This document shows, piece by piece, positions 1 to 64,000 of a DNA stretch of 64,000 bases. The DNA is taken from positions 124,001 to 188,000 of the forward strand of contig NZ_JAPDPD010000008.1 in the NCBI RefSeq assembly GCF_026283965.1. The letters are read 5' to 3'. Source of the stretch: Dyella subtropica. GTDB taxonomy: Bacteria > Pseudomonadota > Gammaproteobacteria > Xanthomonadales > Rhodanobacteraceae. The notes beneath the pieces are model-generated. The model was not told where the DNA came from and did not search any database. It was given only the letters and a program-made list of their open reading frames with translations. The first letter of the stretch is position 1; every line of letters begins with the position of its first letter. The position numbers were made by a program, and so were the translations under genes.

Positions 1-1
1 G

Positions 2-73
2 GCGCAGCGTCTGTATGAGTCGATGGGCTGGGTGCTTGAAGAAGAGTTTCGCGAGTACAACCTGGCGCTCTGA
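2..73 (+). CDS. C-terminal end of a GNAT-like acetyltransferase (cut by window edge)
   Basis: Only the last 23 codons and the TGA are visible. They read AQRLYESMGWVLEEEF and so on, which is the usual final strand of GNAT N-acetyltransferases (the 'LYExxGW' turn after the acetyl-CoA helix). The substrate cannot be told from this fragment. The maf gene follows on the same strand after 59 bases. Confidence 0.55.
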   Translation, partial: AQRLYESMGWVLEEEFREYNLAL

Positions 74-132
74 TTCGTGATATCTCGCGAATATCGCGCG
101 ACGCATCTTCTCATTCCAAGGAAGCTCGATTC

Positions 133-699
133 ATGCTCTACCTCGCTTCGCAGTCGCCGCGTCGGCGTCAGCTGCTTGAACAGATCGGCATCGCATTCAC
201 GCCTGTCGATGTGGATGTGCCGGAGCAGCGCGCCGTGGGCGAGTCGCCTATCGACTATGTCAGCCGCGTAGCACGCGACAAGGCGCAAGCCGGCAGAGCG
301 GGGTTGGCGAATGGCGCGGTGGTATTGAGCGCGGATACCGAGGTGGTGCTGGACGACGAGGTATTTGGCAAGCCGGCCGATGCCGCTGACGCCACCGCCA
401 TGCTGCGTCGTCTTTCCGGGCGCACGCACGAGACGATTTCGGTGGTGTGGGCGGTGCAAGGTGATCGTGCGGAGAGTGAGACCTGCGTGTCGCGCGTGCG
501 TTTCGCCGCGTTGAGCGACGAGGACATCGCCGCCTATGTCGCCAGTGGCGAGCCGTTCGGCCGTGCGGGTGCCTATGCGATCCAGGGGCGCGGTGCGACG
601 CTGATCGAACATCTGGAAGGCAGCTTCACCGGCGTGATGGGGCTGCCGGTGTTCGAGACCGCACGGTTGTTGCGCAGCTTCGGTATTGCGCCGGGCTGA
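133..699 (+). CDS. maf: Maf/YhdE-type nucleoside triphosphate pyrophosphatase
   Basis: A 188-residue Maf protein that hydrolyses non-canonical or pyrimidine NTPs to the monophosphate and pyrophosphate in the cytoplasm; the family was named for septum inhibition on overexpression. The N-terminal phosphate-binding motif SQSPRRRQLL (residues 7-15) and the catalytic SADTEV segment with Asp68 are present, followed by the FGKP turn (79-81). The 'YAIQGRGATLIEHLEGSFTG' region matches the YhdE subgroup, which prefers dTTP/UTP, rather than YceF. Length is normal. It is convergent with the CPBP gene; a half REP palindrome lies between them. Confidence 0.93.
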   Translation: MLYLASQSPRRRQLLEQIGIAFTPVDVDVPEQRAVGESPIDYVSRVARDKAQAGRAGLANGAVVLSADTEVVLDDEVFGKPADAADATAMLRRLSGRTHETISVVWAVQGDRAESETCVSRVRFAALSDEDIAAYVASGEPFGRAGAYAIQGRGATLIEHLEGSFTGVMGLPVFETARLLRSFGIAPG

Positions 700-713
700 A
701 TCGCGTGACTGTG

Positions 714-736
714 TCGCGCACAAGGTGCGCTCCTAC
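714..736. repeat. Half-site of the GTAGGAGCGC REP palindrome
   Basis: The minus strand reads GTAGGAGCGCACCTTGTGCG followed by CGA, which matches the left arms of the longer REP elements near 40.1, 53.0 and 62.6 kb. Only one arm is present here. It sits in the 42-base gap between two convergent genes, a usual REP location. Confidence 0.75.
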
Positions 737-741
737 ATGGC

Positions 742-1554
742 TCAGCCTGGTGGAACCAGCACGAACCACGACACTACCGCCAGCGCATTGTTGACGCTGT
801 GCGCAATCACGGCCGGCCAGATCGATCCGGATTGAACCCGCAGCCATGCCAACACCAGGCCCAGCAACAGCAGGTTGGGGAGGGCGTACCAGAGGAAGCC
901 CAGGTCCGGCAGGTGGACGCAGGCGAACAGCAGGGCGGTGATGGCGGACGCGATGCCCGCCGGCACATGGCGCATGGCCGAGGAAAGCAGCACGCCACGG
1001 AACAGCAGTTCCTCCACCAGCGGCCCCACGGTCATCACCAGTAGCGCAAGCGGAATGCGCAGCGCCGGCGAAGCCATGGCGCCGAGCTGCTTGATGTCCT
1101 GGCTGACTTCGTGACCCTGCGCGAGCCATTGGGTGAGCAGGCCGCCAATGAACGGCAGTATCAGACCGAGCAACGCGGCGATCGCGTAGAACGCCGGTTG
1201 CCGTGCGGGTGCGAAGCCAAAGCCCGGCGGCATGGCCAGCGGCCATAGCGATGGCCACAGGCGGCGGGTGAGATGGATGGTCAGGCCAGCGGCTACCAGC
1301 AGGGTGAGGATCACCATCAGCGCATTGACGTCGGGCTGTGTGAGCAAGGCATGCATCTGCGTCATCACGTTGCCGCCCTGAGCCCCATGACGGAAACCAA
1401 CGACGAGGCCGATGACCAATCCCGCCACGGAACCGACGACAAACTGCAGTGCGAAGTACAGCACGATCAAGCCCAAGGCCGCCCATAGTGTCGGCAGGCG
1501 CGGCGGCGTCAGTGCGGACGGTGTGAAGATGGGGTCAAAGCGCGGTGCTTCCAT
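742..1554 (-). CDS. CPBP-family intramembrane metalloprotease
   Basis: 270 residues with about seven hydrophobic segments. The glutamate motif of CPBP (Rce1/Abi-like) intramembrane proteases is intact: EELLFRG with Glu181, Glu182 and Arg186. It is followed by a histidine in ACVH (214) and AHSVNN (His252), the predicted catalytic and metal-binding set. Bacterial members are often orphan membrane proteases of unknown substrate, sometimes linked to bacteriocin immunity. No bacteriocin gene is visible nearby, so the substrate is unknown. Start is the ATG before EAPRFDP. Confidence 0.88.
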   Translation of the reverse strand: MEAPRFDPIFTPSALTPPRLPTLWAALGLIVLYFALQFVVGSVAGLVIGLVVGFRHGAQGGNVMTQMHALLTQPDVNALMVILTLLVAAGLTIHLTRRLWPSLWPLAMPPGFGFAPARQPAFYAIAALLGLILPFIGGLLTQWLAQGHEVSQDIKQLGAMASPALRIPLALLVMTVGPLVEELLFRGVLLSSAMRHVPAGIASAITALLFACVHLPDLGFLWYALPNLLLLGLVLAWLRVQSGSIWPAVIAHSVNNALAVVSWFVLVPPG

Positions 1555-1671
1555 CGGGCTACATCCTGGAGGGCGGGTTCGCCGGGGGCAACGGCGCGCC
1601 CATCTCCCGACGGCTTACACGCTAGCCGCCACCATCGCGCATGCGCAATCCTGCCCTTCGTCATGGTCGTA

Positions 1672-1866
1672 GGGATGCTCTGAGCCCGTCTACGCAGCCG
1701 TCATGATGTGTGGGAGGTTCGCAGGGTGTGGCGCACGGCGACGGCAAGGCTGGCTGCCTTGGCTAGACGTGGGCCGCAGCCTGCGGGCCTCCCACACATC
1801 ACCCTGTCATCCAAATTCAAAATGTCAGAGCCGGTGACGGCTGCGTAGACGGGCTCAGAACATCCC
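1672..1866. repeat. Nested palindromic element, copy 1 (GGGATGCTCTGA family)
   Basis: Outer arms at 1672-1703 and 1835-1866 are 32-base inverted repeats with a single mismatch (GGGATGCTCTGAGCCC... versus GGGATGTTCTGAGCCC...). Directly inside the left arm, 1704-1732 pairs with 1773-1801 (29 bases, 4 mismatches), and an AAGGC/GCCTT stem sits in the centre. The right side carries about 33 extra bases (1802-1834), so the structure is asymmetric. With flanking promoter sequence it fills the gap between the CPBP gene and the TerC gene. The terminal 13 bases match copies 2 and 3; the rest of the arm differs. Confidence 0.85.
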
Positions 1867-1929
1867 CGAGCCCTGCCTGTATAGTGGCCGGGTTTTCCAA
1901 GGAGGAAGCTGGCGCCAAGGCGCCGTCTC

Positions 1930-3483
1930 ATGTTCGCTCTCGACTGGCTAGCTGACCCCACGGCCTGGGCAGGTCTTCTCACCCTTGTGGTGCTGGAGAT
2001 CGTGCTCGGCATCGACAATCTCGTTTTCATCGCGATCCTCGCCGACAAGCTGCCGGCGCATCAGCGCGACAAGGCCCGCATGATGGGCCTGGCGATGGCG
2101 CTGGTGATGCGCCTGCTGTTGCTCGGCGCGATCTCCTGGCTGGTGAAACTCACTGCGCCGATCGTTACCTGGCAGGGCTTCTCGCTGTCCTGGCGCGACA
2201 TCATCCTGTTGTTCGGCGGTGTGTTCCTGCTATTCAAGGCCACCCTTGAATTGCACGAGCGGCTGGAGGCCGGCGATGGGCACGAGGCAGGCAACCGGGC
2301 GCACGCACGCTTCTGGCTGGTCGTCACGCAGATCGTGGTGCTCGACGCGGTGTTCTCGCTCGATTCGGTGATTACCGCGGTGGGCATGGTCGACCAGCTC
2401 TCGATCATGATGATCGGCGTCGTGGTCGCGATGGTGCTGATGATCAGCGCCAGTAAACCGCTCACCGCCTTCGTCAACGCGCGGCCGACGGTGGTGATCC
2501 TGTGCTTGTCGTTCCTGTTGATGATCGGCTTCAGCCTGGTCGCTGAGGGTTTGGGCTTCCATATCCCGAAGGGTTACCTATACGCCGCGATCGGTTTCTC
2601 GATCATGATCGAAGTGTTCAACCAGACCATGCGCCGCAACCGCCAGCGCAGTCTGTTCAGCAGTTCGCGCAATCTTCGCGACCGCACCGCGCGCGCCGTG
2701 CTCCGTCTCCTCGGTACCGGCGGCGAAGAGGAGGAGGATGCGCCCAAGACCACCTCGACCGCCTCGGAAGCCGGCATGGCGGTGTTCGGCAAGGACGAGC
2801 TATCGATGGTGCAAGGCGTGCTGGATCTGGCGCACCGTCCGGTGCGTTCCATCATGACGCCACGTCCAGAGATCCGCTGGGTCGATCCGCGCGAGAGTGC
2901 CGAGCTGTTGCGCGTGGAAGTCGCTTCTTCCACGCATCAGTGGCTACCGGTGGCCGGCGACGACCTGGACCAGCTGATTGGCGTGGCTTCGTCGCGCGAT
3001 CTGCTCGTCAGCTTGGTGGAGCATGGCCGCATCGACGTGGACAACGTGGTGCGCAAGCCGATGACCGTGCTGGAATCGCTGAGCGTGCTGCGCCTGATCG
3101 ACGCCTTCCGTCGCTCGTCGTTGCAGGTGGCGCTGGTTGTCGACGAATACGGCAGCGTGCTGGGCCTGGTCACGCCGACGGACGTGTTGGAAGTGATTGC
3201 GGGCGAATTCCCGGATGAGGAAAGCGGCGATCCTTCCGCGGTGCAGGAAAGCGACGGCGCATGGCTGCTGGATGGCAGCTTGGATCTGCGCCGCGTCGAG
3301 CACCTGCTCGATCGTCAGCTCACCAGCGACGGCAGCTTCTCCACCCTGGCCGGCTATGTGCTGGAGCAGCTGGGCAGATTGCCTGGCGTGAGCGACCGCC
3401 TCACCAGCGAAGGGCTGCATTTCGAAGTGGTAGCGATGGATGGCGCACGCATCGAGCGCTTGAAAGTCACGCCTGCGGACTGA
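1930..3483 (+). CDS. TerC-family membrane protein with CBS pair and CorC/HlyC domain (YoaE/YegH-like)
   Basis: 517 residues. Residues 1-230 are a TerC domain of about seven membrane segments with the two signature acidic helices EIVLGIDN (23-30) and [12 protein letters not shown] (139-150), thought to bind or pass divalent metal. A cytosolic CBS pair follows (about 285-420, beginning near the SIMTPRPEI segment), then a C-terminal CorC_HlyC transporter-associated domain (about 430-512). This order is that of E. coli YoaE/YegH; recent work on TerC proteins implicates them in Mn export, but the role of this branch is open. The start matches E. coli YoaE in length. A strong AAGGAGG lies about 24 bases upstream and a second AAGG at a normal 9-base distance. 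Confidence 0.9.
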
Positions 3484-3487
3484 AGCC

Positions 3488-3564
3488 AGGGATGCTCTGA
3501 TCTATTCAACGCAGACGTCTCCGCAGTGTCAGCTCGCCTACGTTGAATAGATCAGAGCATCCCT
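3488..3564. repeat. Nested palindromic element, copy 2 (minimal form)
   Basis: A perfect 24-base inverted repeat: AGGGATGCTCTGATCTATTC plus AACG at 3488-3511, and its complement at 3541-3564. Two further mismatched pairs extend the arms inward. The short interior contains GTGTCAGCTCGCC, which is also found inside copy 3. The element starts four bases after the TerC stop codon and ends 16 bases before the ATG of the methyltransferase gene. Confidence 0.88.
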
Positions 3565-3580
3565 AGCTATAAGGCAGATC

Positions 3581-4345
3581 ATGCAGATCGATTTCGGCAA
3601 GACCGCGGGCGACTACGCCAAGCATCGCGTCGGTTTCCCCGAGGCATTCTTTCAACGGATCTTCGCCGATGGCCTGGCGCAGGCGGGGCAGCCGGCGCTG
3701 GATCTCGGCACGGGTACCGGTACGGTGGCGCGCGGTCTGGCGCTGCGTGGCTGCATGGTGACCGGACTGGATCCTTCAGCGGCGCTGCTGGCCCAGGCCG
3801 CCGAGCTGGATCGTGCGGCGGGCGTACAGGTGCTGCAGGTGCAGTCGACAGTGGAGGCGGCGGAATTTCCCTCCGGCAGTTTCGATCTGATCACCGCGGG
3901 TCAGTGCTGGCACTGGTTTGATCGTCCACGGGCGGCCGCGCTTGCGCTGCGCTGGCTGCGACCTGGCGGGCGGCTGGTGATCGCCCATTTCGACTGGTTG
4001 CCGTTGGCCGGCAATATGGTTGAGGACACCGAACGCTTGATCCGGGCTCACAACCCAGCCTGGTCGATGAGTGACGGCACCGGTCTCTATCCGGCCTGGC
4101 TCAAGGACGTGCGCGAAGCCGGCTTCGACGACCTGCGTACCTTCTCATTCGACCTGGGCGTGCCCTATACCCATGAAGACTGGCGCGGCCGCATACGCGC
4201 GAGCGCTGGCGTAGGTGCTTCGCTCGATCCCGCTGCCGTGGCGCGTTTCGATACCGAGCTGGCGGACGTACTGGCTCGCCGGCATCCAGATCCGATGCAA
4301 GTACCGCATCGCGTGTGGGTATTGAGCGCGGTATCGCCCGGTTGA
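3581..4345 (+). CDS. Class I SAM-dependent methyltransferase
   Basis: 254 residues. SAM-binding motif I is LDLGTGTGTVARGLA, followed by the acidic end of strand 2 (GLDPSAALL) and the motif IV region FDLITAGQCWHWFD, all typical of the Methyltransf_11 group. The 'GQCWHWFD' form resembles trans-aconitate and other small-molecule methyltransferases, but the substrate cannot be assigned. AAGG ten bases upstream supports the start. Copy 2 of the palindromic element lies directly in its 5' region. Confidence 0.82.
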   Translation: MQIDFGKTAGDYAKHRVGFPEAFFQRIFADGLAQAGQPALDLGTGTGTVARGLALRGCMVTGLDPSAALLAQAAELDRAAGVQVLQVQSTVEAAEFPSGSFDLITAGQCWHWFDRPRAAALALRWLRPGGRLVIAHFDWLPLAGNMVEDTERLIRAHNPAWSMSDGTGLYPAWLKDVREAGFDDLRTFSFDLGVPYTHEDWRGRIRASAGVGASLDPAAVARFDTELADVLARRHPDPMQVPHRVWVLSAVSPG

Positions 4346-4378
4346 AGGCGATACCGCAACAGTCATGCACTGACGTGT

Positions 4379-4774
4379 TTAGCCCACGAACATCGCCCGT
4401 GCCAGGCCGATAACGCCGATCGCCAGCGTGACCAACCAGCCGATCGAGCCGAGCAGAAAGCCACCTTCACGCTTGCGGGCCTCTTTCAGGTAGCCCAGTG
4501 CGTACCAGGTGCGGCCCATCACCCACACCAAACCGGCGACACCGGCCCACAGCGCGGACCCGTATTGGACTGCCAGCCACAGCGAAGGCAGGAACATAAG
4601 TACAGATTCCAGCGTGTTCATCTGCACGCGGAAGGCCCGCTCGAAGTCTGGGTGACCGTTGGTGGCGGGTGCCTTGATGGCACACCGCACGCGGGCGCGA
4701 CCCACGGCAAAGGCCGTGCCGAACTGCAACGCGACGGCAAGCAGAACGACCAGGGCGGGGAGATGCTGTGACAT
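4379..4774 (-). CDS. MAPEG-family membrane protein
   Basis: 131 residues with four hydrophobic segments and the MAPEG signature around RAFRVQMNTLES, the conserved Asn/Glu region that binds glutathione or lipid in eukaryotic members. Bacterial MAPEG proteins of this size are integral inner-membrane proteins; some have glutathione transferase activity, most are uncharacterised. It is convergent with the methyltransferase gene. No operon partner. Confidence 0.85.
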   Translation of the reverse strand: MSQHLPALVVLLAVALQFGTAFAVGRARVRCAIKAPATNGHPDFERAFRVQMNTLESVLMFLPSLWLAVQYGSALWAGVAGLVWVMGRTWYALGYLKEARKREGGFLLGSIGWLVTLAIGVIGLARAMFVG

Positions 4775-4920
4775 GCGGAAGGTCTCGCTGAAAGGTGGCC
4801 TACTCTAGCGGGCGGTGCTGAGGGATGTGTTCTGTGTTTGCGGCAATCGATGGGTTTTCTTGACCTGGCCGCTTATACCCAAGGCGTAAGAGCCGAAGCG
4901 CTGCGGTTTGGCCGTGGGGC

Positions 4921-4949
4921 TTCAAAGACCGCGATCAGGTTTCTACAAT
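4921..4949 (+). promoter_or_regulatory. Candidate sigma-70 promoter for the cysteine-cluster gene
   Basis: TTCAAA and TACAAT separated by 17 bases, 41 bases before the next plus-strand ATG. The -10 matches 5 of 6 and the -35 4 of 6 of the consensus. This is a sequence match only. Confidence 0.4.
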
Positions 4950-4989
4950 CCGCCTGCTGCGCGCCAGGGGGTGCGCTCTCGTTGGTCTC

Positions 4990-5376
4990 ATGGCTCATCC
5001 CTGCTTGCGCTGCGGCGCGTGCTGCGCGCATTTTCGTGTCGCCTTCCACTGGTCCGAGGCGGAGATGTTCGTGGGCGGCATGGTGCCTACGGAGTTGACT
5101 GAGCCGTTGGATCCTCACCGCTTGGCGATGCGTGGTACGCAGGCTCCGCGGCCACATTGCGTGGCTCTGCAGGGGCGAGTGGGTGAGTCCACCGCTTGCA
5201 GGATCTATGACCGGCGGCCTTCGGTGTGCCGCGAGGTGACGCCTGCTTGGGAGTTCGGTACGCCCAACCCACAATGCGACAAGGCGCGCATGGCCTATGG
5301 GCTTGAACCGCTGACGCCAGAAGATTGGTTCGACCCTTCGGGTTCAAACACGCCGCCGTTGTCGCAAAACGCCTGA
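4990..5376 (+). CDS. YkgJ-family cysteine cluster protein
   Basis: 128 residues with the N-terminal cluster PCLRCGACC (Cys5, 8, 11, 12) and later cysteines in HCVAL, TACRIYDRRPSVC and NPQCDKA. This is the zinc- or iron-chelating pattern of the YkgJ/UPF0153 family (CxxCxxCC ... C ... Y..RP..C). The biochemical role of the family is not established. The start is the ATG right before AHPCLRC, the standard position for the family. Confidence 0.85.
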   Translation: MAHPCLRCGACCAHFRVAFHWSEAEMFVGGMVPTELTEPLDPHRLAMRGTQAPRPHCVALQGRVGESTACRIYDRRPSVCREVTPAWEFGTPNPQCDKARMAYGLEPLTPEDWFDPSGSNTPPLSQNA

Positions 5377-5389
5377 GCGGTGGTAGTGA

Positions 5390-6172
5390 TTAACGTGGTG
5401 CAGCCGGCGTGCCGGTATCGTTTTGGAAAGCCAGCACGAATTGCCGCAGTTCGCCTTCGTTGACGTCGGAAACGGCCAGATAGCGCATGCCGCCGGTGGT
5501 CCAGCCGATGACGGTATAACCGTGTTGTTGCGATACCGCCTGCGGCGCTTCGGCGGTATCCGCCGGCCATTGATACAAGTTGACCACGTGCAGGCGACGC
5601 TTGTAGACCAGCGCCGCAACGGTGTGCCCGCCGATGGCATCGAGACGCCCGCCGGCCAAAGGGAAACCCTCACTGGCCAAATCCTTCACCCGTGGTGCGA
5701 AATCGAGCTTGCCCTCGAACCAGGGCTTCACGGTGTGCTGATCGGTCGAAATCACGTCCATCAGGTGCTGGGGCTGCAGCGAGCGGAGATGGCCTGAGAT
5801 GGCCTCACCAGCCAGCAGAGTCTGGTCCGGTCCGTGTGGGCGCAGGGTGGCGATCCAGGCCGGACTGGTAAGCAGCAGGGCGCCCGCAAAACCGGCCGCC
5901 ATGGCCAAAGCGAGCGGGGCGCGACGCGGCTTGTATGCCACAGTCGCAGGGACGTCTGGTGGGTTCCGAACCCAGCGTTCGCGCAAGGCATCCGGCGTAC
6001 GGCGGTACAACTCCGGTTGTGCCAGCGCTTTGCGCAGCCGGGTGTGGTCACCGTAGCTGGCGGCACACGCCGTGCACTCCTGGAGGTGCCTGTCCATGCT
6101 TGCGCTCTGCGCGGCATCCAGCTCGTCGTCCAGGTAGGCGTGCAGGAGCAGCTTGGCGTCATCGCACGTCAT
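5390..6172 (-). CDS. Anti-sigma factor (zinc-finger type, membrane-bound)
   Basis: 260 residues. The N-terminal zf-HC2 (ZAS) domain has Cys3, His29, Cys33 and Cys36 in the H-x3-C-x2-C pattern that binds and holds the sigma factor. One transmembrane segment follows at about 86-108, then a periplasmic domain of about 150 residues, which is the expected sensor part. The start codon overlaps the end of the upstream ECF sigma gene by 14 bases, implying translational coupling. Zn-binding anti-sigmas of this type often respond to redox stress. The signal here is unknown. Confidence 0.88.
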   Translation of the reverse strand: MTCDDAKLLLHAYLDDELDAAQSASMDRHLQECTACAASYGDHTRLRKALAQPELYRRTPDALRERWVRNPPDVPATVAYKPRRAPLALAMAAGFAGALLLTSPAWIATLRPHGPDQTLLAGEAISGHLRSLQPQHLMDVISTDQHTVKPWFEGKLDFAPRVKDLASEGFPLAGGRLDAIGGHTVAALVYKRRLHVVNLYQWPADTAEAPQAVSQQHGYTVIGWTTGGMRYLAVSDVNEGELRQFVLAFQNDTGTPAAPR

Positions 6173-6743
6173 GGCGGCGAGCCTCCCTTGTGAGATGGGT
6201 TGGATGGTGGGTCAGTTCGGTTTTAAGGCGCTCGCGCGCACGCGCCAGTCGCGACATGACCGTGCCGATCTTCTGTCCGGTGATCGAAGCGATCTCCTTG
6301 TATGAACACTCCTCCAGTTCGCGCAGCACGATGACCTCGCGCAGCGGATGCGGCAGGCGTTCCAGGGCGAGCTGGAGCGAGCCTACATCCACGGCCAGCA
6401 AGGCCAGTGCTTCCGGCGATGGATGCTGGTCGATCAGCGGATGGGCTGCGTCGTCCAGCGAATCGCGGAGGTTGTCGGGCGGTGTTTTCATACGCAGCGT
6501 GTAATAGGTATTGCGGACGATAGCCAGCAGCCAGACTCGCGCATCGCCACCGCGAAAGCTGTCGAAATAGCGCAAGGCGCGAAGCATGGCCTCCTGCACC
6601 ACGTCCTGGGCATCCGCTTCGTCGCGAGCGAGCCAGCGCGCGAGGTTGTAGGCCGCATCCAGGTACGGCAGCACCAACGCTTCGAAGCGCGCGCCTATGA
6701 CGGCGTTCGAACTTCCTGGCGGGATGGACGCTTCGGTTGGCAT
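6159..6743 (-). CDS. ECF sigma factor (RNA polymerase sigma-70 family)
   Basis: 194 residues with sigma region 2 (DAQDVVQEAMLRALRYF, DARVWLLAIVRN) and region 4 (LREVIVLRELEECSYKEIA, then IGTVMSRLARARERLK). The chosen ATG precedes PTEASIPPG; GAGG lies 11 bases upstream. A longer frame extends 60 codons further but is not protein-like. It forms a two-gene unit with the overlapping anti-sigma gene and is divergent from a Tat-exported phosphoesterase and a cupredoxin, likely regulon members. ECF regulators usually control their own promoter. No clear ECF -35/-10 pair could be fixed in the divergent region. Confidence 0.9.
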   Translation of the reverse strand: MPTEASIPPGSSNAVIGARFEALVLPYLDAAYNLARWLARDEADAQDVVQEAMLRALRYFDSFRGGDARVWLLAIVRNTYYTLRMKTPPDNLRDSLDDAAHPLIDQHPSPEALALLAVDVGSLQLALERLPHPLREVIVLRELEECSYKEIASITGQKIGTVMSRLARARERLKTELTHHPTHLTREARRHDVR

Positions 6744-6903
6744 AAGAAGGGTTACCTCGATCGGGGCGACTTTATTCCCAGTACGAGGATGGCGGAATAG
6801 GGCGCATGGTCGATCGGTAATGCATGAGGAAGGGTATCCCGCTGACGGGGCCCGATTCCCATGGCCGCCATGCGGCCGCATGCATTCCGCGGAGTGATCG
6901 ATC

Positions 6904-7845
6904 ATGCAAAATGAACACGACAACGAAATCTCTGGCCGCCGTCAGTTTTTGAAATGCATGGCCTGGGCCGGAGCCGGCACCCTCTGGCTGATGAAAGGCG
7001 GCGTGTTGCACGCGCAGTCGTTGGGTGATGGCGCGGTGGCGTCGGCGAAAGATGCAAGCTTCAGCTTTGTGCAGATCAGCGATTCGCACATCGGCTTTCA
7101 CAAGGCGCCGAACATGGATGTGGCGGAAACGCTGCGCGCTTCGCTGGCCCAGGTGAACGCGCAATCGACACGTCCGGATTTTCTGCTGCACACCGGCGAT
7201 CTCACCCATCTGTCGAAGCCTGAGGAATTCGACACGCTATCCGGGCTGATGCGCGAAGCGCGTACAAGCCGCGTGTTTTACGTGCCGGGCGAGCATGACG
7301 TGATCGGCGACAACGGGGCCGAATTCTTCCGCCGCTTCGGCGAGCGCCAACAGGCGGGCGGCTGGTACAGCTTCGACCACCATGGCGTGCACTTCGTCGG
7401 CTTGATCAATGTGCTCAACCTGAAAGCCGGCGGATTGGGCTCCTTGGGTGCGGAGCAGCTGGCGTGGTTGAAGAAGGACCTTGCATCGCTATCCGCCGAG
7501 ACGCCGCTGGTGGTGTTCGCGCATATGCCGTTGTGGCCGCTGTATCCATCGTGGGGCTGGGGCACGGACGACAGTGCGGAGGCTATGACGTATCTGCGCC
7601 GCTTCGGTTCGGTCAGTGTGCTCAATGGGCATATTCACCAGATCCAGCAGAAGGTGGAAGGGAATATCACCTTCTACACCGCACGCTCGACCGCCTACCC
7701 GCAGCCGGCACCCGGGGTGGGGCCAGGGCCGGGGCCCATGAAAGACCTGCCGCCCGGCGCGTTGCACCACTACCTCGGTATTCGCGATGTGCGCCACGTG
7801 CAGGGCAAGCAGGTGTTGGCGGTGACCGACGAGGTGCTGACATGA
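6904..7845 (+). CDS. Tat-exported metallophosphoesterase (calcineurin-like)
   Basis: 313 residues. An N-terminal twin-arginine signal, SGRRQFLK (10-17) with a hydrophobic stretch to about 37, implies folded, metal-loaded export. Metallophosphoesterase motifs in order: ISDSHIG (Asp60, His62), HTGDLTH (about 96-102), PGEHD (128-132), FAHMPLW and NGHIHQ. The third motif is normally GNHD/E; here Asn is Glu. This change appears recurrent in Tat-signal phosphoesterases, so it need not mean loss of activity. The stop overlaps the start of the cupredoxin gene (ATGA), so the two are translated together. The natural substrate is unknown. Confidence 0.87.
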   Translation: MQNEHDNEISGRRQFLKCMAWAGAGTLWLMKGGVLHAQSLGDGAVASAKDASFSFVQISDSHIGFHKAPNMDVAETLRASLAQVNAQSTRPDFLLHTGDLTHLSKPEEFDTLSGLMREARTSRVFYVPGEHDVIGDNGAEFFRRFGERQQAGGWYSFDHHGVHFVGLINVLNLKAGGLGSLGAEQLAWLKKDLASLSAETPLVVFAHMPLWPLYPSWGWGTDDSAEAMTYLRRFGSVSVLNGHIHQIQQKVEGNITFYTARSTAYPQPAPGVGPGPGPMKDLPPGALHHYLGIRDVRHVQGKQVLAVTDEVLT

Positions 7846-8189
7846 AGATCACGGCAAGTAGATGGTTACTGGGCGTGATGTGCGTGGCTGCCAGCTGTGT
7901 GCAACCGGCGCTGGCGGCAAGCGCCGCTGCCACGGCACACACCTCGCAGATCGACATACGCAACTTCGCGTTTGCCCCGAAGACGCTCACCGTACCGGTG
8001 GGCACTCGCGTGGTGTGGACCAATCGGGACGACGAGCCGCACGTGATCGTCAGCGCCGGCGCGTTGTTTACTTCCTCGCATGCACTGGACACCAGCGACA
8101 GTTATGCCGTGACGTTTTCCAAGCCCGGCACGTACGCTTACTTCTGTTCGATCCACCCGATGATGGTCGGCAGCATCATCGTGCAGTAG
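7842..8189 (+). CDS. Secreted cupredoxin (plastocyanin/amicyanin-like blue copper protein)
   Basis: 115 residues with a Sec signal peptide ending near ALAASA. The mature part is one cupredoxin domain with type 1 copper ligands: His67 in DEPHVI, then Cys102, His105 and Met107/108 in FCSIHPMM. The short spacing resembles amicyanin. It overlaps the phosphoesterase gene by four bases; with the divergent ECF pair this suggests a periplasmic redox or metal stress unit. A partner oxidase is not seen nearby. Its 3' end overlaps the convergent dioxygenase gene by 14 bases. Confidence 0.9.
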   Translation: MKITASRWLLGVMCVAASCVQPALAASAAATAHTSQIDIRNFAFAPKTLTVPVGTRVVWTNRDDEPHVIVSAGALFTSSHALDTSDSYAVTFSKPGTYAYFCSIHPMMVGSIIVQ

Positions 8190-8985
8190 ATGCAATGGCT
8201 GCGTCGTCGAAACGATAGATGTCCATCGCCAGGAAGCCTAGGTCGACGCCCGCATCGATGCGCTGCGCCGTGGCTTGTTCGCCCGCGGCGCCAAGCGCGA
8301 CGTACAGCGGCAACAGGTGCTCGTCGGTGGGGTGCGCGCGCTGGGCGAACGGCGCCTGGCGGCGGTAGTCGAGCAGGGCGGCTGTGTCGCTGGCTTTGAG
8401 CTTCTGCTCGATCCAGTCAATGAACGGGCGCACGTACGGCGCCTCGTTCTGTTCGCTGTAGCCGAGACGGAAGTCGTGCAGGTTGTGGGTGATGCTGCCG
8501 GAGCCGATCACCAGCACGCCTTCCTCGCGCAGCGACGCAAGAGCGCGGCCGACGATGTACTGATGCTCCGGGCCCAGCTTGGGCTGGATCGACAATGGCA
8601 CCACCGGAATGTCAGCGTTGGGATAGAGCAGGCGCAGCGGCACCCAGGCGCCGTGGTCCAGACCCTGCTCGGGGTCCAGCATGGTCGGCAGGCCGGCTTT
8701 GTCCAACAGTTCGACCACCTGCGCGGCGAGCGCCGGTGCGCCGGGTGCGGGGTAGTGGATGTCGTACAGCTCCCGCGGAAAGCCATGGAAGTCGTGGATG
8801 GTTTCCGGCCGTGCGGCACCGCCTACCGACGGCTGGCGGGCAAGCCAGTGCGCGGAAGCGATCACGATGGCCTTCGGGCGCGGCAGCGCCTGCGCCAACT
8901 CTGCCAGACGCACGCCCACCTGACCGGGATGCAGTGCGGTCATCGGTGAGCCGTGGGAGATGTACAGGCTTGGCAGGGCAGGCAT
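8176..8985 (-). CDS. ygiD: 4,5-DOPA-type extradiol dioxygenase (LigB superfamily, YgiD-like)
   Basis: 269 residues of the DODA/LigB class III extradiol dioxygenases, non-haem metal enzymes that open catechol rings. Visible metal and active-site residues are His in SLYISHGSP, His in ASAHW, the LDHGAWVPL segment and GSGSITHNL. Length and motif order match E. coli YgiD (zinc-dependent DOPA 4,5-dioxygenase). The physiological substrate in most bacteria is unknown. It is a single minus-strand gene, convergent with the cupredoxin. Confidence 0.88.
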   Translation of the reverse strand: MPALPSLYISHGSPMTALHPGQVGVRLAELAQALPRPKAIVIASAHWLARQPSVGGAARPETIHDFHGFPRELYDIHYPAPGAPALAAQVVELLDKAGLPTMLDPEQGLDHGAWVPLRLLYPNADIPVVPLSIQPKLGPEHQYIVGRALASLREEGVLVIGSGSITHNLHDFRLGYSEQNEAPYVRPFIDWIEQKLKASDTAALLDYRRQAPFAQRAHPTDEHLLPLYVALGAAGEQATAQRIDAGVDLGFLAMDIYRFDDAAIASTAR

Positions 8986-9073
8986 GGCGGTTACCTCAGA
9001 AGGGCCGCCACTAGAGTATGGGGTGCGCGGAAGTTTTCAGCGCCGCGAGTGTGTGCCTGCCGGGAACGATGCG

Positions 9074-9098
9074 TTGCCCGATCGAAACGATCGGGCAA
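9074..9098. terminator. Perfect hairpin downstream of the DEAD-box helicase gene
   Basis: TTGCCCGATCG and CGATCGGGCAA form an 11-bp perfect stem with a 3-base loop, 35 bases past the helicase stop in the direction of transcription. There is no U-run, so intrinsic termination is uncertain. It may simply protect the 3' end. Confidence 0.4.
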
Positions 9099-9132
9099 GC
9101 TGTGCTTAGAACCTGTTCAAGGTTCCATATAT

Positions 9133-11016
9133 TCAGCGCTTCTTGAACGGTTTGCCGCCGCCAGCGCCATGTGGACGCGGCTTGCCTTTGAAACCGCCAC
9201 CACCCGGACGGAAGCCGCCTGGCTTGCGCGGTGGAGCCTCACCAGCGCCGCTGTCGTTGCCGTCCCACTCTTTGATGCGCAGCTGCTGCTGGCTCACCCA
9301 CACCTTCTTCAGGTGTTCGAACACTTCCGCCGGCATGCCGTCGGGCAGGTCGATCAGGCTGTACTCGCCGCGAATGCTGAGGCGGCCGATGAAGCCGCTT
9401 TCCAGGCCGGCTTCATTGGCGATGGCGCCAATGATGTTGCCCGGCTTTACGCCGTGCTCGTGGCCGACTTCGATGCGGTAGGTGCGTTTGCCTTCCTCGG
9501 TGTGGTGCGGACGCGCCGCCGGGCGCGTACCGAACTCGCGAGGTGCGCTTTCGCGCTCGCGCGGCTTGTGCTCGCGTGCGCCGCGATCATGACTGTCACG
9601 GCCATCACGGTCGCGGCCGTCACGCTCGGATGGACGGCGATCATCGCGTTCGCGCGGGGCGAACTCGCGCTTCGGCGGCGGCGTCAGCAGCAGCGGCTGC
9701 TCGCCCTGCGCGATGCGCGCCAGCGCGGAGGCGATCTCGATCGCCGGCACGTTGTGTTCCTGTTCGTACTGCTCGATCAGCTGCTGGAAAAATGCCAGTT
9801 CGCCGACCGCCAGCGTGTCGCTGATGCGCTGCTTGAACTTGTTGATGCGCTGGTCGTTCACCGCTTCGACGGTGGGCAGCTTCATCTCTTCGATGGGCTG
9901 GCGCGTGGCGCGCTCGATGGCGCGCAGCATGCCCTTCTCGCGCGGCGTGACGAACAAAATCGCTTCGCCGCTGCGGCCGGCACGGCCGGTGCGGCCGATG
10001 CGGTGCACATAGCTTTCCGTGTCGTACGGGATGTCGTAGTTCATCACGTGGCTGATGCGCTCCACGTCGAGGCCGCGCGCGGCCACGTCGGTGGCGACCA
10101 GGATGTCGAGCTTGCCGTCCTTCAGCTGCTGGATCACGCGCTCGCGCTGCGGCTGCGCGATGTCGCCGTTGATCGCGGCGGCGGCGAGGCCGCGCGCCTG
10201 CAACTTCTCGGCGAGTTCTTCGGTGGCCTGCTTGGTACGCGCGAAGATGATCATCGCGTCGAACGGCTCGGCTTCCAGGATGCGGGTCATCGCGTCCAGC
10301 TTATGCAAGCCGCTGACGAACCAGTAACGCTGGCGAATGTTGGCAGCCGTCGTGGTGGACGACTTGATCGTCACCTCGACCGGATCTTTCAAATGATGCT
10401 GCGCGATCTTGCGGATCGGCGTAGGCATGGTGGCCGAGAACAGCGCAACCTGGCGCTGCGGCGGTGTGGCCTGCAGCACTTTTTCCACGTCGTCGATGAA
10501 GCCCATGCGTAGCATTTCATCGGCTTCGTCGAGCACGAGGAATTTCAGCTCGGAGAGGTCCAGCGTGCCGCGATCCAGATGGTCGATCACGCGACCGGGT
10601 GTGCCGACCACGATATGCACGCCGCGCTTGAGCGAGTGCAGCTGCGGGCCGTAGCTCTGGCCGCCGTAGATCGGCAGTACCTGCAGGCCGGGCATATGGG
10701 CGGCGTAGCGCTGGAACGCTTCGGCCACCTGGATGGCCAATTCGCGCGTGGGCGCCAGCACCAACGCCTGCGGTTTGCCGGGCCTCAGTTCGAGGCGCGA
10801 GAGGATCGGCAGCGCGAAGGCAGCGGTCTTGCCGGTGCCGGTCTGCGCCTGGCCGAGTACGTCGCGGCCTTGCAGCAGCGGTGGAATAGTGGCGGCCTGG
10901 ATCGGCGACGGCGATTCATAGCCGACATCGGCCAGAACGCGCAGCACCTCGGAGTGAAGTCCAAGCGCAGCAAAACCAGCGGCTGCCGGTGTGGAATCCG
11001 TAGACGGGGAGGACAT
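9133..11016 (-). CDS. deaD: DEAD-box RNA helicase, DeaD/CsdA-like, with DbpA-type RNA-binding domain
   Basis: 627 residues. The N-terminal Q motif (GYESPSPIQ) and helicase motifs [36 protein letters not shown] and [13 protein letters not shown] are intact. A charged region rich in Arg/Asp follows (about 445-510), then a DbpA RNA-binding fold (TYRIEVGHEHGVKPGNIIGA) and a Gly/Lys/Arg-rich tail. This order is that of CsdA, which remodels rRNA and mRNA in cold and ribosome assembly. The start was set at the ATG with GAGG six bases upstream; an in-frame ATG five codons earlier has no comparable site. Confidence 0.92.
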   Translation of the reverse strand: MSSPSTDSTPAAAGFAALGLHSEVLRVLADVGYESPSPIQAATIPPLLQGRDVLGQAQTGTGKTAAFALPILSRLELRPGKPQALVLAPTRELAIQVAEAFQRYAAHMPGLQVLPIYGGQSYGPQLHSLKRGVHIVVGTPGRVIDHLDRGTLDLSELKFLVLDEADEMLRMGFIDDVEKVLQATPPQRQVALFSATMPTPIRKIAQHHLKDPVEVTIKSSTTTAANIRQRYWFVSGLHKLDAMTRILEAEPFDAMIIFARTKQATEELAEKLQARGLAAAAINGDIAQPQRERVIQQLKDGKLDILVATDVAARGLDVERISHVMNYDIPYDTESYVHRIGRTGRAGRSGEAILFVTPREKGMLRAIERATRQPIEEMKLPTVEAVNDQRINKFKQRISDTLAVGELAFFQQLIEQYEQEHNVPAIEIASALARIAQGEQPLLLTPPPKREFAPRERDDRRPSERDGRDRDGRDSHDRGAREHKPRERESAPREFGTRPAARPHHTEEGKRTYRIEVGHEHGVKPGNIIGAIANEAGLESGFIGRLSIRGEYSLIDLPDGMPAEVFEHLKKVWVSQQQLRIKEWDGNDSGAGEAPPRKPGGFRPGGGGFKGKPRPHGAGGGKPFKKR

Positions 11017-11136
11017 GGGGAACCTCGACATGGCATGCACGAGGGCATGCAGGAGAATGGTCGCTATTGTAGCAGCCTGACTGGCCTTGGCCGAGCTTCC
11101 GTACAGCTAAACCTTCAACTATTTCAAGGAATTCGT

Positions 11137-11886
11137 ATGCAAAAGCGTCTGACCGGCCGCGTCGCCCTGGTTACCGGAGCTTCTTCGGGCATTGGCGAGG
11201 CCACTGCGCTGGCGTTGGCGGAAGCTGGCGCGCGTGTCGCCATCGCCGCCCGTCGGCGCGATCGCCTCGAAGCATTGGCCGAGCGGTTGGCTCCGCTTGG
11301 CGCCGAACCGTTAATCCTTACGGCGGATCTGGTCTCCGAAACCGAGGCTCAGCGCATCGTGGCGGAGACGGAAGCGCATTTTGGCCGGCTGGATATCCTG
11401 ATCAACAACGCTGGCGTGATGTATCTGGAGCCGGTAGCCGAGGCCGATCTGGGGCGCTGGCGGCAGATGCTCGAACTCAACGTGCTCAGCCTGATCGCCG
11501 CGAGCCAGGCGGCATTGGCCGGTATGCGCGCGCGTCGCGAGGGGCACATCGTGAACATTTCGTCAGTGGCGGGTCGCGTCGCCAATCCGAACGCGGCAGC
11601 CTATGCGGCGACCAAGTTCGGTGTGGTCGGTTTCTCCGAGTCGCTGCGCCGCGAGGTGTACAAGGACAACGTTCGCGTGAGCGTGATCGAGCCGGGGATG
11701 GTGGCGACCGAATTGCGAGAGCACATTGGCCATGCTGGAGCCAGGCAGGCGGTGGAGGCACGCGTTGCTGAAATGCGTCAGCTGTTGCCCGAGGACATCG
11801 CGGACACCATCTTGTTCTGCGTCACCCGGCCATCGCACGTGTGCATCAACGAAGTGCTGCTGCGTCCTACTGACCAGGAACGATAA
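11137..11886 (+). CDS. Short-chain dehydrogenase/reductase (SDR, YdfG-like)
   Basis: 249 residues, classical SDR. The NAD(P)-binding motif is TGASSGIGEATA near the N-terminus, with NNAGVM and the catalytic Ser (ISSVAG) and YAATK (Tyr-x3-Lys). Arg residues after the second strand (AARRRDRLEAL) suggest NADPH. It resembles the YdfG/serine-dehydrogenase-like group, but substrate assignment is not possible by eye. AAGGA seven bases before the ATG sets the start. The codons upstream in the same frame are antisense to the helicase gene and were excluded. Confidence 0.87.
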   Translation: MQKRLTGRVALVTGASSGIGEATALALAEAGARVAIAARRRDRLEALAERLAPLGAEPLILTADLVSETEAQRIVAETEAHFGRLDILINNAGVMYLEPVAEADLGRWRQMLELNVLSLIAASQAALAGMRARREGHIVNISSVAGRVANPNAAAYAATKFGVVGFSESLRREVYKDNVRVSVIEPGMVATELREHIGHAGARQAVEARVAEMRQLLPEDIADTILFCVTRPSHVCINEVLLRPTDQER

Positions 11887-11916
11887 TTTGCAGCGCTGAT
11901 TTGCAGGGATGGTTTG

Positions 11917-11953
11917 GACGGCGAGGTTTGAGCGGCGAGGTTTGAACGGTGAG
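11917..11953. repeat. Short tandem repeat ahead of fghA
   Basis: About two and a half head-to-tail copies of a 14-15 base unit (GACGGCGAGGTTTGA, GCGGCGAGGTTTGA, ACGGTGAG) in the intergenic region upstream of the S-formylglutathione hydrolase gene. Units differ by one or two bases. It is likely a replication-slippage product that could vary among strains. Confidence 0.55.
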
Positions 11954-11991
11954 TATCATCGCCGTCTGATTGGCGTGCATGAAGGATCAAC

Positions 11992-12840
11992 ATGACTGTG
12001 GTCGAAACGATCTCCGAGCAGGGTTGCTTTGGTGGTGTGCAGGGTTTCTATCGGCATGAGTCGACGGCCTGCGGCGGGGCGATGCGCTTCGCCGTCTACC
12101 AGCCGCCACAGGCAGCGAGCAGGCCTTGCCCGGTGTTGTATTTCCTCGCCGGGCTGACCGCCACCGAGGAAACCGCGACGATAAAGGCCGGCGCGCAACG
12201 TTTGGCGGCCGAGCTTGGCCTGATTCTGGTGATGCCGGACACGAGCCCGCGCCAGACCGGCATCGACGGCGCCACGGGTGACTGGGAGTTCGGCGAAGGC
12301 GCGGGCTTCTATGTGGAGGCTACTGAAGCGCCATGGTCGACGCGCTTCCGCATGCACAGCTACATCGTGGACGAGTTGCCTGCCTTGCTGGCGGAGCATT
12401 TTCCGATCGACCGTGCACACAGCGGCATCTGCGGTCATTCGATGGGCGGACATGGCGCGCTCACCATCGCCTTGAAGCATCCGCAGCGCTATCGCTCGGT
12501 GTCGGCTTTCGCGCCGATCGTGGCGCCGAGCCAGGTGCCGTGGGGGCAGAAAGCCTTGCCGCGTTATCTGGGCAACGATGCCGAGGCGTGGGCTGCTTAT
12601 GACGCGTGTGAATTGGTGCGTCGCCAGACGTTCCCAGGCACGATCCTGATTGATCAGGGCGAGGCTGATAAGTTTCTGATCGAACAGCTGCGGCCGGAGT
12701 TGTTCGATCAGGCTTGCGCCGAGTCAGGACAGTCGCTGCAACTGCGCCGGCATGTGGGCTACGACCACAGTTACTACTTCATCGCCAGTTTCATCGACGA
12801 TCATTTGCGGCATCACGCGCAGGCGTTAGGTGTCGGATGA
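11992..12840 (+). CDS. fghA: S-formylglutathione hydrolase
   Basis: 282 residues, esterase D family. It hydrolyses S-formylglutathione to formate and glutathione, the last step of glutathione-dependent formaldehyde detoxification. The nucleophile elbow GHSMGGHG gives Ser150; the acid is in the DQGEADKF segment and the histidine in VGYDHSYYF near the C-terminus. FLAGLT and the early Cys27 region match the family. The usual partner, class III alcohol dehydrogenase, is not in this window. The stop overlaps the start of a GNAT gene (ATGA). Confidence 0.94.
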   Translation: MTVVETISEQGCFGGVQGFYRHESTACGGAMRFAVYQPPQAASRPCPVLYFLAGLTATEETATIKAGAQRLAAELGLILVMPDTSPRQTGIDGATGDWEFGEGAGFYVEATEAPWSTRFRMHSYIVDELPALLAEHFPIDRAHSGICGHSMGGHGALTIALKHPQRYRSVSAFAPIVAPSQVPWGQKALPRYLGNDAEAWAAYDACELVRRQTFPGTILIDQGEADKFLIEQLRPELFDQACAESGQSLQLRRHVGYDHSYYFIASFIDDHLRHHAQALGVG

Positions 12841-13391
12841 TTGCGACTCGATTCGAGACGGCGCGCACGATCATTCGTCATGCGGTCGAAGCGGATGCGC
12901 CTGCCTTGCTGCGTTACCGGGCGGAGAATCGGGAGCATTTTGCGCCATGGGAGCCGTTGCACGACGAGCGTTATGAGACGCTCGATCACTGCGTGCAATC
13001 CATCGTCGCCGTACGCGACGTAGTGCAGCTGGATCGCGGCTACCCCTTCCTGGTGTTCGATGCCGACGAGAGCGAAGTGCTTGCCACCTTCAACCTGGCG
13101 AATGTCGTGCGTGGCGCCTTTCAGGCGTGCCATCTCGGCTACGGCATCGCCGCGCGCTGGCAGGGGCAAGGGATCATGCGGGAGGCGCTGGTGGCCGGAC
13201 TGGATTGGGCGTTCGACGGGCTCAGCCTGCACCGGGTGATGGCGAACTACATGCCGCGTAACGAGCGGAGTGCGCGGCTGTTGCAGGGGCTGGGTTTCGA
13301 GCGGGAGGGGTACGCGAAGCGCTATCTGCAGATTGCAGGCACGTGGAAAGACCACGTGCTGACTGCGCTTATCAAGCCATCGATGTGGTAA
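12837..13391 (+). CDS. RimJ/RimL-type GNAT acetyltransferase
   Basis: 184 residues. GNAT motif A is GYGIAARWQGQGIMREAL, followed by the RimJ-like ANYMPRNERSARLLQGLGFEREG region, which in RimJ/RimL enzymes acetylates the N-terminal amine of ribosomal proteins S5 or L12. Many paralogues act on other targets, so the exact substrate is open. It is translationally coupled to fghA through a four-base overlap. Confidence 0.87.
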   Translation: MIATRFETARTIIRHAVEADAPALLRYRAENREHFAPWEPLHDERYETLDHCVQSIVAVRDVVQLDRGYPFLVFDADESEVLATFNLANVVRGAFQACHLGYGIAARWQGQGIMREALVAGLDWAFDGLSLHRVMANYMPRNERSARLLQGLGFEREGYAKRYLQIAGTWKDHVLTALIKPSMW

Positions 13392-13392
13392 T

Positions 13393-13413
13393 CCTCTCCC
13401 GCTAGGGGAGAGG
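13393..13413. terminator. CCTCTCCC hairpin between convergent genes
   Basis: CCTCTCCC and GGGAGAGG form an 8-bp stem two bases after the GNAT stop and before the convergent rhlE gene. There is no U-run. The same palindrome recurs after rpsR near 41.05 kb, so it may be a small dispersed repeat rather than a dedicated terminator. Confidence 0.45.
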
Positions 13414-13443
13414 GTTGGCGTTATTCAACCGACGCGGCAGACG

Positions 13444-14763
13444 TCACGCCTTTGCGGCAGGATTCCGGCGACGCGGACGGCGCTTGCGGTTGCCTTCGCT
13501 GGCGCGCTCGCCGTTGCCCTGCTGCTGCGCATGACCATGCGGACGATGCGACGGTGCGGGGCGTGCCGGGCGCTGCTGCTGGCGCTGGCCCTGCACCGGG
13601 CGCGGTGCGCCAGCATCCAGGCGCAGCGGGTGCGAGGGCTCGTAACCGGGCACTTCGGTGATCGCGATCTCCTGCTTTAGCAGGCGACGGATGTCGCGCA
13701 GCAGGCCGGACTCATCGTGGCTGACCAGCGACACGGCCAGGCCTTCGGCACCCGCACGACCCGTACGGCCGATGCGGTGCACGTAATCTTCGGCGACCAT
13801 CGGCAGGTCGAAGTTGATCACGATGGGCAGTTGGTCGATGTCGATGCCGCGCGCGGCGATATCGGTGGCGACCAGCACAGTGACGCGGCCGGTCTTGAAG
13901 TCGCTCAGCGCACGAGTGCGGGCGTTCTGGCTCTTGTTGCCGTGGATGGCGGCGGCGCGCAGGCCGCCGACTTCCAGGAAGCGCACCAGCTTGTCGGCGC
14001 CGTGCTTGGTGCGGCTGAACACCAGGGTCTGGCGGCGGCTGTCTTGCGACAGCACATGTAGCAGCAGGTCGCGCTTGTTCGCCGCGTCCACCGGGTGCAC
14101 GTGATGGCTCACCGTGGTCGCCACCGTGTTGGGCGGTGTCACCGAAACCTCGCGCGGCTCATGCATGAACTGCATGGCTAGCGCCTTGATCGGCGGTGCG
14201 AACGTGGCGGAGAACAGCAGGGTCTGGCGCTGGCGCGGCAACGCGCTGAGGATGCGCTTGAGCGCGGGCAGGAAGCCCATGTCCAGCATGCGGTCGGCTT
14301 CGTCCAGCACCAGCACTTCCACGCCGGAGAGATCCACCGAACGCTGCTGCATGTGGTCGATCAGCCGGCCCGGGGTGGCGATCACCACGTCCACACCGCG
14401 GCGCAGGGCCTGCATCTGCGGGCCCATGCTCACGCCACCGAAGATGGTGGTGGTGCTCACGCGCAGGTGCTTGCCGTAGTCGCGCAGGTTGTCGTTGACC
14501 TGGGCGGCCAGTTCGCGCGTCGGGGTGAGTATCAGTGCGCGCGGACGGCGGGTCTGGGTTTCGCGGCCGCTGGAGAGTTTCTGTAGCAGCGGCAGGGCGA
14601 AGGCGGCGGTCTTGCCGGTGCCGGTTTGCGCGGCGGCCAGCAGATCGTGGCCTTCCAGCACTAACGGAATAGCGCCGGCCTGGATGGGAGTGGGGTTGGC
14701 GTAGCCTTGTTCGGCAAGCGCACGCAACAACGCGGGCGCAAGGCCCAGCGATTCGAAAGACAT
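13444..14763 (-). CDS. rhlE: ATP-dependent RNA helicase RhlE
   Basis: 439 residues. DEAD-box motifs: GYANPTPIQ (Q), [12 protein letters not shown] (I), PTRELAAQ (Ia), [13 protein letters not shown] (II), FSATFAPPI (III), [10 protein letters not shown] (V) and [10 protein letters not shown] (VI). The core ends near residue 375 and is followed by a basic, Gln/Arg/Pro-rich tail ending in [14 protein letters not shown], as in RhlE rather than DeaD or SrmB. It acts in ribosome maturation and RNA remodelling. It is a single transcript, convergent with the GNAT gene. Confidence 0.92.
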
Positions 14764-14895
14764 GGAAGCTCCTAGAGCAACCCGGAGCGTTCTTCGAACC
14801 GCGTTGCAGTATTCAGTAGGGGGAGGGGCGGCAGGTGCCGCGCCGGCGAGTATAGCCGAAACCGGCCCACTCTTACGAATCCTCGGTATGGCGGT

Positions 14896-15567
14896 TCAGT
14901 TTCTTCGTCGCGCCACGATCAAATAACTGTTGAATGGCGTGCTTCCGAACAACGGCTCGATGGTGACCGACAAGCCGGCCGCCTCCAGCGGCCGGCGCAG
15001 TTCCGCTGCTTTGGGGTAATGCTGCGCACCGCCGCGGATGCGTCTGCTCAGGCGCAGCCAGACTTCCTCGGCGCGGGTGGCGTGGAAGCGCCAGCTCGAA
15101 TCGAGCAACACGCTGCGGATCACCAGCACGCCCGCGGGAGCCAAATGTTGCACGCTGGCCTCCAGCAGCGACTGCTGCGCTTCCTGCGGCAGGTAATGCA
15201 GCATGTCGAGCAAGGCGACGTGGCCCTGGACCGGAGGCATGGCTGCCGCGTCGGCTGTGCGAAGCTCCATCACGCGTTCAAGCCCGGCGCGGCGCACGGC
15301 GATCATGCCGGCGTCGATCTTCCGCTCATCGTGATCCAGGCCGAGGTACCGCGGCAGCGTGCCTCGCGTGTGCAGGTAGAGACCGAGCAGCCCGATACCG
15401 CAGCCGATGTCGAGCAGGGGCAGCGCTGTGCCGTCGATGGCTTCAGCGGTGGCAGCGTAGACCGGATCGGAGGCGAGTTTGCCATGCACGTAGCTGCGCT
15501 GAAGCCAGCCGTCGTAGAAGTGGGCAATGCGCTGGCGGGACAGGCGTTGGGAGATACGGTCCATCAT
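14896..15567 (-). CDS. Class I SAM-dependent methyltransferase
   Basis: About 223 residues. SAM motif I is LLDIGCGIGLLGLYL, with LGLDHDERKIDAG after strand 2 and ALLDMLHYL at motif IV. It resembles methyltransferases linked to phospholipid or polyketide pathways, but nothing allows an assignment. Start is uncertain: two adjacent ATG codons with GAGG almost touching them, or an ATG 45 bases upstream with no clear ribosome site. It is divergent from the MFS transporter gene. Confidence 0.78.
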   Translation of the reverse strand: MMDRISQRLSRQRIAHFYDGWLQRSYVHGKLASDPVYAATAEAIDGTALPLLDIGCGIGLLGLYLHTRGTLPRYLGLDHDERKIDAGMIAVRRAGLERVMELRTADAAAMPPVQGHVALLDMLHYLPQEAQQSLLEASVQHLAPAGVLVIRSVLLDSSWRFHATRAEEVWLRLSRRIRGGAQHYPKAAELRRPLEAAGLSVTIEPLFGSTPFNSYLIVARRRN

Positions 15568-15707
15568 CCTCGGGGCCTGCAGGGCATGCCTGCAGCCTAG
15601 CGCTGGCGGCATGGAGACGCCACACGCACCGATCGCGACGCGACCTTGCACATCGGCGTTCGATGGTGTTTCGTGTGCCGCTTGCTGCCAGCCATTTGGA
15701 ATCCTCG

Positions 15708-16943
15708 ATGTCGTTGCTTGCGCCCCTGCGGGAACTCGACTCCACCCAACGCCACACCGTGCTGGCGAGCTTTCTCGGCTGGACGTTGGATGCGTTCGAT
15801 TACTTCCTGCTCACGTTCGTGATCGTGGCCGTGTCGAAGGAATTCGGCGCGGACAAGAGCGAGGTGATCTACGGCCTGTTTCTCACCTTGGCGGCGAGGC
15901 CGCTGGGCGCGTTGCTGTTTGGACGTCTGGCCGACCGCTACGGCCGCCGCCCGATCCTGATGTTGGACGTGATTCTGTTCTCGCTGTTCGAACTGGCAAC
16001 CGCGTTCGCGCCTTCGCTCAGCGTGTTTCTGGTGCTGCGTTTTCTGTTCGGCGTGGCGATGGGCGGCGAGTGGGGGCTGGGTGCGTCGCTGGCGATGGAG
16101 TCGATTCCGCCGAAGGCGCGCGGCCTGGTTTCCGGCTTGTTGCAGAGCGGCTACCCCTGCGGCTTCTTCCTCGGCGCGCTGGTCAACTGGCTGTTGGTCG
16201 ACCATATCGGTTGGCGCGGCTTGTTCATCGTGGGCGCCTTGCCGGCGCTGCTGGTGATCTATATCCGTCGCAGCGTGCCGGAGTCGCCGGTTTGGCAGGC
16301 CGGACAGGCAGAGCGCAAGAAGCGCGGCCTGTTCGAGGAAATGCGCGGGCACTGGAAGCTGGCGATCTACCTGACCCTGCTGATGGCCGCCTTCAACATG
16401 TTCAGCCACGGCTCGCAGGATCTGTACCACACCTTCGAGGAAGTGAATCTGCATCTGCCCAGCGGTTCGGGCGCGGCTTTCGTGCTGGTCGCCATGCTCA
16501 ACCTGGGAGCGATGGTGGGCGGCCTGTTCTTCGGTTCGCTGTCCGAGCGGATCGGCCGGCGCCGGGCCATGATGACCGCCGCGTTGCTGGCCATTCCGGT
16601 GATCCCGCTATGGATGTATGGCGGCTCCATGCTGTGGCTCGCCGTCGGCGCGTTTCTGATCCAGGTGATGGTGCAGGGCGCCTGGGGCGTGGTGCCCACC
16701 CACCTCAACGAGCTTTCGCCGGACGCCGTGCGTGGCACCCTGCCGGGCGTGGCCTATCAGCTGGGCAACCTGCTGGCGGCCTATACGGCCAATGCGCAGA
16801 ACCTGATCGCCTCCTGGCGTGGCGGCGACCTGGCCTTCGCCATGAGTACCTGGATCGCCGGCATCGCGTTGCTGCTGGCTTTGCTGGTCTGGCTGGGGCC
16901 GGAGGCGCGCGGGGTGGGCTTCGGGAAGCCCGGGGCCGAGTGA
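15708..16943 (+). CDS. MFS transporter of the metabolite:H+ symporter type
   Basis: 411 residues, 12 predicted membrane segments. The MFS signature between TM2 and TM3 is GRLADRYGRRPILM, and it is repeated in the second half as GSLSERIGRRRAMM. The first helix SFLGWTLDAFDYFLL with its acidic pair and the GGEWGLGASL motif in TM5 are typical of the sialate/lactate/shikimate-like metabolite:H+ symporters (NanT, YjhB, JEN1 relatives). A monocarboxylate or sugar acid substrate is likely but unproven. The stop lies six bases before palindromic element copy 3. Confidence 0.85.
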   Translation: MSLLAPLRELDSTQRHTVLASFLGWTLDAFDYFLLTFVIVAVSKEFGADKSEVIYGLFLTLAARPLGALLFGRLADRYGRRPILMLDVILFSLFELATAFAPSLSVFLVLRFLFGVAMGGEWGLGASLAMESIPPKARGLVSGLLQSGYPCGFFLGALVNWLLVDHIGWRGLFIVGALPALLVIYIRRSVPESPVWQAGQAERKKRGLFEEMRGHWKLAIYLTLLMAAFNMFSHGSQDLYHTFEEVNLHLPSGSGAAFVLVAMLNLGAMVGGLFFGSLSERIGRRRAMMTAALLAIPVIPLWMYGGSMLWLAVGAFLIQVMVQGAWGVVPTHLNELSPDAVRGTLPGVAYQLGNLLAAYTANAQNLIASWRGGDLAFAMSTWIAGIALLLALLVWLGPEARGVGFGKPGAE

Positions 16944-16948
16944 CCATT

Positions 16949-17238
16949 AGGGATGCTCTGATCGATTCAACGTAGGCGTCACCGCTGTGTCAGCTCGCCT
17001 GTGGCCCGGGCGCCACCTCGACAGACAGCCAAGTCTGCCTTCGCCGACGCCCGGGCCACAGGCGAGCTGACACGGCGGCCCCCACATGTGGATGCTAAAA
17101 GACGGGGTGATGCCCAGAAGGCTCGCGGTGCGTGTGGCGCGGCTTGCCAAGGCGGCCAGCCTTCCCTGCGCCACGCAACACGCGCCGCGAGCCTTCTGGG
17201 CATCATGCCGCCTGCGTTGAATCGATCAGAGCATCCCT
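16949..17238. repeat. Composite nested palindromic element, copy 3
   Basis: Outer arms are a perfect 24-base inverted repeat (AGGGATGCTCTGATCGATTC plus AACG at 16949-16972; complement at 17215-17238). Inside are two further large hairpins in tandem: 16987-17012 with 17048-17073, a perfect 26-bp stem, and 17109-17135 with 17178-17204, 27 bp with one mismatch. The first inner stem begins with GTGTCAGCTCGCC, the core also seen in copy 2. No protein-like reading frame crosses it. It fills nearly all of the gap between the MFS gene and slyD. Confidence 0.9.
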
Positions 17239-17287
17239 AAGGCGTGCTGTTAGAATCTCCGCTTTGTACACATCACGAGACAGGCAA

Positions 17288-17773
17288 ATGAAGGCTGGCA
17301 AGGACAAGGTCATCTCGCTGCACTACACCCTCACGGTGGACGGCGAGAAGGTAGAGAGCTCGCTCGATCGCAACGAGCCGCTTTGGGTGCTGCTGGGCCA
17401 TGGCCAGCTGATTCCTGGCCTGGAGAAGGCGCTGGAAGACCACGGCGAGGGTGAGAACCTGCAGGTGGACGTGTCACCAGCCGAAGGCTATGGCGAGCGC
17501 CAGGAAGGTATGGTCCAGCGCGTGCCGAAGAAGTACTTCCAGCAGGCCGCCAAGCTCAAGCCGGGCATGACCACGGTGCTGGCGCTGAAGGAGGGCGGTC
17601 ACCGCGTGGTGGTGGTGCACAAGGTCGGCATGTCCACCGTTGACGTGGATCTGAACCACCCGATGGCCGGCAAGTCGCTGAAGTTCGACGTGACCATCAA
17701 CGAAGTACGCGACGGCACCGAGGAAGAGATCCAGCACGGCCACGCGCATCCGCCGGGTGCCGAAGCGCACTGA
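17288..17773 (+). CDS. slyD: SlyD-type FKBP peptidyl-prolyl isomerase
   Basis: 161 residues. FKBP half-domain one (YTLTVDGEKVESS), a chaperone insert-in-flap domain (about 70-125, AEGYGERQEGMVQRVP) and the returning FKBP strand (HPMAGKSLKFDVTI). It is a cytoplasmic prolyl isomerase, chaperone and nickel or metal carrier. The tail is short but ends in a His-containing EEIQHGHAHPPGAEAH, a reduced version of the long E. coli metal-binding tail. A TAGAAT hexamer 31 bases upstream of the ATG is a likely -10; its -35 would fall inside the palindromic element. Confidence 0.93.
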   Translation: MKAGKDKVISLHYTLTVDGEKVESSLDRNEPLWVLLGHGQLIPGLEKALEDHGEGENLQVDVSPAEGYGERQEGMVQRVPKKYFQQAAKLKPGMTTVLALKEGGHRVVVVHKVGMSTVDVDLNHPMAGKSLKFDVTINEVRDGTEEEIQHGHAHPPGAEAH

Positions 17774-17797
17774 GCGCTCCACTCGTCGGAAACAAAA

Positions 17798-17824
17798 ACG
17801 GCGCCTATGGGCGCCGTTTTTTTT
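17798..17824 (+). terminator. Intrinsic terminator of slyD
   Basis: ACGGCGCC, loop TATG, GGCGCCGT, followed by eight T. It starts 24 bases after the slyD stop. Confidence 0.9.
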
Positions 17825-17922
17825 AGTGCGCCCGGCAGGGTGTACTTGCTAGGAGGTGCAAGCTGGGTCGTCTGACTTCTCGTGATGAGCGCACTCGGTG
17901 CTGTGGCCAAACGATGGCGTGG

Positions 17923-18402
17923 CTACAGCGACCAATTGCACACCCCACCCCGTTTCGCTGCAGGCGATGCGCCGCCCTTCGCGCGTAGCTTCGACTTGCA
18001 GGTTGGGCATATCAGGTACGCGCCATTGGGCTGCAGTACCGACTTGGCGCCCTGGTCATAGCAATGTACGCACAGGTCGTGCGCAGCATCCGCTTGGTCG
18101 TTCGCTGTCTTGGAGCGATATACCAGGCCGCCCAGCGGCAAGGCATACAAGGTGTAGTGCTGGCGATCGAGCGTTGCCAGCTTCATCTCGGTCACCTCCC
18201 TATCCAGCGCATCGCGCTCTTCGAGCAGGCTGGTATAGGCGATCTGCATCGCGGCCAACTGCTGTTGAATCTCTGCGATGGCATCGAACAGATCGGTTGC
18301 CTTGCCTTGCACCTCATCGAGCGAATGCGCCGAAGCTATGTCCTTGGCGATGTCCGAGCCGGTTCTGATGGCGCCGAGCGCCGAAGCGATGTTTGTGAAC
18401 AT
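17923..18402 (-). CDS. Hypothetical protein: coiled coil plus C-terminal zinc ribbon
   Basis: 159 residues, family not recognised. Residues about 30-75 are strongly helical with heptad-like hydrophobics (DAIAEIQQQLAAMQIAY, then LLEERDALDREVTEMKL). A second part carries two CxxC pairs, DLCVHCYDQG and LICPTCKSKL, 19 residues apart, typical of a zinc ribbon. The layout recalls small phage or plasmid-borne proteins, but no other phage genes are near. The ATG chosen precedes FTNIAS; an in-frame TTG lies four codons earlier. It follows the start of the transport gene cluster on the minus strand (21 bases from the TauE stop). Confidence 0.7.
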   Translation of the reverse strand: MFTNIASALGAIRTGSDIAKDIASAHSLDEVQGKATDLFDAIAEIQQQLAAMQIAYTSLLEERDALDREVTEMKLATLDRQHYTLYALPLGGLVYRSKTANDQADAAHDLCVHCYDQGAKSVLQPNGAYLICPTCKSKLRAKGGASPAAKRGGVCNWSL

Positions 18403-18423
18403 GGGATGCCCCAAAGCGAGTCG

Positions 18424-19455
18424 TCAGATCTTGTGTTTGGTGAGCACGCCATCTCTATAGACGTACACCTCGAAATAGTGTTTGCCGATAGCGTGGACCT
18501 CTTCGAGCATCAGGGCATCGGCCCCTTCGCTCAGGGACATGGCTCGCTGCTGCTTGTCCTGCGGCAGCTGCTTCATCGAAACGACGCGCTCGATTTCGAA
18601 TCCTTCGCTGAACTTGAACTCCATCGAGAACGCAGCATCTCGCCACTGCAGCTTGCCGTGCAGCCCATTCCGTTTCGCCTCCGCCTGCATGGCAATACCC
18701 TCCTGCCTGGCGAGTCCGCTCCCCGCATGGCCAAGCATGACTACTCCGGAAACCACCATCGCGCCGTAGCCGATCCGTTTGAATACATGCTCGCTCAGAT
18801 AAGGCAGCACCTTGCGGATAGCCCCCGTCGCCAGTAACGCCGCCAGTCCGATCAGCAGGCCATAGAGCACGGAGGCTTGCGTCAATAAGCCAAACAAGCT
18901 GTACAGCACCACCTTGATCGCGTGCAGAATGATTTCATTCGCGGCACGTGTCGCAATGACCTGTTCCTTGCTCAGCCCATAACGCAGGTAGAAGCGATTG
19001 AAGAGCAGTCCGACTGCACCCGTCAGCCCTGAAACGAAACCCGCGGCGGCTCCGATCAGCATCAGCACATACCTTGCCGGCTTGCGGGCAGCCGCGGCAT
19101 CGCCCTGATCGGGACGAAGCAGCAGCGGCAGGTTGGCCAACAGGAACACGCTCAACGCCAGTTGCAGATAGAGAGGATTGGCGTAGCTCAACAGCCACGC
19201 CCCCAGCCACACGGCAGGAATGGCGATGGGCACGAACCAGCGCACGATCTTCCAATCGATACATTGGAAAAACAGCGTGAGCCTCGAACCTGAACTGATC
19301 GCGCTGCCGATGGACAAAGCCGCTGGCACCTGGGGTGAAGGCAAGGCCAGTCCAAGCATGGGCATCAGCAAGAGACCGGCACCGCCGCCGCTCAACGCGC
19401 TGATGCCGAATGCCAGAAAGGCGAGCGCGAATATCCCAACAGAAGTAACTAGCAT
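18424..19455 (-). CDS. TauE/SafE-family exporter with an extra C-terminal domain
   Basis: 343 residues. Residues 1 to about 247 form an 8-TM TauE/SafE permease with the two repeat signatures (ALSGGGAGLLLMPML and AAAGFVSGLTGAVG). Members export sulfite, sulfoacetate or related organosulfonates. The last 95 or so residues are soluble and do not belong to the usual family, which ends at about 250-270 residues; they are rich in beta-type sequence (KLQWRDAAFSMEFKFSEGF) and unrecognised. The start is set at the second of two close ATG codons, with AAGGA nine bases upstream. Confidence 0.82.
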   Translation of the reverse strand: MLVTSVGIFALAFLAFGISALSGGGAGLLLMPMLGLALPSPQVPAALSIGSAISSGSRLTLFFQCIDWKIVRWFVPIAIPAVWLGAWLLSYANPLYLQLALSVFLLANLPLLLRPDQGDAAAARKPARYVLMLIGAAAGFVSGLTGAVGLLFNRFYLRYGLSKEQVIATRAANEIILHAIKVVLYSLFGLLTQASVLYGLLIGLAALLATGAIRKVLPYLSEHVFKRIGYGAMVVSGVVMLGHAGSGLARQEGIAMQAEAKRNGLHGKLQWRDAAFSMEFKFSEGFEIERVVSMKQLPQDKQQRAMSLSEGADALMLEEVHAIGKHYFEVYVYRDGVLTKHKI

Positions 19456-19584
19456 TGGCTCCATTCCTTCACACCAGAGCGAATGATCTCTCTGGCGCAA
19501 TATCCACCTACGCACCTCGCCGTTTTCCACCCGTGCACGCGCTGATGATCAGTGCATGCACGGGTGGGCTCGGACTGCCGGCAC

Positions 19585-21099
19585 TCAAGCCGCTTTTCCG
19601 GCTGCGCCTTCGACGCGTCGTTCCAGCTCGATCCAATCGACCACCAATTCGCAACCACGCGACTTCGCATTGCGACCCCAATCGCGCAGAAGTTCGAAGC
19701 TGGCCTGGTCAATGTGGTGTAACTCGTCCATCACCAGGTGCAGGCGTGTGTTCGGCGGCACCTGTTCCAGTGTGCGTGCCATCGAAGGTACCTTCAGGAA
19801 CGTGGCGATGCCGGTCAGGCGCAGCGAAGCCGAACCAGGCTCTTCGTGCTCACCCAGATTGACTCTGAGTCGCGAGGACAACAGGGCCAGTCGGAACAGC
19901 GACAAGGCAAAACCCACCAATACACCGGCCAGCAGATCGGTGGCGACGATTGCCGCGGTGGTCGCGGCATAGATGAATGCCGTGCCCTTGCCGTAAGCCG
20001 CGAAGTGCTTCACCTGCTGGAAGTTGATCATCTTCACGCCGGTGTACACGAGGATGCCGGCCAGGCAGGACACCGGCGTCATGCGCATCAGCCACGGCAA
20101 CAGCATGGCGAACACCAGGATCCAACCACCATGCAATACCGCCGCCATGCGCGTAGCGGAACCCGCTTGCACATTGGCTGCGCTGCGCACTATCACGCCC
20201 GTCATCGGCAAGGCACCGAGAAAGCCGCACAACAGATTGCCCACCCCTTGTGCCGTCAGCTCACGGTCGTAGTTGGTACGCGCGCCGTCATGCATGCGAT
20301 CGACTGCCGCTGCCGAGAGCAACGTCTCCGCACTCGCGATAAAGGCGAAAGTCAGCGCCGCAACCACCAGCGAGGGTTCCAATAATTTGCCCAGTCCATC
20401 GAAGCCCGGCAGCGAGATGGCCGACAACAGATTGCTCGGCACATCGACCTTGCTCACACCAATCCCCTGGAACTGCACGAACGCCGTCACCGCGATCACT
20501 GCGAGTAACGCCCCCGGTACGAAACGCAGCGCCTTGGGGCGAAACTTTTCCCACGCCAGCATGATGGCGATGGTCGCCAGGCCTACACCCAACGCCGCCT
20601 TGCCGGTGCCTTCACCGGTGAACGCACTCGCGAGAGCGCCCGGCAGTGCGGCGAAGTTTTCCAGGCCGCGCGCCAGCGGCGTGGCATCCAGCATCACATG
20701 TGCCTGCGAGGCGACGATCAGAATGCCGATACCCGACAACATGCCGGCCACCACGGCCGGCGAGGTCATGCGGAACCAGATACCCACTCGGCACAGGCCA
20801 GCGGCAATCTGGATCAGGCCCGCCAGCAGCACTACCGGGCCCAGTGCAGCCACACCATGCTCGCGCACCAGTTCGAAGACCAGCACAGCCAAGCCCGCCG
20901 CTGGGCCACTCACTTGCAATGGCGAACCTGCAATGATGCCCACCACGATGCCGCCGATGATGCCGGTGATCAGGCCCGCGGCCGGCGGCATGCCGGAGGC
21001 GATGGCGATGCCCATGCACAGCGGCAACGCCACCAGAAACACCACGATGGAACCGAGCAGATCGCGCCCGAAAAGATTCCCAGAAAAATAAGCACGCAC
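19585..21099 (-). CDS. SulP-family inorganic anion (bicarbonate/sulfate) transporter
   Basis: 504 residues. The SLC26/SulP core begins with LLGSIVVFLVALPLCMGIAIASG, has the GLITGIIGGIVVG and GSPLQVSGPAAGL motifs, and about 12-14 membrane segments up to residue about 410. The C-terminal 90 residues carry a short STAS-like region (LHLVMDELHHIDQASFELL). The gene lies ten bases downstream of a beta carbonic anhydrase gene in the same direction. SulP-CA pairs and fusions are known and point to bicarbonate as the substrate. Confidence 0.88.
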   Translation of the reverse strand: MRAYFSGNLFGRDLLGSIVVFLVALPLCMGIAIASGMPPAAGLITGIIGGIVVGIIAGSPLQVSGPAAGLAVLVFELVREHGVAALGPVVLLAGLIQIAAGLCRVGIWFRMTSPAVVAGMLSGIGILIVASQAHVMLDATPLARGLENFAALPGALASAFTGEGTGKAALGVGLATIAIMLAWEKFRPKALRFVPGALLAVIAVTAFVQFQGIGVSKVDVPSNLLSAISLPGFDGLGKLLEPSLVVAALTFAFIASAETLLSAAAVDRMHDGARTNYDRELTAQGVGNLLCGFLGALPMTGVIVRSAANVQAGSATRMAAVLHGGWILVFAMLLPWLMRMTPVSCLAGILVYTGVKMINFQQVKHFAAYGKGTAFIYAATTAAIVATDLLAGVLVGFALSLFRLALLSSRLRVNLGEHEEPGSASLRLTGIATFLKVPSMARTLEQVPPNTRLHLVMDELHHIDQASFELLRDWGRNAKSRGCELVVDWIELERRVEGAAGKAA

Positions 21100-21109
21100 G
21101 TCGCTCTCC

Positions 21110-21793
21110 TTAGGCCGCTGGGGTCATGGCCATGGCGAACCGCGCATGCGGCGTTGCCTCAGGCACTTCACGGCTGGCGGGGTCGAATGGCAGGAACTGC
21201 CCCGTCACCGCGTCGAACATGCGCAACTCAGCTTGGGCGATGTCGTAGATCCAGCCATGGATGCTTACGCTGCCGTTGGCCATCGCCGCGGCCACGGCCG
21301 GCAAGGTGCGCAGATGTTCCAGCTGACCGATGACGTTCTCTTCGGTGAGGCGCTTCAAGACTTCATCGCCGTGCAGGCTGGGACAGTTCTCGGCCACCAC
21401 GTACCTCGCCACATCGGCATGCTTCAACCACGCCGCAACAGAAGGCATATGAGCAATTTTGGCCGGCGCCTGCAGCGCCTTCATGGCGCCGCAATCCGAG
21501 TGGCCGCAGATGACGATGTGGCGCACCTGCAGCACCTTCATGGCGTACTCGATCGCGGCCACGACGCCGCTGACGTGCTGCGCATACGGCGGCACGATGT
21601 TGCCGATGTTGCGATAGACGAAGATATCGCCGGGTACTGCCGAGAAAATCATCTCAGGCATCACGCGTGAGTCCGCGCAGGTAATGAACAGCGTATGGGG
21701 ATTTTGTCCGGTCGCCAGTTTCTCGAACAGCTCGCGCTGTTCCGGAAAGACGTTGCGTCGGAAATGATCAAAACCTTCAAGCAAACGTTCCAC
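21110..21793 (-). CDS. Beta-class carbonic anhydrase (CynT/EcaA-like)
   Basis: 227 residues. Zinc ligands Cys39, His98 and Cys101 are in FITCADSRV and CGHSDCGAM, with the Asp41-Arg43 dyad. It interconverts CO2 and bicarbonate in the cytoplasm. It is the first gene of a two-gene unit with the SulP transporter ten bases downstream, so it probably traps or supplies bicarbonate at the transporter. A second, only distantly similar beta enzyme (Can-type) lies near 34 kb. Confidence 0.92.
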   Translation of the reverse strand: MERLLEGFDHFRRNVFPEQRELFEKLATGQNPHTLFITCADSRVMPEMIFSAVPGDIFVYRNIGNIVPPYAQHVSGVVAAIEYAMKVLQVRHIVICGHSDCGAMKALQAPAKIAHMPSVAAWLKHADVARYVVAENCPSLHGDEVLKRLTEENVIGQLEHLRTLPAVAAAMANGSVSIHGWIYDIAQAELRMFDAVTGQFLPFDPASREVPEATPHARFAMAMTPAA

Positions 21794-21976
21794 GATGGAA
21801 TCTCCCGATGCATTAAGGGGGTGACGGCTCTAACGGCCGCCTGATGTCGTTAAGAGGGGCATGCGGCCGGCGCATGGGCACGCCAGGGCCCAGACAGACG
21901 GGGCCGCCTGTGTGGAGGGCGCACGAAACTCCTCCGCCATCAGCTCATGGCTGCGACGACGGATTGCGTGCGAAAG

Positions 21977-22339
21977 TCAGACGTTGGGAGGGGGATAGAT
22001 CAGCCCGAAGGGGCCGTCATCGATCACGGGGTTCATCGCATGGGCGACGGACGGCGCACGCACGTGCCAGTTGAGCAAGGGTGAAAGCTCGACCAGGATG
22101 TCGTCCAGACACTGGTCGTCGACGGCGCATAGGTCGTCCTTGTCGATGGGAGCGTCCTGATCCCCTTGACCCAGCAGCACGTTGACCGCTGCCGACGATG
22201 CGCTCAGCTGATTCAACTTGCCGATGCTCTGAGCCGTGGCAGCTAGCGTCACCAACATGCCGAAGAGGCATGCGATCAGCAGGGTGAATGTACGCGGCGA
22301 GCAACGCAGAGGCATCGTAAGAAGATACGCATTTCGCAT
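21977..22339 (-). CDS. Small secreted protein of unknown family (paralogue 1)
   Basis: About 120 residues: a signal peptide (core FTLLIACLFGMLVTLAATA) and a mature chain of about 85 residues that is acidic, has two cysteines (DDLCAVDDQC) and ends in YPPPNV. It resembles the protein encoded near 24.9 kb: the signal sequences align (FTLLALIACFSILL), both have a VDD/LDD-V/I-L-x-x-L-S segment, and both end in PPP-N/D-V. The start is uncertain (ATG at 22339 or 22315), and neither has a good ribosome site. It is divergent from the porin gene across a 179-base region with a palindrome. Function unknown. Confidence 0.6.
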   Translation of the reverse strand: MRNAYLLTMPLRCSPRTFTLLIACLFGMLVTLAATAQSIGKLNQLSASSAAVNVLLGQGDQDAPIDKDDLCAVDDQCLDDILVELSPLLNWHVRAPSVAHAMNPVIDDGPFGLIYPPPNV

Positions 22340-22417
22340 GCTGCAACGCAACCCATTTCTGTCACATTTTTTCTTCGGGATGAATATTTGGCCCGGGCGT
22401 TCAGGGTTTTTCGGTGT

Positions 22418-22437
22418 GATGTCACAAAAATGACATC
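22418..22437. promoter_or_regulatory. Palindromic operator in the porin promoter region, PhoB-box-like
   Basis: GATGTCA-CAAAAA-TGACATC, a perfect 7-bp inverted repeat. Read on the minus strand, ATGTCAT-TTTT-GTGACAT fits the PhoB box scheme (two CTGTCAT-like heptamers, 4-base spacer) at 11 of 14 positions. It lies between a phosphate-selective-type porin gene and a divergent small gene, so phosphate control is plausible. An ordinary dimeric repressor site is the alternative. Confidence 0.45.
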
Positions 22438-22518
22438 CACGGTACCTAGGCTCGCCCCAGTTGCAATATCGCAAATATTTGCGAAATGCACTGATCCGAT
22501 CCCTCACCAGGTTGAGCC

Positions 22519-23931
22519 ATGAAGAAGAAAACCCTTGCATCCGTGCTCTGGACCATGGGCGCAGCAGCGTTCTCCGAAGCCTCGCCCGCCGCCGCGCTCG
22601 ATCTCTATGTCGACCGCAAGACGCAGCAGATCTTTGCTGAGCCCGGAACGGGCCGCGTCAAGCTCGGCACCTTCGTCCAGGTCGATGAGCAGGGCGGCGA
22701 ACCACAGACAGCAAAAGCGCCTCTGCCTCAGCAGGCATCCGCCACCGCAACGGCCGCGTCGAGCACTCCGAACAGCACCAAGCCCGCCGCCAAGAAGTGG
22801 TACGAGCGCATCAACGTGCGCGGCTATACACAGCTGCGCTACAACCAGGGCGTGGGCGGCGATGCTGGCATGCTGCGTTCGCCCAGCGATCGCTTTATCG
22901 GCGACAACCAGGGCTTTGGCATCCGTCGTGCCCGCGTCGTGCTTAGCGGCGACATCACCGACAGCGTTTCCTTCTATCTGCAGCCGGACTTCGCCAGCAC
23001 ACCGTCGGGTTCGAGCACATCCAACTTTGCACAGCTGCGCGATGCCTATGCGGATATTTATTTCGACAAGGATCGCGAATACCGCGTGCGCGCCGGTCAA
23101 TCCAAAGTGCCTTACGGCTGGGAAAACCTGCAGTCCAGCCAGAACCGCCTCGCCCCGGATCGCGCCGATGCGCTGAATTCCGGCGTGCGCGACGAGCGCG
23201 ACCTCGGTCTGTTCTTCTACTACACGCCCACCGCGGTGCAGGAACGCTTCCAGTATCTGGTCAAGTCGGGATTGAAGGGCTCGGGCGACTACGGCGTGTT
23301 CGGCCTGGGCTTCTACAACGGCCAGGGCGCCAACCGTGCTGAGCGCAACAACAGCCTGCACACCGTGCTGCACTTCACCTACCCATTCAAATTCGCCAAT
23401 GGGCAATACATGGAAGTGGGCGCCGACGCTTACAGCGGCCGCTTCAAGATCGCCGCGCCCAGCGCCGTCACCGTCAACGGCGAAAACTTCACGCCGGTCG
23501 ATACCGCGCCGAAAGAAGGCTCGTTGGATCAGCGCGTGGCCGTGCACGCCATTTACTACCCGCAGCCGTTCGGCCTGCAGGCGGAGTGGACGGTGGGACG
23601 CGGGCCGCAACTGGACCTGGCCGAGGGCCGTATTCGCACGCGCTCGCTCCGCGGCGGCTACGTGCAGGCGATGTACAAGTTCGACAGCGGCTCGACTGGC
23701 ACGTGGATGCCTTACATCAAATGGCAGAGCTACCGTGGCGCGTCCAAGTTCGACACCAACACGCCGCACATGCTGGTCAACGAAACCGAGTTGGGCGTGG
23801 AATGGCAGCCCAACACAGCAGTGGAAATCGCCGTTGCCTACGCCAACATGCACCGCACCAATGTGAGCGAGGCGCCGTACCGCCGGGTAAGGGGCGACCT
23901 GTTGCGCGTGCAATTGCAGGTCAACTACTGA
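22519..23931 (+). CDS. Outer-membrane porin, OprO/OprP phosphate-selective family
   Basis: 470 residues. Signal peptide to about residue 25, a short periplasmic or low-complexity Ala/Thr/Ser region (about 65-90), then a beta-barrel with alternating aromatic strands and a C-terminal LLRVQLQVNY ending in Tyr after Asn, a BAM-type terminal strand. The region NVRGYTQLRYN, RRARVVLSGDITDSVSFYLQPDF and VRAGQSKVPYGWENLQSS is typical of the OprO/OprP family. Anion specificity cannot be read from sequence. An intrinsic terminator follows, and a PhoB-like palindrome lies upstream. Confidence 0.87.
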   Translation: MKKKTLASVLWTMGAAAFSEASPAAALDLYVDRKTQQIFAEPGTGRVKLGTFVQVDEQGGEPQTAKAPLPQQASATATAASSTPNSTKPAAKKWYERINVRGYTQLRYNQGVGGDAGMLRSPSDRFIGDNQGFGIRRARVVLSGDITDSVSFYLQPDFASTPSGSSTSNFAQLRDAYADIYFDKDREYRVRAGQSKVPYGWENLQSSQNRLAPDRADALNSGVRDERDLGLFFYYTPTAVQERFQYLVKSGLKGSGDYGVFGLGFYNGQGANRAERNNSLHTVLHFTYPFKFANGQYMEVGADAYSGRFKIAAPSAVTVNGENFTPVDTAPKEGSLDQRVAVHAIYYPQPFGLQAEWTVGRGPQLDLAEGRIRTRSLRGGYVQAMYKFDSGSTGTWMPYIKWQSYRGASKFDTNTPHMLVNETELGVEWQPNTAVEIAVAYANMHRTNVSEAPYRRVRGDLLRVQLQVNY

Positions 23932-23956
23932 AGCCGCTTCGGCGGAGCTAACCAAC

Positions 23957-23985
23957 ATAAAGGCGGGCTTGTGGCCCGCCTTTAT
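23957..23985 (+). terminator. Terminator of the porin gene (probably bidirectional)
   Basis: ATAAAGGCGGGC, loop TTGTG, GCCCGCCTTTAT. The stem is flanked by A/T on both sides, so it could also end the convergent gene whose stop is at 24044. Confidence 0.85.
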
Positions 23986-24043
23986 CGTTAGTGAGACAGC
24001 CGGCACGCATCAGATCATCGTGAGCGCTGGCCGTGATGTGCGC

Positions 24044-24652
24044 TCATTGCGACGCATGCTTCTGGTCGCCAGCGGGCCCGATCCAAACCCAGCGCACGCG
24101 CGCATCGTCGTACGGATCGCCGATATTCAGGCGCGGCAGCGACGAGCCCAGGTCGCAGGTCACCACCACGTCCTGAAAGTGCTTGTAGTTAGGCACATCC
24201 ACCGGTACATCGGCATGCCATTCGCCGCTCTTGGGGCACGCCGAACCCACGTTCGCCCGTGTCACGCTCTGTGCATCAGCCACCCACTCCCAACGCTCGG
24301 GCGCAAAGTACTTGCCTCTTTCGCCAAGCTGCTTTTGCGTGGGTGCCTTCGCTCCGGCGGACAGCAGCGTCACGGAGCGTCCCGTCTTGCCATGGCTGCC
24401 GACAGCCCTGTAGTAGCCAGGCTCGACAACGGTTGCGCCGGCCGTTAGTGGCTGATGCTTCAGCGCCGCACGCTTGCTTGCCTCGGCAGTCGCCGCATCC
24501 GCGTCGCTGTGAGTCGCCATGCCGGAGGGGCCGATTTGCGAAGGGTAATCCACCGCTTGGTGCGGGTTATCCGTCGCGGCATAAGCCGTTGCCAGGGGGG
24601 CCAACAGCGCGAGCGTCATGGCGGTCAACCGCAGGGAGGAGCTTTTCTTCAT
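24044..24652 (-). CDS. Secreted hypothetical protein
   Basis: 202 residues, family not recognised. A clear signal peptide (MKKSSSLRLTAMTLALLAPL, cleavage near AYA). The mature part contains two cysteines (GSACPKSG and VVTCDLG), which could form one disulfide, and Trp-rich patches (RWEWVADA, VRWVWIGP). AAGGA six bases upstream fixes the start; the frame remains open upstream without protein-like content. It lies between the porin and the second small secreted paralogue, all likely envelope proteins. Confidence 0.72.
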   Translation of the reverse strand: MKKSSSLRLTAMTLALLAPLATAYAATDNPHQAVDYPSQIGPSGMATHSDADAATAEASKRAALKHQPLTAGATVVEPGYYRAVGSHGKTGRSVTLLSAGAKAPTQKQLGERGKYFAPERWEWVADAQSVTRANVGSACPKSGEWHADVPVDVPNYKHFQDVVVTCDLGSSLPRLNIGDPYDDARVRWVWIGPAGDQKHASQ

Positions 24653-24858
24653 GGTGATTCCTTGTTTCTGGATCAGGCAGAGTCCGGCGTTCGTCATAGG
24701 CGCCAGCCCTGCAAAAGGTGCAGCCGGGCACGCGGCACGACAGTCCGTCGCGTCGGTCATCGGCAAGGGAGTAGATGCAAAGCCATGCATGGCGCACGCA
24801 GCGCGATGGAAAGGCTAAAGGCGAGTGCGGCAGCTACAGCGGCAGCCAGCCGCGAGGA

Positions 24859-25197
24859 TCAGACGTCAGGCGGTGGTGATGGTCGTGCGATCGTGGCATT
24901 GCGCCACAGCGCCACAAAAGGCGAATGGGCGGTGTCATTGCTCGCATGTACAGCCAGAGTCAGCGACAGGCCTTCGAGTACATCATCGACGCCAGGCGCA
25001 TGGTTCTCGGCGGAACAATCCGTGGACGACGCATCCGCGCCGTGCAGCCCCTCGTCAACGCAGGACAAGGTCAGCGCGGCATCCGCACCCGAAACACGAA
25101 CACCGTTCCAGGCATACGCGGTCGTCAGCAAGATGCTGAAGCAGGCGATAAGCGCGAGGAGGGTGAAATGGGATTGGCGTCGTAAGAACATACGCAT
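24859..25197 (-). CDS. Small secreted protein of unknown family (paralogue 2)
   Basis: About 112 residues: signal peptide (FTLLALIACFSILLTTAYA) and an acidic mature chain with two cysteines, ending in RPSPPPDV. It is related to the protein ending at 21977 in signal peptide, central VDDVLEGLSLTLAVHAS segment and Pro-rich C-terminus, although overall identity is low. ATG codons at 25191, 25197 and 25209 are all possible and none has a strong ribosome site. Function unknown. Confidence 0.55.
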   Translation of the reverse strand: MRMFLRRQSHFTLLALIACFSILLTTAYAWNGVRVSGADAALTLSCVDEGLHGADASSTDCSAENHAPGVDDVLEGLSLTLAVHASNDTAHSPFVALWRNATIARPSPPPDV

Positions 25198-25566
25198 CGA
25201 GAATGTCATAGACAGCCAAGTCATGACAAGTTGATGGCTGACCATGCTGTTCATGCAATGCGCCGCGCCAGCCAGATTCCAGCAAGCCCATCCAAGTCGT
25301 CGACCATCATCAACACAGCGAACGAGACATGACATGCCACCGATCGCAGTGACCCAATGACACTGCACGCCATCTACTGCGCGACCGACGCCGACTTCAA
25401 CCATCTACCTATAGATGTTCGACGGGTCGGCGGCCTTGGCATAGGGAAAGTCCCCCTGTTCAGTCGAATAGGGGGACCCCATCACTCCACGGTTTCAATA
25501 ACCAGTGCGAACGCCTTGCCTATGAGTGCCGTTTCTTCTACGTCTACGGTGGCGTAGAGCTGTGTT
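25198..25566. other. Intergenic stretch without a supported gene
   Basis: I see no convincing coding signal in these 369 bases. They hold the upstream region of the small secreted gene, a short palindrome CATCTA-CCTA-TAGATG at 25401-25416, and the hairpin after ohr at 25450-25477. A 66-codon frame on the plus strand here lacks homology cues and a ribosome site. Confidence 0.6.
25450..25477 (-). terminator. Hairpin after ohr
   Basis: GTCCCCCT and AGGGGGAC form an 8-bp stem with a 12-base loop, about 90 bases past the ohr stop. On the minus strand it is followed by TTTCCC. A weak intrinsic terminator is likely. Confidence 0.5.
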
Positions 25567-25995
25567 TCAGATCAGCTTGATCTGTACGTCCACATTGCCG
25601 CGGGTGGCGTGGGAGTAGGGGCAGATGTCGCTGTGGGCCACGTCCACCAACTTCTGCGCGACGTCGCGATCGATGCCGGGCAGGCTCACTTCCAGCTGCA
25701 CGGCGATGCCGAACCCGGTGGGTTCGCGCGGGCCGATGCCCACGTGTGCAGTTACGGAAGCCTCTTTCAGCGCCACTTTCTGTTCGCGTGCCACATAGCG
25801 CACCGCGCCTTCGAAGCAGGCTGCGTAACCGGCGGCGAACAGCTGCTCCGGATTGCTGCCAGCGCCGCCCGGGCCGCCGAGTTCCTTCGGCACTTTCAGG
25901 TCGAAATCGAGCACGCCGTCGCTGCTGTGGATATGGCCTTCGCGGCCGCCCTTGGCGGTGGCAGTGGCGGTGTAGAGGATCTTGTTGATGCTCAT
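25567..25995 (-). CDS. ohr: Organic hydroperoxide resistance protein Ohr
   Basis: 142 residues. A thiol peroxidase that reduces organic hydroperoxides using lipoyl-type reductants. Both redox cysteines are present, Cys60 in AAGYAACFEGA and Cys125 in HSDICPYSHATRGNV, with the conserved Arg18 and Glu49. The start overlaps the stop of the upstream MarR-type regulator gene by four bases, the arrangement known for ohrR-ohr in Xanthomonas. Confidence 0.96.
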   Translation of the reverse strand: MSINKILYTATATAKGGREGHIHSSDGVLDFDLKVPKELGGPGGAGSNPEQLFAAGYAACFEGAVRYVAREQKVALKEASVTAHVGIGPREPTGFGIAVQLEVSLPGIDRDVAQKLVDVAHSDICPYSHATRGNVDVQIKLI

Positions 25996-26465
25996 GTTTG
26001 GGTCCTTGGTGGGAGCCAGGCTTGGGGTGGGGAGAGCTGCGCGGCCAGTTGCTTGAGTTCGTCGCGCAGGCGTTGCATGTCTTCATGACTGAGGCAGAGC
26101 CGGGACGCCATGCAGGCGGGAACGGCCTTGGCGGGTTCGCGCAGGGCGCGTCCCTCCGGGGTGAGGCAGATTTCCACTTCCCGCTCGTCGCTGCGGCGGC
26201 GCTCGCGGCTGATCAACGCGGCTTGCTGCAGCCGCTTGAGCAATGGCGTGAGCGTGCCGGAGTCGAGTTGCAGCCGCTGGCCCAGCTCGCGCACGGTCAG
26301 GCCGTCCTGTTCCCACAGCACCAGCATGGTCAGGTATTGCGGGTAGGTGAGGCCAAGCTCGTCCAGCAGCGGGCGGTAAGCCGCTGTCATGGAGCGCGAG
26401 GCTGCATACAGCGCGAAGCAGAGCTGCTGGTCGAGCAGTAACGAAGGGTGGGTGGCGTCATTCAT
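25992..26465 (-). CDS. ohrR: OhrR, MarR-family organic peroxide sensor repressor
   Basis: 157 residues with a winged helix-turn-helix (GLTVRELGQRLQLDSGTLTPLLKRL, then RERRRSDEREVEICLT wing). The N-terminal sensor Cys16 is in LDQQLCFALYAASR, the exact context in OhrR proteins. A second cysteine (about 117) precedes the CLSHEDMQRL helix, and a third lies at about 124; this would suit the two-Cys Xanthomonas-type mechanism, in which the sensing Cys forms a disulfide with a C-terminal one. It probably represses its own operon through the palindrome just upstream. Confidence 0.93.
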   Translation of the reverse strand: MNDATHPSLLLDQQLCFALYAASRSMTAAYRPLLDELGLTYPQYLTMLVLWEQDGLTVRELGQRLQLDSGTLTPLLKRLQQAALISRERRRSDEREVEICLTPEGRALREPAKAVPACMASRLCLSHEDMQRLRDELKQLAAQLSPPQAWLPPRTQT

Positions 26466-26489
26466 GGGCTGAATAAGATCACAAAATTA

Positions 26490-26503
26490 AATTGTGTACA
26501 ATT
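26490..26503. promoter_or_regulatory. Probable OhrR operator
   Basis: AATTG-TGTA-CAATT, a perfect palindrome inside an A/T-rich block (26484-26511) with additional AATT half-sites on both sides. It begins 25 bases before the ohrR start. The sequence closely resembles known OhrR operators (TACAATT/AATTGTA). Confidence 0.75.
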
Positions 26504-26548
26504 CAATTTTTCAATCGCAGCGATAGATGAAAGGCAGCCACCGGCGAT

Positions 26549-27124
26549 TCAGTCCAGCAGCCGCTTGCCGTAAGCGAAGTGATCTTTCCAATACGGGCCG
26601 TCGATGTCGTCCAGTCGCACCGTGCCGCCGCTGTTCGGGGCATGCACGAAACGCCCCTTGCCGACGTAGACGCCAACATGGCTGATGCCGCTGCGGCTAC
26701 CGAAAAACACCAGATCGCCGCTAGCCAGTTCAGTCATCTGGCTCACCTTGCGGCCATCCATCGCGGACATCTCGCGCGAAGTGCGCGGCAACTGCAACCC
26801 GGCGGCCTGCCGATAGATGTAATCCACCAAACCGCTGCAATCGAAGCCGCCATCGGGCGTGTTGCCGCCCCAACGATAGGGCGTGCCGACCAGGGCAATG
26901 GCGCGAAACAGCACGTCGTTGGCTGTGCCGGTATTGGCTTCGGAGGGCGCGCGAGCAGGCAGATTCGCTAGCGACGAGTTGGAATTCTTATCGGTGGATG
27001 GCGGCCGGCGCGGCGCGCTGGAGCACGCTGCCAATAACAGGATGGCCAAGGCCAGGGCGGCGTGTCGCAGCGTGCGGGGCGATATCGGTCGCTGGGTGTG
27101 GGAGGCGGCGGAGCCCAATCGCAT
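26549..27124 (-). CDS. NlpC/P60-family lipoprotein peptidase (MepS/Spr-like)
   Basis: 191 residues. A lipoprotein signal peptide with lipobox LLAAC (Cys at 34), a Ser/Asn-rich linker, and a C-terminal NlpC/P60 domain with the catalytic Cys in GGFDCSGLVDYIYRQ and His in ISHVGVYVGKGRFVHAP. Such enzymes cut peptidoglycan stem peptides (D,D- or L,D-endopeptidase). The start is the ATG with GAGG seven bases upstream. It is transcribed away from ohrR on the same strand with an intervening operator region. Confidence 0.9.
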   Translation of the reverse strand: MRLGSAASHTQRPISPRTLRHAALALAILLLAACSSAPRRPPSTDKNSNSSLANLPARAPSEANTGTANDVLFRAIALVGTPYRWGGNTPDGGFDCSGLVDYIYRQAAGLQLPRTSREMSAMDGRKVSQMTELASGDLVFFGSRSGISHVGVYVGKGRFVHAPNSGGTVRLDDIDGPYWKDHFAYGKRLLD

Positions 27125-27207
27125 GAGACAACCTCGGCACAAGTTGCGGCCGAGGTTATCAAATCAATGGGTTGGGGTGAAGTCTTCGCGTTGTGAGCGA
27201 GGTTGGG

Positions 27208-28581
27208 TCAGCGCTCCCGGATGGAGACCGTCTGTTCGCTCAGCATTTTGCCGTCGGCGTCCTTGGCGCGCATCCGATAGGAGCCGGGGAACAGAAACAG
27301 CGTGCTCTCGGTGTTGGACTGCAGAAAGGCGTAGCGATCGGCGGCCACGGCTTCGTAGGGTTCATGCAGATAGTAGGCTTCGACGACACAAGGCAGGGTA
27401 TGGCCGCATAACGTGGTGTTGATCGGCAGCGGGAAGCGCTGGCCATGCAGGGAAAGCCAGTCGGGGCGCACGCCGGTGCTTGCCAACGACTTCACCGGCA
27501 CGGCCTGACCATCCAGGGTGTACCAGCTCGGCTGCTGTTTGCCTTCATCGGTGGCATTTTTGTTCGATGGCAGGATCACGGTCACGTTGTAGCGCGCCGG
27601 ATCGGCACTCCAAATGACCGTCGCATCGTGCAGCGCGGCGTCCGCACTCCGCACCCGTTCGTCGCCACGATGGATCAGCACCACCGGCTCGGTTGGCTGA
27701 AAGGCGGCAATGATCTGGTCGTACGCGGACAATGGCAGGCGAGGGTTGGCCTCGCGGAACTGGGTTTGGTCGATGGAGAGCGGTTCGATTCCGCTCAGTG
27801 CCTGCAACTGGGCTGCCATCGGCAAAGCGTCGCCCAGGCGTCCTTTGGCTTTGTCGATATGCGCATAGCCGGCATGTACGAACAGCCGCGCTTCGGGGTG
27901 CCCGGCGAGTACGCGCTCGTAAAGGTTTTTGGCTTGTCCGCTTTCGCGCCCCTGCGCCGTGTCGCTGTCGGCGTCATAAGGCACCACAACGAAGCCGAGT
28001 TGGATGGCTTTGCGTACGATCTCGCCGAACAGGGGTTCGTGCACATACTCGCTGCCGCTGTTCCAGGTGGGATAGCCGCGTGCTGCCAGTCCGCTATCCC
28101 GATCGCCCAGTGCCTCCAGCGCGATATGGGTAAAGCCGAGCGCACGCAGGCGCGGCAGCAGGGCCAGGGTGAGCTGCCGAGTATGCGCGTCGTGGTGGGC
28201 CTCGTTGACCATCACGATGCGCCGATCGGTGGCGAGTCGTGCAATCGCCTCTGCCGCACTCACCGCCTGCCACTCGCCCGGTTGGGGCACGAGGCCGGTA
28301 TAGACCTTGCGACTGTCGATGGGAAACTCGGACAGCGCTTCGGCGTACATACCCAGTTCGTTCTCAGTGGTCGCCAGCAACTGCCTGGCTACCATCTGGT
28401 CATCTGTGGGCAATTTGCGGATGGCTCCCGTTAGGTAGCGGTAGCGAGCGAGGTCGTCCGTCATCGGCTGGACGGTCTTGAACAGTTCTTGGACGGATGG
28501 ATCGACGCCGCGAGCGCGGCTCGCGGGAGCGAGCGAGAATACGGCCATGCAAAGGATCGTAGCGATGCGTCGTACGGTCAT
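27208..28581 (-). CDS. Secreted protein with EreA/ChaN/TraB-like motif set (tandem paralogue A)
   Basis: 457 residues; family not named with certainty. Signal peptide to about residue 24, a helical N-terminal region with YRYL and LLATTENELGMYAEAL (30-90), and a central domain with three spaced motifs: VNEAHHDAHTR (125-135), LEALGD (Glu156) and HAGYAHIDK (236-244). This E-x-H, E, G-x-x-H order recalls the erythromycin-esterase/ChaN/TIKI/TraB superfamily. The C-terminal 120 residues look beta-rich (FLFPGSYRMRAKDADGKML) and may be a separate domain. It is clearly homologous to the gene just upstream; the pair is a tandem duplication. Confidence 0.75.
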   Translation of the reverse strand: MTVRRIATILCMAVFSLAPASRARGVDPSVQELFKTVQPMTDDLARYRYLTGAIRKLPTDDQMVARQLLATTENELGMYAEALSEFPIDSRKVYTGLVPQPGEWQAVSAAEAIARLATDRRIVMVNEAHHDAHTRQLTLALLPRLRALGFTHIALEALGDRDSGLAARGYPTWNSGSEYVHEPLFGEIVRKAIQLGFVVVPYDADSDTAQGRESGQAKNLYERVLAGHPEARLFVHAGYAHIDKAKGRLGDALPMAAQLQALSGIEPLSIDQTQFREANPRLPLSAYDQIIAAFQPTEPVVLIHRGDERVRSADAALHDATVIWSADPARYNVTVILPSNKNATDEGKQQPSWYTLDGQAVPVKSLASTGVRPDWLSLHGQRFPLPINTTLCGHTLPCVVEAYYLHEPYEAVAADRYAFLQSNTESTLFLFPGSYRMRAKDADGKMLSEQTVSIRER

Positions 28582-28637
28582 GGTTTGAAGCCCCCTGGGT
28601 GGCCTGAAGCTAACGCAAAAATGGCTCGGTAAGAAGC

Positions 28638-29942
28638 TCAGGGCCGCGGCACGTCGATGTTGCGTTGAGTCAACGTACGGCCATCGACATCCCATGCGCG
28701 CAACCGGTAGCTGCCTGGATAGAGGTAGAGCGAGTTCATGCTCTCACCGTCCAGGAAGCCGTAGCGATCGGCCGGAATGGCGTCGCTGGATTCATGGGCA
28801 TAGCGGGCTTCGATCACACAAGGAAGGTGGCTGTTGCAGAGTTCGGTGGTGATCAGGTGCGATTTACGGCGTCCATCCAGCGATAGCCAATGAGGGCGGC
28901 GCTGGTGGCCGGTGGGTGGCAGCAGTACATCGACATCGTGCCGGGTCGGATCGGAGCTCCATGCCGTGCCGTCCGCACGCCGGGTCAGCACCACCGGCCC
29001 TTGCGGCTGGTAGAGGGTGAGCAATTGCCGATAGCTATCGTTGCCCGCTGAGGAGCCGATGTCGCGCCATCGCGTCTGGTCGATCGTTAGCGGGTCGAAG
29101 CCGCTCAGGCGCTTCAGCAGCATGGCCATGGGCGGAATGGTGCCGCCCAAGTTGCCCGGCGCCTTGTCGATATGCGCATAGCCTGCGTGCACGAACAGGC
29201 GTGCATTGGGCTCGGCTTGGAACACTTTGCGATAAAGCTGTCGCGCCTGTCCGGCCTCGCGCTCGGCCAGGTCGCCGGCCTCAGATTCGTAGGGCACCAC
29301 GATGAAGCCGAGCTGGATCGCCTGGCGCACGATTTCGCCGTACAACGGCTCGTGCAGGTACTCGCTGCCGCTATCGGCAACGGGATAGCCGCGCTGCATC
29401 AGGGTGCCGTCGTGGTCGTTCAAGGCTTCCGCGGCGAAATGCGTAAAGCCTTCCGCGCGCAGACGCGGCAGCAGGGCGAGGGTGAGGGCGCGCGTATGGG
29501 CGTCGTGGTGCGCTTCGTTGACCATCACGATGCGGCGGTCGGCGGCCAGTTTCGTGATCACCTCGACGGCATCGCTGGCCTGCCATTCGGCCGGCTGGGG
29601 AAGTTCGGCGTTGAACTGAATGCGATTGTCGAAGGGGAAGTCGCGCACGGCTTCGTCGTATAGCCCCAGCTCGTCCTCGACGGCGGCGAGCAATTGCTGC
29701 AGGGCGATGCGTTCCTCCAGCGGCAACCGCGGGAGCGCATCGGACAGGTAGCGATAGCGCTGCAGATCATTCTTCAGCGGCTGCAACTCGCGAAACAGAT
29801 CGTGTGAGGGCGGTTGCGCGGAGGAGGCGTTGGCCTGCGTCGCGCTGGTTGCCATCGATGAGGATGAAGGCAACGCAAGGGAAAGCAGCATCCCGCCGAT
29901 GGCCAGAATGCGGGTATGCAGACGCGATACGGCAATGTCCAT
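28638..29942 (-). CDS. Secreted protein with EreA/ChaN/TraB-like motif set (tandem paralogue B)
   Basis: 434 residues, colinear with paralogue A over its whole length. Signal peptide with ILAIGGMLLSLALPSSSS, then YRYLSDALPRLPLEERIAL, VNEAHHDAHTR (141-151), Glu172 in AAEALND, and HAGYAHIDK (252-260). The C-terminus LYLYPGSYRLRAWDVDGRTL matches the tail of A. The three putative active-site motifs are identical in both copies while the linkers have diverged, arguing for kept function. No gene of known role is cotranscribed. Substrate and reaction are unknown. Confidence 0.75.
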   Translation of the reverse strand: MDIAVSRLHTRILAIGGMLLSLALPSSSSMATSATQANASSAQPPSHDLFRELQPLKNDLQRYRYLSDALPRLPLEERIALQQLLAAVEDELGLYDEAVRDFPFDNRIQFNAELPQPAEWQASDAVEVITKLAADRRIVMVNEAHHDAHTRALTLALLPRLRAEGFTHFAAEALNDHDGTLMQRGYPVADSGSEYLHEPLYGEIVRQAIQLGFIVVPYESEAGDLAEREAGQARQLYRKVFQAEPNARLFVHAGYAHIDKAPGNLGGTIPPMAMLLKRLSGFDPLTIDQTRWRDIGSSAGNDSYRQLLTLYQPQGPVVLTRRADGTAWSSDPTRHDVDVLLPPTGHQRRPHWLSLDGRRKSHLITTELCNSHLPCVIEARYAHESSDAIPADRYGFLDGESMNSLYLYPGSYRLRAWDVDGRTLTQRNIDVPRP

Positions 29943-29995
29943 GGCTCAGTACCCCCGGGGATAGGGTTGGGCTGCTGCGCCGCTACAATAGCCGA

Positions 29996-31255
29996 ATGGA
30001 TGCTTCGCGCAGTGATGTACTCGTTCTTGGCGGTGGCGTCATCGGCCTCGCCTGTGCCTATTACTTGCTGAAGTCTGGCGCTACCGTGCGTGTGCTGGAG
30101 CAGGGTACGCCGGGTTGCGGCAGTTCGCACGGCAATTGCGGCACGATCACCCCCAGCCATGCCGCGCCGTTGGCTATGCCGGGCATGCTGGGCCTGGCCC
30201 TGCGCTCGATGTTTCGTGCCGATGCGCCGCTCTACCTCAACCCACGCCCCGACCTGCAGCGCTTGCGCTGGCTGCTGGGGTTCGCGCGACGCTGCAACTG
30301 GCGCGACTTTGAACACGCCGCCGTGGCGCGCTCGGCGATCCTGCAGCGCTCGCGCGGTTTGCTGGAGTCACTGATCAAGGGCGACGGACTGGATTGCGAA
30401 TTCGTGAATCCGGGTGAGTTGTATGTCTACCGCACCCAGGCCCAATTGGCGGCGGACGAACGTCACCACGCGGCGCTGCTCGACCGTCTTGGCGTCGAGG
30501 TGCGGCGCATGCGTGGCGACGAGGTGGAAGCGGCCGAGCCCGCGCTCAAGCCGGGCGTGACGGGTGGTCTGCTCCACCCGGGCGACGCCCAGTTGCGCCC
30601 GGACCGCTACGCCGCCGAACTGGCACGCCGCGTGCGCGAGCTGGGCGGCGTGATCGAATGCGGTGCGCGCATCGACCAGTTCGGCATGCAGGACAGCCGT
30701 GTGTCTCATGTGCGTACCACGCGTGGGGTTTTTCACGGTGATCGTGTCGTGATGGCGCTGGGGGCGTGGTCGCCACTGCTTGGTCGCGAGCTTGGGCTGC
30801 GCTTGCCGATGCAGCCCGGCAAGGGTTATTCGCTCACCTACACCCGGCCCACGCGCGTGCCGCGGTATGCATTGGTGCTGCGCGAGGCGGCGGTTTGCGT
30901 CACCACCTGGGGCAGCGGCTATCGATTGGGTAGCACGATGGAGTTCTCCGGCTATGCCGAGGGTCTCAATCGCACTCGCCTGGAAGCCTTGCGCCGGGGG
31001 GCAGCCGCGGCCTTGCATGAACCCGAAGGACCGGAGTTGTTGGAGGAATGGTGGGGATGGCGGCCGATGAGCGTGGATGAAGTGCCGATCATCGGTCCTA
31101 GCAAGCGCTGGTCGAACCTGTTGCTGGCCACGGGTCACGGCATGCTCGGCGTGAGCATGTCCGCCGCTACCGGCGAATTGATTGCTGCACTGGCGGGAGG
31201 GCGCACTCCGGTCATTAATCCAGTGCCTTATGCACCGGCGCGATTCGGTCTCTGA
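29996..31255 (+). CDS. FAD-dependent D-amino acid dehydrogenase-like oxidase (DadA family)
   Basis: 419 residues. Rossmann motif VLVLGGGVIGLACAYYL at 8-24 with Glu at the end of strand 2 (VLEQG), and the C-terminal FAD motif ATGHGMLGVSMSAATGELIA. The SSHGNCGTITPSHAAPLA segment and the WWGWRPMSVDEVPIIGP block match the DadA/glycine oxidase group that oxidises D-amino acids and passes electrons to the quinone pool. Substrate is not determined. It is divergent from paralogue B by 53 bases and lies 67 bases before gor. Confidence 0.85.
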   Translation: MDASRSDVLVLGGGVIGLACAYYLLKSGATVRVLEQGTPGCGSSHGNCGTITPSHAAPLAMPGMLGLALRSMFRADAPLYLNPRPDLQRLRWLLGFARRCNWRDFEHAAVARSAILQRSRGLLESLIKGDGLDCEFVNPGELYVYRTQAQLAADERHHAALLDRLGVEVRRMRGDEVEAAEPALKPGVTGGLLHPGDAQLRPDRYAAELARRVRELGGVIECGARIDQFGMQDSRVSHVRTTRGVFHGDRVVMALGAWSPLLGRELGLRLPMQPGKGYSLTYTRPTRVPRYALVLREAAVCVTTWGSGYRLGSTMEFSGYAEGLNRTRLEALRRGAAAALHEPEGPELLEEWWGWRPMSVDEVPIIGPSKRWSNLLLATGHGMLGVSMSAATGELIAALAGGRTPVINPVPYAPARFGL

Positions 31256-31322
31256 CCGCGTGTGTTGACACCCACTTAAAGCCGCGGCCGTTAGCGTGGC
31301 CGCTTACGGAGAATCAAGGCGA

Positions 31323-32669
31323 ATGGCTGATACCTACGATCTGATCGTGCTTGGAGCGGGCTCGGGCGGTCTTGCCACGTCCTTCCGCGCGGCACGGCAC
31401 GGCGCGCGCGTGGCACTGCTCGACCCGGGTGCACTGGGAGGTACTTGCGTCAATGTCGGTTGCGTGCCGAAGAAGGCGTTGTGGTTCGCCGCGCAACTTG
31501 CCCAGGGGCAGGTGCTGGCCGAGGCCTACGGTTTTGCGGGCGTGCAGGGGCCACTGGACTGGGAGCATTTCCGCCAGCGCCGGCTCAGTTATATCGATGG
31601 CATCAAGCAGCGCTACGAGAGCCGTCTGGCCGAAGCGGGTGTGCAGTTGCTGCGCGAGGCGGGCCGCTTTGTCTCGGCTGACACCATTGCCACCACCAGT
31701 GGTGCCGAGTTGCGTGCGCCGCAGATCGTAATCGCCACGGGTGCGCGCCCCCAGCGGCTTGACGTGCCTGGCTTCGAGTTAGGTCTGGTATCCGACGACA
31801 TCTTCACCTTGCGCGAATTGCCGCGTCGCATCGCCGTGGTGGGGGCGGGTTACATCGCCGTCGAGTTCGCCGGCTTGCTGCGTGCGCTGGGTAGCGAGGT
31901 CACGCTTCATGTACGTCAGCACTTGCTCAGGCAGTTCGATGCCGAACTGGTGGGCGCACTCGGGCAGCACATGGTTGAGCAGGGCATTCGGCTGGCGCAT
32001 CAGGCACGCATCCGCGCGGCACGGCGTGTAGAGGATGCCGTGGTGCTGGAGGATGAAGAGCGCGGCGACTGCGGCCCCTATGACGCCGTGTTGTGGGCGC
32101 TGGGCCGCGTACCGAATACCGAACGCCTGGACCTCGATGCAGCGGGTGTGCAGGTTGACGCACAGGGCCATGTACTGGTCGATGCCTGGCAGAACACCAA
32201 CGTGTCTGGCATTGCCGCACTGGGCGATGTGGCGGGGCGTCGTGCGCTGACGCCGGTGGCGGTGGCGGCGGGTCGGCGCCTGGCTGATCGCTGGTTCGGC
32301 GGCGAGGAGGATGCGCGGCTGGACTACGACAACATCCCCAGCGTCGTCTTCTCCGAGCCACCCCTCGCGGCTGTCGGCCTCAGCGAGGTGCAAGCGCGCG
32401 AACAGTATGGCGACCAGGTGCAGATCCATCACAGCCGCTTCACCCCGATGCAATGGGCGCTCGCCGGACACAAGGGACAAAGCGCCATGAAGCTGGTCTG
32501 CGTCGGCGAGGAACAGCGTGTGGTCGGCATCCACGCACTCGGGCCGGGTGCGGACGAGATGCTGCAGGGTTTTGCCGTGGCGCTGAAGATGGGGCTGCGC
32601 AAGCGCGATCTCGATGCCACCGTCGCCATCCACCCCAGCTCCGCCGAAGAGCTGGTGTTGATGTCCTGA
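31323..32669 (+). CDS. gor: Glutathione-disulfide reductase
   Basis: 448 residues, NADPH-dependent flavin disulfide reductase that keeps cytoplasmic glutathione reduced. FAD motif GAGSGGLATS (11-20), redox-active disulfide GTCVNVGCVPKK (Cys42, Cys47), NADPH-binding GAGYIAVEFAGLL, the second FAD strand GIAALGDVAG, and the C-terminal HPSSAEELV with the catalytic His-Glu. The V-R-x-x-L-L-R pattern after the second Rossmann helix (HVRQHLLRQFD) favours NADPH. The start is the ATG before ADTYDL, with AAGG upstream. Together with fghA and two GST genes it makes glutathione metabolism prominent in the window. Confidence 0.94.
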   Translation: MADTYDLIVLGAGSGGLATSFRAARHGARVALLDPGALGGTCVNVGCVPKKALWFAAQLAQGQVLAEAYGFAGVQGPLDWEHFRQRRLSYIDGIKQRYESRLAEAGVQLLREAGRFVSADTIATTSGAELRAPQIVIATGARPQRLDVPGFELGLVSDDIFTLRELPRRIAVVGAGYIAVEFAGLLRALGSEVTLHVRQHLLRQFDAELVGALGQHMVEQGIRLAHQARIRAARRVEDAVVLEDEERGDCGPYDAVLWALGRVPNTERLDLDAAGVQVDAQGHVLVDAWQNTNVSGIAALGDVAGRRALTPVAVAAGRRLADRWFGGEEDARLDYDNIPSVVFSEPPLAAVGLSEVQAREQYGDQVQIHHSRFTPMQWALAGHKGQSAMKLVCVGEEQRVVGIHALGPGADEMLQGFAVALKMGLRKRDLDATVAIHPSSAEELVLMS

Positions 32670-32961
32670 GCGCTGGCCGCAACTCGCTGAACTGGGCGGA
32701 TGGAGACTTTCTCCCTGCGAACCGCCGTGTCTGGAGGACGCGGAGCTGGATGCGGCGGAAGTTCAATGGCGAGTAAACGCATTCTGGAAGCCGTCCCACC
32801 AAACCTTGTCGCATGAAATTGCGAGGCTGCGGCAGGCGTATGGGCGCGTCTGGGGGCTGGCACAGCTGACTTACAGGGGAGATAGCCTTGCCTACGATGA
32901 CGCCAAGGCCACACATTTGCAGGCGTTGCTTGCCCAAGGTCTGCAACGCCGTCTCGACTGA
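32662..32961 (+). pseudogene. Orphan reading frame without start codon, probably a gene remnant
   Basis: An open frame of 99 codons with no ATG or GTG, overlapping the last bases of gor. It reads protein-like from about residue 20: PPCLEDAELDAAEVQWRVNA, then HEIARLRQAYGRVWGLAQL, ending LQALLAQGLQRRLD before a TGA. Codon third positions are biased to G/C as in neighbouring genes. The frame is blocked upstream by a TGA at 32659. I read it as the 3' remnant of a gene whose 5' part was lost, or as random open sequence. The rest of this 480-base gap holds only the upstream region of the next gene. Confidence 0.4.
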
Positions 32962-33150
32962 TCGTAAATAATTGCGTTGCGTATTTATCGCTTGGGAAAG
33001 TCAATAAGCGGGCTGCGACAACGTGACGGAAATGCCTGAAATAATTCAGTTCCGATCCGCCGTAAAACATGCCATGTTGTCGCCGCCGCGCCACCCGCGT
33101 CGCCGGGTTCCGGCCGGGTCCGCGGCCCCTATCGTTCGAGGCTCATCATC

Positions 33151-33375
33151 ATGCGTAAACTTGCGATCGCTTCCCTGCTCGTTGCTGGCGTGGCTCTTTC
33201 CGGCTCTGTGTTTGCCCAGGACGCTGCGGCGGCTCCGCAGGCAGCTGCACCGCAGGCGGCAGCTCCGGCCGCCAAGTCGGCGCCTCACCATGCGAAGAGC
33301 CATCACAAGAGCAGCCATGGCCACAAGGGTCACAAGGGTTCGGCCAAGGACACCACGCCGGCCACTGCTCAGTAA
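33151..33375 (+). CDS. Small secreted Ala/His/Lys-rich protein
   Basis: 74 residues. Signal peptide with MRKLAIASLLVAGVALSG and a cleavage site at VFAQD. The mature 52 residues are low complexity: PQAAAPQAAAPAAKSAP followed by a His/Lys block (HHAKSHHKSSHGHKGHKG). Such proteins are often metal-binding or acid-induced (Asr-like) periplasmic proteins; the Ala/Pro then Lys/His layout recalls acid-shock protein Asr, but this is only a resemblance. It is a monocistronic unit with its own terminator. Confidence 0.75.
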   Translation: MRKLAIASLLVAGVALSGSVFAQDAAAAPQAAAPQAAAPAAKSAPHHAKSHHKSSHGHKGHKGSAKDTTPATAQ

Positions 33376-33402
33376 TCGAGCGCAGTTAGCCTGCTGTCGA
33401 AG

Positions 33403-33434
33403 GCCCCGGGGCGACCTCGCCACCGGGGCTTTTT
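33403..33434 (+). terminator. Intrinsic terminator of the small His-rich protein gene
   Basis: GCCCCGG and CCGGGGC with an inner GGCG/CGCC stem, followed by five T. About 28 bases past the stop codon. Confidence 0.85.
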
Positions 33435-33456
33435 CATGTGCCGCGGATAACGGTTG

Positions 33457-33885
33457 TCAGTCCGTCGTTGCCGGAAGGGCAGCAACGCATTTGAGTTCGA
33501 TGGCGATGGGTGTGGGCAGTGCCGTGATGCCCACCGTGGTGCGACAGGCATCGACGCCCGTGAAGCATTCGGCGTAGAGACGGTTGTATGCGCTGAAGTC
33601 GCGAGCCATGTCGGTGAGGTAGACGGTGACGTCGACCAGATCCTCCCAGTGCGCACCGCTTGCCTCGAGTACGGCACGCACATTGGCAAATACCTGGCGG
33701 CACTGCGCTTCGATGTCGTAACCCATCAGCTTTCCCTCGGCATCGTAGACATTGCCCGGGATCGCGTTGCTGCCGGGTGTGCGCGGGCCGACACCCGACA
33801 GGAACAACAGATGGCCCACACGGCGCGCGTGCGGATACGCGCCGACGGGTGCGGGTGCCGTGTCAGTGCGCACCGCATCGCTCAT
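33457..33885 (-). CDS. RidA-family enamine/imine deaminase, possibly 2-aminomuconate deaminase
   Basis: 142 residues of the RidA (YjgF/YER057c/UK114) fold: APVGAYPHARRVGHLLFLSG, then VFANVRAVLEASGAHWEDLVDVTVYLTD and the Arg in DACRTTVGI. RidA proteins hydrolyse reactive enamines or imines. Its operon partner is an ALDH8A1-like dehydrogenase of the aminomuconate branch of kynurenine degradation, in which a RidA-type protein (NbaF) deaminates 2-aminomuconate; that role is likely here. The ATG overlaps the stop of the upstream carbonic anhydrase gene (ATGA). Confidence 0.85.
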   Translation of the reverse strand: MSDAVRTDTAPAPVGAYPHARRVGHLLFLSGVGPRTPGSNAIPGNVYDAEGKLMGYDIEAQCRQVFANVRAVLEASGAHWEDLVDVTVYLTDMARDFSAYNRLYAECFTGVDACRTTVGITALPTPIAIELKCVAALPATTD

Positions 33886-34550
33886 CGTGATGGCTCCTGC
33901 AAGGACACCAGCCGCTGCAATGCTTGCTCGTAGGCAGGGCGCAGTTCCGCGCGCGAGCTGACGTGCAAGTTCAAGTCGTTTATATGGCCGTCGAACAAGC
34001 TGTAGCACCAGGCGTGCACGGACAGTTTCTGGCCGCGCTCCCACGCGTCCATCACGATCGTGGTGTGGCAGACGTTGACCACCTGCTCGATCGCATTGAG
34101 TTCGCACAGGCGGCTGTTGCGCAGATGCATCAGGTCCAGCGAGGCGAGCATGCCGGTGTGTTTCTGCGCGACGTCGCCGACATGGCGCAGCCAGTTGTCG
34201 ACCAGGCCCAGGCGACGGTCATCCAGCACTGCCTGCACGCCACCGCAACCGTAGTGACCGACGACCAGGATGTGTTCCACCTTGAGTACGTCGACGGCGA
34301 ATTGGATGGTGCTGAGACAATTGAGGTCGGTATGCGACACCACGTTGGCGACATTGCGCTGGACGAAGATGTCGCCCGGCGGCAGGTCGACGATCTGCGT
34401 GGCCGGCACGCGGGAGTCGGAGCAGCCGATCCATAGATACCTGGGGGCCTGTTGCTGGGCGAGGCGTTCGAAGAAGCGCGGGTCCTCCGCGCGGACGGCC
34501 GCCGACCAGCGGCGATTGCCGTCGAGCAGATCTTGCAATGGGCTTTTCAA
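33882..34550 (-). CDS. can: Beta-class carbonic anhydrase, Can-type, with TTG start
   Basis: 222 residues, close to E. coli Can: ERLAQQQAPRYLWIGCSDSR, FVQRNVANVVSHTDLNCLS, ILVVGHYGCGGVQA and KLSVHAWCYSLFDG. Zinc ligands are Cys43, His99 and Cys102, with Asp45-Arg47. There is no suitable ATG: the frame reads in from the upstream ALDH gene. The TTG at 34550, with GAGAG seven bases upstream, gives an N-terminus KSPLQDLLDGNRRW that lines up with Can. It is 11 bases after the ALDH stop and overlaps ridA, so all three are coupled. Confidence 0.92.
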   Translation of the reverse strand: MKSPLQDLLDGNRRWSAAVRAEDPRFFERLAQQQAPRYLWIGCSDSRVPATQIVDLPPGDIFVQRNVANVVSHTDLNCLSTIQFAVDVLKVEHILVVGHYGCGGVQAVLDDRRLGLVDNWLRHVGDVAQKHTGMLASLDLMHLRNSRLCELNAIEQVVNVCHTTIVMDAWERGQKLSVHAWCYSLFDGHINDLNLHVSSRAELRPAYEQALQRLVSLQEPSR

Positions 34551-34560
34551 AAGGATGCTC

Positions 34561-36012
34561 TCAGTAACGGATGCAAATGTTTTTGGGCTCGGTGAAAAAG
34601 CGCAGCGCTTCCACGCCACCTTCGCGGCCGAGTCCGGATTGTTTGGTGCCGCCGAACGGCGTGCGCAGATCGCGTAGCAGCCAGCAGTTGATCCACACGA
34701 TGCCGAAATCGAGCTGCGCGCCAAAGCGATGCGCGCGCGCGAGGTCGGTTGTCCATAGCGAAGCGGCCAGGCCGTAACCGGTGCCATTGGCGATAGCCAG
34801 CGCTTCGGCTTCGTCCTCGAACGGAATCAGGCTGACTACTGGGCCGAAGATTTCCTGCTGGTTGGTGGCCGTGTTGGGCCCCAAGCCTTCGATCACGGTG
34901 GGTGCGACATACCAGCCGCCAGCATGGCGGCCGGGCAGGGTGATGGACTGGCCGCCGCAGAGAATGTGGCCGCCTTCGTCACGCGCCTGTGCGATGCAGC
35001 CCATCACTTTGTCGAAGTGCGGCTGCGAAACGAGCGCGCCGAGATCGCTGGAGGCATCGAGCGGGTCGCCGACGCGCAGCGCACGCACGCGCTCGAGGTA
35101 ACGCGCGCGGAAGTTGTCGTAGATCGTGCGCTGCACCAGCAGGCGCGAGCCGCACAGGCAGATTTCGCCCTGGTTGGCGAAGCCGGAGCGGACGATGGTG
35201 TCGAGGTTGGCGTCGCTCAGGTCGGCGTCGGCGAACACGATGGCGGGGTTCTTGCCGCCCAGTTCCAGCGAGAGCTTCTTGAAGTGCGGCGCGGCAGCCG
35301 TGGCGATCTGCGCACCGGTTTTCGTGCTGCCGGTGAAGGACACTGCCTTCACGCCGGCATGCTCGACGATGGCCTGCCCCACAATGGGGCCACGGCCCTG
35401 CACGATATTCAGCACGCCGGGCGGAAAGCCGGCTTCGATGCTCAGCTCGCCCAGCAACGCCGCAGTGCAGGGCGTGATCTCGGACGGCTTGGCCACCACC
35501 GTGTTGCCGGCAGCCAATGCCGGCGCGATTTTCCAGGTGAACAGATAGAGCGGCAGATTCCACGGGCTGATGCAGCCCACGACGCCCAGCGGCTGACGCA
35601 AGGTGTAGTTGATCGCGCCCAATTCCATCGCATGCGATTCGCTGCTCCACGGCACGACCGCCGCAGCGAAGTAGCGCAGGTTGCTCACTGCACGGGGAAT
35701 GTCGAGGCTGCGTGCCAGGCTCAGCAGCTTGCCGCTGTCGCGCGATTCCAGTGCGGCGAATGCGTCGAGTCGCGCTTCGATCAAATCGGCCAGTCGATGC
35801 AACAGGCGGGCGCGTTGCTCAGTAGGCGTCGCGGCCCATGCGCTGGAAGCGCGCTGCGCAGCGGCGACGGCATCGGCCACATCCTCTGCGGTGGAATCGG
35901 GGCAATGCGCGAACACTTCGCCGGTGGCTGGCTCGAACACCTCGAGCCAACGATCCAGGTGCGGCGCTTGCAGGCGACCGTCGATGAGGTTGGCGAGGCG
36001 CAGGCTTGGCAT
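34561..36012 (-). CDS. 2-aminomuconic semialdehyde dehydrogenase (ALDH8A1-like)
   Basis: 483 residues of the aldehyde dehydrogenase family. Catalytic Glu250 is in LSLELGGKNPAIVF and the nucleophile in FANQGEICLCGSR (Cys285). Several stretches match the ALDH8A1/AMSDH branch, which oxidises 2-aminomuconic (or 2-hydroxymuconic) semialdehyde with NAD: ISPWNLPLYLFTWKIAPA, FANQGEICLC and the unusual IVWINCWLLRDLRTPFGG. The start is the ATG before PSLRLANLIDG; codons upstream are not protein-like. Followed by can and a RidA gene, consistent with the lower kynurenine/tryptophan pathway. Confidence 0.88.
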   Translation of the reverse strand: MPSLRLANLIDGRLQAPHLDRWLEVFEPATGEVFAHCPDSTAEDVADAVAAAQRASSAWAATPTEQRARLLHRLADLIEARLDAFAALESRDSGKLLSLARSLDIPRAVSNLRYFAAAVVPWSSESHAMELGAINYTLRQPLGVVGCISPWNLPLYLFTWKIAPALAAGNTVVAKPSEITPCTAALLGELSIEAGFPPGVLNIVQGRGPIVGQAIVEHAGVKAVSFTGSTKTGAQIATAAAPHFKKLSLELGGKNPAIVFADADLSDANLDTIVRSGFANQGEICLCGSRLLVQRTIYDNFRARYLERVRALRVGDPLDASSDLGALVSQPHFDKVMGCIAQARDEGGHILCGGQSITLPGRHAGGWYVAPTVIEGLGPNTATNQQEIFGPVVSLIPFEDEAEALAIANGTGYGLAASLWTTDLARAHRFGAQLDFGIVWINCWLLRDLRTPFGGTKQSGLGREGGVEALRFFTEPKNICIRY

Positions 36013-36128
36013 CGGCGCAAGCTTAATTCGAGCGATCAACGATTGCACCGGACGGGGGAGTATGTGCGGTGGGGAACAGGGACGCGAAGCGTGCGTGGCT
36101 GTAAAGCGCTTGCTCTGCCCCGTTCTTG

Positions 36129-36920
36129 TTAGCTCAACGCTCGCGTGCGTCCACCGTCCACCGCGATGCTCACGCCGTTGACATAGGCCGCGGCCGGCGT
36201 GCACAGGAAGGCGATGACCGCGGCAACTTCCTCAGGCGCGCCGAAGCGGCCGGCCGGCACGCCGGCGAGCATGCCGCGCGCGAGCTCGTCCGTGCTGTAG
36301 CCGGTGCTCGCCGATTGGGCCTCGAGCAACCCGTCCAGGCGTCCGGTGCGGGTATAGCCAGGCAGCACGTTGTTGACCGTGATGCCGTCGGCGGCGAGCT
36401 CGCCAGACAGGGTTTTAGCCCAGCCCGCCACGGCGGCGCGGATGGTGTTGGACACGCCAAGTCCGGAGATCGGCTCTTTCACCGAGGTGGAAATGACATT
36501 GACGATGCGGCCGTAATGGCTGGCCTGCATGCCGTGCAGCACCGACTGCACCAAGGCCTGCCCAGCCAGCACGTGCTGGCGGAACGCGGCTTCGAAGGCG
36601 GCGGGATCGGCCGTATGCGCAGGGCCGCCCGGCGGGCCGCCGGTGTTGTTGATCAGGATGTGTACCGGCGCGGACGCGGCGATATCGGTGGCGGCGGTGA
36701 GCAGGCGTGCCGTATCGAGCATGTCGGCGGCATGCCAATGATGTTGCTGATCGGCATGCGTACGCGGGAGGCTTTGTGCCAGGGCCTTCAATGCATCGAC
36801 AGAGCGCGCCAGCACAGTGACGTTGGCGCCGAGTTGGGCCAATTCGATCGCGGTCGCGCGGCCAATGCCTTGCGAGGCGCCACAAACCAGGGCGTGACGC
36901 CCGCTCAGATCCAACTGCAT
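36129..36920 (-). CDS. SDR oxidoreductase
   Basis: 263 residues. Nucleotide motif CGASQGIGRATAIEL (the first Gly-x3-Gly-x-Gly position is GASQGIG), NNTGGPPGG in place of NNAG, catalytic Ser near ISTSVKEP and the YxxxK replaced by a divergent SNTIRAAVAGW segment, so the classical Tyr-Lys pair is not visible. NNVLPGYTRTGRLDGL and the C-terminal VNGVSIAVDGGRTRAL are typical of the FabG-like group. It is upstream of and in line with the ALDH-can-ridA genes (116-base gap). The missing Tyr-Lys pair suggests altered or non-redox function. Confidence 0.8.
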   Translation of the reverse strand: MQLDLSGRHALVCGASQGIGRATAIELAQLGANVTVLARSVDALKALAQSLPRTHADQQHHWHAADMLDTARLLTAATDIAASAPVHILINNTGGPPGGPAHTADPAAFEAAFRQHVLAGQALVQSVLHGMQASHYGRIVNVISTSVKEPISGLGVSNTIRAAVAGWAKTLSGELAADGITVNNVLPGYTRTGRLDGLLEAQSASTGYSTDELARGMLAGVPAGRFGAPEEVAAVIAFLCTPAAAYVNGVSIAVDGGRTRALS

Positions 36921-36949
36921 GGCGCGTAACTCCTAAGTAGTGATGGGGC

Positions 36950-37264
36950 TCAGCGTGCCATCCACTGCAGGCTCAGTGCGGCGAACCAGCAGAGCCAAGC
37001 GGCCCAGGGACAGTAGCGCCAGGCGCGTCGCCAGCGAGTGATGGCGGTGTCTTCAAGTGCGGGCAGGATGGGCGAGCGCAGAGCCAACTGCAGCCGCATC
37101 CAGATGCGCAGTGGGCCCGGTAGCTCGCCTTTCGGCTCGGCGATGATCTGCCACTGCGCCGGATGACGTGTGCGTAGCAGCTTGGCGATACGGAACTGGG
37201 CCAGGAAGTGCAGCAGGAAAAAGACCACGCCGGCGACCAGTAGCGATAGGTAGAGCGTGACCAT
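36950..37264 (-). CDS. Small membrane protein of unknown function
   Basis: 104 residues with two hydrophobic segments (about 4-22, LSLLVAGVVFFLLHFLAQF; and about 84-101, WAAWLCWFAALSLQW). The middle is basic and cytoplasmic by the positive-inside rule. No family recognised. It lies 36 bases downstream of the MalM-like lipoprotein gene on the same strand and probably shares its transcript. Confidence 0.65.
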   Translation of the reverse strand: MVTLYLSLLVAGVVFFLLHFLAQFRIAKLLRTRHPAQWQIIAEPKGELPGPLRIWMRLQLALRSPILPALEDTAITRWRRAWRYCPWAAWLCWFAALSLQWMAR

Positions 37265-37300
37265 GCGGGAGTGGTTCCGGAGTTCTGAGAAAGACGTGCG

Positions 37301-38209
37301 TCAGTTGATGGTATCGCCAGGCTTGCTGCTGGTGTTCTGAGTATCGTCGGATGGGGCCTTCGACGGTTTGTTTTCTGCGGGTGCCGTGCTGATGATCTTG
37401 GTGCTCGCGTCGTTGCTGGCGCCTGGCCACAGCGGAACCACGGGTAAGGCGGTGCGCAACGTATTCAGCACGCCTTCGCCCTTCTGGGCTTTGGCGCAGA
37501 TGGCATTGTCCACGGCGTCGGCGTAGGTCTTGTTCATCAGGCCGATCCAGACCGAGCCGTCGGGACCGTGCGGAATGCGGAAGTTGCCGGCCGCCGCCAT
37601 TTTTACCGGGGCCTCGGCTGAAAAAGCGGCGGGCGACTGTTCCCAATAGGTGCTGCCGGCCTGCTGCTTTGCCGAGCTGTACAGCACCAGATAGCGCGCC
37701 TGCTTGCTGGTGACCTTGACGCTGCCGAACGCGCCGGTGCTCTCGCTGGTCCAGCCCATGTGCTCGCACAGGCCCACGTCTTCGGTGCTGATCGGCTGGA
37801 ACGCTTCGTCCAGCAGGGTGACGGTGGGCGCGAACAGATAACTGGCGCGGAGCCAGCGGCCATTCAATTCGGACTTCAGCCCCACGCGATAAGGCAACTT
37901 GGTATCGGCCGGCAGACGGAAGCTCAGGAAATAACTGCGCTCGCCGTTGAGGCTGGCCACCATGCTGCCCGGGCCCAGCTCGAACGGCTTGGGACTCCAG
38001 GGCAGGGTGGTCTGGAACGAGAAATCCGCAAAGCTGCTGCAGCAGGGGGTGGCCTGCTGCAAGGCCGCCTTGGCCTGGTCCAGCGCCGTACTGCTTTCTT
38101 CCGGCGGGCGCAGATTTGGGGGCACCAGAATCTTTGCAGTGTGGCAGGCGCCAAGCGGCAAAGTGAGGGAAAGCAGCAGTAAGGCGATGACCGGTTTGCG
38201 CGGGAGCAT
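37301..38209 (-). CDS. MalM-like periplasmic lipoprotein
   Basis: 302 residues. Lipoprotein signal with lipobox PLGAC (Cys22). The region ATPCCSSFADFSF, then FRLPADTKLPYRVGLKS and YLFAPTVTLLDEAFQPI matches the MalM family (maltose operon periplasmic protein), which has the same CC.s, strand and LLDxxF pattern. No maltose genes are near, so the family name does not give a function here. The tail (from about 265) is disordered, Ser/Lys/Asp-rich. It starts 14 bases after asnS and is probably cotranscribed with it. Confidence 0.7.
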   Translation of the reverse strand: MLPRKPVIALLLLSLTLPLGACHTAKILVPPNLRPPEESSTALDQAKAALQQATPCCSSFADFSFQTTLPWSPKPFELGPGSMVASLNGERSYFLSFRLPADTKLPYRVGLKSELNGRWLRASYLFAPTVTLLDEAFQPISTEDVGLCEHMGWTSESTGAFGSVKVTSKQARYLVLYSSAKQQAGSTYWEQSPAAFSAEAPVKMAAAGNFRIPHGPDGSVWIGLMNKTYADAVDNAICAKAQKGEGVLNTLRTALPVVPLWPGASNDASTKIISTAPAENKPSKAPSDDTQNTSSKPGDTIN

Positions 38210-38223
38210 GTCTCAGATCGTCG

Positions 38224-39624
<1,401 letters not shown>

Positions 39625-39782
39625 AGATTGAAACTCCTGCTGATGCGCCGCATCTGGCACGTGGAACCGGGGCGAAATGCGCCGCGAGGCAAGTCATTTC
39701 GGGGCAAACCGGCATGATAATGTAGGCTTCGCCCGAACCGCGACGGTTTCGGCCGTTATTTCCGCACTGCAGATCGCACGAC

Positions 39783-40109
39783 ATGACCATCACCATCACG
39801 CCCGCCGCCAATGAACGCATGCGCCACTTCCTGGCCAGCACGCCCGCTGCGGTCGGCGTGCATTTCGGCGTGAAGCGCACGGGCTGCTCGGGCTTCGCTT
39901 ATGTGGTGGACCTCGCCGAACGCGTAACCGACGACGACCAACTGATCGACATCGACGGCGTGCGCCTGATCGTTGACCCCAAGAGCCTGCCCTTGGTAGA
40001 TGGCACGGTGATTGACTTCCAGCGCCAGGGCTTGAACGCCAGCTTCGTCTTCCACAACCCGAACGCCACCGGCGAATGCGGTTGCGGCGAAAGCTTCACC
40101 GTCGCCTGA
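39783..40109 (+). CDS. A-type iron-sulfur carrier (IscA/SufA/ErpA family)
   Basis: 108 residues. Three conserved cysteines, Cys35 in RTGCSGFAY and the pair in TGECGCGESF, bind and pass Fe-S clusters or iron. The C-terminal GESF is standard for HesB/IscA proteins. It stands alone rather than in an isc or suf operon, which is typical of ErpA or IscA-like orphans. I cannot decide between paralogue names. Confidence 0.9.
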   Translation: MTITITPAANERMRHFLASTPAAVGVHFGVKRTGCSGFAYVVDLAERVTDDDQLIDIDGVRLIVDPKSLPLVDGTVIDFQRQGLNASFVFHNPNATGECGCGESFTVA

Positions 40110-40116
40110 GTTCCCT

Positions 40117-40192
40117 GTAGGAGCGCACCCTGTGCGCGAAAAGCCCGCAAGGCGCTGATAGATCCGCGGTCGCCCACAGGGTGGGCTCCTAC
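40117..40192. repeat. REP element, paired arms (GTAGGAGCGCACC family)
   Basis: Left arm GTAGGAGCGCACCCTGTGCG and right arm ending CCCACAGGGTGGGCTCCTAC form a long imperfect hairpin with an internal GCCCGCAAGGCGC stem. It starts seven bases after the stop of the Fe-S carrier gene. The GTAG head is diagnostic of the REP class mobilised by RAYT transposases in Pseudomonas, Stenotrophomonas and Xanthomonadales. No RAYT gene is in the window. Confidence 0.85.
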
Positions 40193-40210
40193 ATCAATAT
40201 TTTCAGTCGC

Positions 40211-40240
40211 TTGCGCTAACCATCTGCGCCCGCTTACAAT
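40211..40240 (+). promoter_or_regulatory. Candidate promoter of the rpsF operon
   Basis: TTGCGC and TACAAT separated by 18 bases, about 107 bases before the rpsF start. That leaves a leader of about 100 bases, suited to an autoregulatory structure. Confidence 0.5.
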
Positions 40241-40281
40241 TCCGATTCTGTCTGGTCCCATAAAGGCCCGGACAGGACCTT

Positions 40282-40305
40282 GCCTCACCGTAACCGACGG
40301 GAGGC
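40282..40305 (+). promoter_or_regulatory. Possible S6:S18 autoregulatory leader hairpin
   Basis: GCCTC-a-CCGT-aaccg-ACGG-GAGGC folds into a two-part stem with an unpaired A and a loop containing CCG, shortly before rpsF. The S6:S18 complex is known to bind a leader motif with a CCG element upstream of rpsF in many bacteria and to repress the operon. The match is by eye only. Confidence 0.45.
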
Positions 40306-40346
40306 TGCGAGGCCGCAAGGCCGCATCCACAAGGAGTTACCCAACA

Positions 40347-40781
40347 ATGACCCTGCGTCATTACGAAGTTGTGTTCCTGGTCCACCCTGACCAGAGCGAG
40401 CAGGTCCCGGCCATGATCGAGCGCTACAAGGTGCTGATCGAAGCCGACGGCGGCAAGATCCATCGCCTGGAAGACTGGGGCCGCCGCCAGCTGGCCTACC
40501 CGATCGTGAACCTGGCCAAGGCTCACTACGTCATGCTCAACATCGAAGTCAGCCAGAACGCGCTGACCGAGCTGGAGTCGGGCTTCCGCTTCAACGACGC
40601 CGTGCTGCGCCACCTGGTGATCAAGCGCGATGAAGCTGACACCGAGCAGTCCTTCATCCTGAAGTCCAAGGAAAAGGATGACGCCAAGTCCTCGCGTCGC
40701 CGCGACGACGACAGCGAAGGTGACGACCGCCCGCGTGGTGGCCGTGACGACCGCGACAACGATCGCGACAGCGACGACTGA
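40347..40781 (+). CDS. rpsF: 30S ribosomal protein S6
   Basis: 144 residues. N-terminal [20 protein letters not shown] and central RRQLAYPI match S6 throughout its normal 95-100 residues; S6 pairs with S18 on the 30S platform. After residue 108 there is a long hydrophilic tail of Arg, Asp and Gly ending in DNDRDSDD, longer than the E. coli Glu-tail and Asp- rather than Glu-rich. An AAGGAG precedes the start. First gene of rpsF-rpsR-rplI. Confidence 0.97.
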
Positions 40782-40796
40782 TCAGGAGCCTAAGCC

Positions 40797-41027
40797 ATGT
40801 CCAAGTTCTTCCGCCGCCGCAAGTTCTGCCGCTTCACGGCCGAAAAGGTCAAAGAGATCGACTACAAGGATCTCAACACCCTGCGCCAGTACATCACTGA
40901 GAACGGCAAGATCGTTCCCAGCCGCATCACCGGTACCAAGGCGCGTTACCAGCGTCAGCTGGCCGTGGCTGTGAAGCGCGCGCGCTTCCTGGCACTGCTG
41001 CCTTATACCGACAACCACGACGTCTAA
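40797..41027 (+). CDS. rpsR: 30S ribosomal protein S18
   Basis: 76 residues. [20 protein letters not shown] at the N-terminus and [20 protein letters not shown] are the standard S18 motifs. Lies 15 bases after rpsF; S18 binds S6 in the 30S platform. Normal length. Confidence 0.98.
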
Positions 41028-41039
41028 TCGTGTCGTGTG

Positions 41040-41059
41040 CCCTCTCCCCTGGGAGAGGG
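41040..41059. repeat. CCCTCTCCC hairpin between rpsR and rplI
   Basis: CCCTCTCCC and GGGAGAGGG, a 9-bp stem with a 2-base gap, 12 bases after the rpsR stop. The same palindrome is found at 13393. It may cause partial termination or mRNA processing inside the operon. Confidence 0.55.
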
Positions 41060-41124
41060 CAACTCTTCGGACAACCGTCCACGGCTGCGCCGGGCCACAC
41101 CGGTGCTAACGAAAAGGAACCACC

Positions 41125-41574
41125 ATGGAACTGATTCTTCTCGAAAAAGTCCGCAACCTCGGCAACCTTGGCGACAAGGTCAACGTCAAGCCGGGTTACG
41201 GCCGTAACTACCTGCTGCCGCAGGGCAAGGCTGTGCCGATCAACGCCGCTAACCTCGAAGCCTTCGAGAAGCGTCGTGCCGAGTACGAGGCCAAGGCCAA
41301 CAAGCAGCTGTCTGATGCTCAGGCCCGTCAGGCCAAGCTGGTCGACGTGTCGGTGACCATCTCCGCGCACTCCAGCCCGGAAGGCAAGCTGTACGGCTCG
41401 GTCGGTCCGCGCGAAATCTCCGAGGCCCTGCAGGCCGCGGGTCACGACGTGCACAAGAACGAAGTGATCCAGGGCGAAGGCCCGATCCGCCTCACCGGCG
41501 AGTTCGAGGTAGTGATCGCCCTGCACGCGGACGTGCAGAGCTCGGTCAAGGTGATCGTGATCGGCGAGAAGTAA
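41125..41574 (+). CDS. rplI: 50S ribosomal protein L9
   Basis: 149 residues. The N-terminal rRNA-binding domain ([33 protein letters not shown]) is joined by the long helix ([18 protein letters not shown]) to the C-terminal domain ([17 protein letters not shown]). AAAAGGA precedes the start. Last gene of the S6-S18-L9 operon; a terminator follows. Confidence 0.98.
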
Positions 41575-41601
41575 GCCGATCCATCGCCTGCGATGATCCA
41601 G

Positions 41602-41630
41602 ACGGGCGCCTTCGGGCGCCCGTTTTCTTT
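41602..41630 (+). terminator. Intrinsic terminator of rplI
   Basis: ACGGGCGCC, TTCG loop region, GGCGCCCGT followed by TTTTC. 27 bases after the rplI stop. Confidence 0.88.
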
Positions 41631-41639
41631 GGCAGCGGC

Positions 41640-41669
41640 TTATCCACCGCAGTCCACAAGATATCCACA
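41640..41669. promoter_or_regulatory. Two DnaA-box-like sites upstream of dnaB
   Basis: TTATCCACC and ATATCCACA, each 8 of 9 against the DnaA box TTATCCACA, in the same orientation and 21 bases apart, about 100 bases before the dnaB start. DnaA could control dnaB here; the sites may also be chance in this short A/T-richer region. Confidence 0.5.
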
Positions 41670-41764
41670 GACTTATTATCTCGCGGCCTGAGAAAACGCC
41701 GCGTATGCTCGTGCCCGGCGGCCACGCTCGGCCGTGCTCGCCTGCCACACCGCGAGGAATCTCG

Positions 41765-43159
41765 ATGTCCTTTGTCCCCGAACGCAAATCCGGCAACTCC
41801 GCCATCGAAGCGCTGCGCGTGCCGCCGCATTCGATCGATGCGGAGCAGGCTGTGCTGGGCGGTTTGATGCTGGCCCCGGATTCGCTGGACAAGGTGGCCG
41901 ACCGTCTGAGCGAACGGGATTTCTATCGCAAGGACCATCGCCTGATCTGGCGCGCCATCACCGAGCTGGCGAACAAGGGCATGCCTTGCGATGCGGTGAC
42001 CCTGGGCGATTGGTTCGAGGCGAACGATCTTGCCGAGATGGTCGGTGGCGCGGCGTATCTGATCGAGCTGGCCAATGCGACCCCGAGTGCGGCGAACATC
42101 GGCGCTTATGCCGACATCGTGCGCGAGAAGTCCATTCTGCGGCAGTTGATCGACGCCGGCGTCGAAACCACCGAGGACGGCTACCGCCCCGAGGGTCGGA
42201 GCGTGCAGGAGGTGCTGGAAAGCGCCGAGCAGCGCGTGTTCAAGATCGCGGAATCCGGTGCGCGCGGCAAGAAGGACACGGTCACCATGCGCGAGGCGGT
42301 CAAAGACGCCTTCCGCCTGCTGTCCGAGCGTTACGAAAATCGCGGCCAGCTCACCGGCATCTCTACCGGGTTCACTGACCTCGATGAACTCACCTCGGGC
42401 CTGCAGCCGTCCGACCTGATCATCGTCGCGGCGCGCCCGTCGATGGGTAAGACGGCGTTCTCGGTGAATATCGCCGAGGCTGCCGCGCTGCGCGCCAAGA
42501 AGGCGGTGGTGATCTTCTCGATGGAAATGTCAGCCTCGCAGCTGGCTTTCCGTATGATTTCCTCGATCGGCCGCATCCATCAGCAGCATCTGCGCAATGG
42601 CGATCTGGCCGAAGAGGACTGGCCGCGCGTCACCAATGCTATCGCCATCCTGTCCGAGGCGAAGATCTTCATCGACGATACGCCCGGCCTTTCGCCGGTG
42701 GAAATGCGTTCGCGCTCGCGGCGTATTCATCGCGAGAACGGCGGTCTGGGCCTGATCGTGGTCGACTACTTGCAGCTGATGCAGGTGCCCGGAAACAAAG
42801 AGAACCGCGCTACCGAAATTTCAGAAATCTCGCGTTCGCTTAAAGGCCTGGCCAAGGAGCTGAATTGCCCGGTGATCGCCCTGTCGCAGTTGAACCGCTC
42901 GCTGGAACAGCGCGCCGACAAACGCCCGATGATGTCCGACCTGCGTGAGTCGGGCGCTATCGAGCAGGATGCGGACGTGATCATGTTCATTTACCGCGAC
43001 GAGTACTACAACAAGGAATCGCCGGACAAAGGCCTCGCCGAGATCATCATCGGCAAGCAGCGTAACGGCCCGACCGACACGGTGAAGCTGGCCTTCCTGG
43101 GTCACTACACCAAGTTTGAAAACTACGCGCCGGACTCGTTCGTTGGTGCGTTCGAGTAA
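41765..43159 (+). CDS. dnaB: Replicative DNA helicase DnaB
   Basis: 464 residues. N-terminal helical domain (PPHSIDAEQAVLGGLML), linker, then the RecA-like core with Walker A AARPSMGKTAFSVNIA, Walker B LIVVDYLQLM, and SQLNRSLEQRADKRPMMSDL with the DnaB-specific arginine region. The hexameric helicase unwinds the fork and recruits primase. No intein is present, although DnaB is a common intein site. The GAGG eight to nine bases upstream supports the ATG chosen; the frame is open 20 codons further upstream without similarity. Its stop abuts the convergent LysR gene. Confidence 0.97.
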   Translation: MSFVPERKSGNSAIEALRVPPHSIDAEQAVLGGLMLAPDSLDKVADRLSERDFYRKDHRLIWRAITELANKGMPCDAVTLGDWFEANDLAEMVGGAAYLIELANATPSAANIGAYADIVREKSILRQLIDAGVETTEDGYRPEGRSVQEVLESAEQRVFKIAESGARGKKDTVTMREAVKDAFRLLSERYENRGQLTGISTGFTDLDELTSGLQPSDLIIVAARPSMGKTAFSVNIAEAAALRAKKAVVIFSMEMSASQLAFRMISSIGRIHQQHLRNGDLAEEDWPRVTNAIAILSEAKIFIDDTPGLSPVEMRSRSRRIHRENGGLGLIVVDYLQLMQVPGNKENRATEISEISRSLKGLAKELNCPVIALSQLNRSLEQRADKRPMMSDLRESGAIEQDADVIMFIYRDEYYNKESPDKGLAEIIIGKQRNGPTDTVKLAFLGHYTKFENYAPDSFVGAFE

Positions 43160-44038
43160 CTACGGCGCCGGCCAGAAATCATTGGCGTGCTCTTTCGCCC
43201 ACTGCAGAGTGAAGTCGCGGAACAACCGGATTCGCGTCGACGTGCGCAGATCGGGGTGAGTGGCAAACCACAGCTGCGACTGCACGTCCGGCAGCAGCTC
43301 GCTCACGCGGCGAAGCTGATCCGACGGCTCGGCATAGAAGCAGGGCAACAGTGCGCGACCTACGCCGGCTTCGCAAGCGGCAAGCGCGGCGGGCAGGGTG
43401 TCCACCACTAAGGCGATGTTTTCCGGCTCGACATGGTTCCTGATCCACTGCGCTGCGTCGAGATGCGACAGCGCATCGCCAAGCCCGATCCAGCGTTCCT
43501 TGGACTGAGCTTTGCGCCGCGATTTAGCTTCATAGATGGCGGTGGCGATCGGCGCGAGCTTGCGCACCGATAATCCTGGCGGCGATTGGCGCGCAGGGCG
43601 TATCGCCACGTCGGCATCGCGTTTCTGCAAGGTGAGAAACGCGTTGTTGATCACCAGCTCGAAGCGCACCGAAGGGTGCCGCGCCTCGAAGCCGGTGCAG
43701 AGATCAACCAGGTGGCGGGCCAATGTGTCTGGCGCGGTGATGCGCAGCAGCCCCTGCACGCGTTGGTCGCGCCCTTGTAGTTCACGCGATAACTGGGTGG
43801 TTTCAGCGAGTACGCGCTCAGCCGCGCGCGAGGCCAGCTCCCCGGCTTCCGTTGCTTCGTAGCCGCGCCGGCTACGCCGAAACAATGTGACGCCGGTGCG
43901 CGCTTCGATCGCGCCAAGACGGCGGAATGCGTTCGAGTGGTCTACCTCCAACTCGCGTGCCGCGCCGGCAAGACTGCCGTTGGCGGCGATCGCCCGGACC
44001 AGGTCCAGATCGTCCAGTGACCAGTCGCCTGACTTCAT
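43160..44038 (-). CDS. LysR-family transcriptional regulator
   Basis: 292 residues. Winged HTH (LDLVRAIAANGSLAGAARELEVDHSNAFRRLGAIE) and a type 2 periplasmic-binding-like effector domain (RVQGLLRITAPDTLARHLV onwards). The HTH helix uses HSNAFRR in place of the usual PSAVSRR. It is divergent from the gst-SMR pair by 81 bases, the usual LysR arrangement, so it probably controls these genes. The stop touches the dnaB stop with no spacer. Confidence 0.88.
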   Translation of the reverse strand: MKSGDWSLDDLDLVRAIAANGSLAGAARELEVDHSNAFRRLGAIEARTGVTLFRRSRRGYEATEAGELASRAAERVLAETTQLSRELQGRDQRVQGLLRITAPDTLARHLVDLCTGFEARHPSVRFELVINNAFLTLQKRDADVAIRPARQSPPGLSVRKLAPIATAIYEAKSRRKAQSKERWIGLGDALSHLDAAQWIRNHVEPENIALVVDTLPAALAACEAGVGRALLPCFYAEPSDQLRRVSELLPDVQSQLWFATHPDLRTSTRIRLFRDFTLQWAKEHANDFWPAP

Positions 44039-44119
44039 GTGCAAGGTTTCCTTGTGCCGGCGACAAATGGTGCGAGCCGGCCTGTGGCTGGAAGCTAGGT
44101 CTCCCCACAGGAGACAAGA

Positions 44120-44734
44120 ATGAAACTCTACTTCACCCCAGGCACCTGTTCACTGGCCCCGCATATCGTGCTGCGCGAACTTGGTCTGTCTTTTGAGCTG
44201 GAGCGCGTCCGCCTCGGCGAAGCGCCGGTCATTGCATCGACGCAGGCGGACTACCTCAAGCTCAATCCGAATGGTTATGTACCGCTGCTCGAGCTGGACG
44301 ATGGGCGCTTGCTCACGGAGGGTGCGGCCATCTTGCAATACCTTGCCGATCTGGCTCCTGCGCAAGGTCTGTTGCCGGCGGCTTCGCCTATCGAGCGTTA
44401 CGAGATCATGCGATGGCTGGTCTACATCAGTTCTGAGCTGCACAAAATGTTCAGTCCATGGCTGTTCCATCCGGAGTATGGCGAGCAGGCAGGGGGCGTG
44501 GCTCGTGTGCGTATAGCCAAGCGCCTGGAGCTGGTTGAGCATCAGCTGGAGGGCCGGGATTTTCTGCTCGGCGAGCGTTTCACTGTGGCGGACGCTTATC
44601 TCTTCGCCATTGTCAGTTGGGCCAAACCCTGTCGGTTGTCGCTGGCACCTTTCCCGCGCTTGCAGGCGCATCTGGAGCGTGTGGGTAGGCGCGAGAGCGT
44701 GCTTGCCGCACTCAAGGCCGAGAAGGGCGCATGA
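44120..44734 (+). CDS. gst: Glutathione S-transferase, beta class
   Basis: 204 residues. Thioredoxin-like N-terminal domain with the beta-class MKLYFTPGTCSLAPHIVLRE (Cys10 as the glutathione-contacting residue), NPNGYVPLLELDDGRLLTEGAAI with the cis-Pro and the Glu-x-x-Ile G-site, and an all-helical C-terminal domain (FTVADAYLFAIVSW with the N-capping Asp). Detoxification of electrophiles. Followed after 16 bases by an SMR transporter gene. Confidence 0.92.
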   Translation: MKLYFTPGTCSLAPHIVLRELGLSFELERVRLGEAPVIASTQADYLKLNPNGYVPLLELDDGRLLTEGAAILQYLADLAPAQGLLPAASPIERYEIMRWLVYISSELHKMFSPWLFHPEYGEQAGGVARVRIAKRLELVEHQLEGRDFLLGERFTVADAYLFAIVSWAKPCRLSLAPFPRLQAHLERVGRRESVLAALKAEKGA

Positions 44735-44750
44735 CGTCATGGAGACTGGC

Positions 44751-45083
44751 ATGAAGACCTCCACAGCGTGGCTGATGCTGCTTTCAGCCGGCGCGCTCGA
44801 CGTGTTGTGGGCGATCTCGATGAAGCTGGCACAGGGCTATACCCGCGCGGGCTGGACCGCGGTGTCGCTGATGGCGTTGGGGGCCTTTGTGTGGTTGTTG
44901 GGCAGGGCGCTCACCGTGCTGCCGGTGGGTAGCGCCTATGCGGTGTGGACGGGCATAGGCGCGGCGGGCACGGCGCTGTTGGGGGCAGCCTTTTTCACCG
45001 AGACGCTGTCGCCGCTTCGTGTCGCGGGCATCGTGCTAATCGTCGGTGGTGTCGTTGCGCTGCGCGCAGCGACACCCGGCTGA
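44751..45083 (+). CDS. Small multidrug resistance (SMR) protein, SugE/Gdx-like, with Asp in place of the key Glu
   Basis: 110 residues, four membrane segments. LPVGSAYAVWTGIGAAGTALLG is the diagnostic TM3 of the SugE/Gdx branch (guanidinium exporters). In TM1 the essential proton- and substrate-binding glutamate (SugE Glu13, EmrE Glu14) is an aspartate, Asp17 in AGALDVLWAISMK. An acidic residue remains, so proton coupling may work at a shifted pKa. GGAG six bases upstream of the ATG. Likely cotranscribed with gst and under the divergent LysR gene. Confidence 0.87.
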   Translation: MKTSTAWLMLLSAGALDVLWAISMKLAQGYTRAGWTAVSLMALGAFVWLLGRALTVLPVGSAYAVWTGIGAAGTALLGAAFFTETLSPLRVAGIVLIVGGVVALRAATPG

Positions 45084-45287
45084 GCGTCGCTGTCGCAAGC
45101 GGTGCCCGCAAATTTCCCTGGCTGGGCCACGCGGCGATCCGAAACCGGCACTAAGGTTCGACATGGGCGTCGGTGGATGGGGCTGATAAGCTTCGGCGAC
45201 CTGGTCCGCCGGCCCTGTCCGCCTTGTCCGGCCTCTCCTTTCGTTACGAATCCGCCGCGATCTGCACATCGCGGCGATACTGGAATC

Positions 45288-46376
45288 ATGAGCCGCACCA
45301 CTGTCGCCACCATTCATCTCGGTGCCTTGCGCCATAACCTCGCCCGGATCAAAGAGCTGGCCGCGCCGGCCAAAGTCATGGCGGTGGTCAAGGCCGACGC
45401 GTACGGCCATGGCCTGGAACGGGTAGCCCGTGCGCTAGATGGTGCGGCCGATGCTTTCGCGGTGGCCGGGCAGGGTGATGGCTTGCGCTTGCGCGCGGCA
45501 GGGCATCGCCAGCGCATCGTGGTGTTGTCCGGTCCGGATCGCGCCAGCGATATCCCGGAAATGCAGCGCCTGCAACTGGACGCGGCAATCCATCACGAAT
45601 CGCAACTGCAGTGGCTCGCCGAGGCGTCTCCGGCGCGCGGTCTTCTGCGCGTCTGGCTGAAAGTGGATAGCGGCATGCATCGCCTCGGTTTTTCGCCGGA
45701 GCGAGTGGCTGAGATTCACGCGCGGCTGGCGGCGATGCCGGGCATCGATCCGGAGATCGGCCTGCTGACGCACTTCTCCGAATCGGAGGAGTTCGACGGT
45801 GATGAAACGCCGGCACAGATCGCCCGCTTCAACACCGCGACCCAGGGGCTGAGTGGCCCGCGTTCGCTGTCGAATTCCGCCGCCGTACTTGGCTGGCCGG
45901 CTGCGCGTGGCGACTGGGTGCGCACGGGCGGATTGCTTTATGGGTTGTCGGTGGTTGCCGGCAAGACCGGTGCGGATTTTGGCTTTCGGCCGGCCATGAC
46001 CCTGTCCACGCGCCTGATCGCGATCAACCCGATTCGACGTGGCGAACGTATTGGCTACAACGGCATCTGGACTTGCCCGGAGGACATGCCTGTCGGCGTC
46101 GCTGCGGTAGGTTACGGCGACGGTTATCCGCGCAGCGCCGTAGCCGGTACGCCGGTGTTGGTAGGGGAGCGGCGCGTGCCGCTGGTGGGGCGCGTGTCCA
46201 TGGATCTGATCACGCTGGATCTGCGCGATGCGCCGCAGGCGAAGGTCGGCGACCGCGTCACGTTGTGGGGGCCGGAGCTGCCGATCGAGCACATTGCGGC
46301 ACAGGCCGGCACCATCTCCTACGACCTCACCTGCGGCATGACGAGGCGCGTGTTGTTCGTCGAAGACGAAAACTGA
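45288..46376 (+). CDS. alr: Alanine racemase
   Basis: 362 residues, PLP-dependent fold III enzyme supplying D-alanine for peptidoglycan. PLP lysine is Lys35 in MAVVKADAYGHG; the second catalytic base Tyr is in RRGERIGYNGIW. VDSGMHRLGF and VGRVSMDLITLDL (with carbamylation and interface residues) are intact. The ATG precedes SRTTVATIHL; the frame is open upstream for 62 codons without similarity. The preceding 200 bases show no gene. Confidence 0.95.
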   Translation: MSRTTVATIHLGALRHNLARIKELAAPAKVMAVVKADAYGHGLERVARALDGAADAFAVAGQGDGLRLRAAGHRQRIVVLSGPDRASDIPEMQRLQLDAAIHHESQLQWLAEASPARGLLRVWLKVDSGMHRLGFSPERVAEIHARLAAMPGIDPEIGLLTHFSESEEFDGDETPAQIARFNTATQGLSGPRSLSNSAAVLGWPAARGDWVRTGGLLYGLSVVAGKTGADFGFRPAMTLSTRLIAINPIRRGERIGYNGIWTCPEDMPVGVAAVGYGDGYPRSAVAGTPVLVGERRVPLVGRVSMDLITLDLRDAPQAKVGDRVTLWGPELPIEHIAAQAGTISYDLTCGMTRRVLFVEDEN

Positions 46377-46456
46377 CATTGGACCGGGATCTCGGCGTCT
46401 CGCGGTTTGCGATGACAACGGGCTAAGCTCGCCTTTTCCGCTTGTCGAGAATCTTC

Positions 46457-47836
46457 ATGGCCAAGGCCAAGACCGCCTATGTCTGCACCGATTGTGGTGC
46501 CGAGCATTCGAAATGGCAGGGCCAGTGCATCGAATGTGGCGCATGGAACACGATGAGCGAATTCGTGGTGCAGCCGGCGGTGAAGTCGGCGGGCGCGGCG
46601 CGCAGCAGTGGCTATGCAGGCGCGGCGGCCGGGGCGCCCCAGGTGACGCCGCTGACTTCGGTGGCGTTGACCGCCGAGTCGCGCACGCTGACCGGCCTCG
46701 GTGAGCTGGACCGGGTGCTTGGTGGCGGGTTGGTGGATGGTTCCGTCGTGCTGATTGGTGGCGATCCTGGCATCGGCAAGTCGACCTTGCTATTGCAGAT
46801 GCTCGGTAAGCTTGGCGAACAGCTATCCAGCGTCTACGTCACGGGTGAGGAGTCGCTAGCCCAGGTGGCGGCGCGCGCGCAGCGCCTGGATTTGCCGCTC
46901 GGTCCGCTGCACGCATTGGCCGAGACCTGCATTGAGCGCATTCTCGAGCAAGCGGTGTCGTCGCGGCCGCGTGTGCTGGTCATCGACTCCATCCAGACCA
47001 TCTGGACTGAACTGCTCACCGCAGCACCGGGCTCGGTGAGCCAGGTGCGCGAGTCGGCGGCCAAGCTCACCCGCTTCGCCAAGGAAACCGGCACCTCGGT
47101 GTTTCTGGTCGGTCACGTCACCAAGGAGGGGGGCATCGCCGGCCCACGCGTGCTGGAGCACATGGTGGACGCGGTGCTGTACTTCGAGGGCGAGTCGGGC
47201 AGCCGCTTCCGAGTGCTTCGCGCCTTCAAGAACCGTTTCGGTGCGGTGAACGAGTTGGGTGTGTTCGCGATGTCCGAGAAGGGATTGCGCGAAGTCCCGA
47301 ATCCTTCCGCCATCTTCCTCTCCGCGCATGCCGGGCCGACCTCGGGCAGTGCGGTGATGGTGACTCGCGAGGGTACGCGCCCGCTGCTGGTGGAGGTGCA
47401 GGCGCTGGTGGATCAGTCGTCGCTGGGCAACCCCCGCCGCGTGACGCTGGGTCTGGAACAAAATCGCCTGGCCATGCTGCTGGCGGTACTGCATCGGCAT
47501 GGCGGCGTGGCAGCCTACGATCAGGACGTATTCGTCAACGTGGTGGGTGGTATCCGGGTGCAGGAGACTGCCGCTGACCTGCCCGTGCTTTTGGCTGTGT
47601 TATCCAGCCTGCGCGATCGGCCTTTGCCGGAAAAGACCGTCACCTTCGGTGAGGTCGGTCTGTCGGGTGAAATCCGTCCCGTGCCGAACGGTGAAGAGCG
47701 GTTGAAAGAGGCTGCGCACCACGGTTTCCAGCGTGCCATCGTGCCGAAGGCGAATGCCTCCAAGAAAGGGCGTGTCGGCGAAATGGAAGTGGTGGGTGTG
47801 GAGCGTCTATCGCAGGCCATCGACGCCAGCCGCTGA
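46457..47836 (+). CDS. radA: DNA repair protein RadA
   Basis: 459 residues. N-terminal C4 zinc finger (Cys10, 13, 24, 27: CTDCGAEHSKWQGQCIECGAW), RecA-like ATPase with Walker A GGDPGIGKSTLLLQ, the RadA-specific KNRFG motif (FKNRFGAVNELG), and a C-terminal Lon-like domain (VNVVGGIRVQETAADLPVLLA). A DnaB-like branch-migration helicase in recombination. The ATG before AKAKTAY was preferred to an upstream in-frame TTG. Confidence 0.96.
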   Translation: MAKAKTAYVCTDCGAEHSKWQGQCIECGAWNTMSEFVVQPAVKSAGAARSSGYAGAAAGAPQVTPLTSVALTAESRTLTGLGELDRVLGGGLVDGSVVLIGGDPGIGKSTLLLQMLGKLGEQLSSVYVTGEESLAQVAARAQRLDLPLGPLHALAETCIERILEQAVSSRPRVLVIDSIQTIWTELLTAAPGSVSQVRESAAKLTRFAKETGTSVFLVGHVTKEGGIAGPRVLEHMVDAVLYFEGESGSRFRVLRAFKNRFGAVNELGVFAMSEKGLREVPNPSAIFLSAHAGPTSGSAVMVTREGTRPLLVEVQALVDQSSLGNPRRVTLGLEQNRLAMLLAVLHRHGGVAAYDQDVFVNVVGGIRVQETAADLPVLLAVLSSLRDRPLPEKTVTFGEVGLSGEIRPVPNGEERLKEAAHHGFQRAIVPKANASKKGRVGEMEVVGVERLSQAIDASR

Positions 47837-47842
47837 TGGCGG

Positions 47843-48451
47843 TCAGGTTGGCGGAAGCGCGGCGAACTCAGGCAGTTGTTCCGCACGTGCCGACAGCACG
47901 GCGAGTGCGGGGTGGTCTGCCGCCTGAATCAGTTCTGGCTGCATCAACTGCGTAAAGCCCCAGGCCACCGCGACCGTGATGTCTGCCTGAGTCAGCGTGT
48001 CGCCCACCAGCCAGCTGTTGCGTCCGCTTGCCTCCCGCTCAAGTGCCGCGTAGGCCGCGGTGAGCTGATCTTTGATGCGCGTCAGCCAGTCTTGGTCGCG
48101 GTGACTTTCAGCGCGCTTGCCCTCGTAGACGATCTGCACGCTTTTCTCGCAGGCGGTCAGGGCCAGGCCGAGTAGCTGCAGCGTGCGCAGGCGCGCGGCG
48201 GGTTCGCTGGGCATCAAGCTGGCGCCGGAGCCGACGGACTCGGCCCAATCGATAATCATTGACGAATCGACCATCTGCCAGCCTTCATCGCCGATCAGCG
48301 TGGGCGCCTTCACCAGCGGATTGATCGACTGGAACTCGTCGAAGTTGCGAAACACCGACAGCGATTGATGCTCGAACGAGATGCCCTTCAGCTTCAGCGT
48401 GATCGCCGCGCGGCGGACAAAGGGGGAGTCGAGCATGCCGATCAGTTTCAT
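47843..48451 (-). CDS. Glutathione S-transferase family protein (YibF-like)
   Basis: 202 residues. N-terminal thioredoxin-like domain MKLIGMLDSPFVRRAAITLK with Ser9 at the active-site turn, VKAPTLIGDEGWQMVDSSMI (cis-Pro and G-site Ser), and a C-terminal helical domain with LTQADITVAVAWGF. Closer to YibF/zeta-like GSTs than to the beta-class protein at 44.1 kb. The second of two adjacent ATGs fits GGAG at five bases. Convergent with radA, six bases between the stops. Confidence 0.87.
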   Translation of the reverse strand: MKLIGMLDSPFVRRAAITLKLKGISFEHQSLSVFRNFDEFQSINPLVKAPTLIGDEGWQMVDSSMIIDWAESVGSGASLMPSEPAARLRTLQLLGLALTACEKSVQIVYEGKRAESHRDQDWLTRIKDQLTAAYAALEREASGRNSWLVGDTLTQADITVAVAWGFTQLMQPELIQAADHPALAVLSARAEQLPEFAALPPT

Positions 48452-48477
48452 CATGACTCCAGTGCTGTGGGGATGAA

Positions 48478-49275
48478 TCAGGCCGTGCGGTGAAGGATCA
48501 ACTCCAGCACCGCCTTGGTGCCGAAAAATGCCAGCAGCAACACGCCCATGCCGATCAGGGTGAGATTCACCGCGCTGCGTCCGCGCCAGCCGTAGCGCCA
48601 GCGCCCGAACAGCAAGGCACCAAACACCAGCCAGGCGATGATCGACAACACGGTCTTGTGGATCAGGTGTTGACCGAACAGATCGCCCACGAACAATGCG
48701 CCGGTCAGCAAAGTCAGCGTGAGCAAGAGAAAGCCCGCGCCGATCAGGCGAAACAGCAAGGTTTCGGTCAGCGTCAGTGGCGGCAGGGCGCGCAGCAAGG
48801 GGCCGAACTGGCGATGGCGGAGGGCGCGCTCTTGCACTGCTAGCAGAATGGCCACGGCGGCAGCGATCGACAGTACGCTGAAGGCGAGCAGGGCCACGGT
48901 CACGTGCAATTTGATCTGCCAGCCCAGCGTCAGGGGCGCGGTAGTTGGGGCGAGGTAACTGTCGGCGGCCAGCAGCAGGGCGGTGAGCGGGAAAACAATC
49001 ACGCCCAGCGCTGCTACCGGGCGGTCGAGATTGACCAGCAAGGTCAGAGCGGACACCACGCAAGCAACCAGCGATAGCGCCGCAAAGAAGTGCAGGTCCA
49101 GCGCCCCACGATGCATGCCGAGCAGGATCCCGGCATGGATCAGCACCGCCGTGCCGGCCAAGCCCAGCGCCGACCGATTCAGCGGCTGTCCACCGCTCAG
49201 CAGTGGGCGCGCCAGCCCGCCCGCGGCGGCGAGATAGAGCGCGATGGCGAGCAGGGCGAAGAGGTGAATAGTCAT
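48478..49275 (-). CDS. ypjD: Inner-membrane protein of the CcsA/YpjD cytochrome-assembly family
   Basis: 265 residues, eight hydrophobic segments. It belongs to the CcmC/CcmF/CcsA group by the conserved His-rich membrane core (LGWQIKLHVTVALLAFSVL, LIHKTVLSIIAWLVFGALLFG) with two candidate haem-binding His; the Trp-rich WGW motif of true CcsA is reduced. YpjD lies divergent from ffh in many gammaproteobacteria, as here (94 bases apart). Its role is unclear; a moonlighting function in membrane or SRP biogenesis has been suggested by context only. Confidence 0.85.
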   Translation of the reverse strand: MTIHLFALLAIALYLAAAGGLARPLLSGGQPLNRSALGLAGTAVLIHAGILLGMHRGALDLHFFAALSLVACVVSALTLLVNLDRPVAALGVIVFPLTALLLAADSYLAPTTAPLTLGWQIKLHVTVALLAFSVLSIAAAVAILLAVQERALRHRQFGPLLRALPPLTLTETLLFRLIGAGFLLLTLTLLTGALFVGDLFGQHLIHKTVLSIIAWLVFGALLFGRWRYGWRGRSAVNLTLIGMGVLLLAFFGTKAVLELILHRTA

Positions 49276-49369
49276 GAGGTGGCAGTGTCGCATAGCGCCT
49301 GAGTCCGGGTGAATGCGGTTCCGGCACACTCGGCTATACTTGCCCGCTTTCCACCTGCCGTACTCCGCC

Positions 49370-50749
49370 ATGTTCGAGTCGCTCAGCCAACGCCTTTCCG
49401 CCACCGTCAACCGCTTGCGCGGCCGTGGACGGCTGACCGAGGAAAACATCCGCGAATCGCTGCGTGAGGTGCGAATTGCCTTGCTTGAGGCCGACGTGGC
49501 CCTGCCGGTGGTGCAGGCGCTGGTCGAGCGCGTGAAAGTGCGGGCCGTCGGCCAGGAAGTGCTCAAGAGCCTGAGCCCGGGCCAGGCCCTGGTGAAGGTG
49601 GTCAGCGACGAGCTGACCGCGGTGATGGGTACGGTCAATACCGAACTGAATCTCGCCCAGCAGCCGCCGGCTGTGGTACTGATGGCTGGCTTGCAGGGTG
49701 CTGGTAAAACCACCACCGTCGCCAAGTTGGCGCGCTTCCTCACCGAGCGCAAGAAAAAGAAAGTGATGGTGGTGAGCTGCGACGTTTATCGTCCGGCCGC
49801 TATCGAGCAGCTGCGCACGCTGGCCGAACAGGTCGGGGTGAAGTTCTTTCCGTCCGAAGCCGGTCAGAGCCCGGTGGACATCGCCAAGAACGCCATCGCC
49901 GCCGCGCGTCGCGAAGTGGTCGACGTGTTGCTGGTGGATACCGCCGGCCGTCTGCACGTGGACGAGGCGATGATGGCGGAAATCAAGGCGCTGCATGCCG
50001 CGATCACGCCGGTCGAAACCCTGTTCGTGGTCGACTCCATGACCGGCCAGGATGCGGCCAACACCGCCAAGGCCTTTGCCGAAGCGCTGCCGCTCACCGG
50101 CGTAGTGCTCACCAAGACCGATGGCGATGCCCGTGGTGGTGCTGCGTTGTCGGTGCGCTATGTCACTGGTCGACCGATCAAGTTCCTTGGTGCTGGCGAA
50201 AAGACCGATGCGCTGGAGCCATTCCATCCCGATCGCGTCGCTCAGCGCATTCTCGGCATGGGCGACGTGCTGTCGCTGGTGGAGGAGGTCGAGCGCAAGG
50301 TCGATCAGGAGAAGGCGCAGAAGCTGGCCGAGAAGGTCATCAAGGGCAAGCGCTTCGATCTCAACGATATGCGCGATCAGCTGGAGCAGATGTCCAATAT
50401 GGGCGGCCTGGCCGGCCTGATGGACAAGTTGCCGGGCGTCTCCAATCTGCCCGAGAACGTGAAATCCAAGGTCAACGACGGCGAGATCAAGCGCATGGTC
50501 GCGATCATCGGCTCGATGACCAAGAAAGAGCGTCGTCACCCGGATCTGCTGAACGGCTCGCGCCGCGCCCGTGTGGCTCGCGGCTCGGGCACCCAGCCGG
50601 CCGACGTCAACCGCCTGCTGAAGCAGTACATGCAGATGGAAAAGATGATGTCCAAGCTCTCCAAGGGTGGTGCCAAGGGTCTGCTGCGGCAGATGCGTGG
50701 CGCCATGAAGGGTATGGGAGGCATGGGCGGCCTGCCGCCGATGCGCTGA
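49370..50749 (+). CDS. ffh: Signal recognition particle protein Ffh
   Basis: 459 residues. N domain (LRGRGRLTEENIRESLREVRIALLEADV), GTPase G domain with P-loop GLQGAGKTTTVAKLA, DTAGRLHVDE, TKTDGDARGGAALS, and the Met-rich M domain (MRDQLEQMSNMGGLAGLMDK, KQYMQMEKMM) ending in a Gly/Met tail that binds signal peptides and 4.5S RNA. A TATACT at 49335-49340 is a possible -10. The SRP RNA gene is not in the window. Confidence 0.97.
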   Translation: MFESLSQRLSATVNRLRGRGRLTEENIRESLREVRIALLEADVALPVVQALVERVKVRAVGQEVLKSLSPGQALVKVVSDELTAVMGTVNTELNLAQQPPAVVLMAGLQGAGKTTTVAKLARFLTERKKKKVMVVSCDVYRPAAIEQLRTLAEQVGVKFFPSEAGQSPVDIAKNAIAAARREVVDVLLVDTAGRLHVDEAMMAEIKALHAAITPVETLFVVDSMTGQDAANTAKAFAEALPLTGVVLTKTDGDARGGAALSVRYVTGRPIKFLGAGEKTDALEPFHPDRVAQRILGMGDVLSLVEEVERKVDQEKAQKLAEKVIKGKRFDLNDMRDQLEQMSNMGGLAGLMDKLPGVSNLPENVKSKVNDGEIKRMVAIIGSMTKKERRHPDLLNGSRRARVARGSGTQPADVNRLLKQYMQMEKMMSKLSKGGAKGLLRQMRGAMKGMGGMGGLPPMR

Positions 50750-50905
50750 ATACCCTTGGAATAAGACCGGGTTCGAGGGCGGGTTTTTCGCCTCTATTTC
50801 CCGGTGCCTATTCCCTTTTTTCCAAAAATCGTTAAAATGCCGCGTTTACCGCGCCCGGTCTCGGGCGTGCTGCCGGCTCTTCCGGCAACTCTGGAGCTTT
50901 TACTT

Positions 50906-51160
50906 ATGGTCAAGATTCGTCTTTCGCGCGGCGGCGCCAAGGGCCGTCCGTTCTACCACGTCGTCGTCACCGACTCGCGCAGCGCGCGTGACGGTCGCAA
51001 CATCGAGAACGTAGGCTTCTACAACCCGGTGGCTTCGGGCAAGGACAAGCGCCTTGAGCTGAACGTCGTTCGCGTGCAGGAGTGGGTGTCCAAGGGCGCT
51101 CAGCTGAGCGACAAGGTTGCCGCTCTGGTGAAGGAAGCCGGCAAGCAGCAGGCTGCTTGA
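50906..51160 (+). CDS. rpsP: 30S ribosomal protein S16
   Basis: 84 residues. [20 protein letters not shown] and [14 protein letters not shown] are the S16 signature; normal length. GGAG is positioned before the ATG. First gene of rpsP-rimM-trmD-rplS. The 156 bases upstream of it, after ffh, hold an A/T-rich segment (50817-50840, TTCCAAAAATCGTTAAAATG) likely to contain the operon promoter. Confidence 0.98.
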
Positions 51161-51162
51161 GT

Positions 51163-51678
51163 ATGAGTGCAGCCGGTCGGCGCGTCCTGGTCGGACGCAT
51201 CGTCGGGCTGTACGGCGTGCAGGGCTGGCTCAAGGTCGAATCCTGGACCGAGCCCCGTATGCGGATCTTCGATTACCAGCCCTGGCTGCTCCAAGTGGCG
51301 CCGGGTACGGAGACGGAGATCAAGGGAATCAAAGGTCGTCCGCAAGGCAAGGGCATCGTGGCCTACCTGCCTGGAGTAGAGGACCGTGATGCGGCGACAG
51401 CGCTGGTAGGGCAGGACATCTACGTCTCCCGCGAGCAGCTGCCTCCTCCCGGCAAGGATGAGTATTACTGGGTCGATCTTGAGGGTCTTGAGGTCGTCAC
51501 CGTCGACAACGTTGTGCTGGGGCGGGTCACTCACCTGTTCGCCACCGGAGCCAACGACGTCGTGGTAGTGAGGGATGGCGAGCGCGAGCGGCTGATTCCC
51601 TTCGTCCAGGGTTCTTACGTGCGTTCGGTGGACTTGTCCGGCGGGCGCATGGTGGTGGACTGGGATCCTGAATTCTGA
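51163..51678 (+). CDS. rimM: Ribosome maturation factor RimM
   Basis: 171 residues. N-terminal RimM domain ([20 protein letters not shown]) and C-terminal PRC-barrel ([33 protein letters not shown]). It assists 16S rRNA processing and binds S19 in the 30S head. Only two bases separate it from rpsP, so it is tightly coupled. Confidence 0.97.
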
Positions 51679-51712
51679 CGGCGGGTTTCGCCGCAGCTGG
51701 AGTTTAAGGGTC

Positions 51713-52474
51713 ATGCGCTTCGACGTCGTTACGTTGTTTCCCGACTTCGTGCGCCAGTGCGCCTCCGTCGGTGTCGTTGGACGTGCGCAACAGCGCGAGC
51801 TGCTGCAGGTGGAAACCTGGAACCCGCGCGACTACGCCACCGATAATTACCGCACCGTGGACGGCCGCACCTGCGGCGGTGGGCCCGGGATGGTGATGTT
51901 GATCGAGCCTTTGCGTACGGCCCTCAAGGCAGTACGTGAGGCAGCACCGGAGCCGGTGCATGTGATTTATCTCAGCCCGCAAGGTGCGCGGCTGACGCAG
52001 GGTAGGGTGGAAGCGCTGGCCAAACTGCCGCGCATCGCTCTGCTCTGTGGGCGTTACGAAGGTGTGGACGAGCGTTTGCTGGCGCACGAGGTCGACGAAG
52101 AGCTGTCAATCGGCGATTATGTGCTGTCCGGTGGCGAGCTGGGCGCTGCGGTGATCATTGATGCCGTGGGCCGCTTGCAGGAGGGTGCGCTGAATGACGC
52201 GCAGTCGGCACAGCAGGATTCGTTCTCGGACGGGTTGCTGGACTGTCCGCATTACGCGAAACCGGTGCATGACGCACTGGGTGACGTACCGGAGGTGTTG
52301 CTTTCCGGTGACCATGCGGCGATTCGCCGTTGGCGCCTCAAGCAAGCCCTGGGACGGACCTGGCTGCGACGTCCGGATCTCTTGGTGCAACGCACGCTGG
52401 ATGCGGAATCCCGGGCGTTGTTGGATGAATTCCGCCGCGAGCATACGCGGCAAAACGATGCGGCCAAGCAGTAA
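51713..52474 (+). CDS. trmD: tRNA (guanine-N1)-methyltransferase
   Basis: 253 residues, SPOUT (knotted) methyltransferase forming m1G37 in tRNAs reading CNN codons. Motifs: [48 protein letters not shown] (knot), [17 protein letters not shown] and the Asp-containing [16 protein letters not shown]. 34 bases from rimM; third gene of the operon. Confidence 0.98.
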
Positions 52475-52505
52475 CCGCAGCCATTGAAATCAGATAGGTG
52501 TTGCC

Positions 52506-52892
52506 ATGAACAAGATCATCGAACAGTTCGAAGCCGAGCAGATCACCCGCCAGCTGCCGGAATTCGGCCCTGGCGACACCGTGGTGGTCAACGTGAAGGT
52601 GAAGGAAGGTAACCGCGAGCGCGTCCAGGCGTTCGAGGGCATCGTCATCGCCAAGCGCAGCCGCGGCCTGCATTCGGCCTTTACCGTGCGCAAGATCTCG
52701 CACGGCACTGGCGTGGAGCGCGTGTTCCAGGCGCACAGCCCGGCTATCGATTCGGTCCAGGTGAAGCGCAAGGGCAAGGTGCGTGGCGCCAAGCTGTACT
52801 ACCTGCGTGGTCTGGAAGGTAAGGCTGCCCGCATCAAGGAAGACATCGCCGCCGTCGCCGCCAACAAGGCCAAGGCTGCTGCCGCCAAGTAA
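52506..52892 (+). CDS. rplS: 50S ribosomal protein L19
   Basis: 128 residues. [38 protein letters not shown] and [16 protein letters not shown] are diagnostic of L19, at the 30S-50S interface. The C-terminal 20 residues are an Ala/Lys-rich extension ([13 protein letters not shown]). Last gene of the operon, followed by a strong terminator. Confidence 0.98.
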
Positions 52893-52917
52893 TTCGGCGC
52901 GAAGCTTCAAGGCTTGC

Positions 52918-52961
52918 AAGAACCCCGCGGATGCCAGTCATCCGCGGGGTTCTTCGTTTTT
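52918..52961 (+). terminator. Intrinsic terminator of the rpsP-rplS operon
   Basis: A perfect 16-bp stem (AAGAACCCCGCGGATG with CATCCGCGGGGTTCTT), 5-base loop, then CGTTTTTG. 26 bases after the rplS stop. Confidence 0.93.
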
Positions 52962-52977
52962 GGGGCGACCAAGACAT

Positions 52978-53041
52978 GTAGGAGCGCGCCCTGTGCGCGA
53001 TCCGTGCGGTCGCACAAGTCGCGCACAAAGTGCGCTCCTGC
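52978..53041. repeat. REP element, paired arms (GTAGGAGCGCGCC family)
   Basis: GTAGGAGCGCGCCCTGTGCG at the left and its imperfect complement GCGCACAAAGTGCGCTCCTG at the right, around a short GCGGTCGC centre. Lies between the rplS terminator and the convergent fimX stop. Confidence 0.85.
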
Positions 53042-53066
53042 GTCAGGCATGTGCTCGGGATGTTGC

Positions 53067-55124
53067 TTACGGGGCGATGAGCAACCGCTGCGGTTCCTGC
53101 AAGAAGTTGCCCTGCACGAAATCGACGCCGCAAGCAAACAATAGCGAGGTGCTGGCGGCGTCCTCCACCCATTCGGCGATCGTCAGGCGGTTGATCTCGC
53201 GCGCCTGGCGGCACAGCTCGGCAACCTTCTTCTGGCTCTCTGGTTGCTGTGGCAGGTTGGACATATAGCTACGATCGATCTTCAGATAGTCTGCGTCGAT
53301 GTGGTTGAGCAGCTGGAACGAGTTGAGGCCCGAGCCGAATTGCTCCAGCGCGAACTGACCGCCCAGCTGTTTCCAAGTGCGCACGAACTCCTGTGCCGGC
53401 CGCAGCGAGGTCACCACCTTGCTCTCGGTCGTCTCCAGCACCAACCGGCCATGCTTGAGATTGGCCTGCTTCAGTCGTGCACCGAGCCATGGCAGCAGTT
53501 GGTCGTCCAGCAATGAGCCGGCGGTGAGCTTGACGAAGAAGGTGGTCGGCGAGCCGAAGCGTTCGCGTGTGCTGAGCGCCTGGATGGCCTGGTTGAGCAC
53601 GCAGCGGTCGATCGCCGGTGTGAGGTTGTACTTTTCGGCGATCGGCATAAAGAAGCCGGGGAGGACCTCACCTTGCGGGCCGTTGAGGCGCAGCAGGATC
53701 TCCGAGAATTCGCCCTCGGCGTCCTGCAGGCTGATGATCTGCTGATGGTAGAGCACGAAATCGTCCTGACTCAGCGCCTGCTTTAACAGGTCCAGCCAGT
53801 AACGTTCGCGCTCCGCGTCGGCCTTCTCGCGCGCGGAGGGGTCGTGCACTTCACTGCGATTGCCGCCCTGGCTCTGCGCATTGCGCAATGCCTGATTGGC
53901 CTGCTCCAGCAGTAGCTCCGTATTGGCGTTCTTTTCACCCAGCAGGCTGCCGCCGATGCTGGCAGTCACCGTAAGCGAGCGCGAACCGACGTCGAAAATG
54001 TCGTTGGCGATGCTGCGTTGCAGAGCGGCGATCCATTCCTTGATGCCTTCGTCGTTACGCGAATGCAGGATCACGCCCACCGTATGCTCGGCGAGCAGGC
54101 CCGCGGTGTCCTCCAGTCCGAGCAAGGCATGAATGCGAGCAGCAAAAACCGCCAGCAGCTCGTCGGTCTTATTCAGGCCGATACCGGAGACGATGGTCTG
54201 CCAGTTGTCGGGTTCGATCAGCAGTAGCGACTGGCCCTTGGTGCCTTCGGTGGCAGCCGCTACGGCCTGGTCCACGCACTCCAGCATGCGGGCGCGGTTG
54301 AGTAGGCCGGTGACCGGATCGCGCTGCAACTGTTCCTGCATCGCCGGATCCACCTGCTGGCGACGGAACACTATCTGCAGGCAGGGCTCGCCCTCGAAGG
54401 TGGCGTGCGTGAATTCCACCGTGGCTTTGAAGCTGCTGGCATCGGCGCGGCGTGCTTGTAGTTCCATGTGGTTGGCGGATTTCTCACCGCGCGAGAGGCT
54501 CTTCAGCGCTGACTTGAATTCCTCGGCATCGGTCGAGCTGATCATGTCGAGCACGGGCAGGCCAAGCAGATCGTCGAATTCGTGGTAGCCGAAGGTATCC
54601 AGATAGGCCTGGTTGGCGCGCACGTGCATGCCTTCGTGCACGTAGGCGATGGCATCGGTGGACGAGTCGAGCAGGGCATCGCAGCGGCGCTCCGATTCGC
54701 GCAGCGCGGTTTCGAGGCGGCGCAGCTGGCGCCGCCCATGGAGCGATTCGAATTCGCGCTGGATCACCGACATCAGCTGTTTTGGCTGGGGGCGCAGACC
54801 GATGCCGCGCACGCCGCTGGCGAACAAATCCGTGACGCTGGCGTTGTCCACCTGGGATACCAGGGCGATCAGTGACAGGTCGCGGTCGTGAGCGTTCAGC
54901 AGGCGGACGACATCCGGCAAGCCAACCGAGCCGATCGATGGGTCGTACAGCACGATGTCCGGACCCAGTTCGTCGAGTGCGGCCTGCACCTGATCGGGGC
55001 TGGTGGCGCGCGCAGGTCGCACGGCAATGCCGTTGTTGCGCAGCAGGCTGATGATTTGTTCCGCATCCTCGACCGATTTCTCGATGAAAAGGAGCTTGAT
55101 GACCAGGTTTGTCTTCATTGGCAT
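53067..55124 (-). CDS. fimX: FimX-like c-di-GMP receptor (REC-PAS-degenerate GGDEF-degenerate EAL)
   Basis: 685 residues, the length of Pseudomonas FimX (691). Order: REC-like domain (about 8-125) with the phospho-acceptor region DIVLYDPSIG, PAS (about 135-260), GGDEF-like (about 265-420) in which the catalytic loop is replaced by LLAEHTVGVILHSRN, and an EAL-like domain (about 440-680). There EAL is EIL (SEILLRL) and the metal-binding DDFG is EQFG (FALEQFGSGLNSF), while c-di-GMP-contacting positions seem kept (FFMPIAEKYNLTPAIDRCVL). Such proteins bind c-di-GMP without cleaving it and control type IV pilus assembly. No pilus genes are nearby, but fimX often stands alone. Confidence 0.85.
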   Translation of the reverse strand: MPMKTNLVIKLLFIEKSVEDAEQIISLLRNNGIAVRPARATSPDQVQAALDELGPDIVLYDPSIGSVGLPDVVRLLNAHDRDLSLIALVSQVDNASVTDLFASGVRGIGLRPQPKQLMSVIQREFESLHGRRQLRRLETALRESERRCDALLDSSTDAIAYVHEGMHVRANQAYLDTFGYHEFDDLLGLPVLDMISSTDAEEFKSALKSLSRGEKSANHMELQARRADASSFKATVEFTHATFEGEPCLQIVFRRQQVDPAMQEQLQRDPVTGLLNRARMLECVDQAVAAATEGTKGQSLLLIEPDNWQTIVSGIGLNKTDELLAVFAARIHALLGLEDTAGLLAEHTVGVILHSRNDEGIKEWIAALQRSIANDIFDVGSRSLTVTASIGGSLLGEKNANTELLLEQANQALRNAQSQGGNRSEVHDPSAREKADAERERYWLDLLKQALSQDDFVLYHQQIISLQDAEGEFSEILLRLNGPQGEVLPGFFMPIAEKYNLTPAIDRCVLNQAIQALSTRERFGSPTTFFVKLTAGSLLDDQLLPWLGARLKQANLKHGRLVLETTESKVVTSLRPAQEFVRTWKQLGGQFALEQFGSGLNSFQLLNHIDADYLKIDRSYMSNLPQQPESQKKVAELCRQAREINRLTIAEWVEDAASTSLLFACGVDFVQGNFLQEPQRLLIAP

Positions 55125-55267
55125 GCTGCGCTTTCCGTGTTCGCCCCCAAACAGGCGGCACCTAATCCCAGGCATGCGTGGAACCGGCGCCGCCCATGGG
55201 TTTTAACGGATTCTAGGGACAACCGCCAGCGAAAAAATCCCTGGGGTGACGCGCAGCTCACCCGGGC

Positions 55268-56278
55268 TCATAGCGGACGCTTCGAAGCATCGCCACCTAC
55301 TTCGCGGACCAGCTTGGGCACTAGGTAGCCGGGCAGGCGGCGGCGGAGAGCGTCGAGCAGCTCCAGTGCGCGTTCGTCGCTCACCTCGAAGTGCGCCGCG
55401 CCCTGCACGCGATCGAGCTGGTGCAGGTAGTACGGCAGCACGCCTGCAGCGAACAGGCGCTCGGACAGCGCCTCCAAGGTCTCGGCATCGTCATTGATCC
55501 CGCGCAGGAGTACCGCCTGGTTGAGCACGGTGGTGCCGGTTTCGCGCAAGCGGGTGCAGGCGGCGTCCACCTTGGCGTCGAACTCGTTCGCGTGATTGGC
55601 GTGCAGCACGACCACCTTCTGCAGTGGCAGTCGGGTCAGCCAGTTCTGGAAGGCTTCATCGATGCGCTCCGGCAGCACCACCGGCAGGCGGGTGTGGATG
55701 CGCAGGCGCGTCACGTGCGGGATCGCCGCAAGTCCCTGGCTCAACTCTTCCAGCTTGGCGGTCGCCAGGGCGAGAGGGTCGCCGCCAGAAAGGATCAGCT
55801 CGCTGATGGACGCGTCCTGGCGCACATGCTCCAGCGCCTTGCGCCACTGGCCAGCCGCGGCCATCTCCTCGCCATACGGAAAATGGCGGCGAAAGCAGTA
55901 GCGGCAGTTCACGGCGCAACTACCGCTGGCGATCAGCAGGGCGCGGCCCTGGTATTTGTGCAGTACGCCCTGGGCCGTACGCGCAGCCATGTCGCCGACG
56001 GCGTCCGTGCCGAAGCCCGTTACCTGGTCTAGTTCGGCCAGTTGAGGGAGCACCTGCAGCAGCAGCGGGTCCTGTGGATCGCCGACCCGCATGCGATCTA
56101 CGAAGCCGCGCGGCACGCGCAGCGCGAAGCCGGCGTCATCAGGCGGCAGGCGGTCGGCCAGGTGGCCGAGGCCTACTGTTTCAAGCAATTCGCGAGGATC
56201 GGTAACGGCCGAGCGCCAAAGCTCGCGCCAGTCGGCTCCTGGCGGTGATAGGCGGGCAGCGGGGCTTGCGGTTATCAT
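55268..56278 (-). CDS. epmB: EF-P beta-lysylation protein EpmB (KamA-like radical SAM)
   Basis: 336 residues. A radical SAM enzyme of the lysine 2,3-aminomutase family with the cluster motif [11 protein letters not shown] and PLP lysine in the C-terminal [18 protein letters not shown] region. In E. coli, EpmB makes (R)-beta-lysine for EpmA to attach to EF-P. It is divergent from efp by 85 bases, which fixes the role. epmA is not in the window. Confidence 0.93.
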
Positions 56279-56363
56279 ATTGGGTCTTGAGTCGGGCCAA
56301 GAGCCCGGGCAAACACCTATTCTAGCCGCCCGCCGGCGGCGTCACATCTGGAGCACAAAGCGC

Positions 56364-56933
56364 ATGGCCACCGCCGGTCTGAACGACGTCAAGAAGGGTA
56401 TGAAGATCCTTCACAACAATGATCCTTGGGTCATCACCGAGGCGGAGTTCATCAAGCCTGGTAAAGGGCAGGCATTCACCCGTATCTTCATCCGCAACCT
56501 GAAGAACGGGCGCACCACCGAGCAAACCATGAAGTCGAGCGACTCGTTCGAGATCGCCGACGTGGTCGACACGGATATGCAGTATCTGTATTCCGATGGT
56601 GAGTTCTGGCACTTCATGCAGCAGGAAAGCTTCGAGCAGCATCAGGCCGGCAAGGTCGGCATGGGCGATGCCGCCAAGTGGCTGAAGGGTGAAGAGGAGT
56701 GCGTGGTGACGCTGTTCAACGGCGAGATCATCGCCGTGCAGCCGCCGAACTTCGTCGAGCTGAAGATCACCGAGACCGACCCGGGCGTGCGCGGCGACAC
56801 CTCTGGTGGCGGCGGCAAGCCGGCCACGCTGGAAACCGGTGCGGTGGTGCGCGTGCCGCTGTTCGTCGCCAATGAAGAAATGATCAAGGTCGACACCCGT
56901 ACGGGTGAATACGTCAGCCGCGTCGGCAAGTAA
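56364..56933 (+). CDS. efp: Translation elongation factor P
   Basis: 189 residues. Three beta-barrel domains; the modification site Lys34 sits in [13 protein letters not shown], the loop beta-lysylated by EpmA/EpmB. KLKG and [11 protein letters not shown] at the end are normal. It rescues ribosomes stalled on polyproline. The ATG before ATAGLNDV with GGAG upstream is the start. Terminator follows. Confidence 0.97.
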
Positions 56934-56950
56934 GGCGCAGGCAGGATCGA

Positions 56951-56986
56951 ACGGCACGGCGGCCTTCTGGGCGCCGTGCCGTTTTC
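56951..56986 (+). terminator. Intrinsic terminator of efp
   Basis: ACGGCACGGCG and CGCCGTGCCGT, an 11-bp perfect stem with a 10-base loop, followed by TTTTC. 18 bases after the efp stop. Confidence 0.92.
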
Positions 56987-57003
56987 TTTATCAGCCATGA
57001 GAA

Positions 57004-57129
57004 ATGCCGTCTCAGACGAATACTCGAGATGCGGGCAAGCGAACTGCCAGCACCATGCTCAAGTACGATGAGAAGCCGTACGGCATCGATATGTTCCGCA
57101 CTTTCTGGTATCCCGATACAGCGAGGTAG
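57004..57129 (+). CDS. Candidate 41-residue small protein just upstream of mtaD
   Basis: An ATG-initiated frame, MPSQTNTRDAGKRTASTM and so on, ending MFRTFWYPDTAR, with its TAG two bases before the mtaD ATG. The second half (from the Met at 57055, KYDEKPYGIDMFRTFWYPD) has a plausible protein composition with many aromatics. No family recognised. No clear ribosome site for the first ATG. It could be a small gene, a translated leader, or chance. Confidence 0.35.
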   Translation: MPSQTNTRDAGKRTASTMLKYDEKPYGIDMFRTFWYPDTAR

Positions 57130-57131
57130 CA

Positions 57132-58484
57132 ATGAGCTCCGGTAGCACCGACATTGACCTTCTCATCGAAGCGCGCTGGGTCGTCCCCGTGGAGCCGCAT
57201 GGCGTGGTCCTCGACCACCATGCCGTGGCGGTGGACAAGGGCGCCATCGTCGCATTGATGCCGACCGCCCAGGCACGCGCCATGTACGCGCCGCGCGAGC
57301 GCGTGGAACTCGGCGAACACGTGCTGATACCGGGTCTGATCAATAGCCACACGCACAACCCCATGACGCTGCTGCGCGGCCTTGCCGACGACCTGCCGCT
57401 GATGGTGTGGTTGCAGCAACACATCTGGCCGGCCGAGGCCAAAGTGATCGGGCCCGAGTTCGTGCGCGACGGTGTGGAGCTGGCTGTGGCCGAGATGTTG
57501 CGCGGTGGTACCACCTGCGCCAACGAAAACTACTTCTTCCCGGACGTGATCGGCGCTACCTATCGGCGTCTGGGTTTCCGCGCCGTGGTCGGTCTGCCGG
57601 TGATCGAATTTCCCACTGCCTGGGCCAAGAGCCAGGACGAGTACTTCGAGCGCGCCACGGAAGTGCACGACAGCTTCCTGGGCGATACGCTGATCAGCAC
57701 GGCTTTCGCGCCGCACGCGCCGTACACGGTGTCGGACCAGAGCTTCGAGCGCATTCGTGTGCTGGCCGACCAACTCGACATTCCTGTGCATCTGCATACG
57801 CACGAGACCGCGCACGAGGTCGAGGAAGAAAAGAAGAAGAGCGGCCTGCGTCCGTTCCAGCGGTTGCAGAAGCTGGGTCTGATCAACGACCGTCTGATCG
57901 CTGTGCACATGACGCAGATGACCGATGGCGAAATCGCCGCCTGTGCCGAGGCTGGCGTATCGGTGGTGCACTGCCCCGAATCCAACCTCAAGCTGGCTTC
58001 CGGCTTCAGTCCCGTCGAGAAGCTGCGCAAAGCCGGCGTGAATGTGGCCATCGGTACGGATGGCTGCGCCTCCAACAACGACCTCGACATGTTTGGCGAA
58101 ATGCGCACCGCTGCGATGCTGGCGAAAGCCGTGGCCAATGACGCCGCCGCTTTCGATGCTGCCTATACCTTGCGCGCCGCCACGCTCAACGGCGCACGCG
58201 CCTTGGGGCTCGAAGCGCAGATCGGTTCGATCGAGGTCGGCAAGCAGGCCGACCTTGCAGCCGTGCGTCTGTCTGATCTGGAAACGCAGCCGCTATTCCA
58301 CGTCGCCTCGCAACTGGTGTACGCCACCGGCCGTCATCAGGTGACCGATGTTTGGATCGCGGGTGCGCGCAAACTCGCAGGGCGCGTGCTGGTTGGTATG
58401 GATACCCATGCCATCCTTGCTCGCACGCATGCCTGGCGCGAACGGATCGCGGCCATCGATGCCGTTGCTCCGGAGGTGGCATGA
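57132..58484 (+). CDS. mtaD: 5-methylthioadenosine/S-adenosylhomocysteine deaminase (TRZ/ATZ amidohydrolase)
   Basis: 450 residues, metal-dependent amidohydrolase. Metal ligands: LINSHTHNPMTLLRG (HxH), HLHTHETAHEVEEE (His), VHMTQMTDGE (His) and IGTDGCASNNDLDMFGE (Asp). The NENYFFPDV and SNLKLASGF segments match the MtaD/SsnA-like deaminases acting on adenosine-type purines. GAGG eight bases upstream of the ATG. The stop overlaps the YciI gene start (ATGA). Confidence 0.9.
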   Translation: MSSGSTDIDLLIEARWVVPVEPHGVVLDHHAVAVDKGAIVALMPTAQARAMYAPRERVELGEHVLIPGLINSHTHNPMTLLRGLADDLPLMVWLQQHIWPAEAKVIGPEFVRDGVELAVAEMLRGGTTCANENYFFPDVIGATYRRLGFRAVVGLPVIEFPTAWAKSQDEYFERATEVHDSFLGDTLISTAFAPHAPYTVSDQSFERIRVLADQLDIPVHLHTHETAHEVEEEKKKSGLRPFQRLQKLGLINDRLIAVHMTQMTDGEIAACAEAGVSVVHCPESNLKLASGFSPVEKLRKAGVNVAIGTDGCASNNDLDMFGEMRTAAMLAKAVANDAAAFDAAYTLRAATLNGARALGLEAQIGSIEVGKQADLAAVRLSDLETQPLFHVASQLVYATGRHQVTDVWIAGARKLAGRVLVGMDTHAILARTHAWRERIAAIDAVAPEVA

Positions 58485-58735
58485 ACCGTTATCTCGTTCT
58501 GGTCATGCGCCGTCCGCACTACGATCCGGCCATGGTGCAGCCTCACAAGGATTTTCTTGAAGGCCTGCGTGCCGGCGGAAAGATCGAGTTGTCTGGACCC
58601 TTCAGCGACAAGTCCGGCGGCGCCTATCTGCTGTTCGCCGAGAGCTTCGCTGAAGCGCTGACTATCGCGCATAGCGATCCGACGCATATCAGCGGCGGCT
58701 GGGATATCACGGTGTACGAATGGCAGGCGCGTTAA
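58481..58735 (+). CDS. YciI-family protein
   Basis: 84 residues, ferredoxin-like YciI fold: MNRYLVLVMRRP at the start, His in VQPHKDFLEGL, LSGPFSDKSGGAYLL and AHSDPTHISGGWDITVYEW. The His-Asp pair typical of the family (HKDF, SDP) is present. Enzymatic roles in the family are poorly defined. Coupled to mtaD by a four-base overlap. Confidence 0.88.
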   Translation: MNRYLVLVMRRPHYDPAMVQPHKDFLEGLRAGGKIELSGPFSDKSGGAYLLFAESFAEALTIAHSDPTHISGGWDITVYEWQAR

Positions 58736-58775
58736 GCTACGCACCTGATCGAAGCGCCATGCGCAAGAGGAACTC

Positions 58776-59486
58776 ATGATGCAGGCTGCAGGCAACGTAA
58801 GCCCCGATGAAATCGCCCGCTTCGGCAAGCTGGCTTCGCGCTGGTGGGACCCGGATGGCGAGTCGCGTCCGCTGCACGATCTGAATCCGATACGCACCGG
58901 TTATGTGGCTGCGCGCGTCGATTTGCGTAACGCCAAAGTGGCCGATGTGGGCTGCGGAGGCGGCCTGCTCAGCGAGGCGCTGGCACGCGCGGGTGCACAG
59001 GTCACCGGTATCGACCTCGGCGACAAAGTCATCGATGTGGCGCGTTTGCACCTGCACGAATCGAACCTGCAGATCGACTATCGCGTGCAATCGTCCGCAG
59101 GCCTGGCCGCGGACGAGCCGGCGAGCTTCGACGCCGTGTGCTGCATGGAGCTGATCGAGCACGTACCGGACCCCACTGCGCTGGTGGCGGATCTCGCCAC
59201 CATGGTGAAGCCGGGTGGTCTGGTCTTCATGTCCACTATCAACCGCACACCGGCGGCATTTGGCGCGGCCATTCTGGGCGCCGAATACATCACACGCATG
59301 CTGCCGCGCGGTACGCACCACTATGCACAGTTCCTTAAACCGTCGGAGCTGGGGCGCCTGCTGCGCCATGCTGGCCTCGAGTTGGAAGATGTCACTGGCC
59401 TCGGCTACAACCCGATGAGCCGCAAGGCGTGGCTCAGCCGCTTTACAGCGATCAACTACGTGCTGTGCGCGCGCAAACCGGCATGA
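58776..59486 (+). CDS. ubiG: Ubiquinone biosynthesis O-methyltransferase UbiG
   Basis: 236 residues. N-terminal FGKLASRWWDPDGESRPLHDLNPIR is the UbiG signature, then SAM motif I VADVGCGGGLLSEALA, MELIEHVPDP and the membrane-contacting RMLPRGTHHYAQFLKP. It performs both O-methylations in ubiquinone synthesis. Two adjacent ATG codons; AGAGGA precedes them. Overlaps the next gene by four bases. Confidence 0.96.
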   Translation: MMQAAGNVSPDEIARFGKLASRWWDPDGESRPLHDLNPIRTGYVAARVDLRNAKVADVGCGGGLLSEALARAGAQVTGIDLGDKVIDVARLHLHESNLQIDYRVQSSAGLAADEPASFDAVCCMELIEHVPDPTALVADLATMVKPGGLVFMSTINRTPAAFGAAILGAEYITRMLPRGTHHYAQFLKPSELGRLLRHAGLELEDVTGLGYNPMSRKAWLSRFTAINYVLCARKPA

Positions 59487-60163
59487 AGCACCTACCCGAA
59501 AACATCCAAGGCGTATTGTTCGACCTGGACGGTACCCTGCTCGACAGCGCCGCCGATCTCTACGCCGCCCTGGTGACGCTGTGCGAAGAAGAGGGTGCGC
59601 CCAAGCCCGCCTACGCGCCGGTGCGCGAGGTGGTCTCGCGGGGCTCGCGTGCCATCCTGCAGTGTGGTTTTCCCGATCACGACGAACCGGCGCGGCTCGC
59701 CCTGGTGCCGCGTTACCTGGAGCTTTACCAGGACGTGATGGCGCATCAAACGCGCGCCTTCGACGGTGTCGACGATTTGCTGGCGCTGATCGAAGCGCGA
59801 GGTATGCGCTGGGGCATCGTCACCAACAAACCCGCTTTCCTCACCGATGAATTGGTGCAACAGATCGGCTGGGCGGAGCGCGCCAGCGCTGTGGTTTCCG
59901 GCGACACCCTGCCGGTGAAGAAGCCCGATCCCGCGCCGGTGCTGCTTGCTTGCGAGCAAGCCGGTCTGGAGCCGTCGCGTTGCCTGTTCGTGGGCGACGA
60001 CCGTCGCGACGTACAAGCCGGTGCGGCGGCGGGCCTCTACACGGTGGCAGCGAGCTGGGGTTACCTCGATGGCGGCGATCCGCATCAGTGGCATGCCGAT
60101 CTGGTGCTGGACGACCCGGCCCAACTCACCGCATTGCTGCAGCGTGGACCGGTGTTGGCATGA
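59483..60163 (+). CDS. mupP: HAD-family phosphatase: MupP (MurNAc-6-P phosphatase) or Gph (phosphoglycolate phosphatase)
   Basis: 226 residues of the HAD family. Motif I VLFDLDGTLLDS (Asp14, Asp16), motif II IVTNKP, motif III VKKPDP and motif IV FVGDDRRDVQAG. In Pseudomonas the gene after ubiG was long called gph but is MupP, which dephosphorylates MurNAc-6-phosphate in cell-wall recycling; the same placement here favours MupP. Sequence alone does not separate the two. It is overlapped by ubiG at its start and overlaps the next gene at its end. Confidence 0.87.
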   Translation: MKHLPENIQGVLFDLDGTLLDSAADLYAALVTLCEEEGAPKPAYAPVREVVSRGSRAILQCGFPDHDEPARLALVPRYLELYQDVMAHQTRAFDGVDDLLALIEARGMRWGIVTNKPAFLTDELVQQIGWAERASAVVSGDTLPVKKPDPAPVLLACEQAGLEPSRCLFVGDDRRDVQAGAAAGLYTVAASWGYLDGGDPHQWHADLVLDDPAQLTALLQRGPVLA

Positions 60164-61014
60164 GTCATGTGGAAGGCCCGAGTGGGGCGCTGCAGAGCTA
60201 CGTCGATAAGTGGCTTGCCGTGCAGCCCCGCCAGCGTATTGCGCTGGTGTTTGTCGATGCGAAGCGCTACCCGAGTCATATCGCCCTTGCGGCGCTGGAG
60301 CAAGAATGGCTGTCCGCCGCCTACGGCATCCAGGAGCCGCAAGTGGCGGCAGCCAAACTGAATTGGTGGGCGGAAGAGCTTTCCGGTGCGGCTGCCAGCG
60401 GTGGCCGACATCCGTTGACTCAAGTGCTGTTCGACGACGACCACGCTCATGCCTTGCCGAGCGAGCGCTGGCTGGCGCCGGTACTGGCGGCGATGGCGCA
60501 GCTGGAAGAGGGCACCGCGGCCGACTTTGCCTCGCAGGTGGCCGCAGCCAGTGAGTTGCACGGCGCACTGGCCGCGCTGGAAACCGCCTGGTGGTATGGC
60601 GATGGAGCGTCAAGCGAGCGAGCGGGCCGGGTCGCTACGCTCTCGCATTTGCTCTACGCGCTGTTGCGGCTGGAACAGGATGCCGAGCGCGATCGTCTTC
60701 CCTTGCCGATGGCGCGCATGGCGCGCTTCGGCCTTAGTCGTGGTGACCTGCGCAAGCCGGGCGTGGCGCGTGAACAGGCCATTCGCGCCCAGCTGGAAGA
60801 CTTGCTGGCTGCATGGCGCGAGTCGGAGCAGATGACGGGACCGCTCAGCGTATTCCGCGAGTTGGAATCGCAAGGCAGCCGGGGCCTGGTAAAGCGTGCC
60901 AGCAAGGCTGGCGATCCGTTGGCGGTCCTCCGCGAGGGGCAGGCTGAAAGCGGCCTCGGGGTTGCCTGGCAGGCTTGGCGTGCCGCTCGCGCGTGGCGGC
61001 AGCTGGCCGGCTGA
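60160..61014 (+). CDS. Divergent squalene/phytoene synthase-family protein
   Basis: 284 residues, all helical. KLNWWAEEL at about 67-75 and the helix pattern (YALLRLEQDAERDRLPLP, FRELESQGSRGLVKRA) place it in the squalene/phytoene synthase fold. However, the two catalytic DxxxD motifs that bind the prenyl diphosphates are not seen. It resembles NDUFAF6-type members that lack synthase activity. It is the last gene of mtaD-yciI-ubiG-mupP, overlapping mupP by four bases. Function unknown. Confidence 0.75.
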   Translation: MSHVEGPSGALQSYVDKWLAVQPRQRIALVFVDAKRYPSHIALAALEQEWLSAAYGIQEPQVAAAKLNWWAEELSGAAASGGRHPLTQVLFDDDHAHALPSERWLAPVLAAMAQLEEGTAADFASQVAAASELHGALAALETAWWYGDGASSERAGRVATLSHLLYALLRLEQDAERDRLPLPMARMARFGLSRGDLRKPGVAREQAIRAQLEDLLAAWRESEQMTGPLSVFRELESQGSRGLVKRASKAGDPLAVLREGQAESGLGVAWQAWRAARAWRQLAG

Positions 61015-61126
61015 TCCCAGCGCGGACGCAGCGTTTCCTTCGCGCCACTATTGCGACGTGGGGGCCTTGCCCCAAGATTAGGAGCCTCGCAGCGGTATAG
61101 CCGCCCGTAAGTTATAGGATTCACCC

Positions 61127-62077
61127 ATGTACACCCAGGAAAACACTGCTCGCCTCCTGCCCGACGTCGCCGTTCACGCGCAGCCGCATCTGGCTGGCGC
61201 GCTCGACTGGGTCGGCATGGATGGCATTGAGGTGCCGGTGCGTTTTGACGCTGGCGATGGTGACGTGCAGCGCGCCAGTGCGCGGGTCGGCGCCTTCGTC
61301 AATTTGAATCGCCCGGACAAGCGCGGCATCCATATGTCGCGGTTGTATCTCCAGGTGGAGCAGGCGCTCAGCACGCGGACATTGAGTGCCGAATCGCTGC
61401 ACGAGCTATTGCGCGGCTTTCTCGATTCGCACAAAGACCTGTCCGACCGCGCTTGCCTCAGCATCCGCTTCGACCATCTGGTGCGCCGCCCGGCGTTACG
61501 CAGCAGCAATAGCGGCTGGCGTGCCTATCCTATTTGCATCGAAGCCAGTCTGATCGGAGACGAATTTCTGTTGGAATTCGGCACCGAGGTGGTCTATTCC
61601 TCCACCTGTCCGGCATCGGCAGCGTTGTCGCGCCAGTTGATCCAAGATCAGTTCGCCAAGGACTTCGATGCAGGCAAGCCGATCGATCATGCGGCTGTGT
61701 TTGCCTGGCTCGGTACCGAGCGCGGCATCGTGGCCACGCCACATGCCCAGCGCAGCGTTGCGCGCCTGCGCGTGCGTACTGCCAAGGGGGCCGGCTTCGA
61801 CCTGATCGAGCTGATCGATCGTGTCGAGCATGCCTTGGGTACGCCGGTGCAGACCGCGGTCAAGCGCGAAGACGAACAGGCTTTTGCACTCGCCAACGGT
61901 AGCAATCTGATGTTCTGCGAAGACGCCGCGCGTCGCATCCAGAAAGCACTCGACAAGGATGAGCGTCTGAGCGATTTCCATATTCGAGTGGAACATCAGG
62001 AAAGCCTGCATCCGCATGACGCGGTGGCTTACGCCAGCAAGGGCGTGGCCGGCGGCTACGGTGACAAGCGCTGCTGA
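61127..62077 (+). CDS. folE2: GTP cyclohydrolase FolE2 (type IB)
   Basis: 316 residues. It makes dihydroneopterin triphosphate from GTP, the first step of folate synthesis, in a metal-flexible version. Signatures: VGAFVNLNRPDKRGIHMSRLY, YPICIEASLI, YSSTCPASAALS and VEHQESLHPHDAVA. FolE2 is often Zur-controlled; here GTTATAGGAT just before the ATG resembles only half a Zur box. The classical FolE is not in the window. Monocistronic. Confidence 0.95.
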   Translation: MYTQENTARLLPDVAVHAQPHLAGALDWVGMDGIEVPVRFDAGDGDVQRASARVGAFVNLNRPDKRGIHMSRLYLQVEQALSTRTLSAESLHELLRGFLDSHKDLSDRACLSIRFDHLVRRPALRSSNSGWRAYPICIEASLIGDEFLLEFGTEVVYSSTCPASAALSRQLIQDQFAKDFDAGKPIDHAAVFAWLGTERGIVATPHAQRSVARLRVRTAKGAGFDLIELIDRVEHALGTPVQTAVKREDEQAFALANGSNLMFCEDAARRIQKALDKDERLSDFHIRVEHQESLHPHDAVAYASKGVAGGYGDKRC

Positions 62078-62138
62078 TCGAAACCCTTCGCACACGCATC
62101 GCCTGTTAGCATGCGGCTCCTGTTCCGAGGAGCCGCCC

Positions 62139-62582
62139 ATGCGCTCGTCCAAACTTCTGTGTGTCGCCGCAGCCGTACTCGCGTTGTCGGGTTGCGGGTT
62201 GTGGCCGCATGGCAAAACTTCTTCCAACGATGCCCCTGCATCGCAGGCGCTGGTGCGCTCCCTGGCAGGCATCGTGGTTTACGCGCTGCACCAGCCGGTA
62301 CCCGCCGATGCGGTGCTCGAGGTGAGCCTGATCGATGTCAGCCGGCAGGACGCGCCTGCCCGCGTCATCACGAAGGAACGCGTGTCGCCGGTCGGTGCTT
62401 CGCCGGTGGATTTTCAGCTGGTTTACGATCCGGCGGACCTCGCTCAAGGCGTTGATTTCGCCGTATCAGCGCGCCTGCAACAAGGTGACCACCTGCTGGC
62501 CATCAACGACGAACGCATCAGCGTGTTGGGCCGCTCGGGTGAGCAGGGGCCCGTGCGTGTTGCACTGAAAGCCGTTCCCTGA
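62139..62582 (+). CDS. YbaY-family lipoprotein
   Basis: 147 residues. Signal peptide with lipobox ALSGC (Cys19). The mature part carries the pilotin-like YbaY domain: VPADAVLEVSLIDVSRQDAPA, SPVGASPVDFQLVYDPA and the tail VRVALKAV. YbaY/YscW-like domains are outer-membrane lipoproteins that may assist secretin or other OM assembly. GGAG at nine bases supports this ATG. A REP element follows. Confidence 0.88.
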   Translation: MRSSKLLCVAAAVLALSGCGLWPHGKTSSNDAPASQALVRSLAGIVVYALHQPVPADAVLEVSLIDVSRQDAPARVITKERVSPVGASPVDFQLVYDPADLAQGVDFAVSARLQQGDHLLAINDERISVLGRSGEQGPVRVALKAVP

Positions 62583-62592
62583 GATTACGCCT

Positions 62593-62763
62593 GTAGGAGC
62601 ACACCCCGTGTGCGCGAGCCCTGCGGTAGCAGGGCCGTTGCTGCAAAGAGCGCGGCGCTGGCGGGCCGCTTCACTCGGGCCATCCATGGCCCTCGCCCTT
62701 CGGCGGCTTCGCCGTGCAAACCGGCAGTCCTGCCGGTTTGTCGCCCACAGGGTGGGCTCCTAC
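62593..62763. repeat. REP element, expanded form (GTAGGAGCAC...GGGCTCCTAC)
   Basis: Left arm GTAGGAGCACACCCCGTGTG and right arm CCCACAGGGTGGGCTCCTAC frame about 130 bases of further hairpins: CCCTGC/GCAGGG, GGGCC/GGCCC and a perfect CAAACCGGCA/TGCCGGTTTG stem at 62717-62740. It is longer than the copies at 40.1 and 53.0 kb. Fills the gap between the YbaY and M23 genes. Confidence 0.82.
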
Positions 62764-62774
62764 ATGAGCGTGCG

Positions 62775-63590
62775 TCAGGGTGCGGCTATACCCGGAAGCA
62801 GCAGGGGATCCAGCCGCACGCCGAACCAGTTGAAGCCCCAGTGCACATGCGGTCCCGTGGCGCGTCCAGTCATGCCGGCCGCACCGATCACGTCGCCCTG
62901 GCTCACGCGCTGGCCGGCCTTCACGTCCAGCCGCGAAAGATGCAGGAAGTTCGAGCTGAGGCCGAAGCCGTGGTCGAGTAAGACGGTGCCGCCGGTGAGG
63001 TAGAGGTCGGGTTTGGCGAATGTGACGATGCCGGCGGCCGGCGCCTTGATCGGCGTTCCCGTGGGCACGGCGATGTCCATGCCCGAATGCGGCGCCTTTG
63101 GATCGCCGTTGTAGATGCGCTGGTTGCCGAAGCGTCCGCTGATGCGGCCCTGCACTGGCCAGATGAAGCCCTTGAGGAAATCCTCGCGATTGTCGTCGCG
63201 GTTGCGCGCGGCAGTGACTTCCGCCTGCTCGCGCTTGATGCGTTCCGCAATGTCCGGCGGAGGATTCACGGTCTTCGGTGGCACGCCATCAACGCGTTCA
63301 ACCGGCCAGTCGCGCGATGTCACGGCGATGCGGGCGGTTTCCTGGCGCCCGTCGCGATAAGCGAGATTGACCGTGAGCGGGCCATGTTCGTCACGGCCGG
63401 CGCCGAACACCACGGTGCCATTCGCGCCGACACGTACCGCTTTGCCGCCGACATGGACCTGCGCGATGCCCGGCAGGTTGGCGATCACCAGGCCGCCCTG
63501 CGAGATGCGGCTGGGCAGTTCGGCAGCGAGCGAGGGCAGGGCGGCAAATAACAAGGCGAGCAGCGCGATAGTGCGCAGCGCACCCCTCAT
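62775..63590 (-). CDS. M23-family (LytM) peptidoglycan endopeptidase
   Basis: 271 residues. Signal peptide to about residue 22 (LFAALPSLA), a beta-rich N-terminal domain (VIANLPGIAQVHVGGKAV onwards), then a LytM domain: FIWPVQGRISGRFG, NGDPKAPHSGMDIAVPTGT (HxxxD zinc ligands), and TGRATGPHVHWGF (HxH). All Zn ligands are present, so it is likely an active endopeptidase, unlike EnvC/NlpD activators. Its start overlaps the dihydroorotase stop by four bases. Confidence 0.93.
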   Translation of the reverse strand: MRGALRTIALLALLFAALPSLAAELPSRISQGGLVIANLPGIAQVHVGGKAVRVGANGTVVFGAGRDEHGPLTVNLAYRDGRQETARIAVTSRDWPVERVDGVPPKTVNPPPDIAERIKREQAEVTAARNRDDNREDFLKGFIWPVQGRISGRFGNQRIYNGDPKAPHSGMDIAVPTGTPIKAPAAGIVTFAKPDLYLTGGTVLLDHGFGLSSNFLHLSRLDVKAGQRVSQGDVIGAAGMTGRATGPHVHWGFNWFGVRLDPLLLPGIAAP

Positions 63591-64000
63591 CGTGCGAAGG
63601 CCAGCCGTTGGCCGCGCACGGCGGCATTGATCGTCGAGCCGTCCCACACCCGTTCGCCGTTCACGAAGGTGGCAATGATCGAGCTGCTGAAGGTGACGCC
63701 CTCGAACGGCGACCAGCCACATTTGGATAGCACTTCCTCGCGGCGCACCGTGTGCGGCTTGTTCGGGTCGACCAGCACCAGGTCGGCGGCATAGCCTTCG
63801 CGCAGGTAACCGCGCTCCTTCACGTCAAACAGCGTGGCCGGCGCATGCGTGACCGACTCGACCACCCGCTCCAGCGTCAGCTTGCCTTCGAATACACGCT
63901 GCAACGCCGCCTGCAGCGCAAACTGGACCAGCGGCAGGCCGGACGGCGCCTCGTCATAGCGCTGCGCCTTTTCTTCCAGCAGGTGCGGCGCGTGGTCTGT
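63587..64000 (-). CDS. pyrC: Dihydroorotase, C-terminal part (cut by window edge)
   Basis: The last 137 codons are visible. The first residues seen, TDHAPHLLEEKA, carry the DHAPH motif of class I dihydroorotases (catalytic Asp and second-sphere His), followed by GYLREGYAADLVLVDPNKPH and TFVNGERVWDGS, the usual C-terminal amidohydrolase strands. It makes dihydroorotate from carbamoyl-aspartate for pyrimidine synthesis, or is a related hydantoinase or allantoinase, which this fragment cannot exclude. Confidence 0.82.
   Translation of the reverse strand, partial: TDHAPHLLEEKAQRYDEAPSGLPLVQFALQAALQRVFEGKLTLERVVESVTHAPATLFDVKERGYLREGYAADLVLVDPNKPHTVRREEVLSKCGWSPFEGVTFSSSIIATFVNGERVWDGSTINAAVRGQRLAFAR

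Follow-up and report, generated by a model that had tools for sequence, protein, structure and literature searches.

Our analysis revealed that a long palindromic element in the genome of Dyella subtropica is, judged by its letters, a non-autonomous miniature inverted-repeat transposable element (MITE) of the IS5 type and not an element of the REP/REPIN-RAYT kind. This assignment follows from ends that match those of an IS5-family IS together with 4-bp duplications in its relatives. The best explanation overall, which we consider very probable, is that such a MITE was moved by a related IS and carries two hairpins that may serve as strand-specific folds. The element lies in a stretch of 64,000 nucleotides that was analysed as a whole (the window), between the end of a gene at 16943, which we read as MFS-type, and the start of another at 17288, which we read as FKBP-type. 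The coordinates of its parts, and of two further forms of the element in the window, are given in Table 1.

Table 1. Parts and further forms of the palindromic element in the window.
Feature	Position	Strand	Remarks
Complete element, HP1-first orientation	16951..17236	+	286 bp without the flanking 4-mers
Left flanking 4-mer TTAG	16947..16950		
Right flanking 4-mer CTAA	17237..17240		
Left terminal inverted repeat arm	16951..16981	+	
Right terminal inverted repeat arm	17206..17236	-	
Hairpin 1 (HP1)	16982..17078	+	tip inverted relative to most copies read
Linker between HP1 and HP2	17079..17099	+	C-run/G-run makes a short stem with the start of HP2
Hairpin 2 (HP2)	17100..17213	-	by its arms and covariance-model score
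Short form of the element	3490..3562	+	73 bp, between CCAG and CTAG
Divergent copy that lost HP1	1673..1865	-	module match at 1709-1797

The terminal repeat enclosing two long hairpins that had originally been predicted is real, with the predicted arms of 24, 26 and 27 bp being slightly too short. The terminal arms (16947-16972 and 17215-17240) pair perfectly over 26 bp and are 94% complementary over 35 bp, those of HP1 (16982-17012 and 17048-17078) extend over 31 bp at 97%, and those of HP2 (17100-17143 and 17170-17213) over 44 bp at 86%. Folded as DNA, the 305-nt element region reached -142 kcal/mol against a mean of -64.7 for shuffled sequences (z = -20), and none of 100 shuffles folded as well. 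The HP2 module of this copy scored 74.5 bits on the minus strand and 47.9 on the plus strand; the tip of HP1 is inverted here (16985-17074), so that both hairpin tips are read on the minus strand. Among the open reading frames of the window none spans the whole element, as had been stated from the start, and the frame at 17132-17773 that overlaps its right part only lengthens the FKBP-like gene downstream, in the same frame. Rfam searches of positions 16700-17500 (801 bases) gave no match above the gathering score; of the 14 matches below it, 13 were to microRNA families and one to VA RNA. An attC-like reading of the motifs ATTCAAC/GTTGAAT in the ends was dropped; other subfamilies do not keep these motifs.

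Copies of the element are dispersed over the genome and the family. Allowing up to three mismatches, the 26-mer end matched 37 times in the own genome and its reversed control not once. Many of these matches lie at contig ends, and four of them fall in the window against a shuffle mean of 0. Seven stretches, in records from Dyella sp. AtDHG13, Dyella sp. ASV24 and Rhodanobacter sp. B05, contain a 23-mer of the end without mismatch, and an exact 19-mer pattern occurs in 23 of 147 genomes of the family. With the whole element as query, at least 70 genomes matched among the 398 of the order (58 within the family and 12 outside), a lower bound because two candidates were scored per genome. In the plasmid collection the subfamily query L294 retrieved one record of Xanthomonas sacchari, while the subfamily queries L333, L339, L342 and L214 matched nothing there; L294 had no match in the phage collection. 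Shrunken forms of 57-90 bp chiefly retain the ends.

Some copies carry additional palindromes. In six, HP1 contains one of about 40 bp (L060, L071 and L072 in the own genome, L202 and L203 in genome G103, L238 in G439; compare L119), and in a seventh (L225, G103) HP1 encloses the repeat AGTAGGCTGGGATG, which has the look of a GTAG-type REP. Capture of hairpins, through which the element had been proposed to grow, does therefore occur; since both main hairpins recur throughout the subfamilies read, it is not the origin of the basic shape in each copy. A repeat similar to AGTAGGCTGGGATG adjoins L204 and occurs frequently in both G103 and G415. A piece closely resembling the extra palindrome was seen in G040, within an unrelated repeat that lies between the two genes enclosing the window element.

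That the element is mobile and non-autonomous, as had also been proposed, is supported by its many copies, by empty orthologous sites and by ends held in common with an autonomous IS. The flanks of the window locus match in all six genomes of the genus, the own included, and the five others lack the element at this locus: 53, 50 and 70 bp stand in its place in G068, G019 and G081, and 202 and 213 bp of another repeat in G053 and G040. The window copy itself shows no direct repeat, since its flanks TTAG and CTAA are inverted and not identical. Among 85 distinct copies, identical palindromic 4-mers on both sides (CTAG or TTAA) were found in 28, a direct repeat only in one, an inverted one only in two (the window copy being one of them) and neither in 54; for the listed copies of G103 and G124 identical palindromic flanks occurred in 13 of 16. 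Counted by single ends, CTAG adjoins 58 of 170 and TTAA 22 of 170. CTAG is scarce in the window, with 26 occurrences against 214 expected from composition. Furthermore, we joined the flanks of 11 copies (G103, G124) without the element and sought them in sister genomes. Out of 20 comparisons that aligned, 18 span the join; four of these (L206/L247, L211/L281, L211/L282 and L205/L280, the last of which keeps a single TTAA) have a single 4-mer slot and, within 15 bases, no more than one gap of 1 nt, and gaps at the join are larger in the remaining 14. These empty sites fit a 4-bp duplication.

A side observation concerns the neighbouring genes. We called 52 gene ends that face a copy with a simple ORF caller; in 14 of them the flanking 4-mer supplies the stop codon (C-TAG or T-TAA), and insertion at such a site leaves the gene intact. 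We claim no enrichment, because 3 of 42 CTAG/TTAA sites in the window are stops anyway.

Ends matching the element were found at transposase loci of the genome G017. L127 is an IS of 1196 bp with GGATGCTCTGA at both ends, which read GGATGCTCTGAACAATTAG and GGATGCTCTGATTTATTCC, the latter close to the MITE end. Its transposase, open over 287 residues, matched NCBIfam IS5_4 at 2.7e-92 as well as Pfam PF01609 and DUF772, and both MITE ends resemble the IS end that adjoins the transposase start. Three relatives of L127 (L345, L346 and L347) have matching ends and perfect TTAG/TTAG or CTAA/CTAA duplications, and the scan of IS loci gave a candidate end pair in 15 of 30. Transposase relatives of L127 (E up to 1e-20) occur in 35 of the 147 family genomes and in none of the six genomes of the own genus, the own included; PF01609 was detected in five of nine genomes and is absent from the own genome, G068, G103 and G124. 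Neither a Y1 nor an IS5 transposase was detected in the own genome, and no mover was found there. The target duplication of IS5 elements has been described as YTAR (PMC10359306). In summary, the element has no transposase gene, is short, ends in inverted repeats and occurs in dispersed copies with empty orthologous sites; a 4-bp YTAR duplication is seen in the 28 perfect copies and in the four single-slot empty sites, and the ends match those of L127 and its three relatives. Mobilisation in trans by the transposase of a related IS is most likely. The IS copies read use TTAG, CTAA and CTAG, and the 28 MITE copies with identical palindromic flanks use CTAG or TTAA only, none of them having TTAG/TTAG or CTAA/CTAA.

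Two other kinds of mover were weighed. The element could be REP/REPIN-like and moved by a RAYT, a Y1 tyrosine transposase; a linked RAYT or other Y1 transposase was indeed what the original prediction had suggested looking for. Its long extragenic palindromes and two inverted hairpins recall REPINs, and a search of 16 genomes gave Y1_Tnp matches in 10, including G103 and G124. However, Y1_Tnp is absent from the own genome (G000) and from the carriers G123 and G133, and when 60 transposase loci were scanned for ends, none of the 30 Y1 loci among them had GGATGCTCTGA at both sides. Common in G103 and G415 is a repeat separate from the element, GTAGGCTGGG, which looks like a REP of the GTAG class. 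Moreover, flanks and empty sites show a target duplication, whereas REP, BIME or REPIN elements with RAYTs are not known to make one, and a 4-bp duplication fits DDE and not Y1 chemistry. This explanation is thus largely refuted and highly improbable. We also give hardly any credence to a MITE of the IS630/Tc1-mariner type that, like the Correia elements, would duplicate a TA inside CTAG or TTAA. TA is present at both ends of many copies, but in 28 copies the base adjoining it tracks the outer base, so that a 4-bp unit is needed, and PF13358 (DDE_3) was found in none of nine genomes, the own included, whereas a matching IS5 was found.

The hairpins have changed in sequence but not in shape, and this suggests some function. 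In the 59 distinct copies of full length, two or more Watson-Crick types occur at 66 of the 89 consensus pairs and three or more at 40, and within the module of a single hairpin both positions have changed in 33 of 36 pairs. These counts are inflated by the kinship of the copies, as related copies are not independent. The module alignment comprised 47 sequences, in which HP1 and HP2 alike were oriented so that the loop reads TGG, and L212 by its tip. Here 95.2% of cells were paired against 64.9% after shuffling, a value that none of 500 shuffles reached, and sliding the pairing partner abolished the covariation signal. Where the 18-bp ends of these 59 copies deviate from the consensus, both arms carry the same change in 53 cases, and in 16 cases they do not. 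Arm-to-arm correction occurs, and it could yield covariation without selection.

A strand preference can be read from wobble pairs. When one side of a G-C pair in a duplex palindrome is lost, the result is G-T on one strand and A-C on the other, and without strand preference the two are expected equally often. We counted such events on a tree built from the 59 copies, using parsimony. With the structure taken from the plus strand, gains of G-T and A-C were 54 and 14 in HP1, 12 and 24 in HP2, and 21 and 18 in the terminal stem; with that from the minus strand they were 35 and 16, 11 and 59, and 16 and 14, respectively. A structure predicted from one strand leans to the wobbles of that strand, which is controlled for by the 74 pairs common to both. 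On these pairs HP1 and HP2 keep their opposite bias, with 33 G-T to 13 A-C (p 0.0045) and 9 to 24 (p 0.014), and the terminal stem has 15 to 12. Among 113 hairpins oriented by their tips and aligned regardless of strand, the 98 near standard ends gave 226 G-T and 54 A-C and the 15 others 43 and 8, where the unit is cells and not events and fixed internal-loop cells are included. Given opposite biases in HP1 and HP2 and none in the ends, the hairpins, and not the ends, look like strand-specific folds that point in opposite ways.

These observations might have other causes. The hairpins of a plain IS5 MITE could be functionless, with their covariation arising only from template-switch correction between the palindrome arms. 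The shared changes in both arms of the terminal stem, which has no strand preference, speak for this, as do short forms without hairpins (L079, L046) that are still flanked by CTAG/CTAG or TTAA/TTAA. However, correction gives no cause for G-T over A-C on opposite strands in HP1 and HP2, nor for a tip loop that is kept across families with other ends, and we regard this explanation as a serious but rather doubtful one. That the strand preference stems from hairpins of single-stranded DNA to which a protein binds, for instance the transposase or a replication factor, and not from RNA, appears unlikely to us. G-T is the better-tolerated mismatch in DNA too, and the conserved TGG loop resembles a protein site, but no protein candidate emerged and the terminal stem, the presumed transposase site, is without preference.

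Under the favoured explanation of an IS5-type MITE, the transposase of a related IS would recognise the ends, GGATGCTCTGATCTATTC; the ends, flanks and empty sites are directly visible, and transposition itself is inferred. Insertion would take place at a rare 4-bp target, mostly CTAG or TTAA, with duplication of the target, and two long hairpins would be carried along between the ends in inverted orientation. With less certainty, each hairpin may be a strand-specific folded molecule, most likely RNA in a transcript that enters from the neighbouring gene. A transcript coming from either side would first meet the hairpin whose wobble pairs suit it and would rarely reach the second one, so that transcripts arriving from both directions would be folded, processed or ended by the pair. 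Insertions near genes would thus be less harmful, which may help the element to persist. Because a scan of positions 16850-17350 gave no promoter-like or terminator-like site, the role as RNA is to be taken as presumptive.

The hairpin core recurs within quite different terminal repeats, as far as other gammaproteobacterial families. Subfamilies with the same core have the ends GGCGACGCTGATCAAGTATC (L245, with L242 and L246 one or two bases off), GGGTGCGCTGAACAAGTTATC (L297) and GGAGGGTCTGATCAAGTAGC (L301), a member from another family of the order, L291, has CTAGGGCGTGTCACCC, and the own genome also holds a core type with the ends GAGCCTGTTCAA. L360, with IS5-type ends GGAGGGTCTGAACAAGTC between CTAG and CTAG, resembles L301 in its ends; the likeness of the IS5-type L370 (GGCAACGCTGAATAAGTC) to L242 is less sure, its second end and flanks being imperfect. 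A covariance model of the hairpin (R1), with both strands counted and 150 candidates scored per genome, matched 100 times in the own genome and 90 times in G103, and 5, 3 and 16 times in three genomes of that other family of the order. In G019, one species of the genus, the module had no match, and the element family therefore seems dispensable. Within the class, where only 11 candidates were scored per genome, R1 matched at 1e-5 in at least six of 369 genomes, the own included. Seven of the nine module matches in the five other class genomes were read: six have a CTGGnnG tip and the seventh TGG with another closing pair. At least five of these seven, one of which is cut by a contig end, show the two-hairpin layout with unrelated ends in folds read by eye. 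We tentatively propose, as a possibility that falls short of an even chance, that the hairpin pair is a mobile structured nucleic-acid module whose ends were exchanged among IS5-type specificities and which would act on transcripts from either side. In such a module the hairpin would be strand-specific, with TGG in its loop and an internal loop that is asymmetric; it would mostly occur as an inverted pair and would have been carried across Gammaproteobacteria.

Bacterial MITEs are usually viewed as deletion leftovers of an IS. In several subfamilies described here the core matches and the ends do not, so that a part not serving transposition can be better conserved. This makes it testable whether non-autonomous elements carry structure that renders insertions tolerable. 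The model R1 provides a means of finding the family, and the wobble bias per strand a way to ask whether a genomic palindrome is read single-stranded. The strong covariation of the hairpin stems, their opposite wobble preference and the occurrence of the module within different ends are new here.

In the literature searched, mainly outside subscription journals, there was no description of this element or of a named family with these ends, in agreement with the original prediction, which knew of none, and no work linking MITEs to Rhodanobacter. An IS5-type MITE is a known kind of element; the strand-biased conserved hairpin pair and the exchange of ends are not described in the literature searched. 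The IS copies L127, L345, L346 and L347 resemble the element in ends, 4-bp YTAR target and host family, and differ in their length of 1153-1196 bp, the presence of a transposase and the lack of a hairpin core. Correia elements differ from it in their ends and also in their target. They and other bacterial MITEs are, like the present element, dispersed and extragenic with terminal repeats and structured transcripts, and Correia RNA is cut by RNase III; an inverted, covarying hairpin pair with a common tip motif is not mentioned in the accessible part of a review (PMC10969869). REP, BIME and REPIN elements, according to the accessible parts of their descriptions, likewise are extragenic palindromes in inverted pairs, but they consist of units of 20-40 bp and depend on a Y1 transposase, which is absent from the own genome (PMC3733652, PMC2817692, PMC3116915). 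Closest in mechanism is MITEPsy1 of Pseudomonas syringae, which the accessible portion of its description presents as a probable IS5-type MITE that inserts at CTAG or YTAA with duplication of 4 nt, is attributed to ISPsy2 and has been observed to transpose (PMC3189936). Its end, GGAAGGTCTGAAAAAGCC, is of the same kind as that of the Dyella element (GG....TCTGA) and differs in sequence; it measures 100 nt with ends of 18 nt, and the same portion of text does not mention long internal hairpins (PMC3189936). It is this precedent, together with the IS5-like ends and the YTAR duplication, from which we place the Dyella element among the IS5 MITEs.
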